Assembly: GCF_017744445.1 (NCBI RefSeq)
Contig: NZ_JAGIBH010000006.1
Span: 312,536-376,535, forward strand
Length of the DNA stretch: 64,000 nt
Direction: 5' to 3'
From: Caulobacter sp.
GTDB taxonomy: Bacteria > Pseudomonadota > Alphaproteobacteria > Caulobacterales > Caulobacteraceae
Made by a program: the position numbers and the translations under genes. Positions 1-64,000 of the stretch are shown piece by piece; the stretch's first letter is position 1, and each line of letters opens with the position of its first letter. A model generated the notes under the pieces. It worked only from the letters and a program-made list of their open reading frames with translations. It was not told the DNA's origin and did no database searches.

Positions 1-103
1 ACGAGCTTCCAGCTTTCACCTTACGTCAGGCAAGGGCCTGACGACTTTACGGCGAGCCCGGCGCGCCTTACGCACTGGGGCTCAACTCTGCTTAGGACTT
101 CCC

Positions 104-1048
104 ATGCCCTCCGGCCTTGCCGCGCTGCTCGATGACGTCGCGGCCATCACCAAGATCGCCGCCGCTTCTCTGGACGACGTGGCCGGGGCCGCCGGCAAGG
201 CGGGGACCAAGGCCGTGGGCGTGGTGGTCGACGATGCGGCGGTGACGCCCGGCTACGCCATGGGCTTCACGCCCGATCGCGAGCTGCCGATCGTCTGGAA
301 GATCGCGATGGGCAGCCTGCGCAACAAGCTGCTGTTCCTGCTGCCGGGCGCCCTGCTGCTCAGCGCCTTCGCGCCGTGGGCCGTGACCCCGATCCTGATG
401 GTCGGCGGCGCCTATCTGGCCTTCGAGGCTACCGAGAAGGTGCTGGAAGCCTTCACCGCCGAATCCGAGGGCGAGGCTGTCGAGGAGCTGGCGCTGAGCG
501 GTCCCGAGCTGGAGAAGGAAAAGGTCAATGGCGCCATCCGCACCGACCTGATCCTATCAGGCGAGATCATGGCTATCGCCTTGGCCGAGGTCGCGCATCT
601 GAACCTCGGCATGCAGGCGGCCGCCCTGGCCATCGTCGGCATCCTGCTGACCGTCGTGGTCTATGGCGCGGTGGCGCTGATCGTGAAGATGGACGACATC
701 GGCCTGCACATGTCGCGCCGCGAGAACAAGGGCGCCCAGGCCTTCGGTCGCGGCCTGGTCAAGGCCATGCCGATCACGATGGAAGCCCTGACCGTGATCG
801 GCACCGCGGCCATGCTGTGGGTCGGCGGCGGCATCATCGTCCACGGCCTGGAGCACTTCCACCTGACCCCGATCCCGCACTGGGTCGAGGGCTTTTCGCA
901 CTGGGCGCACGGCGTTCCGGGCATCGGCGCGGTGACCAGCTGGCTGGCCTTCGCGCTGGGTTCGGCCGTGGTGGGTCTGGTCGTGGGCGGCGTCCTGGCG
1001 GGCCTGATGCACCTCTGGCATCACCGCAAGGGCGCGGCGGCGCACTAG
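104..1048 (+). CDS. DUF808/YedI-family inner membrane protein
   Basis: Intact ORF; N-terminus MPSGLAALLDDVAAITKIAAASLDDVAGAAGKAG typical of DUF808; multiple hydrophobic segments. Confidence 0.85.
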   Translation: MPSGLAALLDDVAAITKIAAASLDDVAGAAGKAGTKAVGVVVDDAAVTPGYAMGFTPDRELPIVWKIAMGSLRNKLLFLLPGALLLSAFAPWAVTPILMVGGAYLAFEATEKVLEAFTAESEGEAVEELALSGPELEKEKVNGAIRTDLILSGEIMAIALAEVAHLNLGMQAAALAIVGILLTVVVYGAVALIVKMDDIGLHMSRRENKGAQAFGRGLVKAMPITMEALTVIGTAAMLWVGGGIIVHGLEHFHLTPIPHWVEGFSHWAHGVPGIGAVTSWLAFALGSAVVGLVVGGVLAGLMHLWHHRKGAAAH

Positions 1049-1764
1049 GCCGGCTTGCGGCCCGCCACCAGCGTCGCGCAGCCGAAGAAGCAGCGCTTGA
1101 ACTCCACCTCCAGGCCTTCGGCCCGCAGCATGTCGCCGAAGGCCGAGGCGTCGCCGAAATTGGTGCTGTAGGTCCCGATCATCGTGAAGTCCTGGGCCCC
1201 GGCCAAGAAGAGGCGCTCGACCAGCGGCAGTACGACCTTGAGGTGGAAAAGGTAGAGCGGCCGCAGGAGCCAGCCCTTGGGATCTGACGCGTCGATTAGC
1301 GAGAACACGCCGCCCGGCCGCAGGCTCTGAGCGATCAGCTCTGCCAGTTTGGCGTGCTGCTCGGCGTTGAAGGTTTTGAGGCCGAAGGTCGAGACCACGA
1401 AGTCTGCGCTCTGCGCCGGCAGGTTGCTGGCCAGGACATCGTCTTCGATGAAGGCGATCCGATGGGCGCGATGACGGTGCAGGCGCTCAAGCGCGCGCTG
1501 ATGCATGCCCGATGAGATGTCGACAGCGGTGATCGAGGCCAGATCCGGAAAGCGTTGCAACAGATGCGGCCAGATCTCGCCTGTCCCGGCCATCAGGTCA
1601 TAGCCGACGGGGTTTGGCGTCGTCGGTTCGGGCAGGTCCGCGACGCACTGTTTGCGCCAGCGCTCGGTGAAGCCGAAGGAGCAGATCAGGCTGAAAGCGA
1701 TGTATTTGCCTGAGCAGCGGTCGAAAACGCCTTTGACGAAGGCCGGGTCATAGATGTCCGCCAT
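1045..1764 (-). CDS. Class I SAM-dependent methyltransferase (UbiE-like)
   Basis: MADIYDPAFVKGVFDRCSGKY start inside a longer spurious ORF; motif DLMAGTGEIWPHLLQRFP, VVSTFGLKTF. Confidence 0.75.
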   Translation of the reverse strand: MADIYDPAFVKGVFDRCSGKYIAFSLICSFGFTERWRKQCVADLPEPTTPNPVGYDLMAGTGEIWPHLLQRFPDLASITAVDISSGMHQRALERLHRHRAHRIAFIEDDVLASNLPAQSADFVVSTFGLKTFNAEQHAKLAELIAQSLRPGGVFSLIDASDPKGWLLRPLYLFHLKVVLPLVERLFLAGAQDFTMIGTYSTNFGDASAFGDMLRAEGLEVEFKRCFFGCATLVAGRKPA

Positions 1765-1778
1765 TCGTCGCTCCTTGA

Positions 1779-3860
1779 TCAGCCCGCTTCGTTCAGCGGC
1801 GAGGCCGGTTTCCAGTCGAACAGTTCTTGCAGCATGCGCAGGGCCTGGCCGCGGGGCGAGGTCAGCTGCGGATCGCGGGCCAGGATCAGGCGGGCGTCGT
1901 CGGCGGCCACGGCGATCAGGTCGCGATGCGCGACAGGATCGGCGAGGCGGTAGGCGGGGAAGCCGCTCTGCTTGAGGCCTAGCGGGTCGCCGCCGCCACG
2001 CAGTTCCAGGTCCTTCTCGGCGATTTCGAAGCCGTCGTCGCTGCGGCGCAGGATGTCGAGGCGCTGTTGGGCGACCTCCGAGAGCGGCGGGTCGTAGAGC
2101 AGGACGCAGGAGCTTTCCCGCGCGCCCCGGCCGACGCGGCCGCGCAGCTGGTGCAGCTGGGCCAGGCCGAAGCGGTCGGCGTGCTCGATCACCATGATGC
2201 TGGCGTTGGGGACGTTCACGCCCACCTCGACCACCGTGGTGGCGACCAGCAAGCTGACCTCGCCGTCGACGAAGCGCTGCATGACCGCGTCCTTCTCGGC
2301 CGGTGGCATCTGGCCGTGGACCAGGCCGACGCCGGGCAGGTGTCGGGCCAGATCGGCGGCGCGGTCCTCGGCGGCGCGCAGGTCGACCTTGTCGGACTCC
2401 GACACCAGCGGGCAGATCCAGAAGGCCTGGGCGCCGCTGGCGATGGCGCTGCGCAGGCGGTCGACGATCTCGGGCACGCGCGGCGTGGGCGCGGCGCGGG
2501 TGGCCACTGGCGTGCGGCCCGGCGGCTTCTCGTCGATGCGCGAGACGTCCAGGTCGCCAAAGACGGTCAGCTCCAAGGTGCGCGGGATCGGCGTGGCGGA
2601 CATGGCCAGCAGGTGCACCCCTTCGCCCTTGTCCTGTAGTCGGCGGCGCTCGTTGACGCCGAAACGGTGCTGTTCGTCGATGATCGTCAGGGCCAGCTTG
2701 TCGTAGACGACATCGTCCTGGAACAGGGCGTGGGTGCCCACGGCGACATGATGGCGTCCATCCGCCAGGGCCAGCAGCTTGGCCGAGCGGCCAGCGCCCT
2801 TGTCGCGACCCGTCAGCAGCACCGGCGACAGGCCCAGCGCCTGCAGCGGCGCGGCGATGGTCTCGAAGTGCTGGCGGGCCAGGATCTCGGTCGGGGCCAT
2901 CAGCGCCGACTGGAAGCCGGCGCTGGCCGCATCGGCTATGGCCAGCATGGCGACCACGGTCTTGCCCGAGCCGACATCGCCTTGCAGCAGTCGGCTCATG
3001 CGCTCGCCGGAGGCCATGTCGCCGCGAATCTCGGAGAGGCTGCGGATCTGGGCGCCGGTCAGCTTGAAGGGCAGGGCCTTCTCGGCCTGGTCCGACAGCG
3101 GTCCGGACGGGATGCGCGGACCCGGCGTCGAGCGCCGCGAGGCCTTGCGTTGGGCCAGGGCCAGCTGGTGGGCCAGCAACTCGTCGTAGGCCAAGCGGCG
3201 GCGAGGCCGCGCCAGGGGCGAGATGTCGGCCTCGCTGGCCGGGGCGTGCATCGCCGCCAGGGCCTCGCGCCAGCCCGGCAGTTTCTCGCGCTCGCGCCAG
3301 GCGGGATCCTGCCATTCGGGCAGCTCGGGCGCACGGGCCAGGGCCTCGAGGGCGAACTTGCGGAAGGTGCGCGAAGGCAGGCCGTGGGTGGCGGGATAGA
3401 CGGTCTCGATCTCGGGGATCTCGCCGGCCCGCTCCTCGTCGACGATGTAGTCGGGGTGGGCTATCTGGAGTTCGGAAGCGTAGCCGTTGGGCCGTTCGAC
3501 CTTGCCGCTGACCGCGCGGCGGGCCCCTTTGGGATGCTGGCGCTCCAGGTGCGGACCGTGCCCCTTGAACCAGATCAGCGTCAGGAAGCCCGTGCCGTCC
3601 CAGGCGCGGATCTTCCAGGGCTGGCTGGGGCGTTGCGAGGGGTAATGGGCGTCGATGGTGACGACGAAGGTCTGGACCTGGTCCTCGACGGCCTGGTCGA
3701 CCGTGGTCACCGACCGCCGGATCAAGCCGGTCGGCGCGGTGAACAGCACGTCTCGCGTGATCGGCCCCGCCAGCTTTTCGAGCAGCGGCGCGACACGAGG
3801 GCCCACGCCCTTGAGCGTGGACACCGAGGTGAAGAGAGGAAAGAGAATCTCCGGGCGCAT
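1779..3860 (-). CDS. recG: ATP-dependent DNA helicase RecG
   Basis: LLQGDVGSGKTVVA, DEQHRFGV, MSATPIPRTL, QLRGRVGRG motifs; 693 aa. Confidence 0.97.
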   Translation of the reverse strand: MRPEILFPLFTSVSTLKGVGPRVAPLLEKLAGPITRDVLFTAPTGLIRRSVTTVDQAVEDQVQTFVVTIDAHYPSQRPSQPWKIRAWDGTGFLTLIWFKGHGPHLERQHPKGARRAVSGKVERPNGYASELQIAHPDYIVDEERAGEIPEIETVYPATHGLPSRTFRKFALEALARAPELPEWQDPAWREREKLPGWREALAAMHAPASEADISPLARPRRRLAYDELLAHQLALAQRKASRRSTPGPRIPSGPLSDQAEKALPFKLTGAQIRSLSEIRGDMASGERMSRLLQGDVGSGKTVVAMLAIADAASAGFQSALMAPTEILARQHFETIAAPLQALGLSPVLLTGRDKGAGRSAKLLALADGRHHVAVGTHALFQDDVVYDKLALTIIDEQHRFGVNERRRLQDKGEGVHLLAMSATPIPRTLELTVFGDLDVSRIDEKPPGRTPVATRAAPTPRVPEIVDRLRSAIASGAQAFWICPLVSESDKVDLRAAEDRAADLARHLPGVGLVHGQMPPAEKDAVMQRFVDGEVSLLVATTVVEVGVNVPNASIMVIEHADRFGLAQLHQLRGRVGRGARESSCVLLYDPPLSEVAQQRLDILRRSDDGFEIAEKDLELRGGGDPLGLKQSGFPAYRLADPVAHRDLIAVAADDARLILARDPQLTSPRGQALRMLQELFDWKPASPLNEAG

Positions 3861-3901
3861 CTGACGGGACCTTAGCCGCGTCCGCGCCCGGACAGCAGAC
3901 C

Positions 3902-4204
3902 CTAGTCCGCCTTATTCATGATCGGCTGCAGGGCGATCACGATGTCGGAATATTCGTCGGCCCGCGAGGCGCCGGACACGTTCAGGCGCGTGTACAGCCA
4001 GGTCGCGCCATGACGCGAATAAGCCTCGGACCAGCGACCCTTGGAGTCGATCAGGTTGTTGGCCTCGCCCGCGTAGATCACGGTCCCCTTGGAATCCACA
4101 TAGACGTAGTTGCCGGCGATCGTGGTGTTGGGGTCACCATTCTCAGCCAGCTTGTAGCGGTAGACCGCGCCAGAGGCGCCCTTGAGTTCGATATAAGGCT
4201 TCAC
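3902..4204 (-). CDS. Small protein with GIY-YIG-like motif spacing
   Basis: 100 aa; GNYVYVDSKGTVIYAGEANNL...GRW...ADEYSDIVIALQPIMNK resembles a GIY-YIG core. Confidence 0.5.
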   Translation of the reverse strand: MKPYIELKGASGAVYRYKLAENGDPNTTIAGNYVYVDSKGTVIYAGEANNLIDSKGRWSEAYSRHGATWLYTRLNVSGASRADEYSDIVIALQPIMNKAD

Positions 4205-4334
4205 GCTGTCCTCGCCATAAAAGCCACCCGGCGTAGGGCTTTGGATTCAAATATTTAGAGCGCGTGTGAGCAGCGAGGCTACCTACGCATTCGCCTTACG
4301 CGCTAGCAGGAGGTGCAGCGCGCCGTGGGCCAAA

Positions 4335-5075
4335 TTATGGCTGGAGCACACCCGACCTGGCTAGGAACCGACGGGTCCGTTCCTCGCGCGGAGCGGCGAG
4401 AAGCTGACGTGATGGTCCTTGCTCCACGATGACGCCGCCGTCCATGAAAATCGTGCGGTCGGCCACATCTCGCGCGAAATCCATCTGGTGAGTGACGATC
4501 ACCAGGGTGCGTTTTTCGGCCGCCAGGTCGCGGATCACGGCCAGCACCTCGCCGACCAGTTCGGGGTCGAGGGCCGAGGTCGGCTCGTCGAACAGGATGA
4601 CTTCCGGATCCATGGCGAGCGCCCGGGCGATGGCGCAGCGCTGCTGCTGGCCGCCCGACAGCGCGGCGGGATAGGCGTCGGCGCGGCCGCCAAGGCCGAC
4701 CTTTTCCAGCAGAGCCAGGCCCTTGGCGCGCGCCTGGGCGGGATCGGCCTTGCGGACGACGATCGGTCCCTCGATCACGTTCTCCAGCGCCGTCTTGTGC
4801 GGGAAGAGATTGAAGTTCTGAAAGACGAAGCCGACTCTGCCGTTCAACGCCTTGGCCAGTGGGACCTTGCCGCCCGCCGTGACACCCGCGATCGTCACTT
4901 CGCCGGCATTGATGGCTTCCAGCCCGGCCAGGCAGCGCAGCAAGGTGCTCTTGCCCGAGCCGCTGGGGCCGATGATCGCCACGACCTCGCCCGGCGAAAC
5001 GGTCAGGTCGACGCCGGCCAGGACAGGGGTGTCCCCATAGCTCTTCTTCAGGCCCTTGGCGTCGATCGCGCTCAT
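4335..5075 (-). CDS. Amino-acid ABC transporter ATP-binding protein
   Basis: GPSGSGKSTLLR Walker A, LSGGQQQRCAIARAL signature, VILFDEPTSALDPE; overlaps permease start by ATGA. Confidence 0.93.
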   Translation of the reverse strand: MSAIDAKGLKKSYGDTPVLAGVDLTVSPGEVVAIIGPSGSGKSTLLRCLAGLEAINAGEVTIAGVTAGGKVPLAKALNGRVGFVFQNFNLFPHKTALENVIEGPIVVRKADPAQARAKGLALLEKVGLGGRADAYPAALSGGQQQRCAIARALAMDPEVILFDEPTSALDPELVGEVLAVIRDLAAEKRTLVIVTHQMDFARDVADRTIFMDGGVIVEQGPSRQLLAAPREERTRRFLARSGVLQP

Positions 5076-5731
5076 CGGCGGCCCTCCGAGGCGCGGCGTT
5101 CGAGGCGCGCCTGAACGGCGGCCAGGGCGGTGGACATGACCCAGTAGATGGCCGCCGCGGCCAGATACATGGTGAAGATCTCGTAGGTCCGCGCGGTGAT
5201 CAGCTGGGCCTGGCGGAACAGCTCGGGCACCTGGATCGTGGCGGCCAGGGAGGTGTCCTTGACCAGGCCGATGAAGCTGTTCGACAGCGGGGCCACGGCG
5301 GTGCGGGCGGCTTGGGGCAGGATCACGCGGCGCAGGGTCTGGCCGCGGCTCATGCCCAGCACGCTCGCGGCTTCCCACTGACCCTTGTCGACGGCGGCGA
5401 TGGCGCTGCGCAGGATTTCGCAGCTATAGGCGGCGACGTTGAGCGAGAAGCCGATGCCGGCGGCGACCAGCGGCGGCATCTCCAGCCCGAATTGCGGCAG
5501 GCCATAGTAGATCAGGAACAGCTGCACCAGCAGCGGCGTGCCCCGGAAGGCAGAGACATAGACGCTGGCCGGCCAGCGCAGCAGCGGCGAGCGCGAGAGC
5601 CGCATCAGCGCCAGGCCAAAGCCCAGCACGACGCCGACGCCCATGCCGATGACGCTGAGCAGCACCGTATAGCCAGCGCCCTTGGCCAGCAGCGGCGCCG
5701 ATTGGCGCAGAAGATCCAGGCCGGTCTCCAT
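5072..5731 (-). CDS. Amino-acid ABC transporter permease (HisM/GlnP family)
   Basis: 219 aa membrane protein; EAASVLGMSRGQTLRRVILPQAARTAVAPLSN EAA loop. Confidence 0.92.
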   Translation of the reverse strand: METGLDLLRQSAPLLAKGAGYTVLLSVIGMGVGVVLGFGLALMRLSRSPLLRWPASVYVSAFRGTPLLVQLFLIYYGLPQFGLEMPPLVAAGIGFSLNVAAYSCEILRSAIAAVDKGQWEAASVLGMSRGQTLRRVILPQAARTAVAPLSNSFIGLVKDTSLAATIQVPELFRQAQLITARTYEIFTMYLAAAAIYWVMSTALAAVQARLERRASEGRR

Positions 5732-5737
5732 GGGAAC

Positions 5738-6520
5738 CTAGTGCGTCACGTCCTGGCCGAACCACTGCTGCGAGATGGCGGCCAGCTTGCCGTCGGCGCG
5801 CAGGGCGTTGATGGCCTGGTCGATCACGACCTTGAGGCCCGGATCCTTCTTCATCGCCACGCCCGCGCCCTGGGCCGCGAACGGCGGGCCCGAGGCGACG
5901 AATTCCGGCGAGGTCTTGACGAAGTCGGCGGCGACCAGGCGATCGTTCAGCACGACGTCGGTGCGGCCGGCCTTCAGGTCCTGGTACTTGGTGGGATCGT
6001 CATCATAGGTGCGCACGTCGGCGGTCGGGACGTTGGCGCGAATCCACTGCTCGTAGTTGGTGCCCAGGCCGACGCCGACCTTTTTGCCGGCCAGGTCCTC
6101 GGGCTTGTCCAGGCCCGGCTTGTCCTTGAGCTTGATGATCTGGATGCCCGAGACGGTATAGGGCTCGGAGAAGTCGTACTTGGCCTGGCGGTCGGGGGTG
6201 ATGGTGATCTGGTTGATCACCACGTCGACGCGGCCCGACTCCAGGGCGCCCAGCAGGCCGGCGAACGGCGCGGGGCTGAACTCGACCTTCAAGCCCATCT
6301 GGGCGGCCAAGGCCTTGGCGAAGTCGACCTCGAAACCAGTCAGCTGGCCGGCCTTGTCCTGGAAGTTGAACGGCGGATAGGTGCCTTCCAGGCCCACGCG
6401 CAAGGTCCCGGACGCCTTGATCCGGTCCCAGCCGCTGCCGGCTTCCGGCTTCTTGCCGCAGGCGGCCAGCAGGGCAAGGCCAAGACCGGCGACGACGGCG
6501 CGGCGGGCAGGGAATCGCAT
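5738..6520 (-). CDS. Amino-acid ABC transporter substrate-binding lipoprotein
   Basis: Lipobox LALLAAC; GTLRVGLEGTYPPFNFQDKAGQLTGFEVDFAKALA. Confidence 0.93.
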   Translation of the reverse strand: MRFPARRAVVAGLGLALLAACGKKPEAGSGWDRIKASGTLRVGLEGTYPPFNFQDKAGQLTGFEVDFAKALAAQMGLKVEFSPAPFAGLLGALESGRVDVVINQITITPDRQAKYDFSEPYTVSGIQIIKLKDKPGLDKPEDLAGKKVGVGLGTNYEQWIRANVPTADVRTYDDDPTKYQDLKAGRTDVVLNDRLVAADFVKTSPEFVASGPPFAAQGAGVAMKKDPGLKVVIDQAINALRADGKLAAISQQWFGQDVTH

Positions 6521-6690
6521 CGGACGACCTTCAGACGAAACAATCCTGCGCAGTTCTATACGCGCGTGCGCGGTTCGCCAGCCCTGAACGTCGCCCGGTC
6601 AGCCGGCCACGGAGCATGAGCACGATTTAAGCTGCGCGGATCGCGGACTCGGGGCTAGCTCGTCGGCGCAATCTCCGGGGGAGGAGACCC

Positions 6691-7878
6691 ATGGCTCAAT
6701 CGTTCGATCCCGCGGCCGCGACGGCTGCCTATCTGGCGCAACTGCCGCCGGAGGCCCACGCTAAGGCCCAGCACTACACGCAAGGCGGCCACTGGCTGCT
6801 GCTGTGGGGTTTCATCGTCTCGGTGCTGGTCGCCTGGATCGTCATCCGCACGGGCGTGCTGACTAGGCTTCAGAATGGCGTCGAGAAGACCAAGCCGCGG
6901 CCGTTCCTAGCCAGCCTGGTCGTGGCGTCGGTCTATGTCGGCTTCAGCTGGGCGCTGGAGCTGCCCTGGTCGGTCTACGCCAACTGGTGGCGGGAAAAGC
7001 AATACGGCCTGACCAGCCAGGCCTTTGGGGGCTGGCTGGGCCAGAACGTGATGGCGACGACGATCTCGGTCGTGTTCACGGCGCTGTTCCTGGCCCTGCT
7101 GTACCTGCTGATCCGCAAGGCCCGCCGCCTGTGGTGGCTGTGGGCGGGCGGTCTGACGGCCGGCTTCATCATCTTCGGCATGCTGATCGCGCCGATCTAT
7201 ATCGAGCCGCTGTTCAACAAATATACGCCCGCGCCGCCTGGGCCGGTCCGCGACGAGGTCGTGGCCATGGCCAAGCAGGTCGGCATCCCGCACGACAAGA
7301 TCTTCGTCTATGACGGCTCGCGGCAGTCCAACGCCTATACCGCCAACGTCTCGGGCCTGGGCGGCTCGGCGCGGGTGGCGATGAGCGACGTGATGTTCAA
7401 GAAGGGGGCGGACATCGCCGAGGTGCGCGGTGTCGTGGGCCACGAGATGGGCCACTACGCTCACCAGCACAGCCTGTGGATCACCAGCATCTTCTCCGTG
7501 CTGGCGGTCGTGGCGTTCTTCATCGCCGACCGCGTGTTCCCGTGGTTCGCCACGGCCCTGAACGCCAAGGGCGTGACGGGCATCGCTGATCCGGCCGGCC
7601 TGCCGGTGCTGGCGGTGATCATGGCGGTGCTGGGCCTAGTCGGCGGTCCGATCACCAACACCCTGATCCGCGAGGTCGAGAGCGACGCCGATCGCTACAG
7701 CCTTGTCCATTTCAACGAGCCCGATGGCCTGGCCAAGGCCTTGGTCAAGACCATCGAGTACCGCGCCGCCACGCCGTCCAAGTTGGAGGAGGTGCTGTTC
7801 TACGACCACCCGGCCGTGAGCGTCCGCGTGCGTCGGGCCATGGACTGGAAGGCGACGCATCCCAAAGCGCCCGACTAG
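6691..7878 (+). CDS. M48-family (Ste24-like) zinc metallopeptidase
   Basis: VVGHEMGHYAHQHS HExxH motif, ESDADRYSL; 395 aa membrane protein. Confidence 0.9.
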   Translation: MAQSFDPAAATAAYLAQLPPEAHAKAQHYTQGGHWLLLWGFIVSVLVAWIVIRTGVLTRLQNGVEKTKPRPFLASLVVASVYVGFSWALELPWSVYANWWREKQYGLTSQAFGGWLGQNVMATTISVVFTALFLALLYLLIRKARRLWWLWAGGLTAGFIIFGMLIAPIYIEPLFNKYTPAPPGPVRDEVVAMAKQVGIPHDKIFVYDGSRQSNAYTANVSGLGGSARVAMSDVMFKKGADIAEVRGVVGHEMGHYAHQHSLWITSIFSVLAVVAFFIADRVFPWFATALNAKGVTGIADPAGLPVLAVIMAVLGLVGGPITNTLIREVESDADRYSLVHFNEPDGLAKALVKTIEYRAATPSKLEEVLFYDHPAVSVRVRRAMDWKATHPKAPD

Positions 7879-7880
7879 TC

Positions 7881-7910
7881 CGATCTCCCCGGCTTTCGCC
7901 GGGAAGATCG
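7881..7910. repeat. Palindromic element / bidirectional terminator CGATCTccccggctttcgccgggaAGATCG
   Basis: Near-perfect inverted repeat between convergent genes; core recurs near 36607. Confidence 0.7.
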
Positions 7911-7923
7911 GGAGTAGGGTGTT

Positions 7924-9039
7924 CTACCGCTTGCGCACGAACACCGTACCCGCCGAATAGCCCGCGCCGAAGCTGCAGATCAGGCCCGTCTCGCCGGCGG
8001 CGAAGTCGTCATTGGCGGTGTGGAAAGCGATGATCGAGCCGGCCGAGCTGGTGTTGGCGTACTCGTCCAGGATGATGACGTTCTCGCCCGGCGCCGGATC
8101 GCGACCCAGCACCTTGCGGCCGATCATCTCGTTCATGTTGATGTTGGCCTGGTGGAGCCACAGGCGCTTCAGGCCGGTCGGGTCCAGGCCCAGGTCGCCG
8201 GCATGCTCGACGATCATCTCGCTGACCATCGGCACGACCTCGCGGAACACCTTGCGGCCTTCCTGGACGAACAGCTTGTCCTTGGCGCCTTCGCCTTCCG
8301 GCGCGGCGCGGTTCAGGAAGCCGAAGTTGTTGCGGATGTTGTTCGAGAACTGGGTCTTGAGGCGTGTGCCCAGGATCTCCCAGCCACCGGTCGCCTGATC
8401 GGCGTCCTCGACGATCACGGCCGTGGCCACGTCGCCGAAGATGAAGTGGCTGTCGCGGTCCTTGAAGTTCAGGTGGCCCGAGCAGATCTCGGGATTGACC
8501 ATCAGCACGGCCTTGGCGCTGCCGGTCGTGACGAAGTCGGCGGCGGTCTTGATGCCGAAGGTGGCCGACGAGCATGCCACGTTCATGTCGAAGGCGAAGC
8601 CTTCGATGCCCAGAGCCTGCTGGATCTCGATGGCCATGGCCGGGTAGGGGCGCTGCATGTTCGACGCGGCGCAGATCACCGCGCCGATCTCGCTGACCGG
8701 CTTGCCCCAGCGTTCGATGGCCTGCTTGGCGGCCTCGACGGCCATCTCGGCCAGGATCGACAGCTCGTCGTTCGACCGCTCGGGGATGATCGGGCGCATC
8801 AGGTCGGGATCGATGATGCCGTCCTTGTTCATCACGAAGCGCGACTTGATGCCTGAGGCCTTCTCGATGAATTCGGGCGAGGACGGGGCCAGGGCGACCA
8901 CGTCGCCGGCCGCGATGGCCTCGGCGTTGGCGGCGTTGAACCGCTCGACGAAGCTATTGAAGGCCTCGACCAGCTCGGCGTTGGAAATGCTGTGGGGCGG
9001 GGTGAACAGCCCCGTGGCGGCGATGACGGCTTGCGGCAA
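7924..9039 (-). CDS. Beta-ketoacyl-ACP synthase III (FabH-like)
   Basis: FDMNVACSSATFGIKTAADFV active-site Cys, LWLHQANINMNE, YANTSSAGSIIAF; TTG start uncertain (ORF extends to 9204). Confidence 0.8.
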   Translation of the reverse strand: MPQAVIAATGLFTPPHSISNAELVEAFNSFVERFNAANAEAIAAGDVVALAPSSPEFIEKASGIKSRFVMNKDGIIDPDLMRPIIPERSNDELSILAEMAVEAAKQAIERWGKPVSEIGAVICAASNMQRPYPAMAIEIQQALGIEGFAFDMNVACSSATFGIKTAADFVTTGSAKAVLMVNPEICSGHLNFKDRDSHFIFGDVATAVIVEDADQATGGWEILGTRLKTQFSNNIRNNFGFLNRAAPEGEGAKDKLFVQEGRKVFREVVPMVSEMIVEHAGDLGLDPTGLKRLWLHQANINMNEMIGRKVLGRDPAPGENVIILDEYANTSSAGSIIAFHTANDDFAAGETGLICSFGAGYSAGTVFVRKR

Positions 9040-9278
9040 GACGGCGGTCCCGATGATACGCGCGGGCTTCGTGAGTCCGCGTTCTGACGCTTGTTTGAAC
9101 CCGTAGATAACACGGAAGGCGGCGCCGTCATCCCCGAGGCTTTTGGGCGTGGCTTTTCGGCAACGACACGCAACGGCCTCAAACAGGGCCGTGAACCGCC
9201 CCATGCCCGCCGCGTTATCCGCCTAGCCCTAGGCTGGCTGAGGGAGCTGAAGACTACGAGTAGAATTGGAGTACAACA

Positions 9279-9812
9279 ATGAAGACTCTCATCGCCACTA
9301 CCCTGATCGCCGGTTCGGTTCTCGCGGTCCCGTTCGTTGCACAGGCTCAGAATTCGACCGAGGTCTATGGTTCGGTGAACTATGGCCAAACTCGGACCCG
9401 TGGCGCTGACACCGGCGCCATTCAAGGGCGCGTGGGCGCCAAGTTTACGCCTAATTTCGGCGTCGAGGCCGAGGTGGCCGGCGGCGTCGACGGCGACAAG
9501 ACCTACACGCCCGGCGGTCCGGCCAATGTGAAGATGGAACATCAGGCCGCCGCCTATGCCGTCGGTTTCCTGCCGGTGACGCCCAATCTCGATCTGATCG
9601 GTCGCGTCGGCTACGGCACGACCAAGTTCGAGACCAAGAACCCGGCCGCCACGGGGTTCGATGGCAGTCGCGACAGCTGGAACTACGGCGTCGGCGCCGA
9701 GTACAAGTTCGACGACAAGAACGGCATCCGCGCCGACTACACCAAGTCGGAATATACCAAGAGCGATCTGAGCTCGAACACGATGTCGGTGGGCTACGTC
9801 CGCCGGTTCTAG
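9279..9812 (+). CDS. Outer-membrane beta-barrel protein
   Basis: Signal peptide MKTLIATTLIAGSVLAVPFVAQAQ; ends with YVRRF (C-terminal aromatic). Confidence 0.85.
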   Translation: MKTLIATTLIAGSVLAVPFVAQAQNSTEVYGSVNYGQTRTRGADTGAIQGRVGAKFTPNFGVEAEVAGGVDGDKTYTPGGPANVKMEHQAAAYAVGFLPVTPNLDLIGRVGYGTTKFETKNPAATGFDGSRDSWNYGVGAEYKFDDKNGIRADYTKSEYTKSDLSSNTMSVGYVRRF

Positions 9813-9835
9813 GCTCGGCTCAACGAGCAAAAACG

Positions 9836-9868
9836 CGGCGCGCTCCGATCCGGGGCGCGCCGTTTTTT
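9836..9868 (+). terminator. Rho-independent terminator
   Basis: CGGCGCGC-loop-GCGCGCCG followed by TTTTTT. Confidence 0.85.
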
Positions 9869-10277
9869 AATAGGCGAAGGTCGCCGGCGCCTTGGGATCG
9901 TCGCCATAGCGATTTGGGCCAGTTGAACCGGGGACCAGCGCCAAGCCATACAGGGCCAGATCAACCAGCGGCGCGAAGTGCAGCAGCGTCAGCCAGCCTG
10001 TCATGCCGATATCGTGCAGCCGGCGCGCGGTGACGGACATCAGCGCGATGGACACCCACAGCATGTAGACGCCCCCGCCCACGATCATCGCGCCGCCAGC
10101 CGGAATGGCGGTCTCATCGCCCATGTTCCCAGCGTAGCTCAGCATGCCAAAACCGCCGAAGAAGGCGACGAGGCCGATCCAGCGGGTCGCCCACGCGAAG
10201 ATAGCGAACGGCCAGAACTCTTCCCGCCGAGAGCGGCCGTGGAAATCGGCGAAGTGACGCATGGAATAGAAAAACAT
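9867..10277 (-). CDS. DUF805 family membrane protein
   Basis: MRHFADFHGRSRREEFWPFAIF...VTARRLHDIGMTGW. Confidence 0.85.
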   Translation of the reverse strand: MFFYSMRHFADFHGRSRREEFWPFAIFAWATRWIGLVAFFGGFGMLSYAGNMGDETAIPAGGAMIVGGGVYMLWVSIALMSVTARRLHDIGMTGWLTLLHFAPLVDLALYGLALVPGSTGPNRYGDDPKAPATFAY

Positions 10278-10408
10278 GAGCGGCTTCTGTCTCGAAAGGC
10301 GCGGAAGCTCATGCCTACAATCTAAAGTTTTCCAAGATTTGAACGGCTTGACGGCGGCCCCGCGCCCGGCAATCTAAACGGCAATAAGTTACGGGGGATG
10401 CGTCGGTC

Positions 10409-10792
10409 TTGGACAAGGCGCTGTTGATTCAGTTGGGCGGCTCGATCACGGCCGTCGCTTTGCTGGTGGCGTTCGCGGCGTGGCTGGGGGTGGCGAGGGC
10501 GACCCCGCCGCTCGATGCCGAGTCGGCCCGAGCGCTACTGAGCCTGGAATTTCCCGATCACAAGCCGGACGCCGTCTGGATCGCCGCCGACGGCGCCGCT
10601 CTGATCGCCCGCGACGGCGCGCTGGCCCTGGTGCTGTACCGACGCGGCGACGGCTATGTGGCCCGCGACCTGCCGTGGAGCACGGTCGCCGCCCTGAAAC
10701 CGACCAATGGCCGGCTGACCCTGCGCCTGTCCGACGCCCGTCCCGTCTTCGCCGTCAATGACGACGCCTGGCCGCCGAAAGAGCTCGCCTGA
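10409..10792 (+). CDS. Hypothetical membrane-anchored protein
   Basis: N-terminal TM segment; stop overlaps start of next gene. Confidence 0.6.
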   Translation: MDKALLIQLGGSITAVALLVAFAAWLGVARATPPLDAESARALLSLEFPDHKPDAVWIAADGAALIARDGALALVLYRRGDGYVARDLPWSTVAALKPTNGRLTLRLSDARPVFAVNDDAWPPKELA

Positions 10793-11718
10793 TGCTGAAA
10801 GCCGCCTTCGATCCCGTCCAGCTGGCCATCCCGTTCTTCGTGCTGGCCATTATCCTGGAGATCCTGCTGGGGCGCTTTGGCAAGGCCAAGGCCAACTACG
10901 AGACGCGCGATACGGCCATGTCGCTGAGCATGGGTTTCGGCAGCACGGTCGCTGGGCTGCTGTTAGGCAGCGTGATCTTCGCCACGACGGTCTGGATCTG
11001 GAATCACCGGATCTTCACGATCCCGATGACGGCGATCTGGGCCTGGGTCGTGCTCTTCCTGCTGGAGGACCTGACCTACTACTGGTTCCACCGGCTGGCG
11101 CACGAGCGCCGGATTTGGTGGGCCAGCCATGTCAACCACCACACCTCGACCCACTACAACCTGTCGACCGCCCTGCGTCAGACCTGGACCGGCGGCGTCG
11201 CCGGCACCTGGCTGCTGTGGCTGCCGCTGACCTTCTTAGGGTTTCCGCCGGCCATGGTGGCGATCCAGAAAGGCGTCAGCCTCGTCTATCAGTTCTGGAT
11301 CCACACCGAGGCCATCAAGCGCATGCCGCTCTGGTTCGAGGCGGTGTTCAACACGCCGTCGCATCACCGGGTGCACCACGCCCGCAACGCCCGCTACCTG
11401 GACGCCAACTACGCCGGCATCCTGATCATCTGGGACAAGATGTTCGGCACCTTCATCCCCGAGGTCGACGAGGAGCCTTGCAGCTATGGCACGGTCAAGA
11501 ACCTGGGAAATTTCAACATCCTGCACAACGTCTTCCACGAGTGGGTCGGCATCGCCAAGGACGTCGCCGCCTCGCCGCGCCATGCCCTGGGCTACATCTT
11601 CGGCCCGCCTGGGTGGAGCCATGACGGCTCGCGCGACACCTCGCACACGCTGAAGGCCAAGTGGCGGGCGCGAGTCGAGGCGGAAAGCGGTGATCAGGCC
11701 GGCGTCGGCGCTCCGTAG
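10792..11718 (+). CDS. Sterol desaturase / fatty acid hydroxylase family protein
   Basis: Histidine motifs HRLAHE, HVNHHTS, HHRVHH. Confidence 0.9.
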   Translation: MLKAAFDPVQLAIPFFVLAIILEILLGRFGKAKANYETRDTAMSLSMGFGSTVAGLLLGSVIFATTVWIWNHRIFTIPMTAIWAWVVLFLLEDLTYYWFHRLAHERRIWWASHVNHHTSTHYNLSTALRQTWTGGVAGTWLLWLPLTFLGFPPAMVAIQKGVSLVYQFWIHTEAIKRMPLWFEAVFNTPSHHRVHHARNARYLDANYAGILIIWDKMFGTFIPEVDEEPCSYGTVKNLGNFNILHNVFHEWVGIAKDVAASPRHALGYIFGPPGWSHDGSRDTSHTLKAKWRARVEAESGDQAGVGAP

Positions 11719-12113
11719 CGGTTGTGGCTGGGATGGCCGTCCATCAATCCCATCTCAACGCAGCCCCAGCTCTTTAAAGCCGCAGCCGTTATGCAGAGCG
11801 CCTGACCCCACGGCTGAGCATCGTATATCGATACGCCGGCATAGCCGATAGGAAATGGCCCCAACGTCACCAGTAGAAACCAGAGGATGCCTCGGTTGCG
11901 ATCATGGGCGCGGCGAATGCCGTTACAAAGCGCCGCGAAATAGGTAAGCCCGAGAACGAGCACCAAGGGATATCCATAGTATCCGGCCGCCATCATGACG
12001 AAGAACGACACGAAATACAGAACGATACACAATCCGATCAAACGCTTCTGGATGTTCCAGTAGTTGTTCCGGGGGGCGCGCCGGTTGATATCGAAATAGT
12101 CGAGTAAGTGCAT
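11694..12113 (-). CDS. DUF805-like membrane protein
   Basis: YFDINRRAPRNNYW...ALCNGIRRAHDRNRG; lower-GC codon usage; 25-nt convergent overlap with desaturase gene. Confidence 0.7.
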   Translation of the reverse strand: MHLLDYFDINRRAPRNNYWNIQKRLIGLCIVLYFVSFFVMMAAGYYGYPLVLVLGLTYFAALCNGIRRAHDRNRGILWFLLVTLGPFPIGYAGVSIYDAQPWGQALCITAAALKSWGCVEMGLMDGHPSHNRYGAPTPA

Positions 12114-12140
12114 CCGCGGGGCTCACCATGGTGTTCGGTG

Positions 12141-12251
12141 ATGCTAACCGTCTTCAACTTAAGATTTTATTGGTCGCTCGTAGGTGTGGGACTCTTTCTG
12201 GTCAACGCCACCATGCTGCCGTTCTTCTCCCGGACCCCGGCGATCGACTAG
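12141..12251 (+). CDS. Candidate 36-aa membrane microprotein
   Basis: ATG..TAG: MLTVFNLRFYWSLVGVGLFLVNATMLPFFSRTPAID; not in the ORF track (too short). Confidence 0.35.
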   Translation: MLTVFNLRFYWSLVGVGLFLVNATMLPFFSRTPAID

Positions 12252-12703
12252 CGAACCGTCAGGTCGACCGTGATCCGTCGAACGCCGCCGTCAGGCGAGG
12301 AGCCTTGCAGCACCATCCGGTCATGGCCCGTATAGCCGGCGGCGGCGGTGTAGTAGGCCTGATGGCCCGGCACCTTGCGGGTGTTGCAGGCCGAGCGTGG
12401 ATTGGCGGCCGGGAAGGCGGCGTAATAGGGCTCGTCCTTGATGCTCGCCACGCCGTGGGCCGGCTGTTCCAGCACGGTCAGCGTCGCGCCGGGCTGATGC
12501 TCGGAGCAGTCGGGATCGATGGCGGTATTGGCCCAGACCCGGATCGGCGTGGCGCCGATGGCGGCCTTCTCGACACGGACCTTCTGGTAGCCCGAGGCCT
12601 TGGCGGCGGGTGACACTGTCACCTCGTAGCGCCGGGTTTGAGCGACGGCGGCTGTCGCCACGGCGACGCCCAGGCATGTCAGGATAAGGAGTTTGGATCG
12701 CAC
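12248..12703 (-). CDS. Hypothetical secreted protein
   Basis: Signal peptide MRSKLLILTCLGVAVATAAVAQ; cysteines conserved-looking. Confidence 0.65.
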   Translation of the reverse strand: MRSKLLILTCLGVAVATAAVAQTRRYEVTVSPAAKASGYQKVRVEKAAIGATPIRVWANTAIDPDCSEHQPGATLTVLEQPAHGVASIKDEPYYAAFPAANPRSACNTRKVPGHQAYYTAAAGYTGHDRMVLQGSSPDGGVRRITVDLTVR

Positions 12704-12771
12704 GACCAGTCTCCGACGGTGAGGACTACCGGAGGCTGCGCCGCCTTTGTTGCGGGTCTATTGCGACGCTG

Positions 12772-13152
12772 TCATTCGCAGACGTCCGACCACTTCTGTT
12801 CGAGGGCGTCGGTGCCATCGACCTCCTCGATCGTCAGGCCGCCCTCCGAGAAGACGTAGCGCTCCTCGCCGTCGAACGAGTCTTCCTTCTCGACGATGTC
12901 GACCCGGCCGCAGACCGACGGAACCTCGCCGTCCCAGTGCACGAAGGTCTGGCCGAAGGTCAGCTGGGCCTCGGGGAAGCGGTTCTCGATCGCGATCTTG
13001 GCGCCGGCGATCTGCAGCGGATCGTCCTTGTTGTCGGCCGTTTCCTCGCTGTCGGCGTCGCGCAGGACATAGACGCTAAGGCCCACGCCGATCCCGCCCA
13101 GCACGACGGCCGCCATGGCGCCCGCGATGATCATGATCTTCTTGCTTGCCAT
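12772..13152 (-). CDS. Hypothetical protein with N-terminal membrane anchor
   Basis: MASKKIMIIAGAMAAVVLGGIGVGLSVYVLRD. Confidence 0.65.
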   Translation of the reverse strand: MASKKIMIIAGAMAAVVLGGIGVGLSVYVLRDADSEETADNKDDPLQIAGAKIAIENRFPEAQLTFGQTFVHWDGEVPSVCGRVDIVEKEDSFDGEERYVFSEGGLTIEEVDGTDALEQKWSDVCE

Positions 13153-13187
13153 CTTGGGGCGAGCTTAGGGCGAACCTCGTCCCTCTA

Positions 13188-14168
13188 TCAATCCCGCAGC
13201 AGCGGCAGTGACAGGCCGGTCGCCTGGCGGGTCGCCAGCATCTCGCGGCGGAAGCGGAACAGCTCGGCCGGGCGGCCGCCGGTCTCGGCGTCCAGGCGGC
13301 CCAGGCCCTCGACCAACTCCTCGCGCTCGACCACGCGACGGAAGTTCTGCTTGTGCAACTGCACGCCGGCGATGGCCTCGACCGTGCGCTGCAGGGTCGA
13401 GAGGGTGAACTCTTCGGGGGTCAGTTCGAACACGACGGGGCGGTACTTGATCTTGCCGCGCAGGCGCGACAGGCCGGTGGCCAGGATCCGCCGGTGATCC
13501 GAGATCATCGGCTCGCCCAGCGCCGCCGACAGGGCGGCGGGCTCGGCCGGGTCGTAGCCGTCGGCGCGGGCCCGGTCGCGGGCCGCCTCGGGCGCCAGGC
13601 CGGCCTCGTAGAGCAGTTCGTAGCGCTCCAGCACCCGTTCCTCGTTCCACGGCGCGCTGTCCAGGGCGAAGGCCAGGCGCGCGCGCGACCACTTGGCGGC
13701 GTCGTCGCCGGCCCAGCGCTTGAGGGCAGGGGCGATGGCCTCGTCCAGCAACGCGGGGCGGCCGGCCCGCCAGTCCTCCCATGGGAAGAACCGGGTCCAC
13801 GGCGCCCAGGCGGTGTCGGGGGCGTCGGTGTCGATGGCCTTGGGCGTCAGGCCCAGATAGCCGACCGAGACCACGCGCGCCGCGCCGGCCCCGACCTCGG
13901 CGCGCGGGGCGTCGCGGCCCTTGTCGCCGAAGGTGTAGAGCTGCTCGACATAGCCCGGCTGGAACCGGGTCTGGGCGGTCACGAAGGCGCGCAGGCCCAG
14001 CTCGAAGGTGCGGTGCGCCTCGGGATCGAAAGGGCCGAACGGCAGGCCCGATAGCGAGGAGGCGACATCGGTGATCGCATCGTGCGGCCGCACGGTCAGC
14101 ACGACGGCCTCGCCATCGCGGATCGCGACGACCACCGCCGACAGGCCGATGACGACCGAACTGGTCAT
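13188..14168 (-). CDS. NUDIX-like domain protein (NrtR-type NAD regulator family)
   Basis: N-terminal NUDIX-like fold sequence plus C-terminal FELTPEEFTLSTLQRTVEAIAGVQLHKQNFRR HTH-like region. Confidence 0.65.
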   Translation of the reverse strand: MTSSVVIGLSAVVVAIRDGEAVVLTVRPHDAITDVASSLSGLPFGPFDPEAHRTFELGLRAFVTAQTRFQPGYVEQLYTFGDKGRDAPRAEVGAGAARVVSVGYLGLTPKAIDTDAPDTAWAPWTRFFPWEDWRAGRPALLDEAIAPALKRWAGDDAAKWSRARLAFALDSAPWNEERVLERYELLYEAGLAPEAARDRARADGYDPAEPAALSAALGEPMISDHRRILATGLSRLRGKIKYRPVVFELTPEEFTLSTLQRTVEAIAGVQLHKQNFRRVVEREELVEGLGRLDAETGGRPAELFRFRREMLATRQATGLSLPLLRD

Positions 14169-14809
14169 TCGGTCTCGAACGCCGCGCCCGGGGCGCTCTC
14201 GAAGCCGGCCGCGCGCGACAGGACGTGGAAGCGCTGGACGTAGCGCGCCTGGGCCTCGAACGGCGGCTGCGGCGTGATCTTCAGGTCGTAGCCAGCCGGC
14301 GGCGCGCCGAAGATCGACAGCGACTCCGCGTGCTCGAAGCCCGCCAGTTGGGTGGCCTCGAAGAAAGCGCAGGCGCGATCGGCCTGCTTGATCAGCTTCT
14401 TGATCGGGGCGGGAGTCTTCACCGGCAGTCCGAAGCGGATGTGGATGGCGTCTTCCAGCCTAGCCTCGAAATCCTTGTAGCTCACCCCCAGCGCCGCCTT
14501 GAACGGGCTGATCATGTCGCCGATCACGTATTCGCTGGCGTCGTGCAGCAGGGCGGCCAGGCGCCACTTGGGCTCCAGGTCGGGCTTGATGTGCGCGGCG
14601 ATCTCCTCGACCACCAGGCTGTGCTGGGCCACCGAGAAACCGTGATCGCCGACCGTCTGGCCGTTCCAGCGCGCGACGCGGGCCAGGCCGTGGGCGATGT
14701 CCTCGATCTCGATGTCCATCGGCGACGGATCGAGCAGGTCGAGCCGACGTCCGGAGAGCATTCTTTGCCACGCGCGGGGCGGTGCGCCCCTATGCAGCCC
14801 TTTGGCCAC
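14165..14809 (-). CDS. HD-domain phosphohydrolase (YfbR/5'-nucleotidase-like)
   Basis: DHGFSVAQHSLVVEEIAAHI, ALLHDASEYVIGDM HD motif; GTG start; ATGA overlap with next gene. Confidence 0.8.
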   Translation of the reverse strand: MAKGLHRGAPPRAWQRMLSGRRLDLLDPSPMDIEIEDIAHGLARVARWNGQTVGDHGFSVAQHSLVVEEIAAHIKPDLEPKWRLAALLHDASEYVIGDMISPFKAALGVSYKDFEARLEDAIHIRFGLPVKTPAPIKKLIKQADRACAFFEATQLAGFEHAESLSIFGAPPAGYDLKITPQPPFEAQARYVQRFHVLSRAAGFESAPGAAFETE

Positions 14810-14851
14810 GAGATCGTTCCTTACGGTGAAGGTGGTTGACTGGCCCATGGA

Positions 14852-14865
14852 TTGAGAAAGATCAA
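14852..14865. promoter_or_regulatory. FNR/FixK-type box TTGAGAAAGATCAA
   Basis: Exact TTGA-N6-TCAA palindrome 49 nt upstream of the universal stress protein ATG. Confidence 0.65.
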
Positions 14866-14914
14866 TGTGGCCGTCGCCGTCATCTGTGGAAATGCCCTTG
14901 AAGGGAGTTCGATC

Positions 14915-15727
14915 ATGAGTTGGGCGAGAATTATGGTTCCGCTGGCCGGAACCCCGAACGACAAGGGTGTTCTGACCTCCGCCGCGGCGCTTGCCGGGGC
15001 CTTCCAGGCCGAACTGGCCTGTGTCCACGCTCCCGCTGACATGGCCGACCTGATGCCCTGGATGGGCGAGGGGTTCATGGGCGGCGTGCAGGTCACCGCG
15101 CTGGAAAGCCTGAAGGAAGCCGCCCAGGAAGGCGCGCGGGCCTGCGGCAAGCTGGCGGCCGAGACCGGCTATTCGCGCACCCGCGTAATCAGTCTGGATT
15201 CGCCCGTTTGGGCGGGCTTGGCGATGGAAGGCCGCCTGTCCGACGTCATCGTCTTCGACGACGCCTCGGCGCGCGGGAAGGGGCCTCTGGCCGAGTCCTT
15301 CCAGCAGCTGGTCGCCGACGAGCAGCGGCCGACCCTGGTGGCCCGCCCGGGTTTCCAGGTTGACGGTGTGGCCCTGGTGGCCTGGGACGGCGGCAAGGAG
15401 GCCAGCCGCGCCATGCGTACGGCCCTGCCGCTGTTGCAGAAGGCCGGCTCGGTGATCATCGCCGGCGCCCCCGGCGCCTCGTCGCGGGCCTTCGAGCTGG
15501 ACCGCCTGGTCGAGTTCCTGGCCGCGCGCGGCGTGAAAGCTACGGTGAAGACGCTGGAGGGCAACGGCGACGCCGCCGGCCTACTGCTGGGCGCGGCGAA
15601 GGACACGGGGGCGAACCTCCTGGTCGCGGGCGCGTTCGGTCATCCCAGGCTGCAGGAATTCATCTTCGGGGGCACGACCCGCACGCTGCTCAACAGCGAC
15701 GGTCCTTCCCTGTTCCTGTCGCACTAA
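14915..15727 (+). CDS. Universal stress protein (tandem UspA-like)
   Basis: MSWARIMVPLAGTPNDKGVL...C-terminal LLVAGAFGHPRLQEFIFGGTTRTLL. Confidence 0.9.
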   Translation: MSWARIMVPLAGTPNDKGVLTSAAALAGAFQAELACVHAPADMADLMPWMGEGFMGGVQVTALESLKEAAQEGARACGKLAAETGYSRTRVISLDSPVWAGLAMEGRLSDVIVFDDASARGKGPLAESFQQLVADEQRPTLVARPGFQVDGVALVAWDGGKEASRAMRTALPLLQKAGSVIIAGAPGASSRAFELDRLVEFLAARGVKATVKTLEGNGDAAGLLLGAAKDTGANLLVAGAFGHPRLQEFIFGGTTRTLLNSDGPSLFLSH

Positions 15728-15760
15728 CAGGCTGAAGTTTCATTAGAAGGGAGACACTGG

Positions 15761-16138
15761 ATGTCCCTGTCCCGCATCGTGATGCGCCTTGCGCGCAATC
15801 CGGGCACCGAGTTCGCTGGCGGCGACGACCATCGCGGCTACGCCCTGACCGCCCCGCTGACCGAGGACGGCCATATCGACGAGGGCGCCTACGCCAAGGT
15901 CAAAGGCGCGTGCAGCGTGCGTCGCTTCGCGCCCGACGAGGATGCGGTGGATGGCCGCCTGAACAAGCGCGGGACGCGTTGGTTCTTCGACTATGACGAC
16001 GAGGATGTCGCCGACGACGAACCGCTGCATCGCCTGGGCGAGCACCGCTTCGCCCTGGGCGAATACGTGACCGTCACCGACGAGGATGGTCGGCCGTTGA
16101 CCTACAAGGTGATGCAGGTCGAACCGGTCCCGCAGTAG
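15761..16138 (+). CDS. Hypothetical protein (125 aa)
   Basis: Intact ORF with upstream SD-like GGGAG, same strand and 33 nt downstream of USP. Confidence 0.65.
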   Translation: MSLSRIVMRLARNPGTEFAGGDDHRGYALTAPLTEDGHIDEGAYAKVKGACSVRRFAPDEDAVDGRLNKRGTRWFFDYDDEDVADDEPLHRLGEHRFALGEYVTVTDEDGRPLTYKVMQVEPVPQ

Positions 16139-16144
16139 GGCTCG

Positions 16145-16960
16145 CTAGCCGCCCACGTTGTGGCGGACCAGGGCCTTCATGTCGCGGAAGATGTCGTGGT
16201 CGTCGGTGTCGCGGGTCTTGGCCTTGACGACGGCGACGGCCAGCGGGCCGCCCTTGGGACCACGGGCCTCGTAGCCGGCCAGGCGATAGCCTTTCGGGGC
16301 TTTGTCGTTCGCCAGGATCAGGGTCGAGCGGACGATGTCGCCCTTCTTCTGGGTGCGGATCTCGGCGCCATGATCGTCGGCCTTGATGGTGACGTCGCCC
16401 TCATGCTCGTCATTGGCCGAGACATTGACCGCGCCGTGCGCGTCGTCGCCGCGGATGTTGACGTTCTTGTTGACCTTCACCTCGGCCGCGCCGCCGTCGC
16501 TGTTGATGGTCAGGTGGCCGATGCGGATGTCGGCGCCGCCGTCGCTGGCGTTGATCTTCACGCCGGGCAGGTTGATGGAGGTCTGGTTCTTGCCGGACTT
16601 GCCCTTGCCCTCGACAGGCTTGGGCGAGGCGGGTGGCGTCGGCATGATCTGCTTCAGCTCGCCCTCGATCGGGGCCAGGGCCGCTTCGGCATCGCCGCCA
16701 TTCAGCCGCACCAGCCGCAGGTCGACCGTGGCCTCGCCGGATTGGTAGCTGCACGACTGGCCATCGGCGGCGACGCTGATGCGCTTCAGCTCACCCTGGC
16801 GTTCGGGGCAGTCCAGCTTGTCGATGACGTGGATCGGCTCGCGGCGGCCAGGTCGGCGCTCGGATTGGCCTTGGTCGGACTGGGTGCGGTGGCAGGCGGT
16901 GAGCGCGCTCGCGCCGACGCCGATCATCAGCGCCGCGGCCAGCCATTTCGAATGACGCAT
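16145..16960 (-). CDS. Hypothetical lipoprotein/secreted protein
   Basis: Signal-like MRHSKWLAAALMIGVGASALTAC lipobox; 271 aa. Confidence 0.7.
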   Translation of the reverse strand: MRHSKWLAAALMIGVGASALTACHRTQSDQGQSERRPGRREPIHVIDKLDCPERQGELKRISVAADGQSCSYQSGEATVDLRLVRLNGGDAEAALAPIEGELKQIMPTPPASPKPVEGKGKSGKNQTSINLPGVKINASDGGADIRIGHLTINSDGGAAEVKVNKNVNIRGDDAHGAVNVSANDEHEGDVTIKADDHGAEIRTQKKGDIVRSTLILANDKAPKGYRLAGYEARGPKGGPLAVAVVKAKTRDTDDHDIFRDMKALVRHNVGG

Positions 16961-17058
16961 GGGTATCCTTGGGGCCTTCCCTCGATGCGCGGGAAGGTGG
17001 GCGCACGCCTAGCGCGCGTCCAGTGAAATCAAGTTAACGGCCAAATCGTCGCAGGCGC

Positions 17059-17928
17059 TTACTGGCCCGGACGCGCCCCAGAGCCCTCGCGACGGGCCAG
17101 GAAGGCCAGGCGCTCGAACAGGTGCACGTCCTGCTCGTTCTTTAGCAGGGCGCCGTGCAGGGGCGGAATCAGCTTGGTCGGGTCCTTCTCGCGCAGAACC
17201 TGATCGTCGATGTCCTCGACCAGCAGCAGCTTCAGCCAGTCCAGCAGCTCGGACGTCGAGGGCTTCTTCTTCAGGCCCGGGACCTTGCGCATGTCGTAGA
17301 AGATGCGCAGCGCCTCGGCGACCAGCTTCTGCTTGATGCCGGGGAAGTGGACGTCGACGATGGCCTGCATCGTCGCTTCCTCGGGGAAGCGGATGTAGTG
17401 GAAGAAACAGCGGCGCAGGAAGGCGTCTGGCAGTTCCTTCTCGTTGTTCGAGGTGATTATGATGATCGGCCGAACCTTGGCCTTGATCGTCTCGTTGGTC
17501 TCGTAGACGTAGAACTCGTTGCGATCGAGCTCCTGCAGCAGGTCGTTCGGAAACTCGATGTCGGCCTTGTCGATCTCGTCGATCAGCAGCACCGGGCGCT
17601 GCTCGCTCTCGAACGCCTCCCAGAGCTTGCCCTTCTTGATGTAGTTCTTGACGTCCTTGACGCGCTCGTCGCCCAGCTGGCTGTCGCGCAGGCGGGTGAC
17701 GGCGTCGTATTCGTACAGACCCTGCTGGGCCTTGGTCGTCGACTTGATGTGCCAGGTGATCAGCGGCGCGCCCATCGCCTTGGCGACTTCGTAGGCCAGC
17801 ACGGTCTTGCCGGTGCCGGGCTCGCCCTTGATCAGCAGGGGACGCTCCAGGGCCACAGCGGCGTTCACCGCGACCTTCAGGTCGTCGGTCGCCACGTAGT
17901 CGGAAGTGCCTTCGAAGCGCTGGCTCAT
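17059..17928 (-). CDS. MoxR-family AAA+ ATPase
   Basis: GEPGTGKTVLAYEVA Walker A, VLLIDEIDKADIEF Walker B. Confidence 0.92.
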   Translation of the reverse strand: MSQRFEGTSDYVATDDLKVAVNAAVALERPLLIKGEPGTGKTVLAYEVAKAMGAPLITWHIKSTTKAQQGLYEYDAVTRLRDSQLGDERVKDVKNYIKKGKLWEAFESEQRPVLLIDEIDKADIEFPNDLLQELDRNEFYVYETNETIKAKVRPIIIITSNNEKELPDAFLRRCFFHYIRFPEEATMQAIVDVHFPGIKQKLVAEALRIFYDMRKVPGLKKKPSTSELLDWLKLLLVEDIDDQVLREKDPTKLIPPLHGALLKNEQDVHLFERLAFLARREGSGARPGQ

Positions 17929-18022
17929 GAGTCGGATCCGGTTCGAACAGTTGTTCAAATTGAGCGGATCACACTATCGGCGCCGACGCGCTTGGCAAGC
18001 CTAACGATGGGGGAGGGCGCCT

Positions 18023-18610
18023 TCAGGCGGCCCGGGATGGGGCCGGCGGGATGTCGAAGCCCTTATCGCGCAGGCGCTGGGCCATGGCCTCGCGCTGCGT
18101 GGCCCAGTCGGAGGCGAGCAAGCCCAGGCCGACCACGTCGACCTCATGGCCATTCTTCATCACGTGCTCACGCAGCAGGGCCTCGCGCTTGAAGCCGTAC
18201 AGCTCATGCAGGCGCCACACGCTTTCGTTGGAGATCAGCACCTCGCACCACAGCTTGTTCAGCGCCAGCTCGCCGAACACGTGCTCGATGACGGCGAACT
18301 CGACGAAAGAGCCGACGCCCAGGCCGCGAACGTTCGGGCTGGCGAGGTAGTAGGCCCAGGCGCAACGGCGATGGGTCATGTCGATGTCGGCCAGGTTGGC
18401 CAGGCCCGCCGGCTCACCGTCGGCCTCGATGATCCAGTAGCGGCGGCGTTTATCGTGGCGCACGACATCGAACCAGTGATCGTGCTCATCGGGACCGATC
18501 TTATGGTCGGAATACATGTAGGCGGCGACCTCGGCGCTGTTGCGCCAGGCCAGCAGCCGCTCGCGGTCGTCCTCGCGCACGTCGCGCAACCGCACTTCCG
18601 TTTTACGCAT
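18023..18610 (-). CDS. flmH: GNAT N-acetyltransferase, PseH/FlmH-like (flagellin sugar biosynthesis)
   Basis: RLRDVREDDRERLLAWRNSAEVAAYMYSDHKI; adjacent to flmG-like gene. Confidence 0.65.
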   Translation of the reverse strand: MRKTEVRLRDVREDDRERLLAWRNSAEVAAYMYSDHKIGPDEHDHWFDVVRHDKRRRYWIIEADGEPAGLANLADIDMTHRRCAWAYYLASPNVRGLGVGSFVEFAVIEHVFGELALNKLWCEVLISNESVWRLHELYGFKREALLREHVMKNGHEVDVVGLGLLASDWATQREAMAQRLRDKGFDIPPAPSRAA

Positions 18611-18728
18611 GCCCGTCGTCCCGCTCCGGAGCACGCAAAGCTCCGGTCAAGGTGTGCAACTAGACCGTGATCGGCGCAGAAATGCGACTGAAGCGTTTCT
18701 TGGCCGCAATAAATGCGGATAAATGCAA

Positions 18729-20522
18729 CTATTCGGCGACGAAATCGGCCAGGGCCTCGGCCATGTTGGCCATGGCCTCTTCCCAGTGGCCGTACTGCTG
18801 CGTGACGAAACAGCGCACGCTCGGATACCAGGGGTAATAGTCGGTGCCCAGGCGGGTCCACGAGGCGGCGCCGGTCAGCATGAAGCTGGTCGTCCCGACC
18901 GCGCCGGCCAGGTTCATGGTGGCGTTCGAATAACCGACCACCAGATCAACGGCGGCGCACAGGGCCATGACGTCGTCCAGGTCCTTCTTCAGGTCGATGC
19001 CCGGCGGCTGCCAGATTTCGATGCCGAAGGTCTCCTTGGCGAAGGCGATTTCCTTCTCGCAGTCGCCGTACTGCAGGTTGACGAAGGTGACGCCGGGCGT
19101 CTTCAGCACCGGTTCCCACACCTCGAAGGCCGAGAACTGGCGGGCGCGTTCCGAGGTCAGGTTGGCGCTCTTCCACAGCATGCCGACCTTGGGCGAGGGG
19201 CCGAGTTTTTCGAGTTCGCCCTTCCAGTGGGCGACGCGTTCGGGATCGGGCGTCAGATAGGCGCGGCGGTCCGGGAACGACTCGACCGTGGGGCGCAGGC
19301 TGGGCAGGAAGTCGCCCATGGCCGCCCAGTAGTCGATCTGGCTGTAGTCGGTGATCTCCGGGAAGGTGCGCCACACGCGGCCTTCATACTGCACGGTGCG
19401 GTGCCGAGTGACCTCGATGTCGGGGTAAGAGCGCTGGAACAGCGGGATCAGGCGCGGTTCGACCCCCAGGGTCAGCTTGCCCTCAGGACCCAGCAGGGCC
19501 CGAGTGTCGGCCAGCATGTTGGCCAGCATGACCTCGTCGCCCAAGCCCTGTTCGGCGCTGAGCAGCAGGTGCTTGCCGTTCAAGTCCTGGCCGGACCAGC
19601 GCGCGCCGCCGACATAGAACAGCGGCGCGTCGGTCAGTTCGCGCGAGAAACGCGCTTCATAGGCTTTCCACCCTTCCTCCAGTCGGCCCTGGGCCAGCAG
19701 CAAGGTGGAGTAGGCGAACTCCATGATCGCGTGATCGTGCGGCGTGCCGGGGCGTTTCAGCGCCTCCAGGCAGTCGGTCAGGGCGCCCTCGACGTCGCCC
19801 ATGTCGGACTTGGCGAAGGCGCGGTTGTGCAGGGCCTTGCTGTACTGAGCGTCCAGGCGCAGGGCTTCGTCAAAGAAGACGATCGAGCCGGCGGCGTCGC
19901 CGGTGTTGCAGATCACCGTGCCCAGGGTGTTCCACAGCGCGGGGCTTTCGGGGTGAGTCCCGATGGCGGCTTTCAGCACATCGATCGCCTCGCTCTCTCG
20001 ATTCAGCTCTCGCAGCGCGGAGGCCAGGTTGTTGGCGGCTTCCAGGTCGTTGGGGCGGGAAAGGCGGAAGTGGCCGAAGAAGCCGGCCGCCAGTTCGGGC
20101 ATGCCGATTCGCAGGGCCAGGCGACCCAGGTCCCCGGCGACCGAGCCATGGTCGGTCAGCAGGGCCAGCGCCGCCTCGTACGCGCGCAGCGAAGAGGCGT
20201 AGTCGCCCTTTTTCTCGCGCGCGATGGCCAGGACGTGCCAGGCCAGGCCCAGCCGGTCGTCGGTCGCCAACAGCTTCAAGGCCAGCTTGTCGGCCTTGTC
20301 GAACTCCTGCTGGTGCACCGCCTGGATGGCGCGGTTCAGAAGTTTGCTGTTCTCGGCATTCTTAACATCCTGGGTGGCGCGCTTGAGGCGCTCCAGGGCT
20401 TCGTTGGACGCCGAATCGCCGATGGCGGTGTTCATCTGCCCGGCGTGGATCGGCCCAGCCCCGACTACGTCGGCCTGTGCGAGGGCGCTGGCGGACATTT
20501 CGAGGGCGCGTTTACGGGACAT
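18729..20522 (-). CDS. flmG: TPR-domain flagellin glycosyltransferase FlmG
   Basis: 597 aa with N-terminal TPRs and C-terminal glycosyltransferase-like domain (GQDLNGKHLLLSAEQGLGDEVMLANML); next to flbT/flaF. Confidence 0.85.
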   Translation of the reverse strand: MSRKRALEMSASALAQADVVGAGPIHAGQMNTAIGDSASNEALERLKRATQDVKNAENSKLLNRAIQAVHQQEFDKADKLALKLLATDDRLGLAWHVLAIAREKKGDYASSLRAYEAALALLTDHGSVAGDLGRLALRIGMPELAAGFFGHFRLSRPNDLEAANNLASALRELNRESEAIDVLKAAIGTHPESPALWNTLGTVICNTGDAAGSIVFFDEALRLDAQYSKALHNRAFAKSDMGDVEGALTDCLEALKRPGTPHDHAIMEFAYSTLLLAQGRLEEGWKAYEARFSRELTDAPLFYVGGARWSGQDLNGKHLLLSAEQGLGDEVMLANMLADTRALLGPEGKLTLGVEPRLIPLFQRSYPDIEVTRHRTVQYEGRVWRTFPEITDYSQIDYWAAMGDFLPSLRPTVESFPDRRAYLTPDPERVAHWKGELEKLGPSPKVGMLWKSANLTSERARQFSAFEVWEPVLKTPGVTFVNLQYGDCEKEIAFAKETFGIEIWQPPGIDLKKDLDDVMALCAAVDLVVGYSNATMNLAGAVGTTSFMLTGAASWTRLGTDYYPWYPSVRCFVTQQYGHWEEAMANMAEALADFVAE

Positions 20523-20545
20523 GGAGGCAAACCTTACGCTTGGCG

Positions 20546-20560
20546 TTAACCATGTTTTGA
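20546..20560. promoter_or_regulatory. CtrA-like box TTAA-CCATGTT-TTGA
   Basis: One mismatch to TTAA-N7-TTAA in the flmG/flbT divergent intergenic region. Confidence 0.5.
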
Positions 20561-20570
20561 GGCGCTATGC

Positions 20571-20585
20571 TTAATCGAGTCCTAA
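20571..20585. promoter_or_regulatory. CtrA-like box TTAA-TCGAGTC-CTAA with internal GANTC (CcrM) site
   Basis: One mismatch to TTAA-N7-TTAA; GAGTC at 20577-20581. Confidence 0.5.
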
Positions 20586-20718
20586 GCTGCGTCTCACGGT
20601 CGCAAGGGCGATCATGGGGCGGCAAGACAGCGTTAACACGTGCGCGTCTAGCTTTCCGCTCGAACCGTCGACATCGGCGGATTCCGGGCGAAGCGACGTC
20701 AACAAAGGAGCGGCCTTA

Positions 20719-21144
20719 GTGCCTTTGAAGCTGTCGCTGAAGCCCGGCGAGAAGTTCGTCCTCAACGGCGCCGTGGTCCAGAACGGGGATCGGCGCGGTG
20801 TTCTGGTTCTCCAGAACAAGGCCTCCGTCCTTCGCGAGAAGGACATCATGCAGCCGGACCAGGTCACGACGCCTTCGCGTCGGATCTATTTCCCGGTAAT
20901 GATGATGTACCTGGAGGAGGGCAGCGCCGAGAAGTTTTATGAGGAATTCGCTACTCGCCTTAACGATTTTATGGGTGTTGTGCGTAATCCTGCGGTCCTT
21001 CAGGACTGCATCGCCATTTCGAAGCACGTGATGGCGCGTGAGTACTACAAGGCTCTGATGTTGAGCCGTAAGTTGATTGAATACGAAGACGAGAGGTTGG
21101 GGCATGTCTCTTCGGGCGTATCAGCAGGCGGCGACGCGGGCTGA
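20719..21144 (+). CDS. flbT: Flagellin mRNA post-transcriptional regulator FlbT
   Basis: [46 protein letters not shown] start. Confidence 0.95.
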
Positions 21145-21466
21145 GAATCCCCGTGAAATGGAGTACCGCCTGTTCGGGCAGGTGACGCGCGCCCTTATGG
21201 ACGCGTCCCAGGCCCCGGTGGACGACATTGCCACGCGGATCGACGCATTGGATTGGAATCGCAAGGTCTGGTCGGCCTTGGCGACCGACTGCGCCTTGCC
21301 CGAAAACCAGCTGCCGATGCAGCTGCGCGCCAGCATCATCTCGCTGAGCCTTTGGGTCGGCCGTCACTCCAGCGCCGTGATGCGCAAGGAGGAAGAGTTC
21401 GAGCCGCTGATCGAGATCAACCGCATGATCATGCAGGGCCTGTCGGGACGCGCCGACGCCGCCTGA
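21104..21466 (+). CDS. flaF: Flagellar biosynthesis regulator FlaF
   Basis: [31 protein letters not shown]; 41-nt overlap with flbT. Confidence 0.93.
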
Positions 21467-21520
21467 TTCTTCGGTTTTCGCAAGACTGAACGTCTTGCCT
21501 ACCAGCTCCGGAAAAACCTG

Positions 21521-21560
21521 CCGCCCGGCGAATGTTGCATTCGCCGGGCGGTTTCGTTTT
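21521..21560 (+). terminator. Rho-independent terminator after flaF
   Basis: CCGCCCGGCGAATG-TTG-CATTCGCCGGGCGG + TTTCGTTTT. Confidence 0.85.
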
Positions 21561-21628
21561 GCCCCTGGCTGATTCAATAATTTCAATAAAACCAGTATCT
21601 TACGCGATGGCGCCGAACGCGGTTCGGT

Positions 21629-21643
21629 TGGCCCGCCGCTTGC
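21629..21643 (+). promoter_or_regulatory. Sigma54 (-24/-12) promoter TGGCCCGCCGCTTGC
   Basis: Fits TGGC-N7-TTGC with GG/GC spacing; upstream of fljL. Confidence 0.85.
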
Positions 21644-21714
21644 GATGGTTCACGCGGGCAAAACGCCCGCCCGGCAATACGCCGGACAAATCCCACCAAA
21701 ACGGTAGGTATCAA

Positions 21715-22539
21715 ATGCTGAATTCGATCAACACGAATCCGGGCGCGATGATCGCGCTCCAAAACCTGAACTCGACCAACACGGAGCTCGCCACCACCCA
21801 GAGCCGTATCAACACCGGCAAGAAGGTCGGAAGCGCTAAGGACAACGGCGCGATCTGGTCGATGGCCAAGATGCAGACTGCGAGCGCCAGCTCGTTGAAT
21901 GCCGTGAAAGACTCGCTCTCTCGCGGTCAGTCGACGATCGACGTTGCTCTCGCGGCCGGCGATACCATCACCGATCTGATCTCGAAGATGAAGGAAAAGG
22001 TTCTCGCCGCTTCCGACACTTCGCTGAACACCGCCTCGTTCAACGCCCTGAAGGCTGACTTCGTCTCGCTCCGCGACCAGATCCAAAAGGCCGCGGACAA
22101 TGCGAAGTTTAACGGCGTGAGCCTCGCTGACGGCAAGACCGCTCAGCTGGCTTTCCTGGCCAATTCGGACGGTGGCACCTTCACGGTCGCCGCCCAAGAT
22201 TTGAGCCTCGCAGGCCTTGGCCTGACGTCTGCCAACACGAACTTCACGACCGCCGCCGAAGCCAAGTCGCTCATCACGAACCTGACCTCGGCGTTGCAAA
22301 CGGCAACGAACAAACTGTCTTCCCTGGGCACTGCCTCGACCGGTCTGGATACTCACCTGACCTTCGTGGGCAAGCTGCAGGACAGCCTGGACGCCGGCGT
22401 GGGCAACCTCGTCGATGCGGATCTGGCGAAAGAAAGCGCCAAGCTGCAGTCGCTGCAAACCAAGCAGCAACTGGGCGTGCAGGCTCTCTCGATCGCGAAC
22501 CAGACGCCGCAGTCGATCCTGTCGCTGTTCAAGGGGTGA
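21715..22539 (+). CDS. fljL: Flagellin FljL-like
   Basis: [38 protein letters not shown]...[11 protein letters not shown]; paralog and position match. Confidence 0.85.
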
Positions 22540-22548
22540 GCCCGATAC

Positions 22549-22585
22549 GCCGGGCGGCCGTCAAAAGCCGCCCGGCGCCTCTTTC
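22549..22585 (+). terminator. Terminator hairpin after fljL
   Basis: GCCGGGCGGC-loop-GCCGCCCGGC followed by CTCTTTCC. Confidence 0.75.
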
Positions 22586-22631
22586 CTGCTGGGTGCGCAT
22601 TATGTGCCCGGCAACAATTGCCTATGTCGAA

Positions 22632-22660
22632 AGCCTCCCGGCAAAAATTGCCGGGAGGCT
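22632..22660. repeat. Perfect 13-bp inverted repeat AGCCTCCCGGCAA-AAA-TTGCCGGGAGGCT
   Basis: Read directly from sequence in the fljL-fljK intergenic region, ~70 bp upstream of the fljK sigma54 promoter. Confidence 0.9.
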
Positions 22661-22728
22661 TCGTCGTTAATGGATCTATAACGCAGTAATTTCAGTTATT
22701 TAGCCAGATTGTCGCGGCTCGGCAGAAT

Positions 22729-22743
22729 TGGCCCGGCAATTGC
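22729..22743 (+). promoter_or_regulatory. Sigma54 (-24/-12) promoter TGGCCCGGCAATTGC
   Basis: Fits TGGC-N7-TTGC; upstream of fljK. Confidence 0.9.
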
Positions 22744-22815
22744 TACAGACCTTTTCGAGCAAAACGCTCCCGGCAGCCAAAATGGCGTCGGATACCTTGA
22801 AAAGGATCTACTCGT

Positions 22816-23640
22816 ATGCCGCTGAACAGCATCAATACGAACGCGGGCGCCATGATCGCCCTGCAAAACCTGAACACGACGAACAGCGAGCTTCAGGTTA
22901 CCCAACAGCGCATCAACACCGGTAAGAAGGTGGGCAGCGCCAAGGACAACGGCGCCATCTGGGCCATGTCCAAGAACCAATCGGCCACGGCCTCGTCGCT
23001 GAACGCCGTCAAGGACTCGCTGCAACGCGGTCAATCCACCATCGACGTGGCGCTCGCCGCCGGTGACACCATCACCGACCTGCTCGGCAAGATGAAGGAA
23101 AAGGCCCTGGCCGCTTCCGACACCTCGCTGAACACCGCCTCGTTCAACGCCCTGAACGCCGACTTCGTCTCGCTGCGCGACCAGATCTCGAAGGCCGCCG
23201 CGAACGCCAAGTTCAACGGCATCAGCATCGCTGACGGCACCACCAACAGCCTGACCTTCCTGGCCAACACCGATGGTTCGGGCTTCACGGTCAAGGCGCA
23301 GTCCCTGACCCTGGCCGGCCTGGGTCTGGACTCCGTCGTCCCGGCCTTCACGACGGCCAGCGCGGCCAAGGCGATGATCGCTGAGATCGACACCGCCATC
23401 GGCACCGCCACCAACAAGCTGGCGACCCTGGGTACGTCTTCGACGGGCCTGGACACCCACCTGACCTTCGTCGGCAAGCTGCAAGACAGCCTGGACGCCG
23501 GCGTCGGCAACCTGGTGGACGCGGACCTGGCCAAGGAAAGCGCCAAGCTGCAGTCGCTGCAAACCAAGCAACAACTCGGCGTGCAGGCGCTGTCGATCGC
23601 GAACCAGTCGTCGTCGTCGATCCTGAGCCTGTTCCGCTAA
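22816..23640 (+). CDS. fljK: Flagellin FljK-like
   Basis: [40 protein letters not shown]...ILSLFR. Confidence 0.85.
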
Positions 23641-23753
23641 CGAACGGGAGGGGGCGGGTCCTGGTGGCCCGCCTCCATCTTTCGTCCCGCTTAGTCAGAA
23701 GCGTTTTTCCAAACCAAAGAGGAGGGGCCGACTAACGCGTCGGCAAATAGAAA

Positions 23754-24110
23754 ATGGAACCAAAAGCCGCATTGTCGGCCATCAGAGACTTCATCGCTCC
23801 CGTTTCTCCCGCCAACGCCCCGGACCCGTCCGAGGGCGCGAACGTCGTTTCGGGGCAAGCTCAGGCGGCCGCGCCGCAACAGGTCCACGAGACCGAAAAG
23901 GCCGAGAAGGCCAAGCCGGTCGACGATGGTCCCCAGCCGGGCGACCTGCGTCTGGTGATCGAGCAGGATGATGACTCGGGCGACTACATCTACAAGACCG
24001 TCGATCGTCGTACGGGCGAAACGCTGAATCAGTATCCGCGAGAGCAGATCCTGAAGCTGCGCGAAGAGGCCCACTACGCTTCGGGCGACGTCTTCGACGG
24101 CCAGGCCTAG
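23754..24110 (+). CDS. flaG: FlaG family flagellar protein
   Basis: DLRLVIEQDDDSGDYIYKTVDRRTGETLNQYPREQILKLRE. Confidence 0.85.
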   Translation: MEPKAALSAIRDFIAPVSPANAPDPSEGANVVSGQAQAAAPQQVHETEKAEKAKPVDDGPQPGDLRLVIEQDDDSGDYIYKTVDRRTGETLNQYPREQILKLREEAHYASGDVFDGQA

Positions 24111-24301
24111 AAGCGCACGCGCTGAAGGCGGACTCGATCGGGAGAAGGGTGGGTGCGACCGCGGGCCGCACCGGTAAATAGATATGGTTTATGCGCGTTA
24201 ACCATAATCTTACCTTCTGAACCCAACTTGGGCGGCGAGTAGATCGCTCGCCGAATCGCGCGCGGTCGCAACCAACGGCAAAAGCCAGTCGGAGGCCGCG
24301 C

Positions 24302-25138
24302 ATGACGCTGAGCGTCAACACGAACCAGCCCGCGCTGATCGCGCTGCAGAACCTGAATCGCACCAACGATCAGATGCAGGCGACGCAAACCCGCATCAAC
24401 ACGGGCGAGCAGATCTCGACCGCCAAGGACAACGCGGCCATCTGGTCGATCGCCCAGGAACAGCGCGCCGACATGAGCGCGCTGGGCGCGGTCAAGATGA
24501 GCCTGGACCGCGCGACCTCGATCGCCGACGTGGCCCTGGCCGCGGGTGAGTCGGTCTCGGACCTCCTGAAGCTGATGCGCGAGAAGGTGGTGGCCGCCAA
24601 GGACACCTCGCTGACCTCGACCTCGCTGCAATCGCTGAATGCCGATTTCCAGGGCCTGCTGAAGAACCTGCAGCAGGTGATCAGCAGCGCCGTGTTCGAC
24701 GGCGCCAATCTGCTGGACGGCAGCCAGGCGGCCGACATGACCTTCCTGGCCGACGCCGATGCGGCCCAGGCCATCACGCTGAGCCTGCAGAACCTGACGA
24801 TGGGCGGCGGGATCAACGCCCTGGCCCCGACCGACGACATCCTGAACTCGGCCAACGCCACGTCCGTCCTGACGCGCCTCGACTCGACGATGAGCGCGAT
24901 CAACCAGGCCGTCGGCAACATCGGCACCCAGTCCAAGCAGATCGACGCCCACAACAGCTTCGTCTCCAAGCTGACCGACGTGCTGGAAACCGGCGTCGGC
25001 AATCTGGTCGATGCGGATCTGGCCAAGGAAAGCGCTCGCTTGCAGGCCTTGCAGGTCAAGCAGCAGCTGGGCGCCCAGGCCCTGTCGATCGCCAACGGCG
25101 CGCCGCAGATCATCCTGTCGCTGTTCAAGGGCGGCTAA
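24302..25138 (+). CDS. fljJ: Flagellin FljJ-like
   Basis: MTLSVNTNQPALIALQNLNRTNDQMQATQTRINTG...LGAQALSIANGAPQIILSLFKGG. Confidence 0.8.
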   Translation: MTLSVNTNQPALIALQNLNRTNDQMQATQTRINTGEQISTAKDNAAIWSIAQEQRADMSALGAVKMSLDRATSIADVALAAGESVSDLLKLMREKVVAAKDTSLTSTSLQSLNADFQGLLKNLQQVISSAVFDGANLLDGSQAADMTFLADADAAQAITLSLQNLTMGGGINALAPTDDILNSANATSVLTRLDSTMSAINQAVGNIGTQSKQIDAHNSFVSKLTDVLETGVGNLVDADLAKESARLQALQVKQQLGAQALSIANGAPQIILSLFKGG

Positions 25139-25203
25139 GGCTAGGTCCATGAGCGTCGCCGGGCTAAGCTTCCCTGGGGTTTGCTTGGGATTCGGCGACG
25201 CGC

Positions 25204-25758
25204 ATGATCGAACTGCGAGACTTGCGGGACGAGGACGAGGCCGTTCTCTTTCAGTGGCGCTCCGAGCCCGAGGTCGATCGCTGGATGTCGGACGCCGACC
25301 TGCCCAGCCACGAGGCGCACGCCGCCTGGTTCCAGGCGCTGCGCACCGATCCCGACATGCGAGGCTGGATGATCACGCGTGGCGGCGTGCCGATGGGCCT
25401 GCTCACCTTGACCGGCCTCAACAGCCATCATCGCCGCGCCAGCTGGAACTGGTTCCTGGGCTCGGCCGAGGCGCGGGGCAGGGGCGTGGGCCGCGCCGCC
25501 CAGGTGCTGGGGCTGGACCGCGCCTTCGGCGAGCTGGGCCTGCACAAGGTGTTCGCCGAGGTGATGGCCGACAACGACGCGGCCCTGAAGGCCCAGTCGG
25601 CCGCCGGTTTCCGCCGCGAGGGCTATCTGCGGGGGCACGTCCTGAAGGATGGCCAGCCGCGCGACGTGGTGCTGCTGGGCATCCTGGCCGACGAGTGGCG
25701 AGAGCTGCGCGACGACGCTCGCAGGGCCTTGTCGGACGCCAACCTTATCGCCGCTTAA
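25204..25758 (+). CDS. GNAT N-acetyltransferase within the flagellin locus
   Basis: MIELRDLRDEDEAVLFQWRSEPEVDRWMSD...GRGVGRAAQVLGLDRAF. Confidence 0.85.
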   Translation: MIELRDLRDEDEAVLFQWRSEPEVDRWMSDADLPSHEAHAAWFQALRTDPDMRGWMITRGGVPMGLLTLTGLNSHHRRASWNWFLGSAEARGRGVGRAAQVLGLDRAFGELGLHKVFAEVMADNDAALKAQSAAGFRREGYLRGHVLKDGQPRDVVLLGILADEWRELRDDARRALSDANLIAA

Positions 25759-25831
25759 CCCAAGGTCTTAACGAGTCGTCAGCGAACCTCTGGCACAGGT
25801 ACCAGCGGGGGATTTTGAGTCCCGCACAGGA

Positions 25832-28699
25832 TTGGCCGTGATTTCGTTCGATTCGAACATTCTGCTCAGCTACTATCAGGCCCGCGCGGGCGTGACGGGT
25901 GCTGCCGCGTCTGCGACGACGACGAGTTCCTCGAATTCCAAGGTCGTGGTGCCCAAGGCGCCGTGGCTGTCCGACGCCGCCCCGGCCAGCGAACTGGTCC
26001 GCTCGGCGCTGAACGGTCGCAAGCTGGTCGACGAAGGCGCCAACACCTCGGCGCTGAAGGGCGTCAGCCCCGACTACAAGAAGCTGTTCGCCACCTATCA
26101 GGCCCTCAACACCCTGTCGGCCCTGGCGTCCCGCGCCGGCGAGAAGGGCGTGACGGATGGCGAGATGACCAAGCTGCAGACGACCCTGACCAAGGGCCTG
26201 GGCGAGATCAGCAGCTATGTTCAAGGTCTCTCGCTGGATCAGCTGCGCCTGACGACGGGCCAGGTGATGACCAGCGACAAGTCGACCGTGGGCGTGCCCA
26301 AGGCGACCTATTCCTACACCACCGACACGCTCTACAGCGGCCAGGTCGACGACGAGGTGCCCAAGTTCCAGGGCGACGTCTCGTTCAGCGTCGCGGTGAA
26401 GAGCTTCGGCGTCACCACCAACGTGACCATGGATCTGTCCGAGATGGGCTCCAAGCCCCGGACCATGTCCAACGTCGTCAGCTACATGAACGACAAGCTG
26501 AAGACGGCCGGCTTCAACACCAGCTTCTCGGTGCAGCGGACGGCGGGCCAGGAGCGCACCGTCCAGGTCAACGGCAAGCCCGTGACCCTGCCGGCGACCG
26601 GCGACGACTTCGCCCTGAAGGTCAATGGCGACTCGGTCGAGCAACTGACCTTCAGCGCCCCGACCGCCGCGCCGGCTGTCTATGTGACGACCAAGGCCGG
26701 CAATCCCGATCCGGACAAGAATTCGCTGACCGACGACGGGGTCTATGAAACGACCCTGACCAAGTACAGCGCCGCGGGGACCAATGGCGGCGCCAACGCC
26801 GGCGCGCCCGGCGGCAAGGTCTTCACCGAGACCTTGCAGGGCACGATCAACACCGTTCGCAAGTCGGTGACCGGGGCCGACGGCTCGGTCTACATGCTGG
26901 CCGACGTCGACACGGCGGTCGATGGCAAGACCGACATCAACGGCCAGGTCATCAAGGGCGAAAGCGACGTCGCGCTGCTGAAGTACGACAGCGCCGGCCA
27001 CCTCCTGTACGCCCGCACCCTGGGCGCGACCGACGAGGCCAACGGCCTGTCCCTGGCCGTCGCCGACGACGGCAGCGTCGCCGTGGCCGGCTCGGTCAGC
27101 GGCCGCCTGCAAGGCGCGGTCAACGGCCCGATCAACAACGGCGACAGCTCGACCACTACCGACAGCTTCGTCACCCGCTACGACGCCAAGGGCGACGAGC
27201 AGTGGACGGTGCGCCGCGGCGGCTTGCAGGAAGACGAAGCCACGGCGCTGGCCTTCGGCTCGGACGGCGTCCTCTATGTCGGCGGCCGGGCCAAGTCGGA
27301 CCTGCCGGGCAGCACGGGCACGGACCCTAGCGGCGGCTACGACGCCTATCTGTCGGCCTTCGCCACCGACGCCCAGGGCCAGCCCAAGGCGCTGTTCACC
27401 CAGAAGTTCGGCACGGCCGAGAACGACAGCGTCTCGGACATCGTCGTCAACGGCTCGCAGGTCATCGTCGGCTCGAAAGAGAACGGCGAGGCGATGCTGC
27501 GCAGCTTCGACATCACGCCCAACGTCGTGACCGAGAACGTCACCAAGCTGGACCAGTACGGCGCTTACCAGACCGTGCCGGTGACCTACACCAAGACCGC
27601 CAACGTCACCGCCGGCGCGATCCGCGACCTGGGCACGCTGAAGGGCGGCGACCTGGTCGGGCTGAAGATCGACGGCGGCCAGCTGTATGTCGGCGGCTCC
27701 ACGGCCAATGGCGGGATGTCGATCGGCGGCGCGAACTCGGCTTCGGGCGGCATGGACGCCTTTGTCGGCCGCGTCTCGCTGGACCTGTCCGACACCAGCG
27801 CCGACGCGCTGACCTACTACGGCGGGACGGGCGACGACACGGTCACCGGCTTCGACGTCAAGAACGGCACGGCCTGGGTGGTCGGCTCGGCCGGCGCCAA
27901 CCTTGATGGCCAGGCGACCGTCGGCAGTAAGGACGGCTATGTCGCCCAGCTGAACGTCGGCACGGGCGCGGTCGACTGGAGCCAGCGCCTGACCGGCAAG
28001 GATGGCTATGCCACTCCGACCTCGGTCTCGGCCTCGGCGTCGGGCGCCTCCAGCCTGGACCTGTTCGGCCTGCCCAGCGGCAAGATGGACTTCACCCAGT
28101 CCGACCGCATCGTCTCGGCGACGGCGGCGCGGGCTGGGGACACCTTCCAGATCCGCACGCGCGAGCGCGGGACCCTGACCTCGATCAAGATCGAGGCCAA
28201 CGACACGCTCGAGACCCTGGCCGACAAGGTCAAGAGGGCCTCGGGCTACCGCGCCAAGGTCGAGGTTGTGTCCAGCGGCAACAGCCGCGTGCTCAAGATC
28301 AGCCCGGCCTCGAACACCTCGACCATCGAGATCGTGGCCGGCAAGGGCGGCACCGACGTGCTGACTTCGCTGGGCCTGGCCGGCGGCGTGGTGCGCGCCA
28401 CCAAGACCGACGATGGCAAGACCGTCTCGGCCGATGGCAGCGGCCCGATGTACGGCCTGCAGCTGCCGCCCGAGCTGGATCTGACCACCGAGGCGGGGCG
28501 CAAGAACCTCAACACGGTGATCCAGCGGGCCATGTCGCAGATCCGCACCGCCTACCGCGAGGTCTCTGACGCGGCGATGGGCGTCAAGAGCGACACGGGC
28601 ACGGGCGCGGGCAAGACCGGCGGCACGGTGCCGGCCTATCTGACCGCCCAGATCTCGAACTATCAGGCCGCGTTGGATCGCCTGACGGGCGGCGGGTAA
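25832..28699 (+). CDS. flaEY: FlaEY-like flagellin assembly/regulatory protein with SBBP-type beta-propeller repeats
   Basis: Large protein directly downstream of fljJ/GNAT; repeats such as DGSVAVAGSVSGRLQG..DSFVTRYDAKGDEQW; start at 25832 (TTG) or 25838 (GTG). Confidence 0.75.
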   Translation: MAVISFDSNILLSYYQARAGVTGAAASATTTSSSNSKVVVPKAPWLSDAAPASELVRSALNGRKLVDEGANTSALKGVSPDYKKLFATYQALNTLSALASRAGEKGVTDGEMTKLQTTLTKGLGEISSYVQGLSLDQLRLTTGQVMTSDKSTVGVPKATYSYTTDTLYSGQVDDEVPKFQGDVSFSVAVKSFGVTTNVTMDLSEMGSKPRTMSNVVSYMNDKLKTAGFNTSFSVQRTAGQERTVQVNGKPVTLPATGDDFALKVNGDSVEQLTFSAPTAAPAVYVTTKAGNPDPDKNSLTDDGVYETTLTKYSAAGTNGGANAGAPGGKVFTETLQGTINTVRKSVTGADGSVYMLADVDTAVDGKTDINGQVIKGESDVALLKYDSAGHLLYARTLGATDEANGLSLAVADDGSVAVAGSVSGRLQGAVNGPINNGDSSTTTDSFVTRYDAKGDEQWTVRRGGLQEDEATALAFGSDGVLYVGGRAKSDLPGSTGTDPSGGYDAYLSAFATDAQGQPKALFTQKFGTAENDSVSDIVVNGSQVIVGSKENGEAMLRSFDITPNVVTENVTKLDQYGAYQTVPVTYTKTANVTAGAIRDLGTLKGGDLVGLKIDGGQLYVGGSTANGGMSIGGANSASGGMDAFVGRVSLDLSDTSADALTYYGGTGDDTVTGFDVKNGTAWVVGSAGANLDGQATVGSKDGYVAQLNVGTGAVDWSQRLTGKDGYATPTSVSASASGASSLDLFGLPSGKMDFTQSDRIVSATAARAGDTFQIRTRERGTLTSIKIEANDTLETLADKVKRASGYRAKVEVVSSGNSRVLKISPASNTSTIEIVAGKGGTDVLTSLGLAGGVVRATKTDDGKTVSADGSGPMYGLQLPPELDLTTEAGRKNLNTVIQRAMSQIRTAYREVSDAAMGVKSDTGTGAGKTGGTVPAYLTAQISNYQAALDRLTGGG

Positions 28700-28756
28700 C
28701 CCTTTTCCGAGGTCGCCGAGCTTGAAAGCGTCATCGACGCGTCGTAGCCAGTGGCC

Positions 28757-29440
28757 ATGGACTTTCTGAAAGATCGACGGATCATCATCGGCGGCGGCGC
28801 GACGCTCGCGCTGCTGGCTGGTCTGGGCATCGCCGTGGCCCTGATGTCGGGCCATGACAAGAAGCCCTCCGAAGAGCCGCCGGCCTCGCGCGCGGGCCTG
28901 ATCGTCGAGACCGGACGCGACGACGACGCCAAGCTGGACCCGGCGCGCCCGCTGCGCTGCTTCGTGGGCGGCAGTTTCGTCGGCGAGATCACCCTGGCCG
29001 AGTGCGCCAAGAAGAACGGTGTGGCCACCGGCGCCCTGGACGTGGGCGTCGACGAGACTGGCGCCCTGGCCGCCGCCGACCAGGCCGGCACCGTCCTGAC
29101 CCCGCTGCCGCCGACGCCTACCGTCGCCGCGCCGGCCGCGACCACGCCGTCGAACCCGGCGACGCCTTCGGTTCCGAACGCTTCGGCCAACACGCCGCTG
29201 GCCGCCTGCTGGCGCTATGCCGGCAACGAGTGGCGACGCCTCCCGGGCGACATCACCCTGAACGCCTGCGCCCAGCAGCTGTTCGGCGGACGTTGCGAGA
29301 AGACCGGCGGCGCCACCTATGGCCGCTGGGGCGAGGAAACGCTGCGCCTGGTGCCGGGCCGTGTTGAGATCTCGGCGGACAATCGCAGCTTCCACACCGC
29401 CTTCGACCAGGGCCCGAACTGCTCTATCCCGAACGGCTGA
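28757..29440 (+). CDS. Hypothetical membrane-anchored protein
   Basis: N-terminal TM segment; 227 aa. Confidence 0.65.
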   Translation: MDFLKDRRIIIGGGATLALLAGLGIAVALMSGHDKKPSEEPPASRAGLIVETGRDDDAKLDPARPLRCFVGGSFVGEITLAECAKKNGVATGALDVGVDETGALAAADQAGTVLTPLPPTPTVAAPAATTPSNPATPSVPNASANTPLAACWRYAGNEWRRLPGDITLNACAQQLFGGRCEKTGGATYGRWGEETLRLVPGRVEISADNRSFHTAFDQGPNCSIPNG

Positions 29441-29460
29441 TTGGTTTATAAGTGTAATCC

Positions 29461-29862
29461 ATGAGCAAGACCGTCCTCGCCGCCGCCGCCGTTCTGACCG
29501 TCGCCGCCTTCGGGCTTTCGGCCTGCGAGAAGCAGACGAAGGCGCCGTTCGAGCAGGGCGTCTGCTTCCAGGTGGCGACCAACAAGGACGGCACGCTGCG
29601 CTACAATCCGGTGGAGCGGAACGTTCCCCAGATGGAGCTGTGCGCCGCCGCGCTGGAGGGCATGCGCGTGCGCTTCGTGCGCATGGGCCAGTCCAACAGC
29701 AAGGGCATGATCGGGGCCTACCAGGGATCCTTCATCTTTATCGAGAAGGAAGGGATCTATGTCGGCCAGACCTATGAGGGCCCGCGCTTCATGTCGCTGG
29801 TCCGCACGGGCGACGGCCGCCTGGCCGTGCCGGGCGCCATTCGTCGCGAACCCGCCCAGTAA
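29461..29862 (+). CDS. Hypothetical lipoprotein
   Basis: MSKTVLAAAAVLTVAAFGLSACEK lipobox. Confidence 0.7.
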   Translation: MSKTVLAAAAVLTVAAFGLSACEKQTKAPFEQGVCFQVATNKDGTLRYNPVERNVPQMELCAAALEGMRVRFVRMGQSNSKGMIGAYQGSFIFIEKEGIYVGQTYEGPRFMSLVRTGDGRLAVPGAIRREPAQ

Positions 29863-29921
29863 GGCTTGATGGAAGAGGGCGGGGCGCTTCGTCCGTCCAC
29901 AGCCCTCTTTCCCGTCCACAA

Positions 29922-29936
29922 GAACGTTCCGGGAAC
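29922..29936. promoter_or_regulatory. LexA-type SOS box GAAC-GTTCCGG-GAAC
   Basis: Exact GAAC-N7-GAAC (alphaproteobacterial LexA consensus) upstream of ssb. Confidence 0.75.
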
Positions 29937-29952
29937 AAAACTTGCTTCCGGG

Positions 29953-29967
29953 CTAACGTCTCGTTAA
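29953..29967. promoter_or_regulatory. CtrA-like box CTAA-CGTCTCG-TTAA
   Basis: One mismatch to TTAA-N7-TTAA, 54 nt upstream of ssb ATG. Confidence 0.4.
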
Positions 29968-30021
29968 CGTCCGCTCTCAGATTCCGGCGCAAGGGTCGCC
30001 GGGCGAGAGCAAGGTCGTACG

Positions 30022-30531
30022 ATGGCGGGCAGCGTCAACAAGGTCATTCTGGTGGGCAATCTTGGGGCCGATCCCGAGATCCGCAGCCTGGGTTCGGGCG
30101 ACCGCGTCGCCAATCTGCGCATCGCGACGTCGGAGACCTGGCGCGACCGCAACAGCGGCGAGCGCAAGGAAAAGACCGAGTGGCACCGCGTCGTGATCTT
30201 TAACGACAACCTGGTGAAGGTCGCCGAGCAGTACCTGCGCAAGGGCTCGACCGTCTACATCGAGGGCGCCATCCAGACCCGCAAGTGGACCGACAACACC
30301 GGCGTCGAAAAGTACTCGACCGAGATCGTGCTGCAGAAGTTCCGTGGCGAACTGACCATGCTGGGCGGTCGCGGCGACAGCGCCGGCGCCTCGTCGGGCG
30401 GCGGTGACGAGTATGGCGGCGGCTACGGCGGCGGTGGCGGCAACTTCGGTGGCGGCGGCGGTCAGCGCAGCCAACCCAGCGGCCCGCGCGAGAGCTTCTC
30501 GGCCGACCTGGACGACGAGATCCCGTTCTAG
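30022..30531 (+). CDS. ssb: Single-stranded DNA-binding protein
   Basis: [40 protein letters not shown]; Gly-rich linker; DDEIPF tail. Confidence 0.98.
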
Positions 30532-30692
30532 AAAAACGGCTATTTCACCGAATGTGCGGATCGTCACAGTCCGATCCGCGCCTCGGTCTTAGACGAAATC
30601 GGTCTGCTTCTTGTGGGAGTCGGACCGGTGGGGACAGTGGAGAGCCCGGACGGCGGCCTTGAGCCAATGACGGAGAGCCCTCCACGGGGGCG

Positions 30693-30734
30693 ACGGCGAG
30701 CGGACCTCGGACGGTCCCTCGCCGTTTTCTTTTG
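30693..30734 (+). terminator. Rho-independent terminator after ssb
   Basis: ACGGCGAG..GGACC-loop-GGTCC..CTCGCCGT + TTTCTTTT. Confidence 0.8.
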
Positions 30735-30740
30735 TGGGCT

Positions 30741-31289
30741 CTAGCGGAGCAGGGCGGCCGGATCCGCCCACCGATATCGCACCGTATCGACCTCACGGCC
30801 GCCCGGCACAGTCTCTCGATACCGCGCGACCTCGGCCCCGCCCTTGCGGACATAGAAGCCCAGCGCCGCTTCGTTCGGCGCGTAGACCTCCAGATGCAAC
30901 GCTGCGCCGCCATGGTCCTGGATCAGCCAGCGCGCGGTCTCAGCCAACAGAGCCGAGCCCAGACCGCCGCTCTTGCGCTCGGGCGCGACGTGCAGGTTGT
31001 CGACCAGGCAGCCGACCTGCGGATTGATCCGGAACGAGGCATAGGCGAGCGCGATGGGTTCGGCGCCGTCCATGGCCGCCAGGATCAGGTCGGTCGCCGG
31101 ATCGAAAGTCTTGAACCGCGCTCGCCACGTCGCCCGCGAGACTTCGAAGAGCTCGTGATCCAGGAAGGCGTCGCCATAGAGGCCGCGATAGGCGATCTGG
31201 CGACTGCGGGTGTGCAGATCGGCGATCCTGTCCGCGTCGTTTTGGGACGTCTCCGTGGCGTGGCCGAGTCGGACGATGTGCGGATCCAT
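30741..31289 (-). CDS. GNAT family N-acetyltransferase
   Basis: NLHVAPERKSGGLGSALLAETARWLIQ; start MDPHIVRLG chosen within a longer ORF. Confidence 0.85.
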   Translation of the reverse strand: MDPHIVRLGHATETSQNDADRIADLHTRSRQIAYRGLYGDAFLDHELFEVSRATWRARFKTFDPATDLILAAMDGAEPIALAYASFRINPQVGCLVDNLHVAPERKSGGLGSALLAETARWLIQDHGGAALHLEVYAPNEAALGFYVRKGGAEVARYRETVPGGREVDTVRYRWADPAALLR

Positions 31290-31608
31290 GCACACATGGA
31301 AGCGTTTTGCGGTGCGAAGACAACCCGCCCCAATCGTCCGGTTCCGGCTCAAGTCGCGGGTTTGCGGCGCGGATGTCCGAAATCTGGCCAAGCCTGTCGG
31401 GCGGACAACGTTGTCATTGGAATTATTTGCCGAATTCTCATGTTAAGTCCCGGAACGCGAAGCGCCAGTGGACGCGTTCTTGGGCGAAGTGCTACTGAGA
31501 CGCCCGGATATTGCACTGCGGGATCACGACATAGCAGTGCTGTTCCAGGGCGAGACGACCTCCAAAGAGAGGCGCGGCCTTCTTCACTTACTCGCAGGGT
31601 GAGAACAA

Positions 31609-34296
<2,688 letters not shown>

Positions 34297-34303
34297 AACT
34301 CAG

Positions 34304-34340
34304 AGAGGGGCCTCGGACTGGACAGTCCGGGGCCCTTTCC
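34304..34340 (+). terminator. Terminator hairpin after ppdK
   Basis: GGGGCCTCGGACT-GGAC-AGTCCGGGGCCC + TTTCC. Confidence 0.75.
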
Positions 34341-34372
34341 CTATCCGGGGTCAGGTATCTCGGGGGAACTTC

Positions 34373-35032
34373 ATGGCCTATCTGCGCTGGCGCCGGTTCA
34401 CGGAACTGATGTCCCTGGACCGTCCGTGGCTGGGCGAGCTGTTCATGCGCAAGCGGAACAAGCCGATCGTCGCCGCGCCGGTCGAGAAGTGGGACGCCGA
34501 GTACCAGGACGGCGTCTATGACCGCCTGAACCGCTCGGACCAGCGCCACCATCACCGCCTGCTGGCCGCCGTGATCGCCGACCGCTGGCCCAATCCGCGC
34601 GTGCTGGAGATCGGGGCGGGCGAGGGCGTGTTCTACGAGGCCCTGCGCGCCCATCGGCCGGCGCGTTATGTCGGTGTCGACTTCTCCAAGCCCGCCATCG
34701 ATCGCGGCGAGACCCGCCTGGCGCCCGAGATCGCTATCGGCGAGGTCAAGATGCTGCTGGGCGACGGCCGCACCTTCGAGACCGACGAGACCTTCGACGT
34801 CGTGGTGTTCTCTGAATGCATCGAGCACCTGGGCGAGGTCGAAGACCTGGTCGCGCACTACGCCCCGAACCTGAAGCCCGGCGGCGCGGTCGGCCTGACC
34901 ATGTGGCTGGCGCTCAAGCCCCTGCGGCTGTGGCATCGCCTGAAGGCCATGGGCGAGGTGTTGGACGAGGCGGTGATCAACACCCCGTGGGGCGGCGGCT
35001 GGCTGATCGCGCTGGTGCGGCCCAAGGGCTGA
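34373..35032 (+). CDS. Class I SAM-dependent methyltransferase
   Basis: RVLEIGAGEGVFYEALRAH; FDVVVFSECIEHLGEVEDLV. Confidence 0.85.
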   Translation: MAYLRWRRFTELMSLDRPWLGELFMRKRNKPIVAAPVEKWDAEYQDGVYDRLNRSDQRHHHRLLAAVIADRWPNPRVLEIGAGEGVFYEALRAHRPARYVGVDFSKPAIDRGETRLAPEIAIGEVKMLLGDGRTFETDETFDVVVFSECIEHLGEVEDLVAHYAPNLKPGGAVGLTMWLALKPLRLWHRLKAMGEVLDEAVINTPWGGGWLIALVRPKG

Positions 35033-35120
35033 TCATCTGCATTATCCAATTTTCGATTTTGGCTAGACCAATTTTCGGCGCGCGCTATATCCGGAAGCAA
35101 GACTTCTGGGAGGAAGCACG

Positions 35121-35567
35121 ATGCTGGCGATCCTGGCCTTTGCCGCGAGTGTGGCGTCCGAACCGCTGACGCTGCCGACCGCGATCGACCTGGCCAAGGC
35201 CGCGATCGACGCCTGCGCCGCCAAGGGCGCGCATGTTTCCGCCGCCGTGGTCGACGCGAAGGGTAACCCGCTGGTCGTTCTGCGCGATGAGCAGAGCCCC
35301 AAGCCCCCGATCGCCGCGCCGCGCAAGGCCAACGCCGCCGTGGTCTTCGACCAGCCGGGCAGCGTCATGGAGCCGCGCGAGAAGAGCGACCCCGACTTCG
35401 CCGCCAAGATCAAGGCTGACCCCGACCACCTGAACCCGCACGCCGGCTCGCTGCCGCTGCATGTCGGGACGACCGTCGTCGGCGGGCTGGCGATCGCCGA
35501 CACCACGCACGAAGGCGCCGATGCCTGCGCTCGCGCGGCCCTGGCCAAGTTCCCGCAATTCCACTGA
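35121..35567 (+). CDS. GlcG/HbpS-like heme-binding family protein
   Basis: LAKAAIDACAAKGAHVSAAVVDAKGNPLVVLRDE. Confidence 0.8.
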   Translation: MLAILAFAASVASEPLTLPTAIDLAKAAIDACAAKGAHVSAAVVDAKGNPLVVLRDEQSPKPPIAAPRKANAAVVFDQPGSVMEPREKSDPDFAAKIKADPDHLNPHAGSLPLHVGTTVVGGLAIADTTHEGADACARAALAKFPQFH

Positions 35568-35577
35568 GGCGTTCCCG

Positions 35578-36492
35578 ATGATGAAGACCCTGGTCCTCGC
35601 TTCCGTCCTGGCCCTGTCGATGGGCGCTGCCAACGCGCAGGAACATGCGCCCGCCACGCCGCTGGCCAAGCCCGACGCCGAGGGCCAGAAGCCTCGCGCG
35701 GCCGTCACCCTGGCTCCGTACCGCTTCAACGACATCCTGTGGGAGAACGACCGCACCGCCCATCGGATCTACAGCCGCGACCTGGAGAAGGCCGAGCCGC
35801 CGTCCACCTCGGGCATCGACGCCTGGGGCAAGAGCGAGCGCTGGCCCTATATGGACCGCCAGCTGCGCACTGGCGACCAGCACGCCAACCACGGCGAGGG
35901 TCTGGACTTCTACGACGTCGGCACCGGCCGCGGCGCGGGCGGGCTGGGGATCTGGCAGGACAACAAGCTGTGGACCTCGCGCAACTGGGCCAATTGGAAG
36001 GTGCTCAAGAACGGGCCGGACGTCGCCTCGTTCAGCGTCGACTACGCGCCGTGGCCGGTCGATGTGGATCGCAAGGTCTGGGAGACGCGGACCTTCACCC
36101 TGCCGCTGGGCACCAACTTCACGCGGATGGTCTCGATCATCAGCTCCGACAAGCCGGGCCCGCTGGTGGTCGGCATCGGCATTTCCAAGCGCAAGCGCGC
36201 CAGCGGCAATGGCGTGTTCAGGAAGGACCTGGCGCCGGGTCGGGTGACGTTCTGGGAGCCGGCCGATCCTGAGAAAGGCTCGATGGCCATCGCCCTGATG
36301 GTGGATCCTGCCTCGGTCGTCGAGGTGCGCCAGGACTTCGACAACTACTTGGTCCTGATCAAGGTCGAGGCCGGCAAGCCGTTCGTCTACTATATGGGCG
36401 CGGCCTGGGATAAGGGCCTGGACTTCCATACGCCGGCCGAGTGGGACGCCTATGTCACGGCCCAGAAGCCGGATTTCGACCCCAAGCACTAG
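35578..36492 (+). CDS. DUF4861-family secreted protein
   Basis: Signal peptide; RFNDILWENDRTAHRIYSRDLEKAEPPSTSGIDAWGK. Confidence 0.8.
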   Translation: MMKTLVLASVLALSMGAANAQEHAPATPLAKPDAEGQKPRAAVTLAPYRFNDILWENDRTAHRIYSRDLEKAEPPSTSGIDAWGKSERWPYMDRQLRTGDQHANHGEGLDFYDVGTGRGAGGLGIWQDNKLWTSRNWANWKVLKNGPDVASFSVDYAPWPVDVDRKVWETRTFTLPLGTNFTRMVSIISSDKPGPLVVGIGISKRKRASGNGVFRKDLAPGRVTFWEPADPEKGSMAIALMVDPASVVEVRQDFDNYLVLIKVEAGKPFVYYMGAAWDKGLDFHTPAEWDAYVTAQKPDFDPKH

Positions 36493-36511
36493 AGTAACCC
36501 CAATCCCGTTT

Positions 36512-36622
36512 CCCCGGCGAAAGCCGGGGCCCAGATCCCACCCGCTGGGGCTGACGGGATAAAGGCTGAGTTTGTGGCGTTCACCCCAGCGCTCTTCCAG
36601 CTGGGTCCCGGCATTCGCCGGG
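36512..36622. repeat. REP-like paired palindromes between genes
   Basis: CCCCGGCGAAAGCCGGGG (36512-36529) and CCCGGCATTCGCCGGG (36607-36622). Confidence 0.7.
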
Positions 36623-36742
36623 AAGATCGGGTGAGGGGGATTTGAACGAAATCCGCCCCGAGGCTGGGAGGGAAGCCTCGGGGCGGTTCGTGGCCGTCCG
36701 CCTTGGGGGAGGGCGCGGACGGTCAGCTACGGCTGTTGGGGA

Positions 36743-37342
36743 TCAGCCGTGCAGCTTGATGGCGGTCTCGGCGACCTTGCGGCCCTGGTAGCGGGCGCCG
36801 ACCAGCTCGTTCTCGCTGGGCTGACGCGAGCCGTCGCCGCCGGCGATGGTGGTGGCTCCGTAGGGGCTGCCGCCGGTGACTTCATCCAGAGTCATCTGGC
36901 CGGCGTGGCCATAGTCCATGCCGACGATCACCATGCCGAAGTGCAGCAGGTTGGTGATGATCGAGAACAGGGTCGTCTCCTGACCGCCGTGCTGGGTGGC
37001 GGTCGAGGTGAAGGCCCCGCCGACCTTGCCGTGCAGCGCGCCACGGGCCCACAGGCCGCCGGCCTGATCCAGGAACGCGGCCATCTGCGAACTCATGCGG
37101 CCAAAGCGGGTGCCCGTGCCGACGATGATGGCGTCGTAGTCGGCCAGATCCGCGATGGCGGCGACCGGCGCGTCTTGATCCAGCTTGAAGTGGGCGTTCT
37201 TGGCCACCTCCAGCGGCGCGGTTTCCGGCACGCGCTTGATGTCGACCGTCGCGCCGGCTTCGCGGGCGCCTTCGGCCACGGCCTTGGCCATGGTCTCGAT
37301 ATGGCCGTAGGACGAGTAGTAGAGAACCAGAACCTTGGCCAT
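36743..37342 (-). CDS. wrbA: NAD(P)H:quinone oxidoreductase WrbA
   Basis: [50 protein letters not shown]. Confidence 0.95.
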
Positions 37343-37415
37343 GACGGCCTCCTTGATGAATGTCGGGAAGGTCGGACGCGAGGCTAGGCTGGCCTCGCGT
37401 CCGTTTCTTGAACGC

Positions 37416-38120
37416 TTAGGATTGAGCTGCGTCGACGAAGACCAGCTCGGCGTCTTCCAAGGCGGTGATCGTGACCACGTCCTCGTCCTTGATGCCGGCG
37501 CCGTCGCGGGCGTCCAGCTTGACGCCGTTGACTTCGACGACCCCGACGGCCGGGACCAGGTAGCCGATGCGGTCCTTGCCCAGGGCGTAGGTGGTGCTCT
37601 CGCCGGCCTTCAGCGTGGCGCCCAGAACGCGGGCGTCGGTGCGGATCGGCAGGGCGTCGGCGTCATCGGCAAAGCCCGAAGCCAGAGTCACGAACTTGCC
37701 CGAGCGATCGCCCTTCGGGAACGGCTTGGCGCCCCACGAGGGAGCCGCGCCGAAAGTCTTGGGCTCGATCCAGATCTGGAAGATCCGGGTCGTTTCCGGC
37801 TCGAGATTGTACTCCGAGTGACGGATGCCCGTGCCCGCGCTCATCACCTGGACGTCGCCGGCCTCGGTGCGGCCCTTGTTGCCCAGGCTGTCCTGGTGGG
37901 TGATCGCGCCGTCGCGGACATAGGTGATGATCTCCATGTCGCTGTGCGGGTGCGGCGGGAAGCCGGTGTTCGGAGCGATCTCGTCGTCGTTCCAGACCCG
38001 CAGCGCGCCCCAGTTCATGTTGCTGGGATCGTAGTAGCTGGCGAACGAGAAGTGGTGCTTGGCCTTCAGCCAACCGTGGTCGGCGCCGCCAAGCTTGTCG
38101 AACGGTTTGCGGTCGATCAT
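37416..38120 (-). CDS. Pirin family protein (YhhW-like)
   Basis: [53 protein letters not shown]. Confidence 0.95.
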
Positions 38121-38262
38121 GGCTCTAACCTTTCTTTCCCTCTGGGCCTTGGCCCTCTGGTGCGCCGCCTCGGCGCGTCCTGTTGAGGAGAAGATAGGGG
38201 ATCTGTCGGGATCTGAAATGGAAACTGTTGAAACTCATTGTTTCCAAAACTAAGCTAAGGCG

Positions 38263-39156
38263 ATGTCCAAGCTTCCCGATCTCGAAGGCCTCGCCGTATT
38301 CGCCAAGGTGGTGGAGCTGCGCTCGTTCGCCGCCGCCGCCGATGACTTGGCCATGTCCAAGGCCACGGTCTCCAAGGCCGTCACCCGGCTGGAGGAACGG
38401 CTCGGCGCGCGGCTGTTCAACCGCACCTCGCGGCGCCTGGCCCTGACCGACGCCGGCCAGTCCCTGGTCGAGCGCGCCACCCGCGTGCTGGCCGAGGCGC
38501 AGGCGGCCGAGGAGGAGGCGTCCAACCAGTCCTCCGCCCCGCGCGGTCTGGTGCGGATGGCGGTGCCGATGTCGCTGGGTATCACCAGCTTGGCGCCGGT
38601 GCTGCCGGGCTTCTTCGAGCAGTACCCGGACGTCTCGATCGACTTGCACCTGTCTGACGCCACTATCGATCTGGTCGGCATGGGCTTCGACCTGGCTCTG
38701 CGCGTGGCCTCGTTGCCGGACAGCTCGCTGGTCGCCCGCCGCCTGCGGGCCGTGAAGCGCCATGTGGTGGCCTCGCCGGGCTACTGGGACCAGCATGGCC
38801 GCCCGAACCATCCGGCCAGCCTGGCCGAGCATCGCGGCCTGACCTATGGCCATCAGTCCGCGCCCGAGACCTGGCGCTTCCAGAGAGGCGGCGAAGAGGC
38901 CTCGGTGCGACCGAAGTCGGTGATCCGCGCCAACAACGGCGACGTGCTGGTCCCGTCGCTGGTCGCCGGCGTCGGCGTTGCGGTGCTGCCGGACTTCATC
39001 GTCGGCGCGGCCGTGGCCGATGGTCGCCTGGAGGAGATCCTGACCGACTGGGTCGCCTCGCCGATCGCCCTGCACCTGGTCATGCCGCCCGGCGGGCCCC
39101 GGCCGACGCGGGTGGAGGCCCTGGCCAACTATCTGGCCAAGGCGCTGGGGCGCTAG
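38263..39156 (+). CDS. LysR-family transcriptional regulator
   Basis: LEGLAVFAKVVELRSFAAAADDLAMSKATVSKAVTRLEERLGARLFNRTSR; divergent from pirin/wrbA. Confidence 0.93.
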   Translation: MSKLPDLEGLAVFAKVVELRSFAAAADDLAMSKATVSKAVTRLEERLGARLFNRTSRRLALTDAGQSLVERATRVLAEAQAAEEEASNQSSAPRGLVRMAVPMSLGITSLAPVLPGFFEQYPDVSIDLHLSDATIDLVGMGFDLALRVASLPDSSLVARRLRAVKRHVVASPGYWDQHGRPNHPASLAEHRGLTYGHQSAPETWRFQRGGEEASVRPKSVIRANNGDVLVPSLVAGVGVAVLPDFIVGAAVADGRLEEILTDWVASPIALHLVMPPGGPRPTRVEALANYLAKALGR

Positions 39157-39642
39157 CTACTTCACCCGCTTGAAGGTCAGGCTCTGGTCCGGCGGGCCGG
39201 GCTGGCCGTCGACGTCTTGCTCGACCTTCAAGGTGTCGGGGTCGGCCAGCCAGACCTTCATCGACTGCTTGCGGCCGGTCTTGTTGCTGGTCACGGCGGT
39301 GACGCCGTGCGGGCCGTCGCGATGGACGCTGATCATCACGATCTGGGTGTTGACCACGGCCTTGGTCGGCGTGCCGTCCAGCGGAGCGTCGGCGAACTGG
39401 ATGGCGGCCAGGCCCTCGGCGTCCTCTTCGATCAGCGTCCAGGCCAGGCTCTTGCCGTCGTCCTTGGTGACGTCGACTTCGGCGGTCAGCGGCGCGGGGC
39501 CGGTCAGGGCCTCGTTGAAGTTCGAGGCCTTGAGGTCGATCGTCCAGCGCCCAGCGGCCCCCAGGGGCGCGTTCTGAGCGAGGACTGGAGTCGCCGCCAA
39601 CAGGCCGGCGGCGATCAGGAAGGGAAGGGCGGAACGGGTCAT
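39157..39642 (-). CDS. Hypothetical secreted protein
   Basis: Signal peptide MTRSALPFLIAAGLLAATPVLAQ. Confidence 0.75.
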   Translation of the reverse strand: MTRSALPFLIAAGLLAATPVLAQNAPLGAAGRWTIDLKASNFNEALTGPAPLTAEVDVTKDDGKSLAWTLIEEDAEGLAAIQFADAPLDGTPTKAVVNTQIVMISVHRDGPHGVTAVTSNKTGRKQSMKVWLADPDTLKVEQDVDGQPGPPDQSLTFKRVK

Positions 39643-39704
39643 GGAGCGCCTTTCGTGCAGGCTTGCATCAGACGCCCGCAAGGCCTGGTCGTCTAGAAGA
39701 TTCC

Positions 39705-42308
39705 CTACAGGCTCTCCACCTGGGCCGGGGTGAACGCGCCAACCTGCATCGGCGTCATGGCCGCGAGGTTCGTCGTCGACAGATAGTCCAGCTGGTTGAT
39801 GGTCAGGCCGGGGATCTGGGCGGGCAGGATGTAGCCGATCTGCGTCGTGGTCAGGGCCGCGATCACCGAGGTCGACAGCGAGCCCAGCTGGGTGGCCGTC
39901 AGCCCTTGCACCTGGGTGGCGTTGAACTGGGCGAAGGCGGTCGAGGACAGGCTGCGCAGCTGGAAGGCCGAGAAGCCCTTCATGGCCGAGGGCGACAGCG
40001 AACCGATCTGCTCGGCCGCCATGGCGGCCAGATTGGTCACCGAGAACGCCACCACCTGTGACGCCGTCAGGGCCGCGACCTGAGTCGTGGTGAACTCGCC
40101 GATATCCGTGGCCGACAGCGCGCCCAGCTGGGTGGCGCTGAGGCCGGAGACCTGACTGCTGCTCAGCGCCTGGAAAGCGGTGGCGTCCATCCCGCTGATG
40201 CGGCTGGCCGAGAAGCCGCCGATCTGGGTCCCCGACAGGGCGTAGACCTGCGCGGTCGAGAACTCGGCGAAGTCGGCGTCGGTCAGCCCGCCCATCTGGG
40301 TGGCGGTCAGGCCGGCCAGTTGTGTCGCGGTCAGGGCCGAGATCTGGCTCTGGCTCAGGCTGTTGAAGTTGGTCGTCGACAGCGCGCCCATCTGCGTGGC
40401 GGTCAGGTTGGCGATCTGGCCGGTCGTGAACTTGCCGAAGTCGTACTCCGACAGGCCGTCGATCTGGGTGGTGGTGATCGCAGCCTGCTGGCTGGCGGTC
40501 AGGGCCTGGACCTGGTCGTGGTCCAGGCTGTTGAAGTTGGTGGTGCTGAGAGCCGCGAACTGCGTCGGGTTGAGGGCCGCGACCTGGGTGTGGGTGAAGC
40601 GGGCGAAGTCGGACGGCGACAGCGCGGCGATCTGGGTCGTGGTCACGCTGGCCAGCTGGGTGGCGCTGAAGCTCTGGATCCGGTCCCAGCTGATGGCGCT
40701 GAAGGCCGTATTTGAGAGGCCGGCGATCTGGCTGGGCCGCAGCTGTTGGATCTGCTCGGCCGTGAACTCGCCCATGTCGGCGTCGGTCAGGCCGCCCATC
40801 TGCGTCGTGGTCAGGGCGGCCAGCTGGGTCGCGCTCAGCGCCTGGACCAGGTCCCAACCCAGGCTGTTGAAGCTGGACGTGCTCAGCGCCGCTACCTGGG
40901 AGGTGGTCAGCGTCTTCACCTGGGTGGGCGAGAGCGACGAGAGGCCGGTCTGCGACAGGCCGCCGATCTGGCTGGGGCTGAGGCTGCTGAGCTGCGTCGA
41001 GGCCAGGCTCTGGATCTGCAGGTCGCGGAAGGCATTCAGCTGCGTCGGCGTCAGCGCCGCCAGCTGGGTGGTCTTCAGCAGCGCGATCTGCGACGTCGCC
41101 AGCTCGGCGATCTTGGTCTCGGACAGACCGCTGATCTGGGTGGTGCTGAGCGCCGCCATCTGGGTGGTGTTCAGAACCTCGATCTGCCCCTGGCGCAGGG
41201 TGTTCAGCTGGTCGCTGGTCAGCGCCGCCACCTGGCTCGCCCCGAACAGCTTCACCTGATCGGGCGTGAACAGGCCCAGGGTGGTCTCCGACAGGCTGCG
41301 GATCCGGGTGGTGTTCAGCGTGGCCACCTGAGTGGCGGTCAGCCCCTCGACCTGGAACTGGCTGAGGCTGTTCAGCAGATCGGTGGTCAGGGCGTTGATC
41401 TGGCTGGTGGCGAAGTTGCTGACCTGATCGGCCGAGAACTCGGCCAAGTCGCTCTGGCGCAGCTGGCTGAGCTGGGTGGTGTTGATCGCCGCCAGCTGGG
41501 TCTCGTTCAGGCGGCCGATCTGGAAGGCCGACAGTCCGCCAAAGCCCTCGGCGCTGAGGCCGGCCAGCTGCGCGGCGCTGAAGTTCTCGACCAGGCCATC
41601 GGCGAAAGCGGCGGTCTGGGTGGCGCTCATCGCCCCCAGGCGGGTCGCAGACAGCATGCTCAGCTTGGTGTCGAGATTGGCGATCTGGGTCGCCGACAGC
41701 GCCTGCAGCTGGGTCGTCGTCATGCCGCTGACCTGGGTGGCGTTCAGCGAGGCGATGCGCGTGCCTTCGAACGACTGGACTAGGTCGCTGGAGAGGCCGG
41801 ACAGCTGCGTCGAGGTGAGAGCCTCGAACTGTTCGCGCGACAGCTCGCCCAGGTCGGTGGCGTCGAACGCGGCCAGCTGGGTGGCGGTCAGCTTGGAGGT
41901 CTGGGTTACGTTCAGGCTCGAGACCTGGACCGCGTCCAGGCCTTTGAAATGGGTGGCGTCCAGACCGCCGACCTGGGTGGCGGTCAGCACCTGCAGCCGC
42001 TCGGCGTCCAGCTTGGCCAGCTGGGTCGAGGTCAGGGCGTTCAGCTGGCTGCCGCTGAACGAGGCCAGTTGCTCGGCGTCGAAGATCAGGGTCTGGGAGA
42101 AGGCCGGGATCTGGGTGGTCTTCAGGCCCTTCACGGCCGTGTTCGACAGCGCCGAGACCTGGGTGGCGTCCATGGCGCCCACCGAGGCTTCCGACATCGC
42201 GCCCAGTTGCGTGCTGGTCAGCTGTTCGACCTTGGTGGCCGAGAGGCTCTTGACCGTCGTGACCGACAGGGCGGCGATCTGGGCGGCGGAGAGGTACGAA
42301 ATCGGCAC
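39705..42308 (-). CDS. Octapeptide-repeat protein (about 107 tandem [ST]-x-x-Q-[LIVF]-x-x-[LF] units, organised as 56-aa super-repeats)
   Basis: Whole 867-aa translation parses into 8-residue units, e.g. SATQLAAL TTTQMGGL TDADMGEF TAEQIQQL RPSQIAGL. Confidence 0.9.
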   Translation of the reverse strand: MPISYLSAAQIAALSVTTVKSLSATKVEQLTSTQLGAMSEASVGAMDATQVSALSNTAVKGLKTTQIPAFSQTLIFDAEQLASFSGSQLNALTSTQLAKLDAERLQVLTATQVGGLDATHFKGLDAVQVSSLNVTQTSKLTATQLAAFDATDLGELSREQFEALTSTQLSGLSSDLVQSFEGTRIASLNATQVSGMTTTQLQALSATQIANLDTKLSMLSATRLGAMSATQTAAFADGLVENFSAAQLAGLSAEGFGGLSAFQIGRLNETQLAAINTTQLSQLRQSDLAEFSADQVSNFATSQINALTTDLLNSLSQFQVEGLTATQVATLNTTRIRSLSETTLGLFTPDQVKLFGASQVAALTSDQLNTLRQGQIEVLNTTQMAALSTTQISGLSETKIAELATSQIALLKTTQLAALTPTQLNAFRDLQIQSLASTQLSSLSPSQIGGLSQTGLSSLSPTQVKTLTTSQVAALSTSSFNSLGWDLVQALSATQLAALTTTQMGGLTDADMGEFTAEQIQQLRPSQIAGLSNTAFSAISWDRIQSFSATQLASVTTTQIAALSPSDFARFTHTQVAALNPTQFAALSTTNFNSLDHDQVQALTASQQAAITTTQIDGLSEYDFGKFTTGQIANLTATQMGALSTTNFNSLSQSQISALTATQLAGLTATQMGGLTDADFAEFSTAQVYALSGTQIGGFSASRISGMDATAFQALSSSQVSGLSATQLGALSATDIGEFTTTQVAALTASQVVAFSVTNLAAMAAEQIGSLSPSAMKGFSAFQLRSLSSTAFAQFNATQVQGLTATQLGSLSTSVIAALTTTQIGYILPAQIPGLTINQLDYLSTTNLAAMTPMQVGAFTPAQVESL

Positions 42309-42395
42309 TGGATTCGTTGCCCTGCAAGGTCGCGACGCGAATCGATCGCGTTAACCATAGGGCAATGTCGCCAGCACGACCATGCGGCGAACTGG

Positions 42396-43718
42396 CTAGC
42401 TTGCCCGCATCGTCCAGAGATCCAGGTCCGCTTCGCGGCCGATCAGGGCCAGGCCCGAGGCGATGGACTCGAACTCACCGCCGCTTTCGATCTTCTCCGC
42501 CCCGAAGCGACGCAGGAAGATCTCGCGCACGGCTGGCACGAACGAACTGCCGCCGGTCAGGAAGACGCGGTCGACGCCGGCCTCGGTCAGGCCCGCGCGG
42601 TCCAGCGCCTCGCCGACGGCGGTCTCGATGGCGGTCAGTTCAGGGTTGATCCAGCTCTCGAATTCGCTGCGCTGGACGGTCTTTTCGATCTCGACCGAGC
42701 CGGCGTGGAAGTGGAAGGTCGCCTCCGTCTGGGCCGACAGCGCCTCTTTCAGCGCCGAGACCGACTTGTACAGGGCGTAGCCGTGGTTGCCGTCCAGCAC
42801 CTCGATCAAGGCGGAGATCTTCTCAGGCTCCAGGGCCGTGCGCTCCAGGGCGCGGATGTCGCGCATGTCCTTGGAGGCGCGCAGCAGGGCCAGCTGGTCC
42901 CAGCGGGCGAAGGCGGCGTAGTAGCGCTGCGGGATCGGCAGGGCGTTGGAGAACGACTTGTATTCCGAGCCCTTGCCCAGCTCGGGCGAGACCAGCTGGT
43001 CGATGATCCGGTAGTCGAAGGCGTCGCCGGCGATGCCGACGCCCGAGCGCGACAGCGGCGTCGAGCGCAACGTGCCGTCGGCGTCGCGTTCGAACCGCAC
43101 GAGCGAGAAGTCGGACGTGCCGCCGCCGAAGTCGGCGACCAGCACGGTGGCGTCCTGCTTCAGCTGTCGGGCGAAGAAGAAGGCCGCTCCGACGGGCTCG
43201 TAGGCGTAGCGGATGTCCTCGAAACCCAGGCGCTTGAAGGCCTCTTCATAGCGGGTCAGAGCCAGGGTCTCGTTGGGCGAGCTGCCAGCGAAAGTCACCG
43301 GGCGACCGACGATGATGCGCGGGGGAAGCTGGTCCAGCTGGCCGGCGGCGTGCTCCTTCAAGCGCAGCAGGAAGGCCGCCAGCAGGTCCTCGAACAGATA
43401 GCGCTTGTTCAGGATCCGCGTCTCGGTAAAGGCCTGCGAGGCGGCGAAGGTCTTGAACGACTGGATGAAGCGCGTCTCCAGCGGATCTTCCAGATAGGAC
43501 TCGATGGCCCACGGGCCGGCCTCGACCACACGTTCGTTGGCCGCGCCACCGACGCCTTGCACGCTGTGGAAGCTGAGCGCCGAGCGGAAGGCGAACAGGT
43601 CGCGATTGTCGATCGAGAAGCGGACCAGGCGCGCGTTGTCGTCGCCGTGCGTCAGCGAGACGACGGTGTTGGTGGTGCCGAAGTCGACGCCAATGGTCGG
43701 CGCAAGAGGGGCCGTCAT
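42396..43718 (-). CDS. Hsp70-family ATPase (YegD-like, lacks classical substrate-binding domain)
   Basis: TIGVDFGTTNTVVSL; VLVADFGGGTSDFSLVRF; VDRVFLTGGSSFVPAVREIF. Confidence 0.9.
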   Translation of the reverse strand: MTAPLAPTIGVDFGTTNTVVSLTHGDDNARLVRFSIDNRDLFAFRSALSFHSVQGVGGAANERVVEAGPWAIESYLEDPLETRFIQSFKTFAASQAFTETRILNKRYLFEDLLAAFLLRLKEHAAGQLDQLPPRIIVGRPVTFAGSSPNETLALTRYEEAFKRLGFEDIRYAYEPVGAAFFFARQLKQDATVLVADFGGGTSDFSLVRFERDADGTLRSTPLSRSGVGIAGDAFDYRIIDQLVSPELGKGSEYKSFSNALPIPQRYYAAFARWDQLALLRASKDMRDIRALERTALEPEKISALIEVLDGNHGYALYKSVSALKEALSAQTEATFHFHAGSVEIEKTVQRSEFESWINPELTAIETAVGEALDRAGLTEAGVDRVFLTGGSSFVPAVREIFLRRFGAEKIESGGEFESIASGLALIGREADLDLWTMRAS

Positions 43719-43798
43719 GGGATGGCTCGATATGGTCGGAACGGGGAGGGGCGTGCGTCGTAACGCCTCCCTCGGGAAGGTCAAGCGCGATGACCGGG

Positions 43799-43813
43799 TT
43801 AAGCGCTCATTTA
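43799..43813. promoter_or_regulatory. CtrA-like box TTAA-GCGCTCA-TTTA
   Basis: One mismatch to TTAA-N7-TTAA between divergent hsp70-like and mcp genes. Confidence 0.35.
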
Positions 43814-43941
43814 CGGTCGGCGGACGACTGTTCAGGCCAATTGAACCGGAGAACGACGATTCGTCTGACACCGGTGTCGCCGAAGCGCGAAAACTCGATT
43901 GGACGCAGTGTTGGGGCGTCCTGTGTATTTGGGGGAACGCT

Positions 43942-45780
43942 GTGAAGCTCGACGATCTGAAGGTCTCGTCCAAGGTCCTGCTGCCGGCCCTGGTGCTGGC
44001 TGTCGCCACCGTGGCCTGCGCCGGTCTGGGCGTGTGGCAGCAGAAGCGCGCCGACGCGGCGACCGAGGTGCTGGTTAAGCACCGCTCGCCGGCCGAGGTG
44101 CAGTCGGCCCGCTTCCTGCGTCGGATCAGCATGATGGGCTATGCGGCCCACCGCACGGCGACCTATGAGGGCGCCTCCGAGCAGGCCAACGCCGCCTCCC
44201 AGGAAATGGACAAGGTCTATGCCGAGGGTGTCGAGAGCCTCGACAAGATCACCGCCGCCGATCCCAAGACCGCCGACTACACCGCCGGCATGAAGGCCAA
44301 GCTGGACGCGGCCTATGCCGACGCCCGCTCGGCCGCCGACCTGGCCTTGAAGAACGACGACGCCGGCGCCGTGGCGGGCCTGACCAAGGTCGATCCGGCC
44401 ATCGACGCCATGGCCAAGGAAGGCAAGGCTTGGGGCGACGTCTACAACAAGGAAACGGCGGCCATGGTCGCCAGCGCCAGCAAGTCGGCCGCCGCCGGCT
44501 CGTGGCTGACCCTGCTGTTCGGCCTGGGCGCGGCCGCCTGTGGCATGGGTTTCGCGCTCTATATCGGCTCGTACAAGATTTCGCGCCCGGTGCGCTCGCT
44601 GTCGCGCAGCATGACGGATCTCGCCGCCGGCCAGCTGGACGTCGACGTGGTCGGCGCCGGCCGCAAGGACGAGGTCGGCCTGATGGCTCGCGCCGTCCAG
44701 GTGTTTAAGGACAACGCCGTGGCCCTGCGCTCGTCGGAAGCCGAGCAGGCCCGGATCTCGGCCGCCAGCGAGAGCGAGCGGACGCGCAACGAGCAGGTCT
44801 CGTCGACCGCCGCGCGCGAACAGGCCTTCGTCATGGAACGTCTGGCCGGCGCCCTGTCGCGCCTGTCGAACGGCGACCTGACCGTGCGTATCAACGACGC
44901 CTTCCCCGCGGGCTACGAGGCTATCCGCAACGACTTCAACGGCGCCATCGTCCAGCTGGACGAGGCCATGAGCGGCATTGTCGGCGTGGTCGGGACCGTA
45001 GGCTCCAGCGCCGACGAGATCGCCGCCGCCGCCGACAACACCGCCCGCCGCAGCGAGCAGCAGGCCGCCAGCCTGGAAGAGACCGCCGCCGCCCTCGACG
45101 AGATCACCGCCACCGTCCGCCGGGCCTCGCAGGGCGCCGGCGAAGCCAGCCGCGTCGTCACCTCGACCCGTACGGACGCCGAGAAGTCCGGCGAGGTCGT
45201 GCGCGGCGCCGTGGCGGCCATGAACGGCATCGAGCAGTCCTCGGCCAAGATCGGCAACATCGTCGGCGTCATCGACGAGATCGCCTTCCAGACCAATCTG
45301 CTGGCCCTGAACGCGGGCGTGGAAGCGGCTCGCGCCGGCGAAAGCGGTAAAGGCTTCGCGGTCGTCGCCCAGGAAGTGCGGGCCCTGGCCCAGCGCTCGG
45401 CCGAGGCGGCCAAGGAGATCAAGGGCCTGATCAGCGCCTCGACGGCTCAGGTCGATGAAGGCGTGCGCCTGGTCGGCCAGACCGGCGAGGCCCTGGACGG
45501 CATCGTGCTGAAGGTCGGCGAGATCGACGCCCTGGTGTCGGAACTGGCCGGCTCGGCCCAGGAACAGGCGCGCGGCCTCAACGAGGTCAACACTGCCGTC
45601 AACCAGATGGACCAGGGCGTGCAGCAGAACGCCGCCATGGTCGAGCAGGCCACGGCTGTCAGCCATTCGCTGAAGAACGACATCGGCGGTCTCGTCCAGA
45701 TGGTCGGCCGCTTCAAGGTCAGCCAGGCGGCCCAACGCCCGCAGGTCGCCTCGCGCCCGGGCTATCGTCGCGCGGGCTGA
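43942..45780 (+). CDS. Methyl-accepting chemotaxis protein
   Basis: HAMP region and DEIAFQTNLLALNAGVEAARAGESGKGFAVVAQEVRALAQRSAEAAKEIK hairpin; GTG start. Confidence 0.95.
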   Translation: MKLDDLKVSSKVLLPALVLAVATVACAGLGVWQQKRADAATEVLVKHRSPAEVQSARFLRRISMMGYAAHRTATYEGASEQANAASQEMDKVYAEGVESLDKITAADPKTADYTAGMKAKLDAAYADARSAADLALKNDDAGAVAGLTKVDPAIDAMAKEGKAWGDVYNKETAAMVASASKSAAAGSWLTLLFGLGAAACGMGFALYIGSYKISRPVRSLSRSMTDLAAGQLDVDVVGAGRKDEVGLMARAVQVFKDNAVALRSSEAEQARISAASESERTRNEQVSSTAAREQAFVMERLAGALSRLSNGDLTVRINDAFPAGYEAIRNDFNGAIVQLDEAMSGIVGVVGTVGSSADEIAAAADNTARRSEQQAASLEETAAALDEITATVRRASQGAGEASRVVTSTRTDAEKSGEVVRGAVAAMNGIEQSSAKIGNIVGVIDEIAFQTNLLALNAGVEAARAGESGKGFAVVAQEVRALAQRSAEAAKEIKGLISASTAQVDEGVRLVGQTGEALDGIVLKVGEIDALVSELAGSAQEQARGLNEVNTAVNQMDQGVQQNAAMVEQATAVSHSLKNDIGGLVQMVGRFKVSQAAQRPQVASRPGYRRAG

Positions 45781-45835
45781 TTGACTTCCTCGGCTTGCTC
45801 CGGTCGAAGAGGCCGGAGCAAGTAGCGGGAAGACC

Positions 45836-47017
45836 TTGGAAAACTTCGACGTCCTGGTGATCGGCGCGGGCGCGGCCGGCATGATGTGCGCCATCGAGGC
45901 CGGCAAGCGCGGGCGCTCGGTGCTGGTGATCGACCACGCCAAGGCCCCGGGCGAGAAGATCCGCATCAGCGGCGGCGGGCGGTGCAACTTCACCAACACC
46001 GGCGCGTCGATCCATAACTTCCTGTCGGCCAACTCGAAGTTCGCGCTGTCGGCCCTGCGTCGCTATCGCCCCAAGGACTTCATCGCCCTGGTCGAGCGGT
46101 ACGGCATCGCCTACCACGAGAAGGCCCTGGGCCAGCTCTTCTGCAACGGCTCGGCCATGCAGATCATCACCATGCTGCTGACCGAGATGAAGGCCGCCGG
46201 CGTCCAGCTGCGGCTGGAGACCGGCGTCGAGAAGGTCGCCAAGACCGAGGCCGGCTTCGAGGTCTCGCTATCGTCCGGCAAGGTCCAGTGCGCCTCGCTG
46301 GTCGTGGCCAGCGGCGGCAAGTCGATCCCGAAGATGGGCGCGACCGGTCTGGGCTACGACATCGCCAAGCAGTTCGGGCTGAACATCATCGAGACGCGGC
46401 CGGCGCTCGTGCCGCTGACCTTCGAGGCCGGCATGCTGGCGCGCCTGACGCCGCTGTCGGGCGTGGCCCTGGATGCCGTGGTCGCCCACGGCAAGACCAA
46501 GTTCCGCGAAGGCATGCTGTTCACCCACCGAGGCCTGTCGGGCCCCTCGATCCTTCAGATCTCGTCCTACTGGCGCGAGGGCGACGAGATTCGGGTAGAC
46601 ATGGTGCCCGGCGTCGACGCCCTGGCGGCGCTGAAGGCGGCCCGCACCGCCACGCCGCGTCAGGCGGTGGCGACGGTGCTCTCGACCCTGGTCCCCAGGC
46701 GGGTGGCCCAGCTGATCGCCGACGAGGAAGCGCCCGGCAAGGGCAATATCGCCGACTGCTCGGACAAAGTGCTGGGCCCGCTGGCCGCCGCGGTCAACGC
46801 CTGGACCTTCAAGCCGGTCGGCTCGGAAGGCTACCGCACGGCGGAAGTGACCCTGGGCGGGGTCGACACCGATGCGCTCGACTCCCGCACCCTGGAGGTC
46901 AAGGCCGTCCCGGGCCTGTTCTTCATCGGCGAGGTGGTCGACGTCACCGGCTGGCTGGGCGGCTATAATTTCCAGTGGGCCTGGGCTTCGGGCTGGAGCG
47001 CAGGCCAGAGCGCCTAA
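45836..47017 (+). CDS. HI0933/YhiN-family FAD-dependent oxidoreductase
   Basis: DVLVIGAGAAGMMCAIEAGKRG; GGGRCNFTNT; GEVVDVTGWLGGYNFQWAWASG; TTG start. Confidence 0.9.
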   Translation: MENFDVLVIGAGAAGMMCAIEAGKRGRSVLVIDHAKAPGEKIRISGGGRCNFTNTGASIHNFLSANSKFALSALRRYRPKDFIALVERYGIAYHEKALGQLFCNGSAMQIITMLLTEMKAAGVQLRLETGVEKVAKTEAGFEVSLSSGKVQCASLVVASGGKSIPKMGATGLGYDIAKQFGLNIIETRPALVPLTFEAGMLARLTPLSGVALDAVVAHGKTKFREGMLFTHRGLSGPSILQISSYWREGDEIRVDMVPGVDALAALKAARTATPRQAVATVLSTLVPRRVAQLIADEEAPGKGNIADCSDKVLGPLAAAVNAWTFKPVGSEGYRTAEVTLGGVDTDALDSRTLEVKAVPGLFFIGEVVDVTGWLGGYNFQWAWASGWSAGQSA

Positions 47018-47022
47018 GAAAA

Positions 47023-47047
47023 AAGCCCCTCCGGTGAGGGAGGGGCT
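47023..47047. terminator. Bidirectional terminator between convergent genes
   Basis: AAAAAAGCCCCTCC-GGTGA-GGGAGGGGCT. Confidence 0.8.
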
Positions 47048-47056
47048 CTTCGTCAT

Positions 47057-49264
47057 CTACTTCTTCTTGAACGGCTTACCGGCCGGCTTGCCGCCGGGCT
47101 TGGCGTCGAAGCTCTTCTTGAAGGGCTTGGGACCCTTGAACGGCTTGCCCGGACCCGCGTCGTCACGCTTGCCGGCATAGGGCTTCGCGTAAGGCTTCGG
47201 GCCGGCGGCGTTGTCGGCGAAGCTCTTCTTGAAAGGCTTCTTGGGCGCGTCGCCATCCGCACGCGGGGCGCGGGGTTTGTACTCACGCGGCGCATCGGCG
47301 CCGGCCTCGTGGCGCGGCTTGAAGGCGCGCTTGGGAGCGCCCTCGGAGTCCTGCGGCGAGTACGGACGCGGCGCGTCGTTGTCGCGCGGGGCGCGGCGCG
47401 GCTTGTAGTCGGCCTTGGGCTCTTCGCCACGCGCATAGGGCTTGGCATTGCTGAATCCGTCGTCGCCGAAGCTCGGACGCGGCGTATGATCGCGCGAGCC
47501 CGGAGCGTTGGCGCGCGGCGAACGCGGACCATCGCGATCTTCACGCGGCGGGCGCGGCTTGTACTCGCGCGGACCGTCGTTGTCGCCACGCGGAGGACGC
47601 GGGGTGAATTCACGACGCGGACCGGCTTCGCGAGCGGCCGGGGCCGTGGTCGGGGTGATCGAGACGTCTTCACGCACCGTCGTCTGGACCGCCGCGCCGA
47701 ACTTCACGGACGCCTCGGCCGAGATCTCGAACTTGGTGTCGTAGTCGAAGATCCGGATCGAGCCGATGTCTTTCTTGGTGATGTGACCCAGGCGGCAGAT
47801 CATCGGGATCAGCCACTTGGGGTCGGCATTGCCGCGACGGCCCACGCTGATGCGGAACCATTCCGAGCCTTCCATGTCCGCGCGCGGCTCGCGCACGGGG
47901 CGCTCGCCCGGCTCACCGGTGCGCAGGCGCGGACCCGGATCGGCGCCGTGGCGCGGATCGTCATAGATGTCTTCCGGCGACGGCAGCTTGGCGCGGCGAG
48001 TGCGGATCAGCGCGGCGGCGATCTCGACCGGCGTGCGCTTGGCCAGCATGGCCTCGGCCAGGGCGATGTCCTCTTCGGTCGAGACTTCGGCGAAGATCGG
48101 ATCCTCGAGCAGGCGCTCCTGGTCCTTCTCGCGGATCGAGTCGGCGCTGGGAGCGCCGCCCCAGTCGGCCTCGACGCCGGCGGCGAACAGCAGCTGCTCG
48201 GCCTTGCGGCGACGGGTATAGGGCACGACCAGGGCGCTGACGCCCTTCTTGCCGGCCCGGCCGGTGCGGCCCGAACGGTGCAGCAGGGTCGCCTTGTTGA
48301 TCGGCAGTTCGGCGTGAATGACCAGGCCCAGGTCGGGCAGGTCTAGGCCGCGGGCGGCGACGTCGGTGGCGACGCAGACGCGGGCGTGGCCGTCGCGCAG
48401 GGCTTGCAGGGCGTCGGCGCGTTCACGCTGGCTCAGTTCGCCCGACAAGCCGACGACGGCGAAGCCGCGCTCGCGCAGCTTGGCGTGCAGGCTGCGGACG
48501 CTCTCGCGGGTGTTGGCGAACACCAGGGCGCCGGGGGCTTCGAAGAAGCGCAGCAGGTTGACGACGGCGTGCTCGACCTCGTTGGGGGCCACGCGCACGG
48601 CGCGATATTCGATATCGCGGTGCGGCTCGTTGCGGCCGATGGTGTCGATGCGCAGGGCGTCGTTCTGATAGCGCTTGGCCAGTTCGACGATGTCACGGGC
48701 CAGGGTGGCCGAGAACAGCAGGGTGCGGCGCTCGGGCTGCGCGGCGTCCAGGATGAATTCCAGGTCCTCGCGGAAGCCCATGTCCAGCATCTCGTCGGCC
48801 TCGTCGAGGACGGCGACTTGCAGCTTGGACAGGTCCAGGTGACCGCGCTCGATGTGGTCGCGCAGACGGCCGGGGGTGCCGACGACGATGTGGGCGCCGT
48901 AGTTCAGGGCGCGCTGTTCACGACGGGCGTCCATGCCGCCCACGCAGTTGACGACCACGGCTTTGGCTTCTGCATAGAGCCAGGTCAGCTCGCGATTGAC
49001 CTGCATGGCCAGTTCGCGGGTCGGGGCGATGACCAGGCACAGCGGCTCGGCGGCGCGCTCGAAGGTCTCGGCCTCGCCCAGCAGGGTCGGGGCGGCGGCC
49101 AGGCCGAAGGCGACGGTCTTGCCCGAGCCTGTTTGAGCCGAGACCAGCAGGTCGCGATCGGCGGCGTCGGCGGCCAGAACGGCGGCCTGGACGGGGGTGG
49201 GCTCGGCGTAACCTTGAGCGGCAAGAGCCCGCTCAAGAGCGGGGTGGGAGGCGGGGAAGGGCAT
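47057..49264 (-). CDS. DEAD-box RNA helicase with DbpA-like RNA-binding domain and long basic low-complexity tail
   Basis: SAQTGSGKTVAFGL, VLDEADEMLDMGF, HRSGRTGRAGKKG; tail rich in KPRPPR/KPFKK. Confidence 0.93.
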   Translation of the reverse strand: MPFPASHPALERALAAQGYAEPTPVQAAVLAADAADRDLLVSAQTGSGKTVAFGLAAAPTLLGEAETFERAAEPLCLVIAPTRELAMQVNRELTWLYAEAKAVVVNCVGGMDARREQRALNYGAHIVVGTPGRLRDHIERGHLDLSKLQVAVLDEADEMLDMGFREDLEFILDAAQPERRTLLFSATLARDIVELAKRYQNDALRIDTIGRNEPHRDIEYRAVRVAPNEVEHAVVNLLRFFEAPGALVFANTRESVRSLHAKLRERGFAVVGLSGELSQRERADALQALRDGHARVCVATDVAARGLDLPDLGLVIHAELPINKATLLHRSGRTGRAGKKGVSALVVPYTRRRKAEQLLFAAGVEADWGGAPSADSIREKDQERLLEDPIFAEVSTEEDIALAEAMLAKRTPVEIAAALIRTRRAKLPSPEDIYDDPRHGADPGPRLRTGEPGERPVREPRADMEGSEWFRISVGRRGNADPKWLIPMICRLGHITKKDIGSIRIFDYDTKFEISAEASVKFGAAVQTTVREDVSITPTTAPAAREAGPRREFTPRPPRGDNDGPREYKPRPPREDRDGPRSPRANAPGSRDHTPRPSFGDDGFSNAKPYARGEEPKADYKPRRAPRDNDAPRPYSPQDSEGAPKRAFKPRHEAGADAPREYKPRAPRADGDAPKKPFKKSFADNAAGPKPYAKPYAGKRDDAGPGKPFKGPKPFKKSFDAKPGGKPAGKPFKKK

Positions 49265-49471
49265 ATGGGTCCAGTTCACATCTGCGGCCGCGCACACAAA
49301 CACGCGCGGCTCGCGCCAATGACCAAATCGGGCCCCTGTTGAAGCTCTAGGCTTCCCTCGGACCGCTTATTGGTCAAATTCCAACGAAAATAGCCCCCTC
49401 CGCGACGGAAGGGGGCTCACGAGAAGTCTTATGCGCTTGTTGCAGTGCAAAAAGCAAGGGCGGAGCGAAAT

Positions 49472-50110
49472 TTAGCTCGCCAGCGCCTGATCGATCGCCT
49501 GGACGATGCGTTCCGGCGTCTCTGCGCCGACCACGGCGACCTTGCCGGCGAAGATGGCGAACGGCACGCCGGTCACGCCGCCCTGGACGGCCATGGCGTG
49601 CTCGCGGGCCACGGCCTCCTTGTCGGCGCCTTCGGAGAGCAGTTGCAGCACCACGGTCCGCTCCATGCCCGCCGCTTCAGCGATGTCGGCCAGCACGACG
49701 GGGTCGCCGATGTCGAGGCCCTGCTCGAAATAGGCCTTGAACAAGGCTTCGACGACCTGGTCCTGGACGCGCGTCGTCAGGGCCCAGCGGATCAGGCGAT
49801 GGGCGGCGTTGGTGTTGGGCGACAGGGCGATGGCCTCGAAGTCGAACTTGATGCCTTCCTCGGAGCCGCCCTCGACCAGGGCCGCGTGCACGGCCTTGAG
49901 TTTCTCGGGATCCTTGAACTTGTTGGCCATGTAGGCCTTGCGGTCGACGCCTTCCTCGGGAAGCGTCGGATCCAGCTGGTAGGGGCGCCAGATCAGCTGA
50001 GCCTCGACATCGGGGCGCAGGGCCACGGCCGACTTCAGGCGGCGCCAGCCCAGATAGCACCAGGGGCAGACCACGTCGGCGACGACGTCGACGATCAGTT
50101 GCTGGGCCAC
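49472..50110 (-). CDS. DsbA-family (FrnE-like) oxidoreductase
   Basis: IVDVVADVVCPWCYLGWRRLKSA; GVTGVPFAIFAGKVAVVGAE. Confidence 0.92.
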   Translation of the reverse strand: MAQQLIVDVVADVVCPWCYLGWRRLKSAVALRPDVEAQLIWRPYQLDPTLPEEGVDRKAYMANKFKDPEKLKAVHAALVEGGSEEGIKFDFEAIALSPNTNAAHRLIRWALTTRVQDQVVEALFKAYFEQGLDIGDPVVLADIAEAAGMERTVVLQLLSEGADKEAVAREHAMAVQGGVTGVPFAIFAGKVAVVGAETPERIVQAIDQALAS

Positions 50111-50188
50111 GGCGCACTCCTACGAACGATGTCCGCTACAGGACGTGTTCCATATAGGGGCTGCCGCTACGGCGCCCAAGCGTGAAGC

Positions 50189-51514
50189 TTAGCCGGCGTC
50201 GCGCTTGAGGGCGCTGGCGGCGGCGCGTTCCAGGGCCTTGACCGCGCCTTCGCCGCGCTGGACCTCGGCCACGCCGATGTCGAACTCGCAGACGAACGGC
50301 GGACGGTCCTCACCGGCGTCGAAGGCCGTGCAGCCGATCACGGCGGCGATCCGCTCGGCGGCGGCGCGGGCGGCGTTCTGGTTGGTCGCCGGCAGGGCCA
50401 GGGCGAAGACCTCGGTGGCCAGGCGGGCCGGGGTGTCCTCGACGCGGACCAGGCGGCCGACCATCGAGCCGATCTGCGGAATGGCGCGGTCCAGCCAGCC
50501 GTTCTGGCGAGCCCAGACGGTTTCGGGCTTGTCGGCGATGCGCAGGACGCAGATCGACAGCGGCCGGGCGCGCTCGGCGGCGGCCTTGGCCAGGCGCGCC
50601 AGGTGGGCGGCGAATAGGTCGCGGGTGAAGAGGCCGGTGGCGGCGTCCATCAAGCCCGAGCTGCGGGCCTTTTCCAGAGCGCCGCGGATGGACTCGCCGC
50701 GGCGGAAGCTGCGGGCAAGCTCCATGACTCGCATGGCGGTTTCGGTTTCGGGCGTCTCGGGCGAGGCCACGTCGGACACGCCGCGATGGAACGCCTCGGA
50801 CATGGTCACATAGCTCTCGGCCTTCAGGTACAGCAGGGCCGGGATGTGGAAGAGGCGGGTGTTGCGGCGCATGCCGGCCGCGATCGACAGGGCTTCCTGC
50901 TGGCTGTCGCCGGCCCACAGGACCACCGAGTCGAAGGCCCGCTCGTGCAGATAGTCGAAGGCCGTGTAGGCGGTGAAGGCGCCGACCACCTCGGCGCCGC
51001 TGCCTTGCAGGGCGTTGGCCAGGGCCAGGAACTGCGGAGCCGGTTCGCCCACGGCCAGGATGCGGAACGGCGTCTCGGCGTTTTCCGGCAGGTCCAGGCG
51101 ACGGCCGCGCTCGCCGAAGGTCTCGAGACGCAGCTCGAACTCTTCCTCGGCGATGGCGGTGCGCACCAGGCTTTCCAGGCGCAGGGCGGCCTGGGACGGA
51201 TGCAGCGGCGGCGACAGGGTCAGGTCGAAGGCCTGGTTGCGATAGTCGCCGTCCGGATCGCCGATGGCGATGACGGGCAGGCGGCGCGGGGCGACGGCGG
51301 CCTTGAGGCGGCGGGCCAAGGTCTGGGTCTCGGGACCGGCGCTGGCCAGGTCGACGATGACGGCTTCGATCGGCAGATCGCCAAGCGCGGCGAGGGCGGC
51401 GTAGGGACCGCGCGCGGTGATCGTGCGCCAGCCCAGCCGGTCCAGCCCTTCGGCCAGCGGTCCGGCGCGAACGTCGTCGCGCGCCACGATCAGGATCCGG
51501 GCGTCAACCGCCAA
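50189..51514 (-). CDS. popA: PopA-like Rec-Rec-GGDEF protein with degenerate GGDEF motif
   Basis: Two receiver-like domains then LMDAATGLFTRDLFAAHLARLAKAA...RLVRVEDTPARLATEVFALALPA: EVFAL at the GGDEF position and RVED at the I-site; TTG start with GGAGG SD; 441 aa. Confidence 0.8.
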   Translation of the reverse strand: MAVDARILIVARDDVRAGPLAEGLDRLGWRTITARGPYAALAALGDLPIEAVIVDLASAGPETQTLARRLKAAVAPRRLPVIAIGDPDGDYRNQAFDLTLSPPLHPSQAALRLESLVRTAIAEEEFELRLETFGERGRRLDLPENAETPFRILAVGEPAPQFLALANALQGSGAEVVGAFTAYTAFDYLHERAFDSVVLWAGDSQQEALSIAAGMRRNTRLFHIPALLYLKAESYVTMSEAFHRGVSDVASPETPETETAMRVMELARSFRRGESIRGALEKARSSGLMDAATGLFTRDLFAAHLARLAKAAAERARPLSICVLRIADKPETVWARQNGWLDRAIPQIGSMVGRLVRVEDTPARLATEVFALALPATNQNAARAAAERIAAVIGCTAFDAGEDRPPFVCEFDIGVAEVQRGEGAVKALERAAASALKRDAG

Positions 51515-51719
51515 AACAACCTCCGCCCGAAACCCCGTGTGGCCAGTCCCACAACCGACCCTGAGATTCGACGCTGCAACATAGCAGAGGCGTTGCGACG
51601 TCAAAGGTACGGAACGCCGCAGGCAGGGGATGAATCCGTAAGGGCTTGCCTGACCGAACGTCAGGGTCGTTCTAGTGGCCGAAACCGGTGTCGAAAGAGC
51701 GCCGAAAGGGAGACGCGTC

Positions 51720-52847
<1,128 letters not shown>

Positions 52848-53020
52848 CACCTGACGACTTCGTTCAGATTGGGTTCAGGCGGCGGGTCCTAGGTTGCGGG
52901 TGTCGACCGGTCGCTGCGCCATCCGTCCCTCGATGTGGCGATCGGTTCACAGGTACATCCTGCGGAGGCGCGTCGCTTTTCCCAAGCGGCGCGTCTTTGA
53001 CTCTGGGTCCCCGCATCGCC

Positions 53021-53986
53021 ATGGTCCGCCGGATGCAAGACCCGCAGCATCATATCCGCTGGCGCGACCTCGACCTCGATCCGATCCACTGGGCCCGCGA
53101 AATCCTGCGCGTGCTGGGGCTGGCCCTGTCGCGCCTGTGGGGCCGCGACGTCATGCTGTACGTGGGCGGCGTCTCGTTCTTCGCCCTGCTGGCCGTGTTC
53201 CCGGGCCTGGCGATTCTGATCGGCCTCTACAGCTTCTTCCTGACGCCCGAGACCGCCGCGCGCCAGGCGACCAAGCTGGCCGAACTGATTCCCTCCGGCG
53301 CCCGCTCGATGTTCCAGGACGAGTTCTCGCGCCTGGCCCACGCGCCGGGCCAGACCATCTCGCTGCAGAGCGCCGTGGTGCTGATCGTCGGCGCCTATGC
53401 CGCCCATCGTGGCTTCAAGGCGCTGCTGGCGGGGCTGTCGTTCATCCACGACGAGGAAGACCAGCGCGGCTTCGTCGGGTTCAACCTGATGGCGCTGTTC
53501 GTGCTGATCGCCGCGTTCGGCCTGCTGTTCTTCATGTCGGGCATCTTCCTGACCTTGCGCCTGCTGGGCACGGCCCTGGACCTGCGGCCGCTGGCCGGCG
53601 TGTCCTGGATCCAGTCGGAATGGACCTGGGCCAGCTTCGGCATCGTGGTCGGCATGAGCCTGGTCTACCGCTACGCCATGTCGCGCGAGCCGGTCGGCTG
53701 GCGGGCCTCGATCTCCGGCGGCGTCGCGGCGGCGGCCCTGTGCGTGTTCATGTCGTGGGCCAGCGCCTTCTATGTCGAGAAGATCGTCCACCTGGGCGCG
53801 ACCTATGGCTCGATCTCGGCCGTGATCATCTTCCTGATCTGGCTGTCCTGGAGCGTGAACGCGATCTTCTTCGGCGGCGCCCTGGCCACCGAGGTCGAGA
53901 TCGCGCTGGACGAGCGGCCGCGCGCCCTGCTGGAAGGCCCGCGGGCGATCCCGCTTAAAGCGTCTTCCGAATACGAAAACGGATGA
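53021..53986 (+). CDS. YihY/BrkB family inner membrane protein
   Basis: SRLWGRDVMLYVGGVSFFALLAVFPGLAILIGLYSFF; six TM segments. Confidence 0.88.
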   Translation: MVRRMQDPQHHIRWRDLDLDPIHWAREILRVLGLALSRLWGRDVMLYVGGVSFFALLAVFPGLAILIGLYSFFLTPETAARQATKLAELIPSGARSMFQDEFSRLAHAPGQTISLQSAVVLIVGAYAAHRGFKALLAGLSFIHDEEDQRGFVGFNLMALFVLIAAFGLLFFMSGIFLTLRLLGTALDLRPLAGVSWIQSEWTWASFGIVVGMSLVYRYAMSREPVGWRASISGGVAAAALCVFMSWASAFYVEKIVHLGATYGSISAVIIFLIWLSWSVNAIFFGGALATEVEIALDERPRALLEGPRAIPLKASSEYENG

Positions 53987-54188
53987 CGCCGGCGTCCTGG
54001 TCGGTGACCTCCAGGACCTGCGCGCCGATCTGACCGGCGAAGTGCGGCACGTCGATCCGGGCCATCGGATCCGTGGCCAGCAGAACGAGCTCGGCGCCCG
54101 GCGCGGCGGCCTCATGGGCCTTGCGCAGCTTCAGGGTCGGGACCGGGCAGTGATGGCCGCGGGCGTCGACGAGGATCGGCTCAGACAT
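53955..54188 (-). CDS. TusA-family sulfurtransferase
   Basis: MSEPILVDARGHHCPVPTLKLRKAHEAAAPG (CPxP); convergent 32-nt overlap with yihY-like gene. Confidence 0.9.
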   Translation of the reverse strand: MSEPILVDARGHHCPVPTLKLRKAHEAAAPGAELVLLATDPMARIDVPHFAGQIGAQVLEVTDQDAGVIRFRIRKTL

Positions 54189-54918
54189 CGAACACCGTCT
54201 CCGCCTCGGCGGCCGGCAGGATGCGATGCTGACCCGGCTCCAGGTCGGCAGGCAGGGTGAGCCCACCGATCCGCTCGCGGTGCAGCGTGACCACGTGATT
54301 GCCGACGGCCGCGAACATGCGGCGCACCTGATGGTAACGGCCCTCGGTGATCGTCAGCCGGGCGGTCTTGTCGTTAACGACGTCCAGCTCGGCCGGCAGC
54401 AGCGGCTTTTCCTCGCCGTCCAGCATCAGCGTCCCGGCGGCGAAGATTTCGCCCTCGGAGCCGTTGAGCGGCCGGTCCAGCGTCGCCAGATACGTCTTCG
54501 GCACATGGCGCTTGGGCGAGATCACCCGGTGCAGGAAGTCGCCGTCGTCGGTGATCAGGATCAGGCCGCTGGTCTCCTTGTCCAGGCGTCCGACCGTGGA
54601 CAGGCCCGGATCCCGGATCTGCCAGCGGCGCGGCAGCAGATCGTAGATCTTCTGGCCGTCTTCCTTGTGCGAGCAGGTCACGCCCAGTGGCTTGTGCATC
54701 AGCAGCACCAGCGGCGCGGGCGGATCGATGGCGACACCCCGGATCGTCATGCGCTCGGGCAGGGTCGCGTCGACGGCGATGCGAGCTCCGGCGTCCTTAA
54801 GGACCTTGCCGTCCAGCACCACCTTGCCGGCGGCGACCAGGGCCTGGACGTCCTTGCGGCTGCCATAGCCCAGATTGGCCAGCAGCCGGTCCAGGCGGGC
54901 CATCAGCGCCTTGGCCAT
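54181..54918 (-). CDS. RsuA/RluB-family pseudouridine synthase
   Basis: S4 domain RLDRLLANLGYGSRKDVQALV; STVGRLDKETSGLILITDDG. Confidence 0.92.
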   Translation of the reverse strand: MAKALMARLDRLLANLGYGSRKDVQALVAAGKVVLDGKVLKDAGARIAVDATLPERMTIRGVAIDPPAPLVLLMHKPLGVTCSHKEDGQKIYDLLPRRWQIRDPGLSTVGRLDKETSGLILITDDGDFLHRVISPKRHVPKTYLATLDRPLNGSEGEIFAAGTLMLDGEEKPLLPAELDVVNDKTARLTITEGRYHQVRRMFAAVGNHVVTLHRERIGGLTLPADLEPGQHRILPAAEAETVFDV

Positions 54919-55832
54919 TACTTGCGGGCCTCGAACACCTTGTACCCACCGCCTTCGGCGACCAGGCGGACCTTGGCGAAGCTCTCGCCCAGGATCGCCT
55001 CGTACGGCAGATGGCGGTTGGCGACGATCCACAAGGTCCCGCCTTTGCGCAAGCTGGCGGCGGCCGAGCTGATGAAGGCCTGGCCCAGCGTCTTGTCCTC
55101 GCCGCCGCCCTCGTGGAACGGCGGGTTGCTGACGATGAAGTCCAGATCCTTCAGGCCGCCCAGATCATGGCGGACATCGCCCCAAACGAACTCGGCGCGC
55201 GGATCGGTGACGTTGCGCCTGGAAACCTCGACGGCCCGACGGTCCAGCTCGACCAGGGTCAGCTTGGTCACCTTGGGCGAGGCCAGGACGTTCAGCGCCA
55301 GGATGCCGATGCCCGCGCCGAAGTCGGCGCCGACGCCGGCGAACGGCGGCAGGACCTGCAGCAGGGCGTTGGTGCCAGCGTCGAGGCGGTCCCAGCTGAA
55401 CACGCCGGGCTGGGTCCAGAGGCCATCGTCGCTAATCCGGCGCGGCGCGCCCGAGGCCAGGGCTTCCTTCAGGCCGGTGATCTGCGCCGGACGGACGACC
55501 AGGCAGATGCGGTTGTGACGCCGAGCGCTCTCGCCGACCTCGCAACCCAGGGCCTGGAGTTCCTTCTTCAGGCGCAGACCGCCCCGATCCTTGGGGGCGA
55601 AGGCGGTGAGCCGGCCGCCGGGCGCCAGAATTCTCAATGCTTGGGCGAGGACAAATCGTCGCTCCACCGCTCCGGCAGGCGCGCGAACGGTCACGGCGTT
55701 AAAGGATTCGTCCGCCACCGAGGCCAGATCCGTCGACCCGACGATGAACGGCGACAGCTGAACGGCGTCCGGCGCGGACGGCGCCAGGTCGTGATCGGCC
55801 TGGCCATAGAGCGCGGTGGAAGTCGCCGACAT
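54918..55832 (-). CDS. RsmC-like class I SAM methyltransferase
   Basis: FGAGIGILALNVL; LDFIVSNPPFHEGG (NPPF motif). Confidence 0.88.
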   Translation of the reverse strand: MSATSTALYGQADHDLAPSAPDAVQLSPFIVGSTDLASVADESFNAVTVRAPAGAVERRFVLAQALRILAPGGRLTAFAPKDRGGLRLKKELQALGCEVGESARRHNRICLVVRPAQITGLKEALASGAPRRISDDGLWTQPGVFSWDRLDAGTNALLQVLPPFAGVGADFGAGIGILALNVLASPKVTKLTLVELDRRAVEVSRRNVTDPRAEFVWGDVRHDLGGLKDLDFIVSNPPFHEGGGEDKTLGQAFISSAAASLRKGGTLWIVANRHLPYEAILGESFAKVRLVAEGGGYKVFEARK

Positions 55833-55869
55833 GCTTGTCCTGAAAGGGTTTTTCGGGATTTCGAAAGTG

Positions 55870-55960
55870 TGGCGGACAGGGTGGGATTCGAACCCACGGT
55901 AGGCTTCCACCTACGGCGGTTTTCAAGACCGCTGCCTTAAACCACTCGGCCACCTGTCCG
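55870..55960 (-). tRNA. tRNA-Ser(TGA)
   Basis: Reverse strand CGGACAG...GGTCTTGAAAACC...GGTTCGAATCC...CTGTCCGCCA; long variable arm, encoded CCA. Confidence 0.96.
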
Positions 55961-56067
55961 GAGCAGGCGGCTATATCAGCGCTCCAGCTCCTTAACCAGA
56001 CTTCAAAACAAACGAGTGACGATGTGGACTCGGAAGGGGTGTGGGCCCGTCTGGACACTTGAGCGGA

Positions 56068-57078
56068 ATGAACCAGCGTATCGATCAGGCTTGGCGGACC
56101 TTGCGCACGATCGGCCTCATGGCCGTCGCGGCCCTGAGCCTGGCCGCCTGCGCCACGCCAAAGTACCAGACCGGCAAGGCCGGCTATACGGCCACGGCTC
56201 GCAACGACACCACGCGAGGTTCCGCGCCGCGCGCCGGCTCGACGGTCGGCAAGGACGGCAAGCCGCTGCGCGGCACCGAGAAGCCCTATCAGATCAACGG
56301 CATCTGGTACTATCCGAAGGCCGATCCGGACTACAACGTGGTGGGCGTCGGCTCGTGGTACGGCGACCAGTTCCATAACCGCCGCACGGCCAACGGCGAG
56401 CTGTTCGACATGAACATCCCGTCGGCGGCGCATAAGACCCTGCCGCTGCCCAGCCTGGTCGAGGTCACTAACCTCGACACCGGCCAGAAGATGATCGTGC
56501 GGGTCAACGACCGCGGGCCGTTCGTCGGCGATCGCGTCATCGATCTGTCCAAGGCCGCCGCCCAACAGCTGGGCTACTATCGCCAGGGCGTGGCCCGGGT
56601 CCGCGTGAAATATGTCGGCCCGGCGTCCAAGAGCGTCTTCGACGCGCAACGTCAGTACGCTCGTGCTTCGACCCCGCCGCCGGCGCCGGTGCGAAACGCG
56701 CCGCGCAGCTTCGACGACATCAAGGAACCGCCGCAGCGTGTGCAGGTGCTGCCGTCGCGTCCCGAGCCCGATTGGGCGCAGACCGGCGCGCCGATCATGC
56801 AGTCGGCTCCGCAGATCAATCCGCCCGATCCTATCTACGCCTCGGCCAGGTCGGCCTTCCGCGTCCAGGCCGGTTCGTTCTCCAGCCGCGAGAATGCCGA
56901 GAAGGCCGTGCGCCAGCTGGCCAGCGCCGGCCGCGCGTCGATCGACACCATCGAGCGGGCCAACGGCACGCTTTATCGCGTCACCGTGACCGCCGGCCAG
57001 GACGAGAGCTCGGCCTGGAGCCTGCGCGATCGCGTGGAGTCGCTGGGCTATCAGGGCGCGACGGTTCTTCGGCCCTAG
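56068..57078 (+). CDS. rlpA: RlpA-family septal ring lytic transglycosylase with SPOR domain
   Basis: Lipobox LSLAACAT; GVGSWYGDQFHNRRTANGELFDM; SPOR-like RVQAGSFSSRENAEKAVRQL. Confidence 0.92.
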   Translation: MNQRIDQAWRTLRTIGLMAVAALSLAACATPKYQTGKAGYTATARNDTTRGSAPRAGSTVGKDGKPLRGTEKPYQINGIWYYPKADPDYNVVGVGSWYGDQFHNRRTANGELFDMNIPSAAHKTLPLPSLVEVTNLDTGQKMIVRVNDRGPFVGDRVIDLSKAAAQQLGYYRQGVARVRVKYVGPASKSVFDAQRQYARASTPPPAPVRNAPRSFDDIKEPPQRVQVLPSRPEPDWAQTGAPIMQSAPQINPPDPIYASARSAFRVQAGSFSSRENAEKAVRQLASAGRASIDTIERANGTLYRVTVTAGQDESSAWSLRDRVESLGYQGATVLRP

Positions 57079-57110
57079 ACACAGCTTGGAAACCGGTCGA
57101 ATGGAGACCG

Positions 57111-57737
57111 GTGACCCAGGGTTCTTTCATCAGTTTCGAAGGCGGCGAGGGGGCTGGAAAGTCCACCCAGATCCGCCGTCTGGCCGAGCGGCTGCAAGCG
57201 GCCGGCCATGACGTCGTCGTCACGCGCGAACCGGGCGGCAGCCCCGGCGCCGAATCCATCCGCGACCTCTTGGTCAACGGCTCGGCCGATCGCTGGTCGC
57301 CCGTGACCGAGACCCTCCTGATGTACGCCTCGCGCCGCGACCACGTGGAGCGAGTGATCCGTCCGGCTCTCGCTGAGGGCAAGGTCGTGCTGTGCGACCG
57401 CTTCGCCGATTCCACCCGGGCCTATCAGGGCGCGGGCGGCGATGCGCCGGCCAGCCTGATCGCCTCGCTGGAAGAGCACGTGCTGAACGGCACGGTTCCG
57501 GTGCTGACCCTGATCTTGGACCTGCCAGCCGAGATTGGCCTGCAACGCGCCGAAGCTCGCGGCGGCGCGGCGCGGTTCGAGTCCAAAGGCCTCGACTTCC
57601 ACCAGCGCCTGCGCGCCGGCTATCTGGAGATCGCTCGCCAGGAGCCCGAGCGCTGCGTGGTGATCAATGCCGACGCCGAGATCGACGCCGTAACCGCCGC
57701 CATCGCCGAGGCGGTCGCCCAGCGACTGGATCTCTAG
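57111..57737 (+). CDS. tmk: Thymidylate kinase
   Basis: GSFISFEGGEGAGKSTQIRRLAERL; TREPGGSPGAESIRDLL; GTG start. Confidence 0.96.
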   Translation: MTQGSFISFEGGEGAGKSTQIRRLAERLQAAGHDVVVTREPGGSPGAESIRDLLVNGSADRWSPVTETLLMYASRRDHVERVIRPALAEGKVVLCDRFADSTRAYQGAGGDAPASLIASLEEHVLNGTVPVLTLILDLPAEIGLQRAEARGGAARFESKGLDFHQRLRAGYLEIARQEPERCVVINADAEIDAVTAAIAEAVAQRLDL

Positions 57738-57740
57738 GCG

Positions 57741-58742
57741 ATGCCCGCCCATCCCCGCGATGTCTACCAGCTGGACGGGCAGTCCGCCGCCGAGGCCGCG
57801 TTCATCGACGCCCTGGAGCGCGGCCGGCTGCATCATGCCTGGCTGCTGACCGGTCCCGAGGGCGTGGGCAAGGCGACCCTGGCCTACCGCATGGCGCGCC
57901 GCCTGCTGGGCGCGCGGCCTGAGCCGGGCCTGGGCCTCTTGGGCGCGGCGCCGTCCGATGTGGTCAGCCGCCAGGTCGCCGCCCGCTCGCATCCCGACCT
58001 GATGGTGCTGGAGCGCCTGACCGACGACGGCAAGGCGCGCAAGTCGATCCCGGTCGACGAGGCCCGCCTGCTGCCGGAGTTCTTCTCCACGACGCCGGCG
58101 ATCTCGCCTTACCGCGTGGCGATCATCGACGCTGCCGACGACCTCAACGTCAACGCCGCCAACGCCGTGCTGAAGACGCTGGAGGAGCCGCCGCCGCGCG
58201 GGGTGATCCTGCTGATCAGCCATGCGCCGGGCAAGTTGCTGCCGACCATCCGCTCGCGCTGCCGCCGCCTGGCCGTGCCCGCGCCGGGCGTGCCGGCCGC
58301 CGCCGAGATGGTCGAACGCATGGCCGATGTCTCGGGCCGCGATGCCGAGCGCCTGGCTCGCATGGCCCATGGCGCGCCGGGCAAGGCGCTGCAGCTGGCC
58401 GCCGCCAAGGCCATCGAAATGGACGACGCGGCCAACGACATCCTGCGCGGTTTGCCCAAGATCGACGAGGGCGCCTTGCTGGCCATGGCCGACACCTTCC
58501 GAGGCGCGGAGGGCATGGCGCGCTTCGAGCTCCTGATGGATCGCCTGGCCGACCAGGTACGAATCTTCGCCACTCAGGTGGCCGCTGACGGCAAACAATC
58601 GCCGGGCCTGGACCGCTGGGCGGCGGCTTGGGAGCGGCTGTCCCGCGTCTTCGGCGAGGTCGAAGCGGTGAACCTGGATCGCGCCGACGCCTTCTGGAGC
58701 GTCATCTCGGACTTGCGCGCGGCGGCCAAGACGGCGATTTGA
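57741..58742 (+). CDS. holB: DNA polymerase III subunit delta'
   Basis: LHHAWLLTGPEGVGKATLAYRMAR; AANAVLKTLEEPPPRGVILLISH. Confidence 0.93.
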   Translation: MPAHPRDVYQLDGQSAAEAAFIDALERGRLHHAWLLTGPEGVGKATLAYRMARRLLGARPEPGLGLLGAAPSDVVSRQVAARSHPDLMVLERLTDDGKARKSIPVDEARLLPEFFSTTPAISPYRVAIIDAADDLNVNAANAVLKTLEEPPPRGVILLISHAPGKLLPTIRSRCRRLAVPAPGVPAAAEMVERMADVSGRDAERLARMAHGAPGKALQLAAAKAIEMDDAANDILRGLPKIDEGALLAMADTFRGAEGMARFELLMDRLADQVRIFATQVAADGKQSPGLDRWAAAWERLSRVFGEVEAVNLDRADAFWSVISDLRAAAKTAI

Positions 58743-58747
58743 GCGGC

Positions 58748-59527
58748 ATGCTCATCGACAGCCACGTAAATCTGCACGCGCCCCAGTTCGCCGAGGACAA
58801 GGACGCCGTCATCGCCCGCGCCCGAGAGGCCGGCATCGCCCTGATGGTCACCATCTGTGACAAGGTCAGCGCGTTCGAGGCCGTGCACGCCATCGCCATG
58901 GCCGAGCCGGATATCTGGTGCACGGTCGGCACCCACCCGCACGAGTCCAAGGAAGATCCGGACCTGACCGCCGCCCGCCTAGTCGAGCTGGCCCAGCGTC
59001 CGCGCGTCATCGGCATCGGCGAGTGCGGCCTGGACTTCCACTACGACCTGTCGCCGCGCGACGTGCAGGCCAAGGTGTTCCGCCAGCACTGCATCGCCGC
59101 GCGCGAGAGCGGCCTGCCGCTGGTGCTTCACACCCGCGAGGCCGACGAGGTCATGGGCCAGATCCTCGAGGAGGAGCACGCGGCCGGGGCCTTCAAGATC
59201 CTGATGCACTGCTACACCAGCGGCGCCGAGCTGGCCGCGCGGGCCGCGGCCCTGGGCGCCTGGTTCTCGGTCTCGGGCATCGCCACCTTCAAACAGGCCG
59301 AGGACGTGCGGGCCGTGATCCGCGACATGCCGGCCGACCGGATCATCGTCGAGACCGACTGTCCGTACCTTGCCCCGGTGCCGATGCGCGGACGCCGTAA
59401 CGAGCCGTCATATCTGCCGCATATCTACGACAAGCTGGCCGAGATTCGCGGCTGGAGCCGGGCCGAAACCGAACAGCGGACCGAGGACGCCTTCTTCAAC
59501 CTGTTCGACCGGATCCCCCGTCCATGA
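58748..59527 (+). CDS. TatD family hydrolase
   Basis: MLIDSHVNLHAPQFAEDKDAV; IGIGECGLDFHYD; VETDCPYLAPVPMRGRRNEPSY. Confidence 0.94.
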   Translation: MLIDSHVNLHAPQFAEDKDAVIARAREAGIALMVTICDKVSAFEAVHAIAMAEPDIWCTVGTHPHESKEDPDLTAARLVELAQRPRVIGIGECGLDFHYDLSPRDVQAKVFRQHCIAARESGLPLVLHTREADEVMGQILEEEHAAGAFKILMHCYTSGAELAARAAALGAWFSVSGIATFKQAEDVRAVIRDMPADRIIVETDCPYLAPVPMRGRRNEPSYLPHIYDKLAEIRGWSRAETEQRTEDAFFNLFDRIPRP

Positions 59528-60327
59528 CCGGACCGCTGGAGTTCACGATCCTGGGCTCCGGCTCCTCCGGCGGCGTTCCGCGCGCCGACGGCAATTGGGG
59601 TGACTGCGATCCGGCGGAGCCCAAGAACCACCGCTCGCGCTGTTCGCTGCTGGTCCGGCGGCTGGGGCAGGGGGCTCAGCACGAGACCACGGTCGTGGTC
59701 GACACCTCGCCCGACCTGCGCTTGCAGACCGCCACGGCTGGGGTGAAGCGCGTCGACGCGGCGCTGTTCACCCACGACCACGCTGACCAGGCCCACGGCA
59801 TCGACGATCTGCGGCCGTTCTTCCTCAATCAGCGCCAGCGCATCCCGACATGGATGGACCAGGCTACGCACGACGGCCTGCTGACCCGTTTCGAGTACAT
59901 CTTCAAGACGCGCGGCGGTTATCCGGCGATCCTGGAGCCGCGTCTGATCCCGCCGCTGGGCGAGGACTTCGCGATCGACGGTCCCAGCGGGTCGATCCCG
60001 GTCCACACCTTCGATGTCGACCACGGCGAGATACGCGCGGTCGGCTACCGCTTCGGCGGCGTGGCCTATACGCCGGACGTGCGGGCGATCCCCGACGGCA
60101 GCTGGGCGGACCTGGCCGATCTGGACGTCTGGATCGTCGACGCCCTGCGCTGGACGCCGCATCCGACCCATGCCCACGTGGAATTGGCGCTGGAATGGAT
60201 CGCCAAGGCCAAGCCCCGCCGCGCCATCCTGACCAACCTGCATATCGACCTGGACTACAACGCCCTGACCACGAGGCTACCGCCCGGCGTCGAGGCGGCC
60301 TATGATGGGATGCGCTTTACGCTTTAG
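59524..60327 (+). CDS. MBL-fold metallo-hydrolase (PhnP-like)
   Basis: LGSGSSGGVPRADGNWGDCDP; FTHDHADQAHGIDDLRPF. Confidence 0.92.
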   Translation: MTGPLEFTILGSGSSGGVPRADGNWGDCDPAEPKNHRSRCSLLVRRLGQGAQHETTVVVDTSPDLRLQTATAGVKRVDAALFTHDHADQAHGIDDLRPFFLNQRQRIPTWMDQATHDGLLTRFEYIFKTRGGYPAILEPRLIPPLGEDFAIDGPSGSIPVHTFDVDHGEIRAVGYRFGGVAYTPDVRAIPDGSWADLADLDVWIVDALRWTPHPTHAHVELALEWIAKAKPRRAILTNLHIDLDYNALTTRLPPGVEAAYDGMRFTL

Positions 60328-60530
60328 GTCCGCCGAGTGACGGAAAGTCGCCGGCCGATCGTCGTGACAAGGAACCAGCGAGACAGGCGAATGTTAGCCT
60401 TGATCGCAAGTTCGCCCAAGTTTGTCGAAAACTTGGCTGTACGTAACAGCGTTGAAATAAGCTTGCCCAACAACACCGTCATAGGGACGCGCTAGAGTCA
60501 CTTTCCCGTGCGTCACTGACCAGACTTACC

Positions 60531-60737
60531 ATGGCCGAAACCGTCACCGTTTCCCGAGAAGTCTTCCTGAGCCTGCGAGCGCGGCTGCCCGCCGTGACGC
60601 GCGAGCACCTGTTCGACTGCTACGCCATCAGCGAGACCACCTGGACCAAGCTGCGCGACGGCAAGCCGGTGAAGCGCTCCACGCTGGACCGCATCATGGT
60701 CAAGCTGGCCAAGCTGGACGCTCGCGTCGCAGCTTAA
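60531..60737 (+). CDS. Small hypothetical protein (68 aa, HTH-like composition)
   Basis: Intact ORF with ISETTWTKLRDGKPVKRSTLDRIMVKLAKL helical segment. Confidence 0.55.
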   Translation: MAETVTVSREVFLSLRARLPAVTREHLFDCYAISETTWTKLRDGKPVKRSTLDRIMVKLAKLDARVAA

Positions 60738-60838
60738 GCTGACGATCTTTATGCCGCCCTTATGCGGCGGCTCAGCTTCGACATAGAGCCCTTACGCCCA
60801 CAAATGGTCTGTGGCCTCCGACACCAAAGGAGGCCGTT

Positions 60839-60922
60839 ATGGCTGATCTTATCTACGGGGCGCTGGCCTTGGGCCTGTTCGCCCTGTTCGGCGCATTCGT
60901 CGCCGCGCTGAGGCGCGTGTGA
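60839..60922 (+). CDS. 27-aa membrane microprotein upstream of kdpF
   Basis: AGGAG SD; MADLIYGALALGLFALFGAFVAALRRV. Confidence 0.6.
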   Translation: MADLIYGALALGLFALFGAFVAALRRV

Positions 60923-60924
60923 CC

Positions 60925-61011
60925 ATGCTCGTGAACCTGCTGTGGGCGGCTGGGGCCATCGTGGTCGCCGGCTACATGGTCGCCGCGATGATGCGACCCG
61001 ACAAGTTCTGA
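60925..61011 (+). CDS. kdpF: K+-transporting ATPase small subunit KdpF
   Basis: [28 protein letters not shown], immediately before kdpA; absent from ORF track (28 aa). Confidence 0.85.
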
Positions 61012-61024
61012 CGGAATTCCTCAA

Positions 61025-62737
61025 ATGAACTGGCAAGGATGGGCGGAGATCGCCCTGACCCTTAGCCTGGCGGTCGCCGTGGGCTGGCCGCTGGGCGTTT
61101 TCATGTCGCGCGTCTGGAATGGCGAGCGCACCTTCCTCGATCCGATCATGCGTCCGGTCGAGGCCCTGTTCTACACCGCCTGCGGCGTCGATCCGAAGAA
61201 GAGCCAGAGCTGGCACGCCTATGCTCTGGCGCTGCTGGCCTTCAACCTGATCGGCTTTGTCATCACCTACGCGGTGCTGCGCCTGCAGGGCGTGCTGCCG
61301 ATGAACCCGCAAGGCTTTGCCGGCCTGTCGGGGCACCTGTCGTTCAACACGGCGATCAGCTTCGTCACCAACACCAACTGGCAGAGCTATGCGGGCGAGA
61401 CGACCATGTCGACGCTCAGCCAGATGGTCGTGCTGACCGTGCAGAACTTCGTCTCGGCCGCCACCGGCGCGACCGTGGCCGCGGCCCTGGCGCGGGCGTT
61501 CATCGCCAATCGCGGCGAGGGCGTCGGCAACTTCTGGGCCGACCTGATCCGCACCACGCTCTACGTGCTGCTGCCGCTGTCGTTCGTCGTCGCCGTGCTG
61601 CTGGTCGCCCTGGGTATCCCGCAGACGCTGGCTGCCGGCGTCACCGCCCACACCCTGGAAGGCGCCGACCAGAAGATCTCGCTGTATGCCGTGGCTTCGC
61701 AGGAAGCCATCAAGATGCTGGGCATCAACGGCGGCGGCATCTTCAACGCCAACTCGGCCCACCCGTTCGAGAACCCCACGCCGCTGACCAACCTGATCAC
61801 GGCCGTCTCGATCAACACCCTAGGCTGGGCCGCCTTCTTCGCCTTCGGCCGCATGGTCCTGGCCAAGAAGGACGTCCACGCCCTGGTCATGGCCGCCTTC
61901 GTGCTGCTGTTCGCCGGCGCGGCGGGCGTCTACGCCACCGAGACCCAACCGGCTCCGGCCCAGGTCGCGGCCAAGGTCGACACGACGGTGAACATGGAAG
62001 GCAAGGAGGTCCGCTTCGGCGCGCCCGCCACCGCCGCCTGGGTCGCCGCCACGACTGGCGCCTCGAACGGCTCGGTCAACGGCATGCATTCTAGCCTGAT
62101 GCCCCTGGGCGGCGGCATCGCGATGTTTCTGATGCAGCTGGGCGAGATCCTGCCGGGCGGCATCGGCTCAGGCATCGCCATCATGGTCGTCATGGCCCTT
62201 CTGTCGGTGTTCGTCGCCGGCCTGATGGTCGGCCGCACCCCGGAGTATCTGGGCAAGAAGATCGAGGCCCGCGAGATCCAGTTCTCGATCCTGGCAGTTG
62301 TGATCATCCCGCTGTCGATGCTGGGCTTCTCGGCGCTGGCCGCCGTGCTGCCCGAGGCGCTGAAGGGCCTGATGCACTCAGGGCCGCACGGCCTGTCGGA
62401 GATCCTCTACGCCTATGTCTCGGGCACGGCCAACAACGGTTCGGCCTTCGCCGGCCTGACCGCCAACGCCCCCTGGTGGGACGTCACCCTAGCGATCGCC
62501 ATGGCCTGCGGCCGTTTCCTGCCGATCGTGGCCGTCCTGGCCATCGCCGGCGCCCTGGCCGCCAAGCCCAAGCTGGCTCCGACCGCCGGCACGCTGCCGA
62601 CTGACGGCGGCCTGTTCGTCGGCCTCCTGATCGGGGTGATCCTGATCCTGGGCGGCCTGCAATTCTTCCCCGCGATGGCGCTGGGACCGATCGTCGAGCA
62701 CTTCCAGGTGCTCGGCGCGGTCGCGGCCCTTCGCTGA
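61025..62737 (+). CDS. kdpA: K+-transporting ATPase subunit KdpA
   Basis: [41 protein letters not shown]; 570 aa. Confidence 0.98.
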
Positions 62738-62748
62738 GTGGTGATCCT

Positions 62749-64000
62749 ATGAGCGCTATAGACATCCGCGCCGGCGGTCTTTCCGGCCCCGTCCTGGCCC
62801 GCGCGGCCAAGGACAGCTTCCTCAAGCTCGATCCGCGCAAGCTGACGGGTAATCCGGTGATCTTCGCCACCTGGATCGTGGCCCTGCTGTCGACCGTCTC
62901 GGCGGTCGCGGCGGTCGCCAACCACCAGGCGGCGGGCTTCGCCATCCAGGTGTCGCTGTGGCTGTGGGCCACGGTGCTGTTCGCCAACCTCGCCGAAAGC
63001 GTCGCCGAAGGGCGCGGCAAGGCGGCGGCCGACAGCCTGCGCGCCACCCGCGTGACGACCAAGGCCAAGCTCATAATTGACCCGACGACGGGCGCCTACG
63101 TCCCGACCCCGGCCCATAAGCTGGGCGTCGGCGAGGTGATCCTGGTCGAGGCCGGCGACGTGATCCCGACCGACGGCGAGATCATCGAGGGCATGGCCAG
63201 CGTCAACGAGGCGGCCATCACCGGCGAGAGCGCGCCCGTGATCCGCGAGAGCGGCGGCGACCGCTCGGCCGTCACCGGCGGCACCACGATCGTCTCCGAC
63301 TGGCTGAAGGTCCGCGTCACGGCCGAGGCCGGCAACACCTTCCTCGACCGCATGATCGCCATGGTCGAGGGCGCGGACCGCCGCAAGACGCCGAACGAGA
63401 TCGCCCTGGCCGTGCTGCTGGCTGGCCTGACCCTGATCTTCCTGATCGCGGTCGTGACCCTGCTGGGTCTGGGTAAGTTCTCGGGCGTCGTGCTGGATCC
63501 GTTGGTGCTGGGCGCGCTGTTCATCACGCTTATTCCAACAACCATTGGCGGACTCCTGTCCGCAGTCGGCATCGCCGGCATGGACCGCCTGCTGAAGGTC
63601 AACGTCCTGGCGACCTCGGGCCGGGCCGTGGAAGCCGCTGGCGATGTCGACACCCTGCTGCTGGACAAGACCGGCACCATCACCTTCGGCAACCGCATGG
63701 CCATCGAAGTGATCCCAGCCCCGGGCGTGCGTCCGGAAGCGGCGATGCGCGCGGCCCTGATGGCCTCGCTGGCCGACGAGACCCCGGAAGGCCGTTCGAT
63801 CATCGAACTGGCGCGTAACCAGGGCCTGACCGTCGAGCAACCTGCCGGCGCCACGGCGATCCCGTTCACCGCCCAGACCCGCCAGTCGGGCCTGGACCAC
63901 GAAGGCCGCAGCTGGCGCAAGGGCGCGGTGGACGCCGTCTACCGCTCGCTGGCCCTGGAGCCCAAGGCCGTCGCGGCCGAACTGACCGGCGCCGTGGACC
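62749..64000 (+). CDS. kdpB: K+-transporting P-type ATPase subunit KdpB (truncated by window end)
   Basis: [39 protein letters not shown]...[17 protein letters not shown]...[14 protein letters not shown]; frame open to 64000. Confidence 0.97.

Follow-up and report, generated by a model that had tools for sequence, protein, structure and literature searches.

In Caulobacter crescentus, repression of flagellin by FlbT is post-transcriptional and persists until the hook-basal body is complete, as summarised in PMC3930126 and PMC7591256. In the same sources, FlbT is stated to bind the 5' untranslated region of fljK (Anderson & Gober 2000, cited in PMC3930126) and, together with FljJ, to repress five structural flagellins (cited in PMC7591256). 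The action of FlbT on flagellin leaders is therefore already published. Reviews from 2014-2015, PMC3930126 among them, treat FlbT as an RNA-binding protein, regard its mechanism as unresolved and name no target motif. FlbT of Brucella has been reported to be an activator, whereas that of Caulobacter is a repressor. FlbT and FlaF have been suggested to form a system analogous to CsrA/FliW (PMC4894983). CsrA/FliW of Bacillus and Campylobacter likewise combines a small protein with hairpins over the flagellin Shine-Dalgarno sequence and is tied to filament assembly; CsrA reads GGA motifs, while the flagellin leaders described below present ARAA loops. A short RNA element lying over a translation start is also found in the MS2-type coat-protein operator, a short stem with an A-rich tetraloop and an unpaired A fixed a few pairs below it.

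The locus studied here lies in a 64,000-nucleotide stretch of Caulobacter sp. DNA (the window; assembly GCF_017744445.1, contig NZ_JAGIBH010000006.1, positions 312,536 to 376,535 of the forward strand), and has the same genes, leaders and regulator as the C. crescentus system. The flbT gene, coding for the flagellin translational regulator (PF07378; positions 20719-21144 of the window, plus strand; Pfam FlbT, 151.9 bits; GTG start), and flaF (flbA; PF07309), coding for the flagellin secretion chaperone (21104-21466, plus strand; Pfam FlaF, 126.4 bits), precede the structural flagellin genes fljL (21715-22539) and fljK (22816-23640), both on the plus strand and both with Pfam Flagellin_N and Flagellin_C matches. 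Downstream, Pfam identifies a flaG-like gene (23754-24110) and a gene for a divergent, fljJ-like regulatory flagellin (24302-25138, plus strand). An earlier note on this sequence had placed flbT about 0.6 kb upstream of the flagellin leaders; the flbT stop codon and the fljL leader are some 0.51 kb apart. The FlbT protein is predicted to consist of a near-invariant N-terminal β-strand domain and a helical C-terminus, and no relative of it was found in the PDB by sequence. On reading the sequence, matches to the σ54 (-24/-12) promoter consensus were recognised in front of fljL (TGGCCCGCCGCTTGC, 21629-21643, plus strand) and fljK (TGGCCCGGCAATTGC, 22729-22743, plus strand). The +1 positions used here, around 21654 for fljL and around 22754-22755 for fljK, are those expected from these promoter sequences. 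The interval between fljL and fljK also contains a 13-bp hairpin with an AAAAT loop (AAGCCTCCCGGCA-AAAAT-TGCCGGGAGGCTT, 22631-22661), which is probably the fljL terminator. In a search against Rfam 15, no family reached its gathering cut-off in the leaders, and the matches in the whole window were the Caulobacter sRNA CC1840 (RF01521, 89 bits, 52902-52995) and one tRNA.

The earlier note had described six hairpins in the fljL and fljK leaders, and all six were recovered in place on the plus strand. In the fljL leader, hairpin 1 (GCGGGC-AAAAC-GCCCGC, 21654-21670, -11.6 kcal/mol) starts at the expected 5' end of the transcript and is followed by hairpin 2 (CCGGC-AATAC-GCCGG, 21671-21685) and by hairpin 3, whose core ACC-AAAAC-GGT (21695-21705) extends to 21692-21708 (CC-C-ACC-AAAAC-GGT-A-GG, -3.4 kcal/mol), with the Shine-Dalgarno sequence GGTAGG inside the 3' arm. 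The fljK leader begins with a weak hairpin 1 (GAGC-AAAAC-GCTC, 22757-22769, -3.7 kcal/mol). Its hairpin 2, previously taken for a 3-bp hairpin (GCC-AAAAT-GGC, 22776-22786), is actually an 8-bp stem with a bulged A exactly 3 bp below the loop (CCGGC-A-GCC-AAAAT-GGC-GTCGG, 22770-22791, -11.2 kcal/mol). Hairpin 3 (CCTT-GAA-AAGG, 22795-22805) is weak when taken alone (-0.4 kcal/mol) and, as claimed, its 3' arm is the fljK Shine-Dalgarno sequence AAGG(A). At least two ARAAN pentaloop hairpins per leader were matched by 1 of 2000 dinucleotide shuffles in the case of fljL and by 3 of 2000 in the case of fljK; the fold energy of the fljK leader alone is no more than mildly below that of shuffles (z = -1.4). 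Five of the six loops are indeed AAxAY pentaloops, a count that is correct for these two leaders and does not hold as a consensus. In fljL hairpin 2, the AATAC loop is a degenerate copy from a drifted subclade (relatives have AATAG, TCTAC, ACTAC, GAA and CCTG), while the AAAAC and AAAAT loops are conserved. The conserved code is thus ARAA(Y).

The same hairpins were looked for at 80 Caulobacterales loci located via FlbT, which yielded 122 structural flagellin leaders (the last 80 nt of each); a hairpin was counted if it had an ARAAN pentaloop and a stem of at least 3 bp. Structural leaders contained on average 1.74 such hairpins per 80 nt (n=122) versus 0.08 in shuffled sequences, and the mean was 0.10 before fljJ (n=48) and 0.01 before other genes of the same loci (n=957). 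Pairs of ARAAN hairpins no more than 50 nt apart occurred 100 times in 1.33 Mb, 88 of them in annotated structural flagellin leaders; seven of the other 12, at five loci, resemble flagellin leaders with missed or truncated gene calls. The tandem arrays in structural leaders support the proposal that the element is a repeated one rather than a single hairpin.

Two types of leader could be distinguished. The fljK type, which also precedes two flagellin genes on another contig (C93) of the same genome and occurs in Phenylobacterium and Brevundimonas relatives, consists of a 4-bp hairpin 1 with an AAAAN loop; a hairpin 2 with five lower pairs, a bulged base or 1x1 mismatch and exactly three further pairs, the last of which, C-G, closes an ARAAN loop; and a weak hairpin 3 over the Shine-Dalgarno sequence. 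Across 51 aligned leaders of this type, AAAA is invariant in the loop of hairpin 1, as is CA-AA-G in hairpin 2; in the latter hairpin the closing C-G pair is present in 51/51, and 49/51 have the bulge or mismatch at the same place, 3 bp below the loop. The fljL type starts at +1 with a hairpin whose stems are very variable (GCGGGC/GCCCGC, GAGCGA/TCGCTC, TGAACC/GGTTCG, GGCGGA/TCCGCC) and whose loops are A-rich. A second hairpin follows, and then a third of the form CC-NN-CC-ARAAY-GG-NN-GG, the 3' arm of which is the Shine-Dalgarno sequence. An ARAA loop is present in hairpin 1 of 49 of the 55 fljL-type leaders and in hairpin 2 of 35 of the 55; leaders of this type were selected by the hairpin 3 motif, so that the 55/55 loop count of hairpin 3 is circular, which does not apply to the variable stems around ARAA loops in hairpins 1 and 2. 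Three loci of the Caulobacter group carry extra, divergent flagellins (of the MPMNSINTNVGAMIALQSLNAINAE... type) that also have a hairpin leader, with a distinct second hairpin, CGGTCGC-AAAAC-GCGGCCG.

A covariance model of the leader (R1) was searched against the whole genome. Only four matches were better than E=0.01, all of them structural flagellin leaders; three of these were training sequences, and the fljL leader, which lay outside the training set, was found with E=1.1e-5. Throughout the genus Caulobacter, the model matched in 59 of 61 genomes, and in 49 of 49 that are at least 90% complete. When 18 less obvious matches were inspected, every one scoring 26.9 bits or more preceded a flagellin gene, and none scoring 25.6 bits or less did so. 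Eleven weak matches in the latter range, considered as possible non-flagellin targets, fall within or next to GC-rich coding sequence and were regarded as chance matches; a match near hisE in the present genome (18.2 bits) was likewise dismissed. Within the Caulobacterales, strong model matches are confined to the Caulobacteraceae, and flagellin leaders of the sister families have the same loops at other spacings.

Association of the hairpin with FlbT was analysed in a sample of the Alphaproteobacteria comprising about one genome per genus, with a detector for ARAA-loop hairpins with a 3' arm extending as far as the ribosome-binding region. In the first sample, such a Shine-Dalgarno hairpin was found in 19 of 28 genomes with FlbT and 4 of 26 without it, a result that is exploratory, since the criterion was fixed after this sample had been viewed. 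Fresh genomes, analysed as the test with the detector unchanged, gave 27 of 37 with FlbT versus 1 of 18 without (Fisher p=1.8e-6), the absence of flbT having been checked separately. Typical hairpins at the Shine-Dalgarno site of FlbT-containing genomes are TCC-AGAAT-GGA and CCT-AGAAC-AGG, and arrays of several hairpins were also seen at five loci outside the Caulobacterales. About a quarter of the genomes with FlbT had no such hairpin by the criterion used. The class-wide association could partly reflect shared descent, since the distribution of FlbT follows phylogeny. The proposal that the leaders are candidate targets of FlbT is supported by the published binding to the fljK leader, by genomic linkage and by the association in fresh genomes. 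In at least six genomes without FlbT, another motif, TCCAAGTAGGAGA, recurs at the Shine-Dalgarno site before flagellin genes; it could fold as TCC-AAGTA-GGA and possibly represents another system of leader control.

The fljJ-like gene of the window lacks hairpins 1 and 2 in its leader and has a GGC-AAAA-GCC hairpin just 5' of its Shine-Dalgarno sequence (24277-24286, plus strand), a possible single variant site. Under a wide criterion, ARAA-loop hairpins were present in 24 of 48 fljJ leaders, nearly all from the genus Caulobacter, where almost every fljJ leader has one, and two from the remaining Caulobacterales; forms seen in the genus include CGGCG-AGAA-CGCCG, CGGC-AAAATC-GCCG and CGGAA-AAAAT-TTCCG. 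As a negative control, fljJ is thus clean with respect to the two upstream hairpins but fails, in the genus Caulobacter, for the ARAA hairpin next to the Shine-Dalgarno sequence. It may be a lesser target, and the distribution of these hairpins hints at self-regulation. At three loci, two ARAA-loop hairpins (for example, GGCGA-AAAAT-TCGTC and TCC-AGAAT-GGA) also occur where the flbT coding sequence begins (locus positions ca. 10028-10069), a possible autoregulatory site, although this sequence is codon-constrained.

Relatedness of FlbT to CsrA was tested and found to lack support. The N-termini of the two proteins look alike by eye (including LILTRRVGETLMIGD; VLREKDI/VHREEI), and a structural model predicts five strands in similar places. 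However, hhalign gave a probability of 1-2%, and 11 of 150 (local) and 34 of 150 (global) column shuffles scored as well. Foldseek returned no significant match, and CsrA was not among the matches listed. The leaders themselves carry conserved ARAA(Y) loops and not the GGA-containing loop of a CsrA/RsmA site (ANGGA). The MS2-type operator is similar to the present hairpins in having a short stem, an A-rich loop and a fixed unpaired base below the loop. This is a resemblance only: the flagellin hairpins differ in having a pentaloop, a bulge that is not fixed to A and repeated copies, and in belonging to cellular flagellin genes.

The check that had been proposed for the hairpins, covariation and loop conservation in orthologous leaders, was carried out, and the idea survived it: hairpin 1 is paired in 51/51 aligned fljK-type leaders, and the loops are near invariant. 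Double compensatory changes were observed at three of the four pairs of hairpin 1, one of which is A-U in 28 leaders and G-C in 23. Double-changed cells numbered 46, compared to 15.6 in column shuffles, none of 500 of which reached this value. RNAalifold recovered only partial structure from raw MAFFT alignments, which have indels opposite the bulge, and pairs were also counted on a hand-defined frame. We conclude from the compensated stems and fixed loops that the hairpin array acts as a conserved structured RNA element. If the leaders had simply descended together from one ancestral cassette, with an ordinary Shine-Dalgarno context and incidental hairpins, this would account for the fact that the leaders of these paralogous flagellin genes can be aligned; yet compensatory double changes recur on the flagellin protein tree, where the two best positions require at least 5 and at least 10 changes of pair type, the same loop sits on very different stems, and the proportion of paired cells drops from 92.8% to 45% or less once partners are slid by 1-3 columns. 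We give this explanation hardly any credence. It is also very unlikely that a transcription factor working at the σ54 promoter uses the inverted repeats as its DNA operators. Their location would fit, since a σ54 promoter lies just upstream of the hairpins in 117 of the 122 structural leaders, with a hairpin loop 16-18 nt past the -12 GC in 114 of these 117. Operators, however, conserve their arms and not the spacer, and a constant loop between variable, covarying arms is the reverse of this arrangement. Moreover, the two C93 leaders have no recognisable -24/-12 elements, in contrast to the RpoN dependence of all six C. crescentus flagellin genes stated in a review (PMC3930126), and retain hairpins 1 and 2. 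The element is therefore not a by-product of the promoter.

Two further explanations accept that the hairpins act as RNA and assign them other roles; we consider both improbable. Hairpins at the extreme 5' end could be passive stabilisers of mRNA that block 5'-end-dependent decay by RNase E, as in the ompA leader. Hairpin 1 does start at or a few nucleotides from the expected +1, and its stem is rich in G and C (-11.6 kcal/mol in fljL). Such a stem needs no fixed loop, yet AAAA is invariant in all 51 leaders; hairpin 1 of fljK is weak (-3.7 kcal/mol), and hairpins 2 and 3 and the association with FlbT would be left unexplained. Alternatively, the ARAA loops could be read by another RNA-binding protein, be it Hfq or some other. 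The distal face of Hfq binds ARN triplets, which the A-rich loops resemble, and FlbT is itself a putative reader of the loops. But Hfq acts genome-wide, while neither this genome nor the inspected matches in the genus yielded a significant match outside flagellin leaders. The hairpin, furthermore, tracks the presence of flbT, and binding of FlbT to the fljK leader is published, as cited in PMC3930126.

The hairpin array before structural flagellin genes is thus probably the docking site of the repressor FlbT, and we think it quite likely that it works as a cis-acting RNA element whose loops are read by FlbT with FljJ and whose Shine-Dalgarno hairpin is clamped. Upstream stand two hairpins, of which hairpin 1 begins at the expected transcript 5' end or a few nucleotides from it, and a weak third hairpin, into which the Shine-Dalgarno sequence is folded, follows. 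The recognition code would be an ARAA(Y) loop closed by C-G, with stems free to vary as long as they remain paired and, in the fljK type, with a bulge 3 bp below the second loop. FlbT, with the flagellin FljJ as co-repressor, would read the loops and clamp the intrinsically weak Shine-Dalgarno hairpin shut, so that initiation is blocked; the upstream hairpins would add avidity or provide a 5'-end handle for mRNA turnover. Secretion of FljJ after hook completion would then release the leader. The weakness of the third hairpins (-3.4 and -0.4 kcal/mol), next to the strong fljL hairpin 1 and fljK hairpin 2, suits such a protein-clamped switch. The present data show the structure, its covariation, the conservation of its loops, its position, its restriction to structural flagellins and its association with FlbT; that FlbT makes its contacts at the ARAA loops, and that repression comes about by sequestration of the ribosome-binding site, is what we infer.

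What the present analysis adds to the reviews of C. crescentus FlbT is the ARAA(Y) code, the arrangement in arrays, the hairpin with a bulge and the Shine-Dalgarno hairpin found across the class. The code, the bulged array, the independence from the promoter and the FlbT-linked Shine-Dalgarno hairpin are new relative to Rfam and the literature surveyed, and Anderson & Gober (2000) may show part of this for fljK. A broader proposal, to which we would give an even chance, is that FlbT founds a family of RNA-binding proteins, independent of CsrA, that recognise an ARAA hairpin loop over the Shine-Dalgarno sequence. A single site would be ancestral in the Alphaproteobacteria with FlbT, and expansion to three hairpins in some lineages, including the Caulobacterales, would couple flagellin translation to export. 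The covariance model could become a new RNA family. With a covarying loop code at a fixed place on the ribosome-binding site, the mechanism of FlbT becomes directly testable, and the hairpin marks which other alphaproteobacterial flagellins should be under FlbT control.
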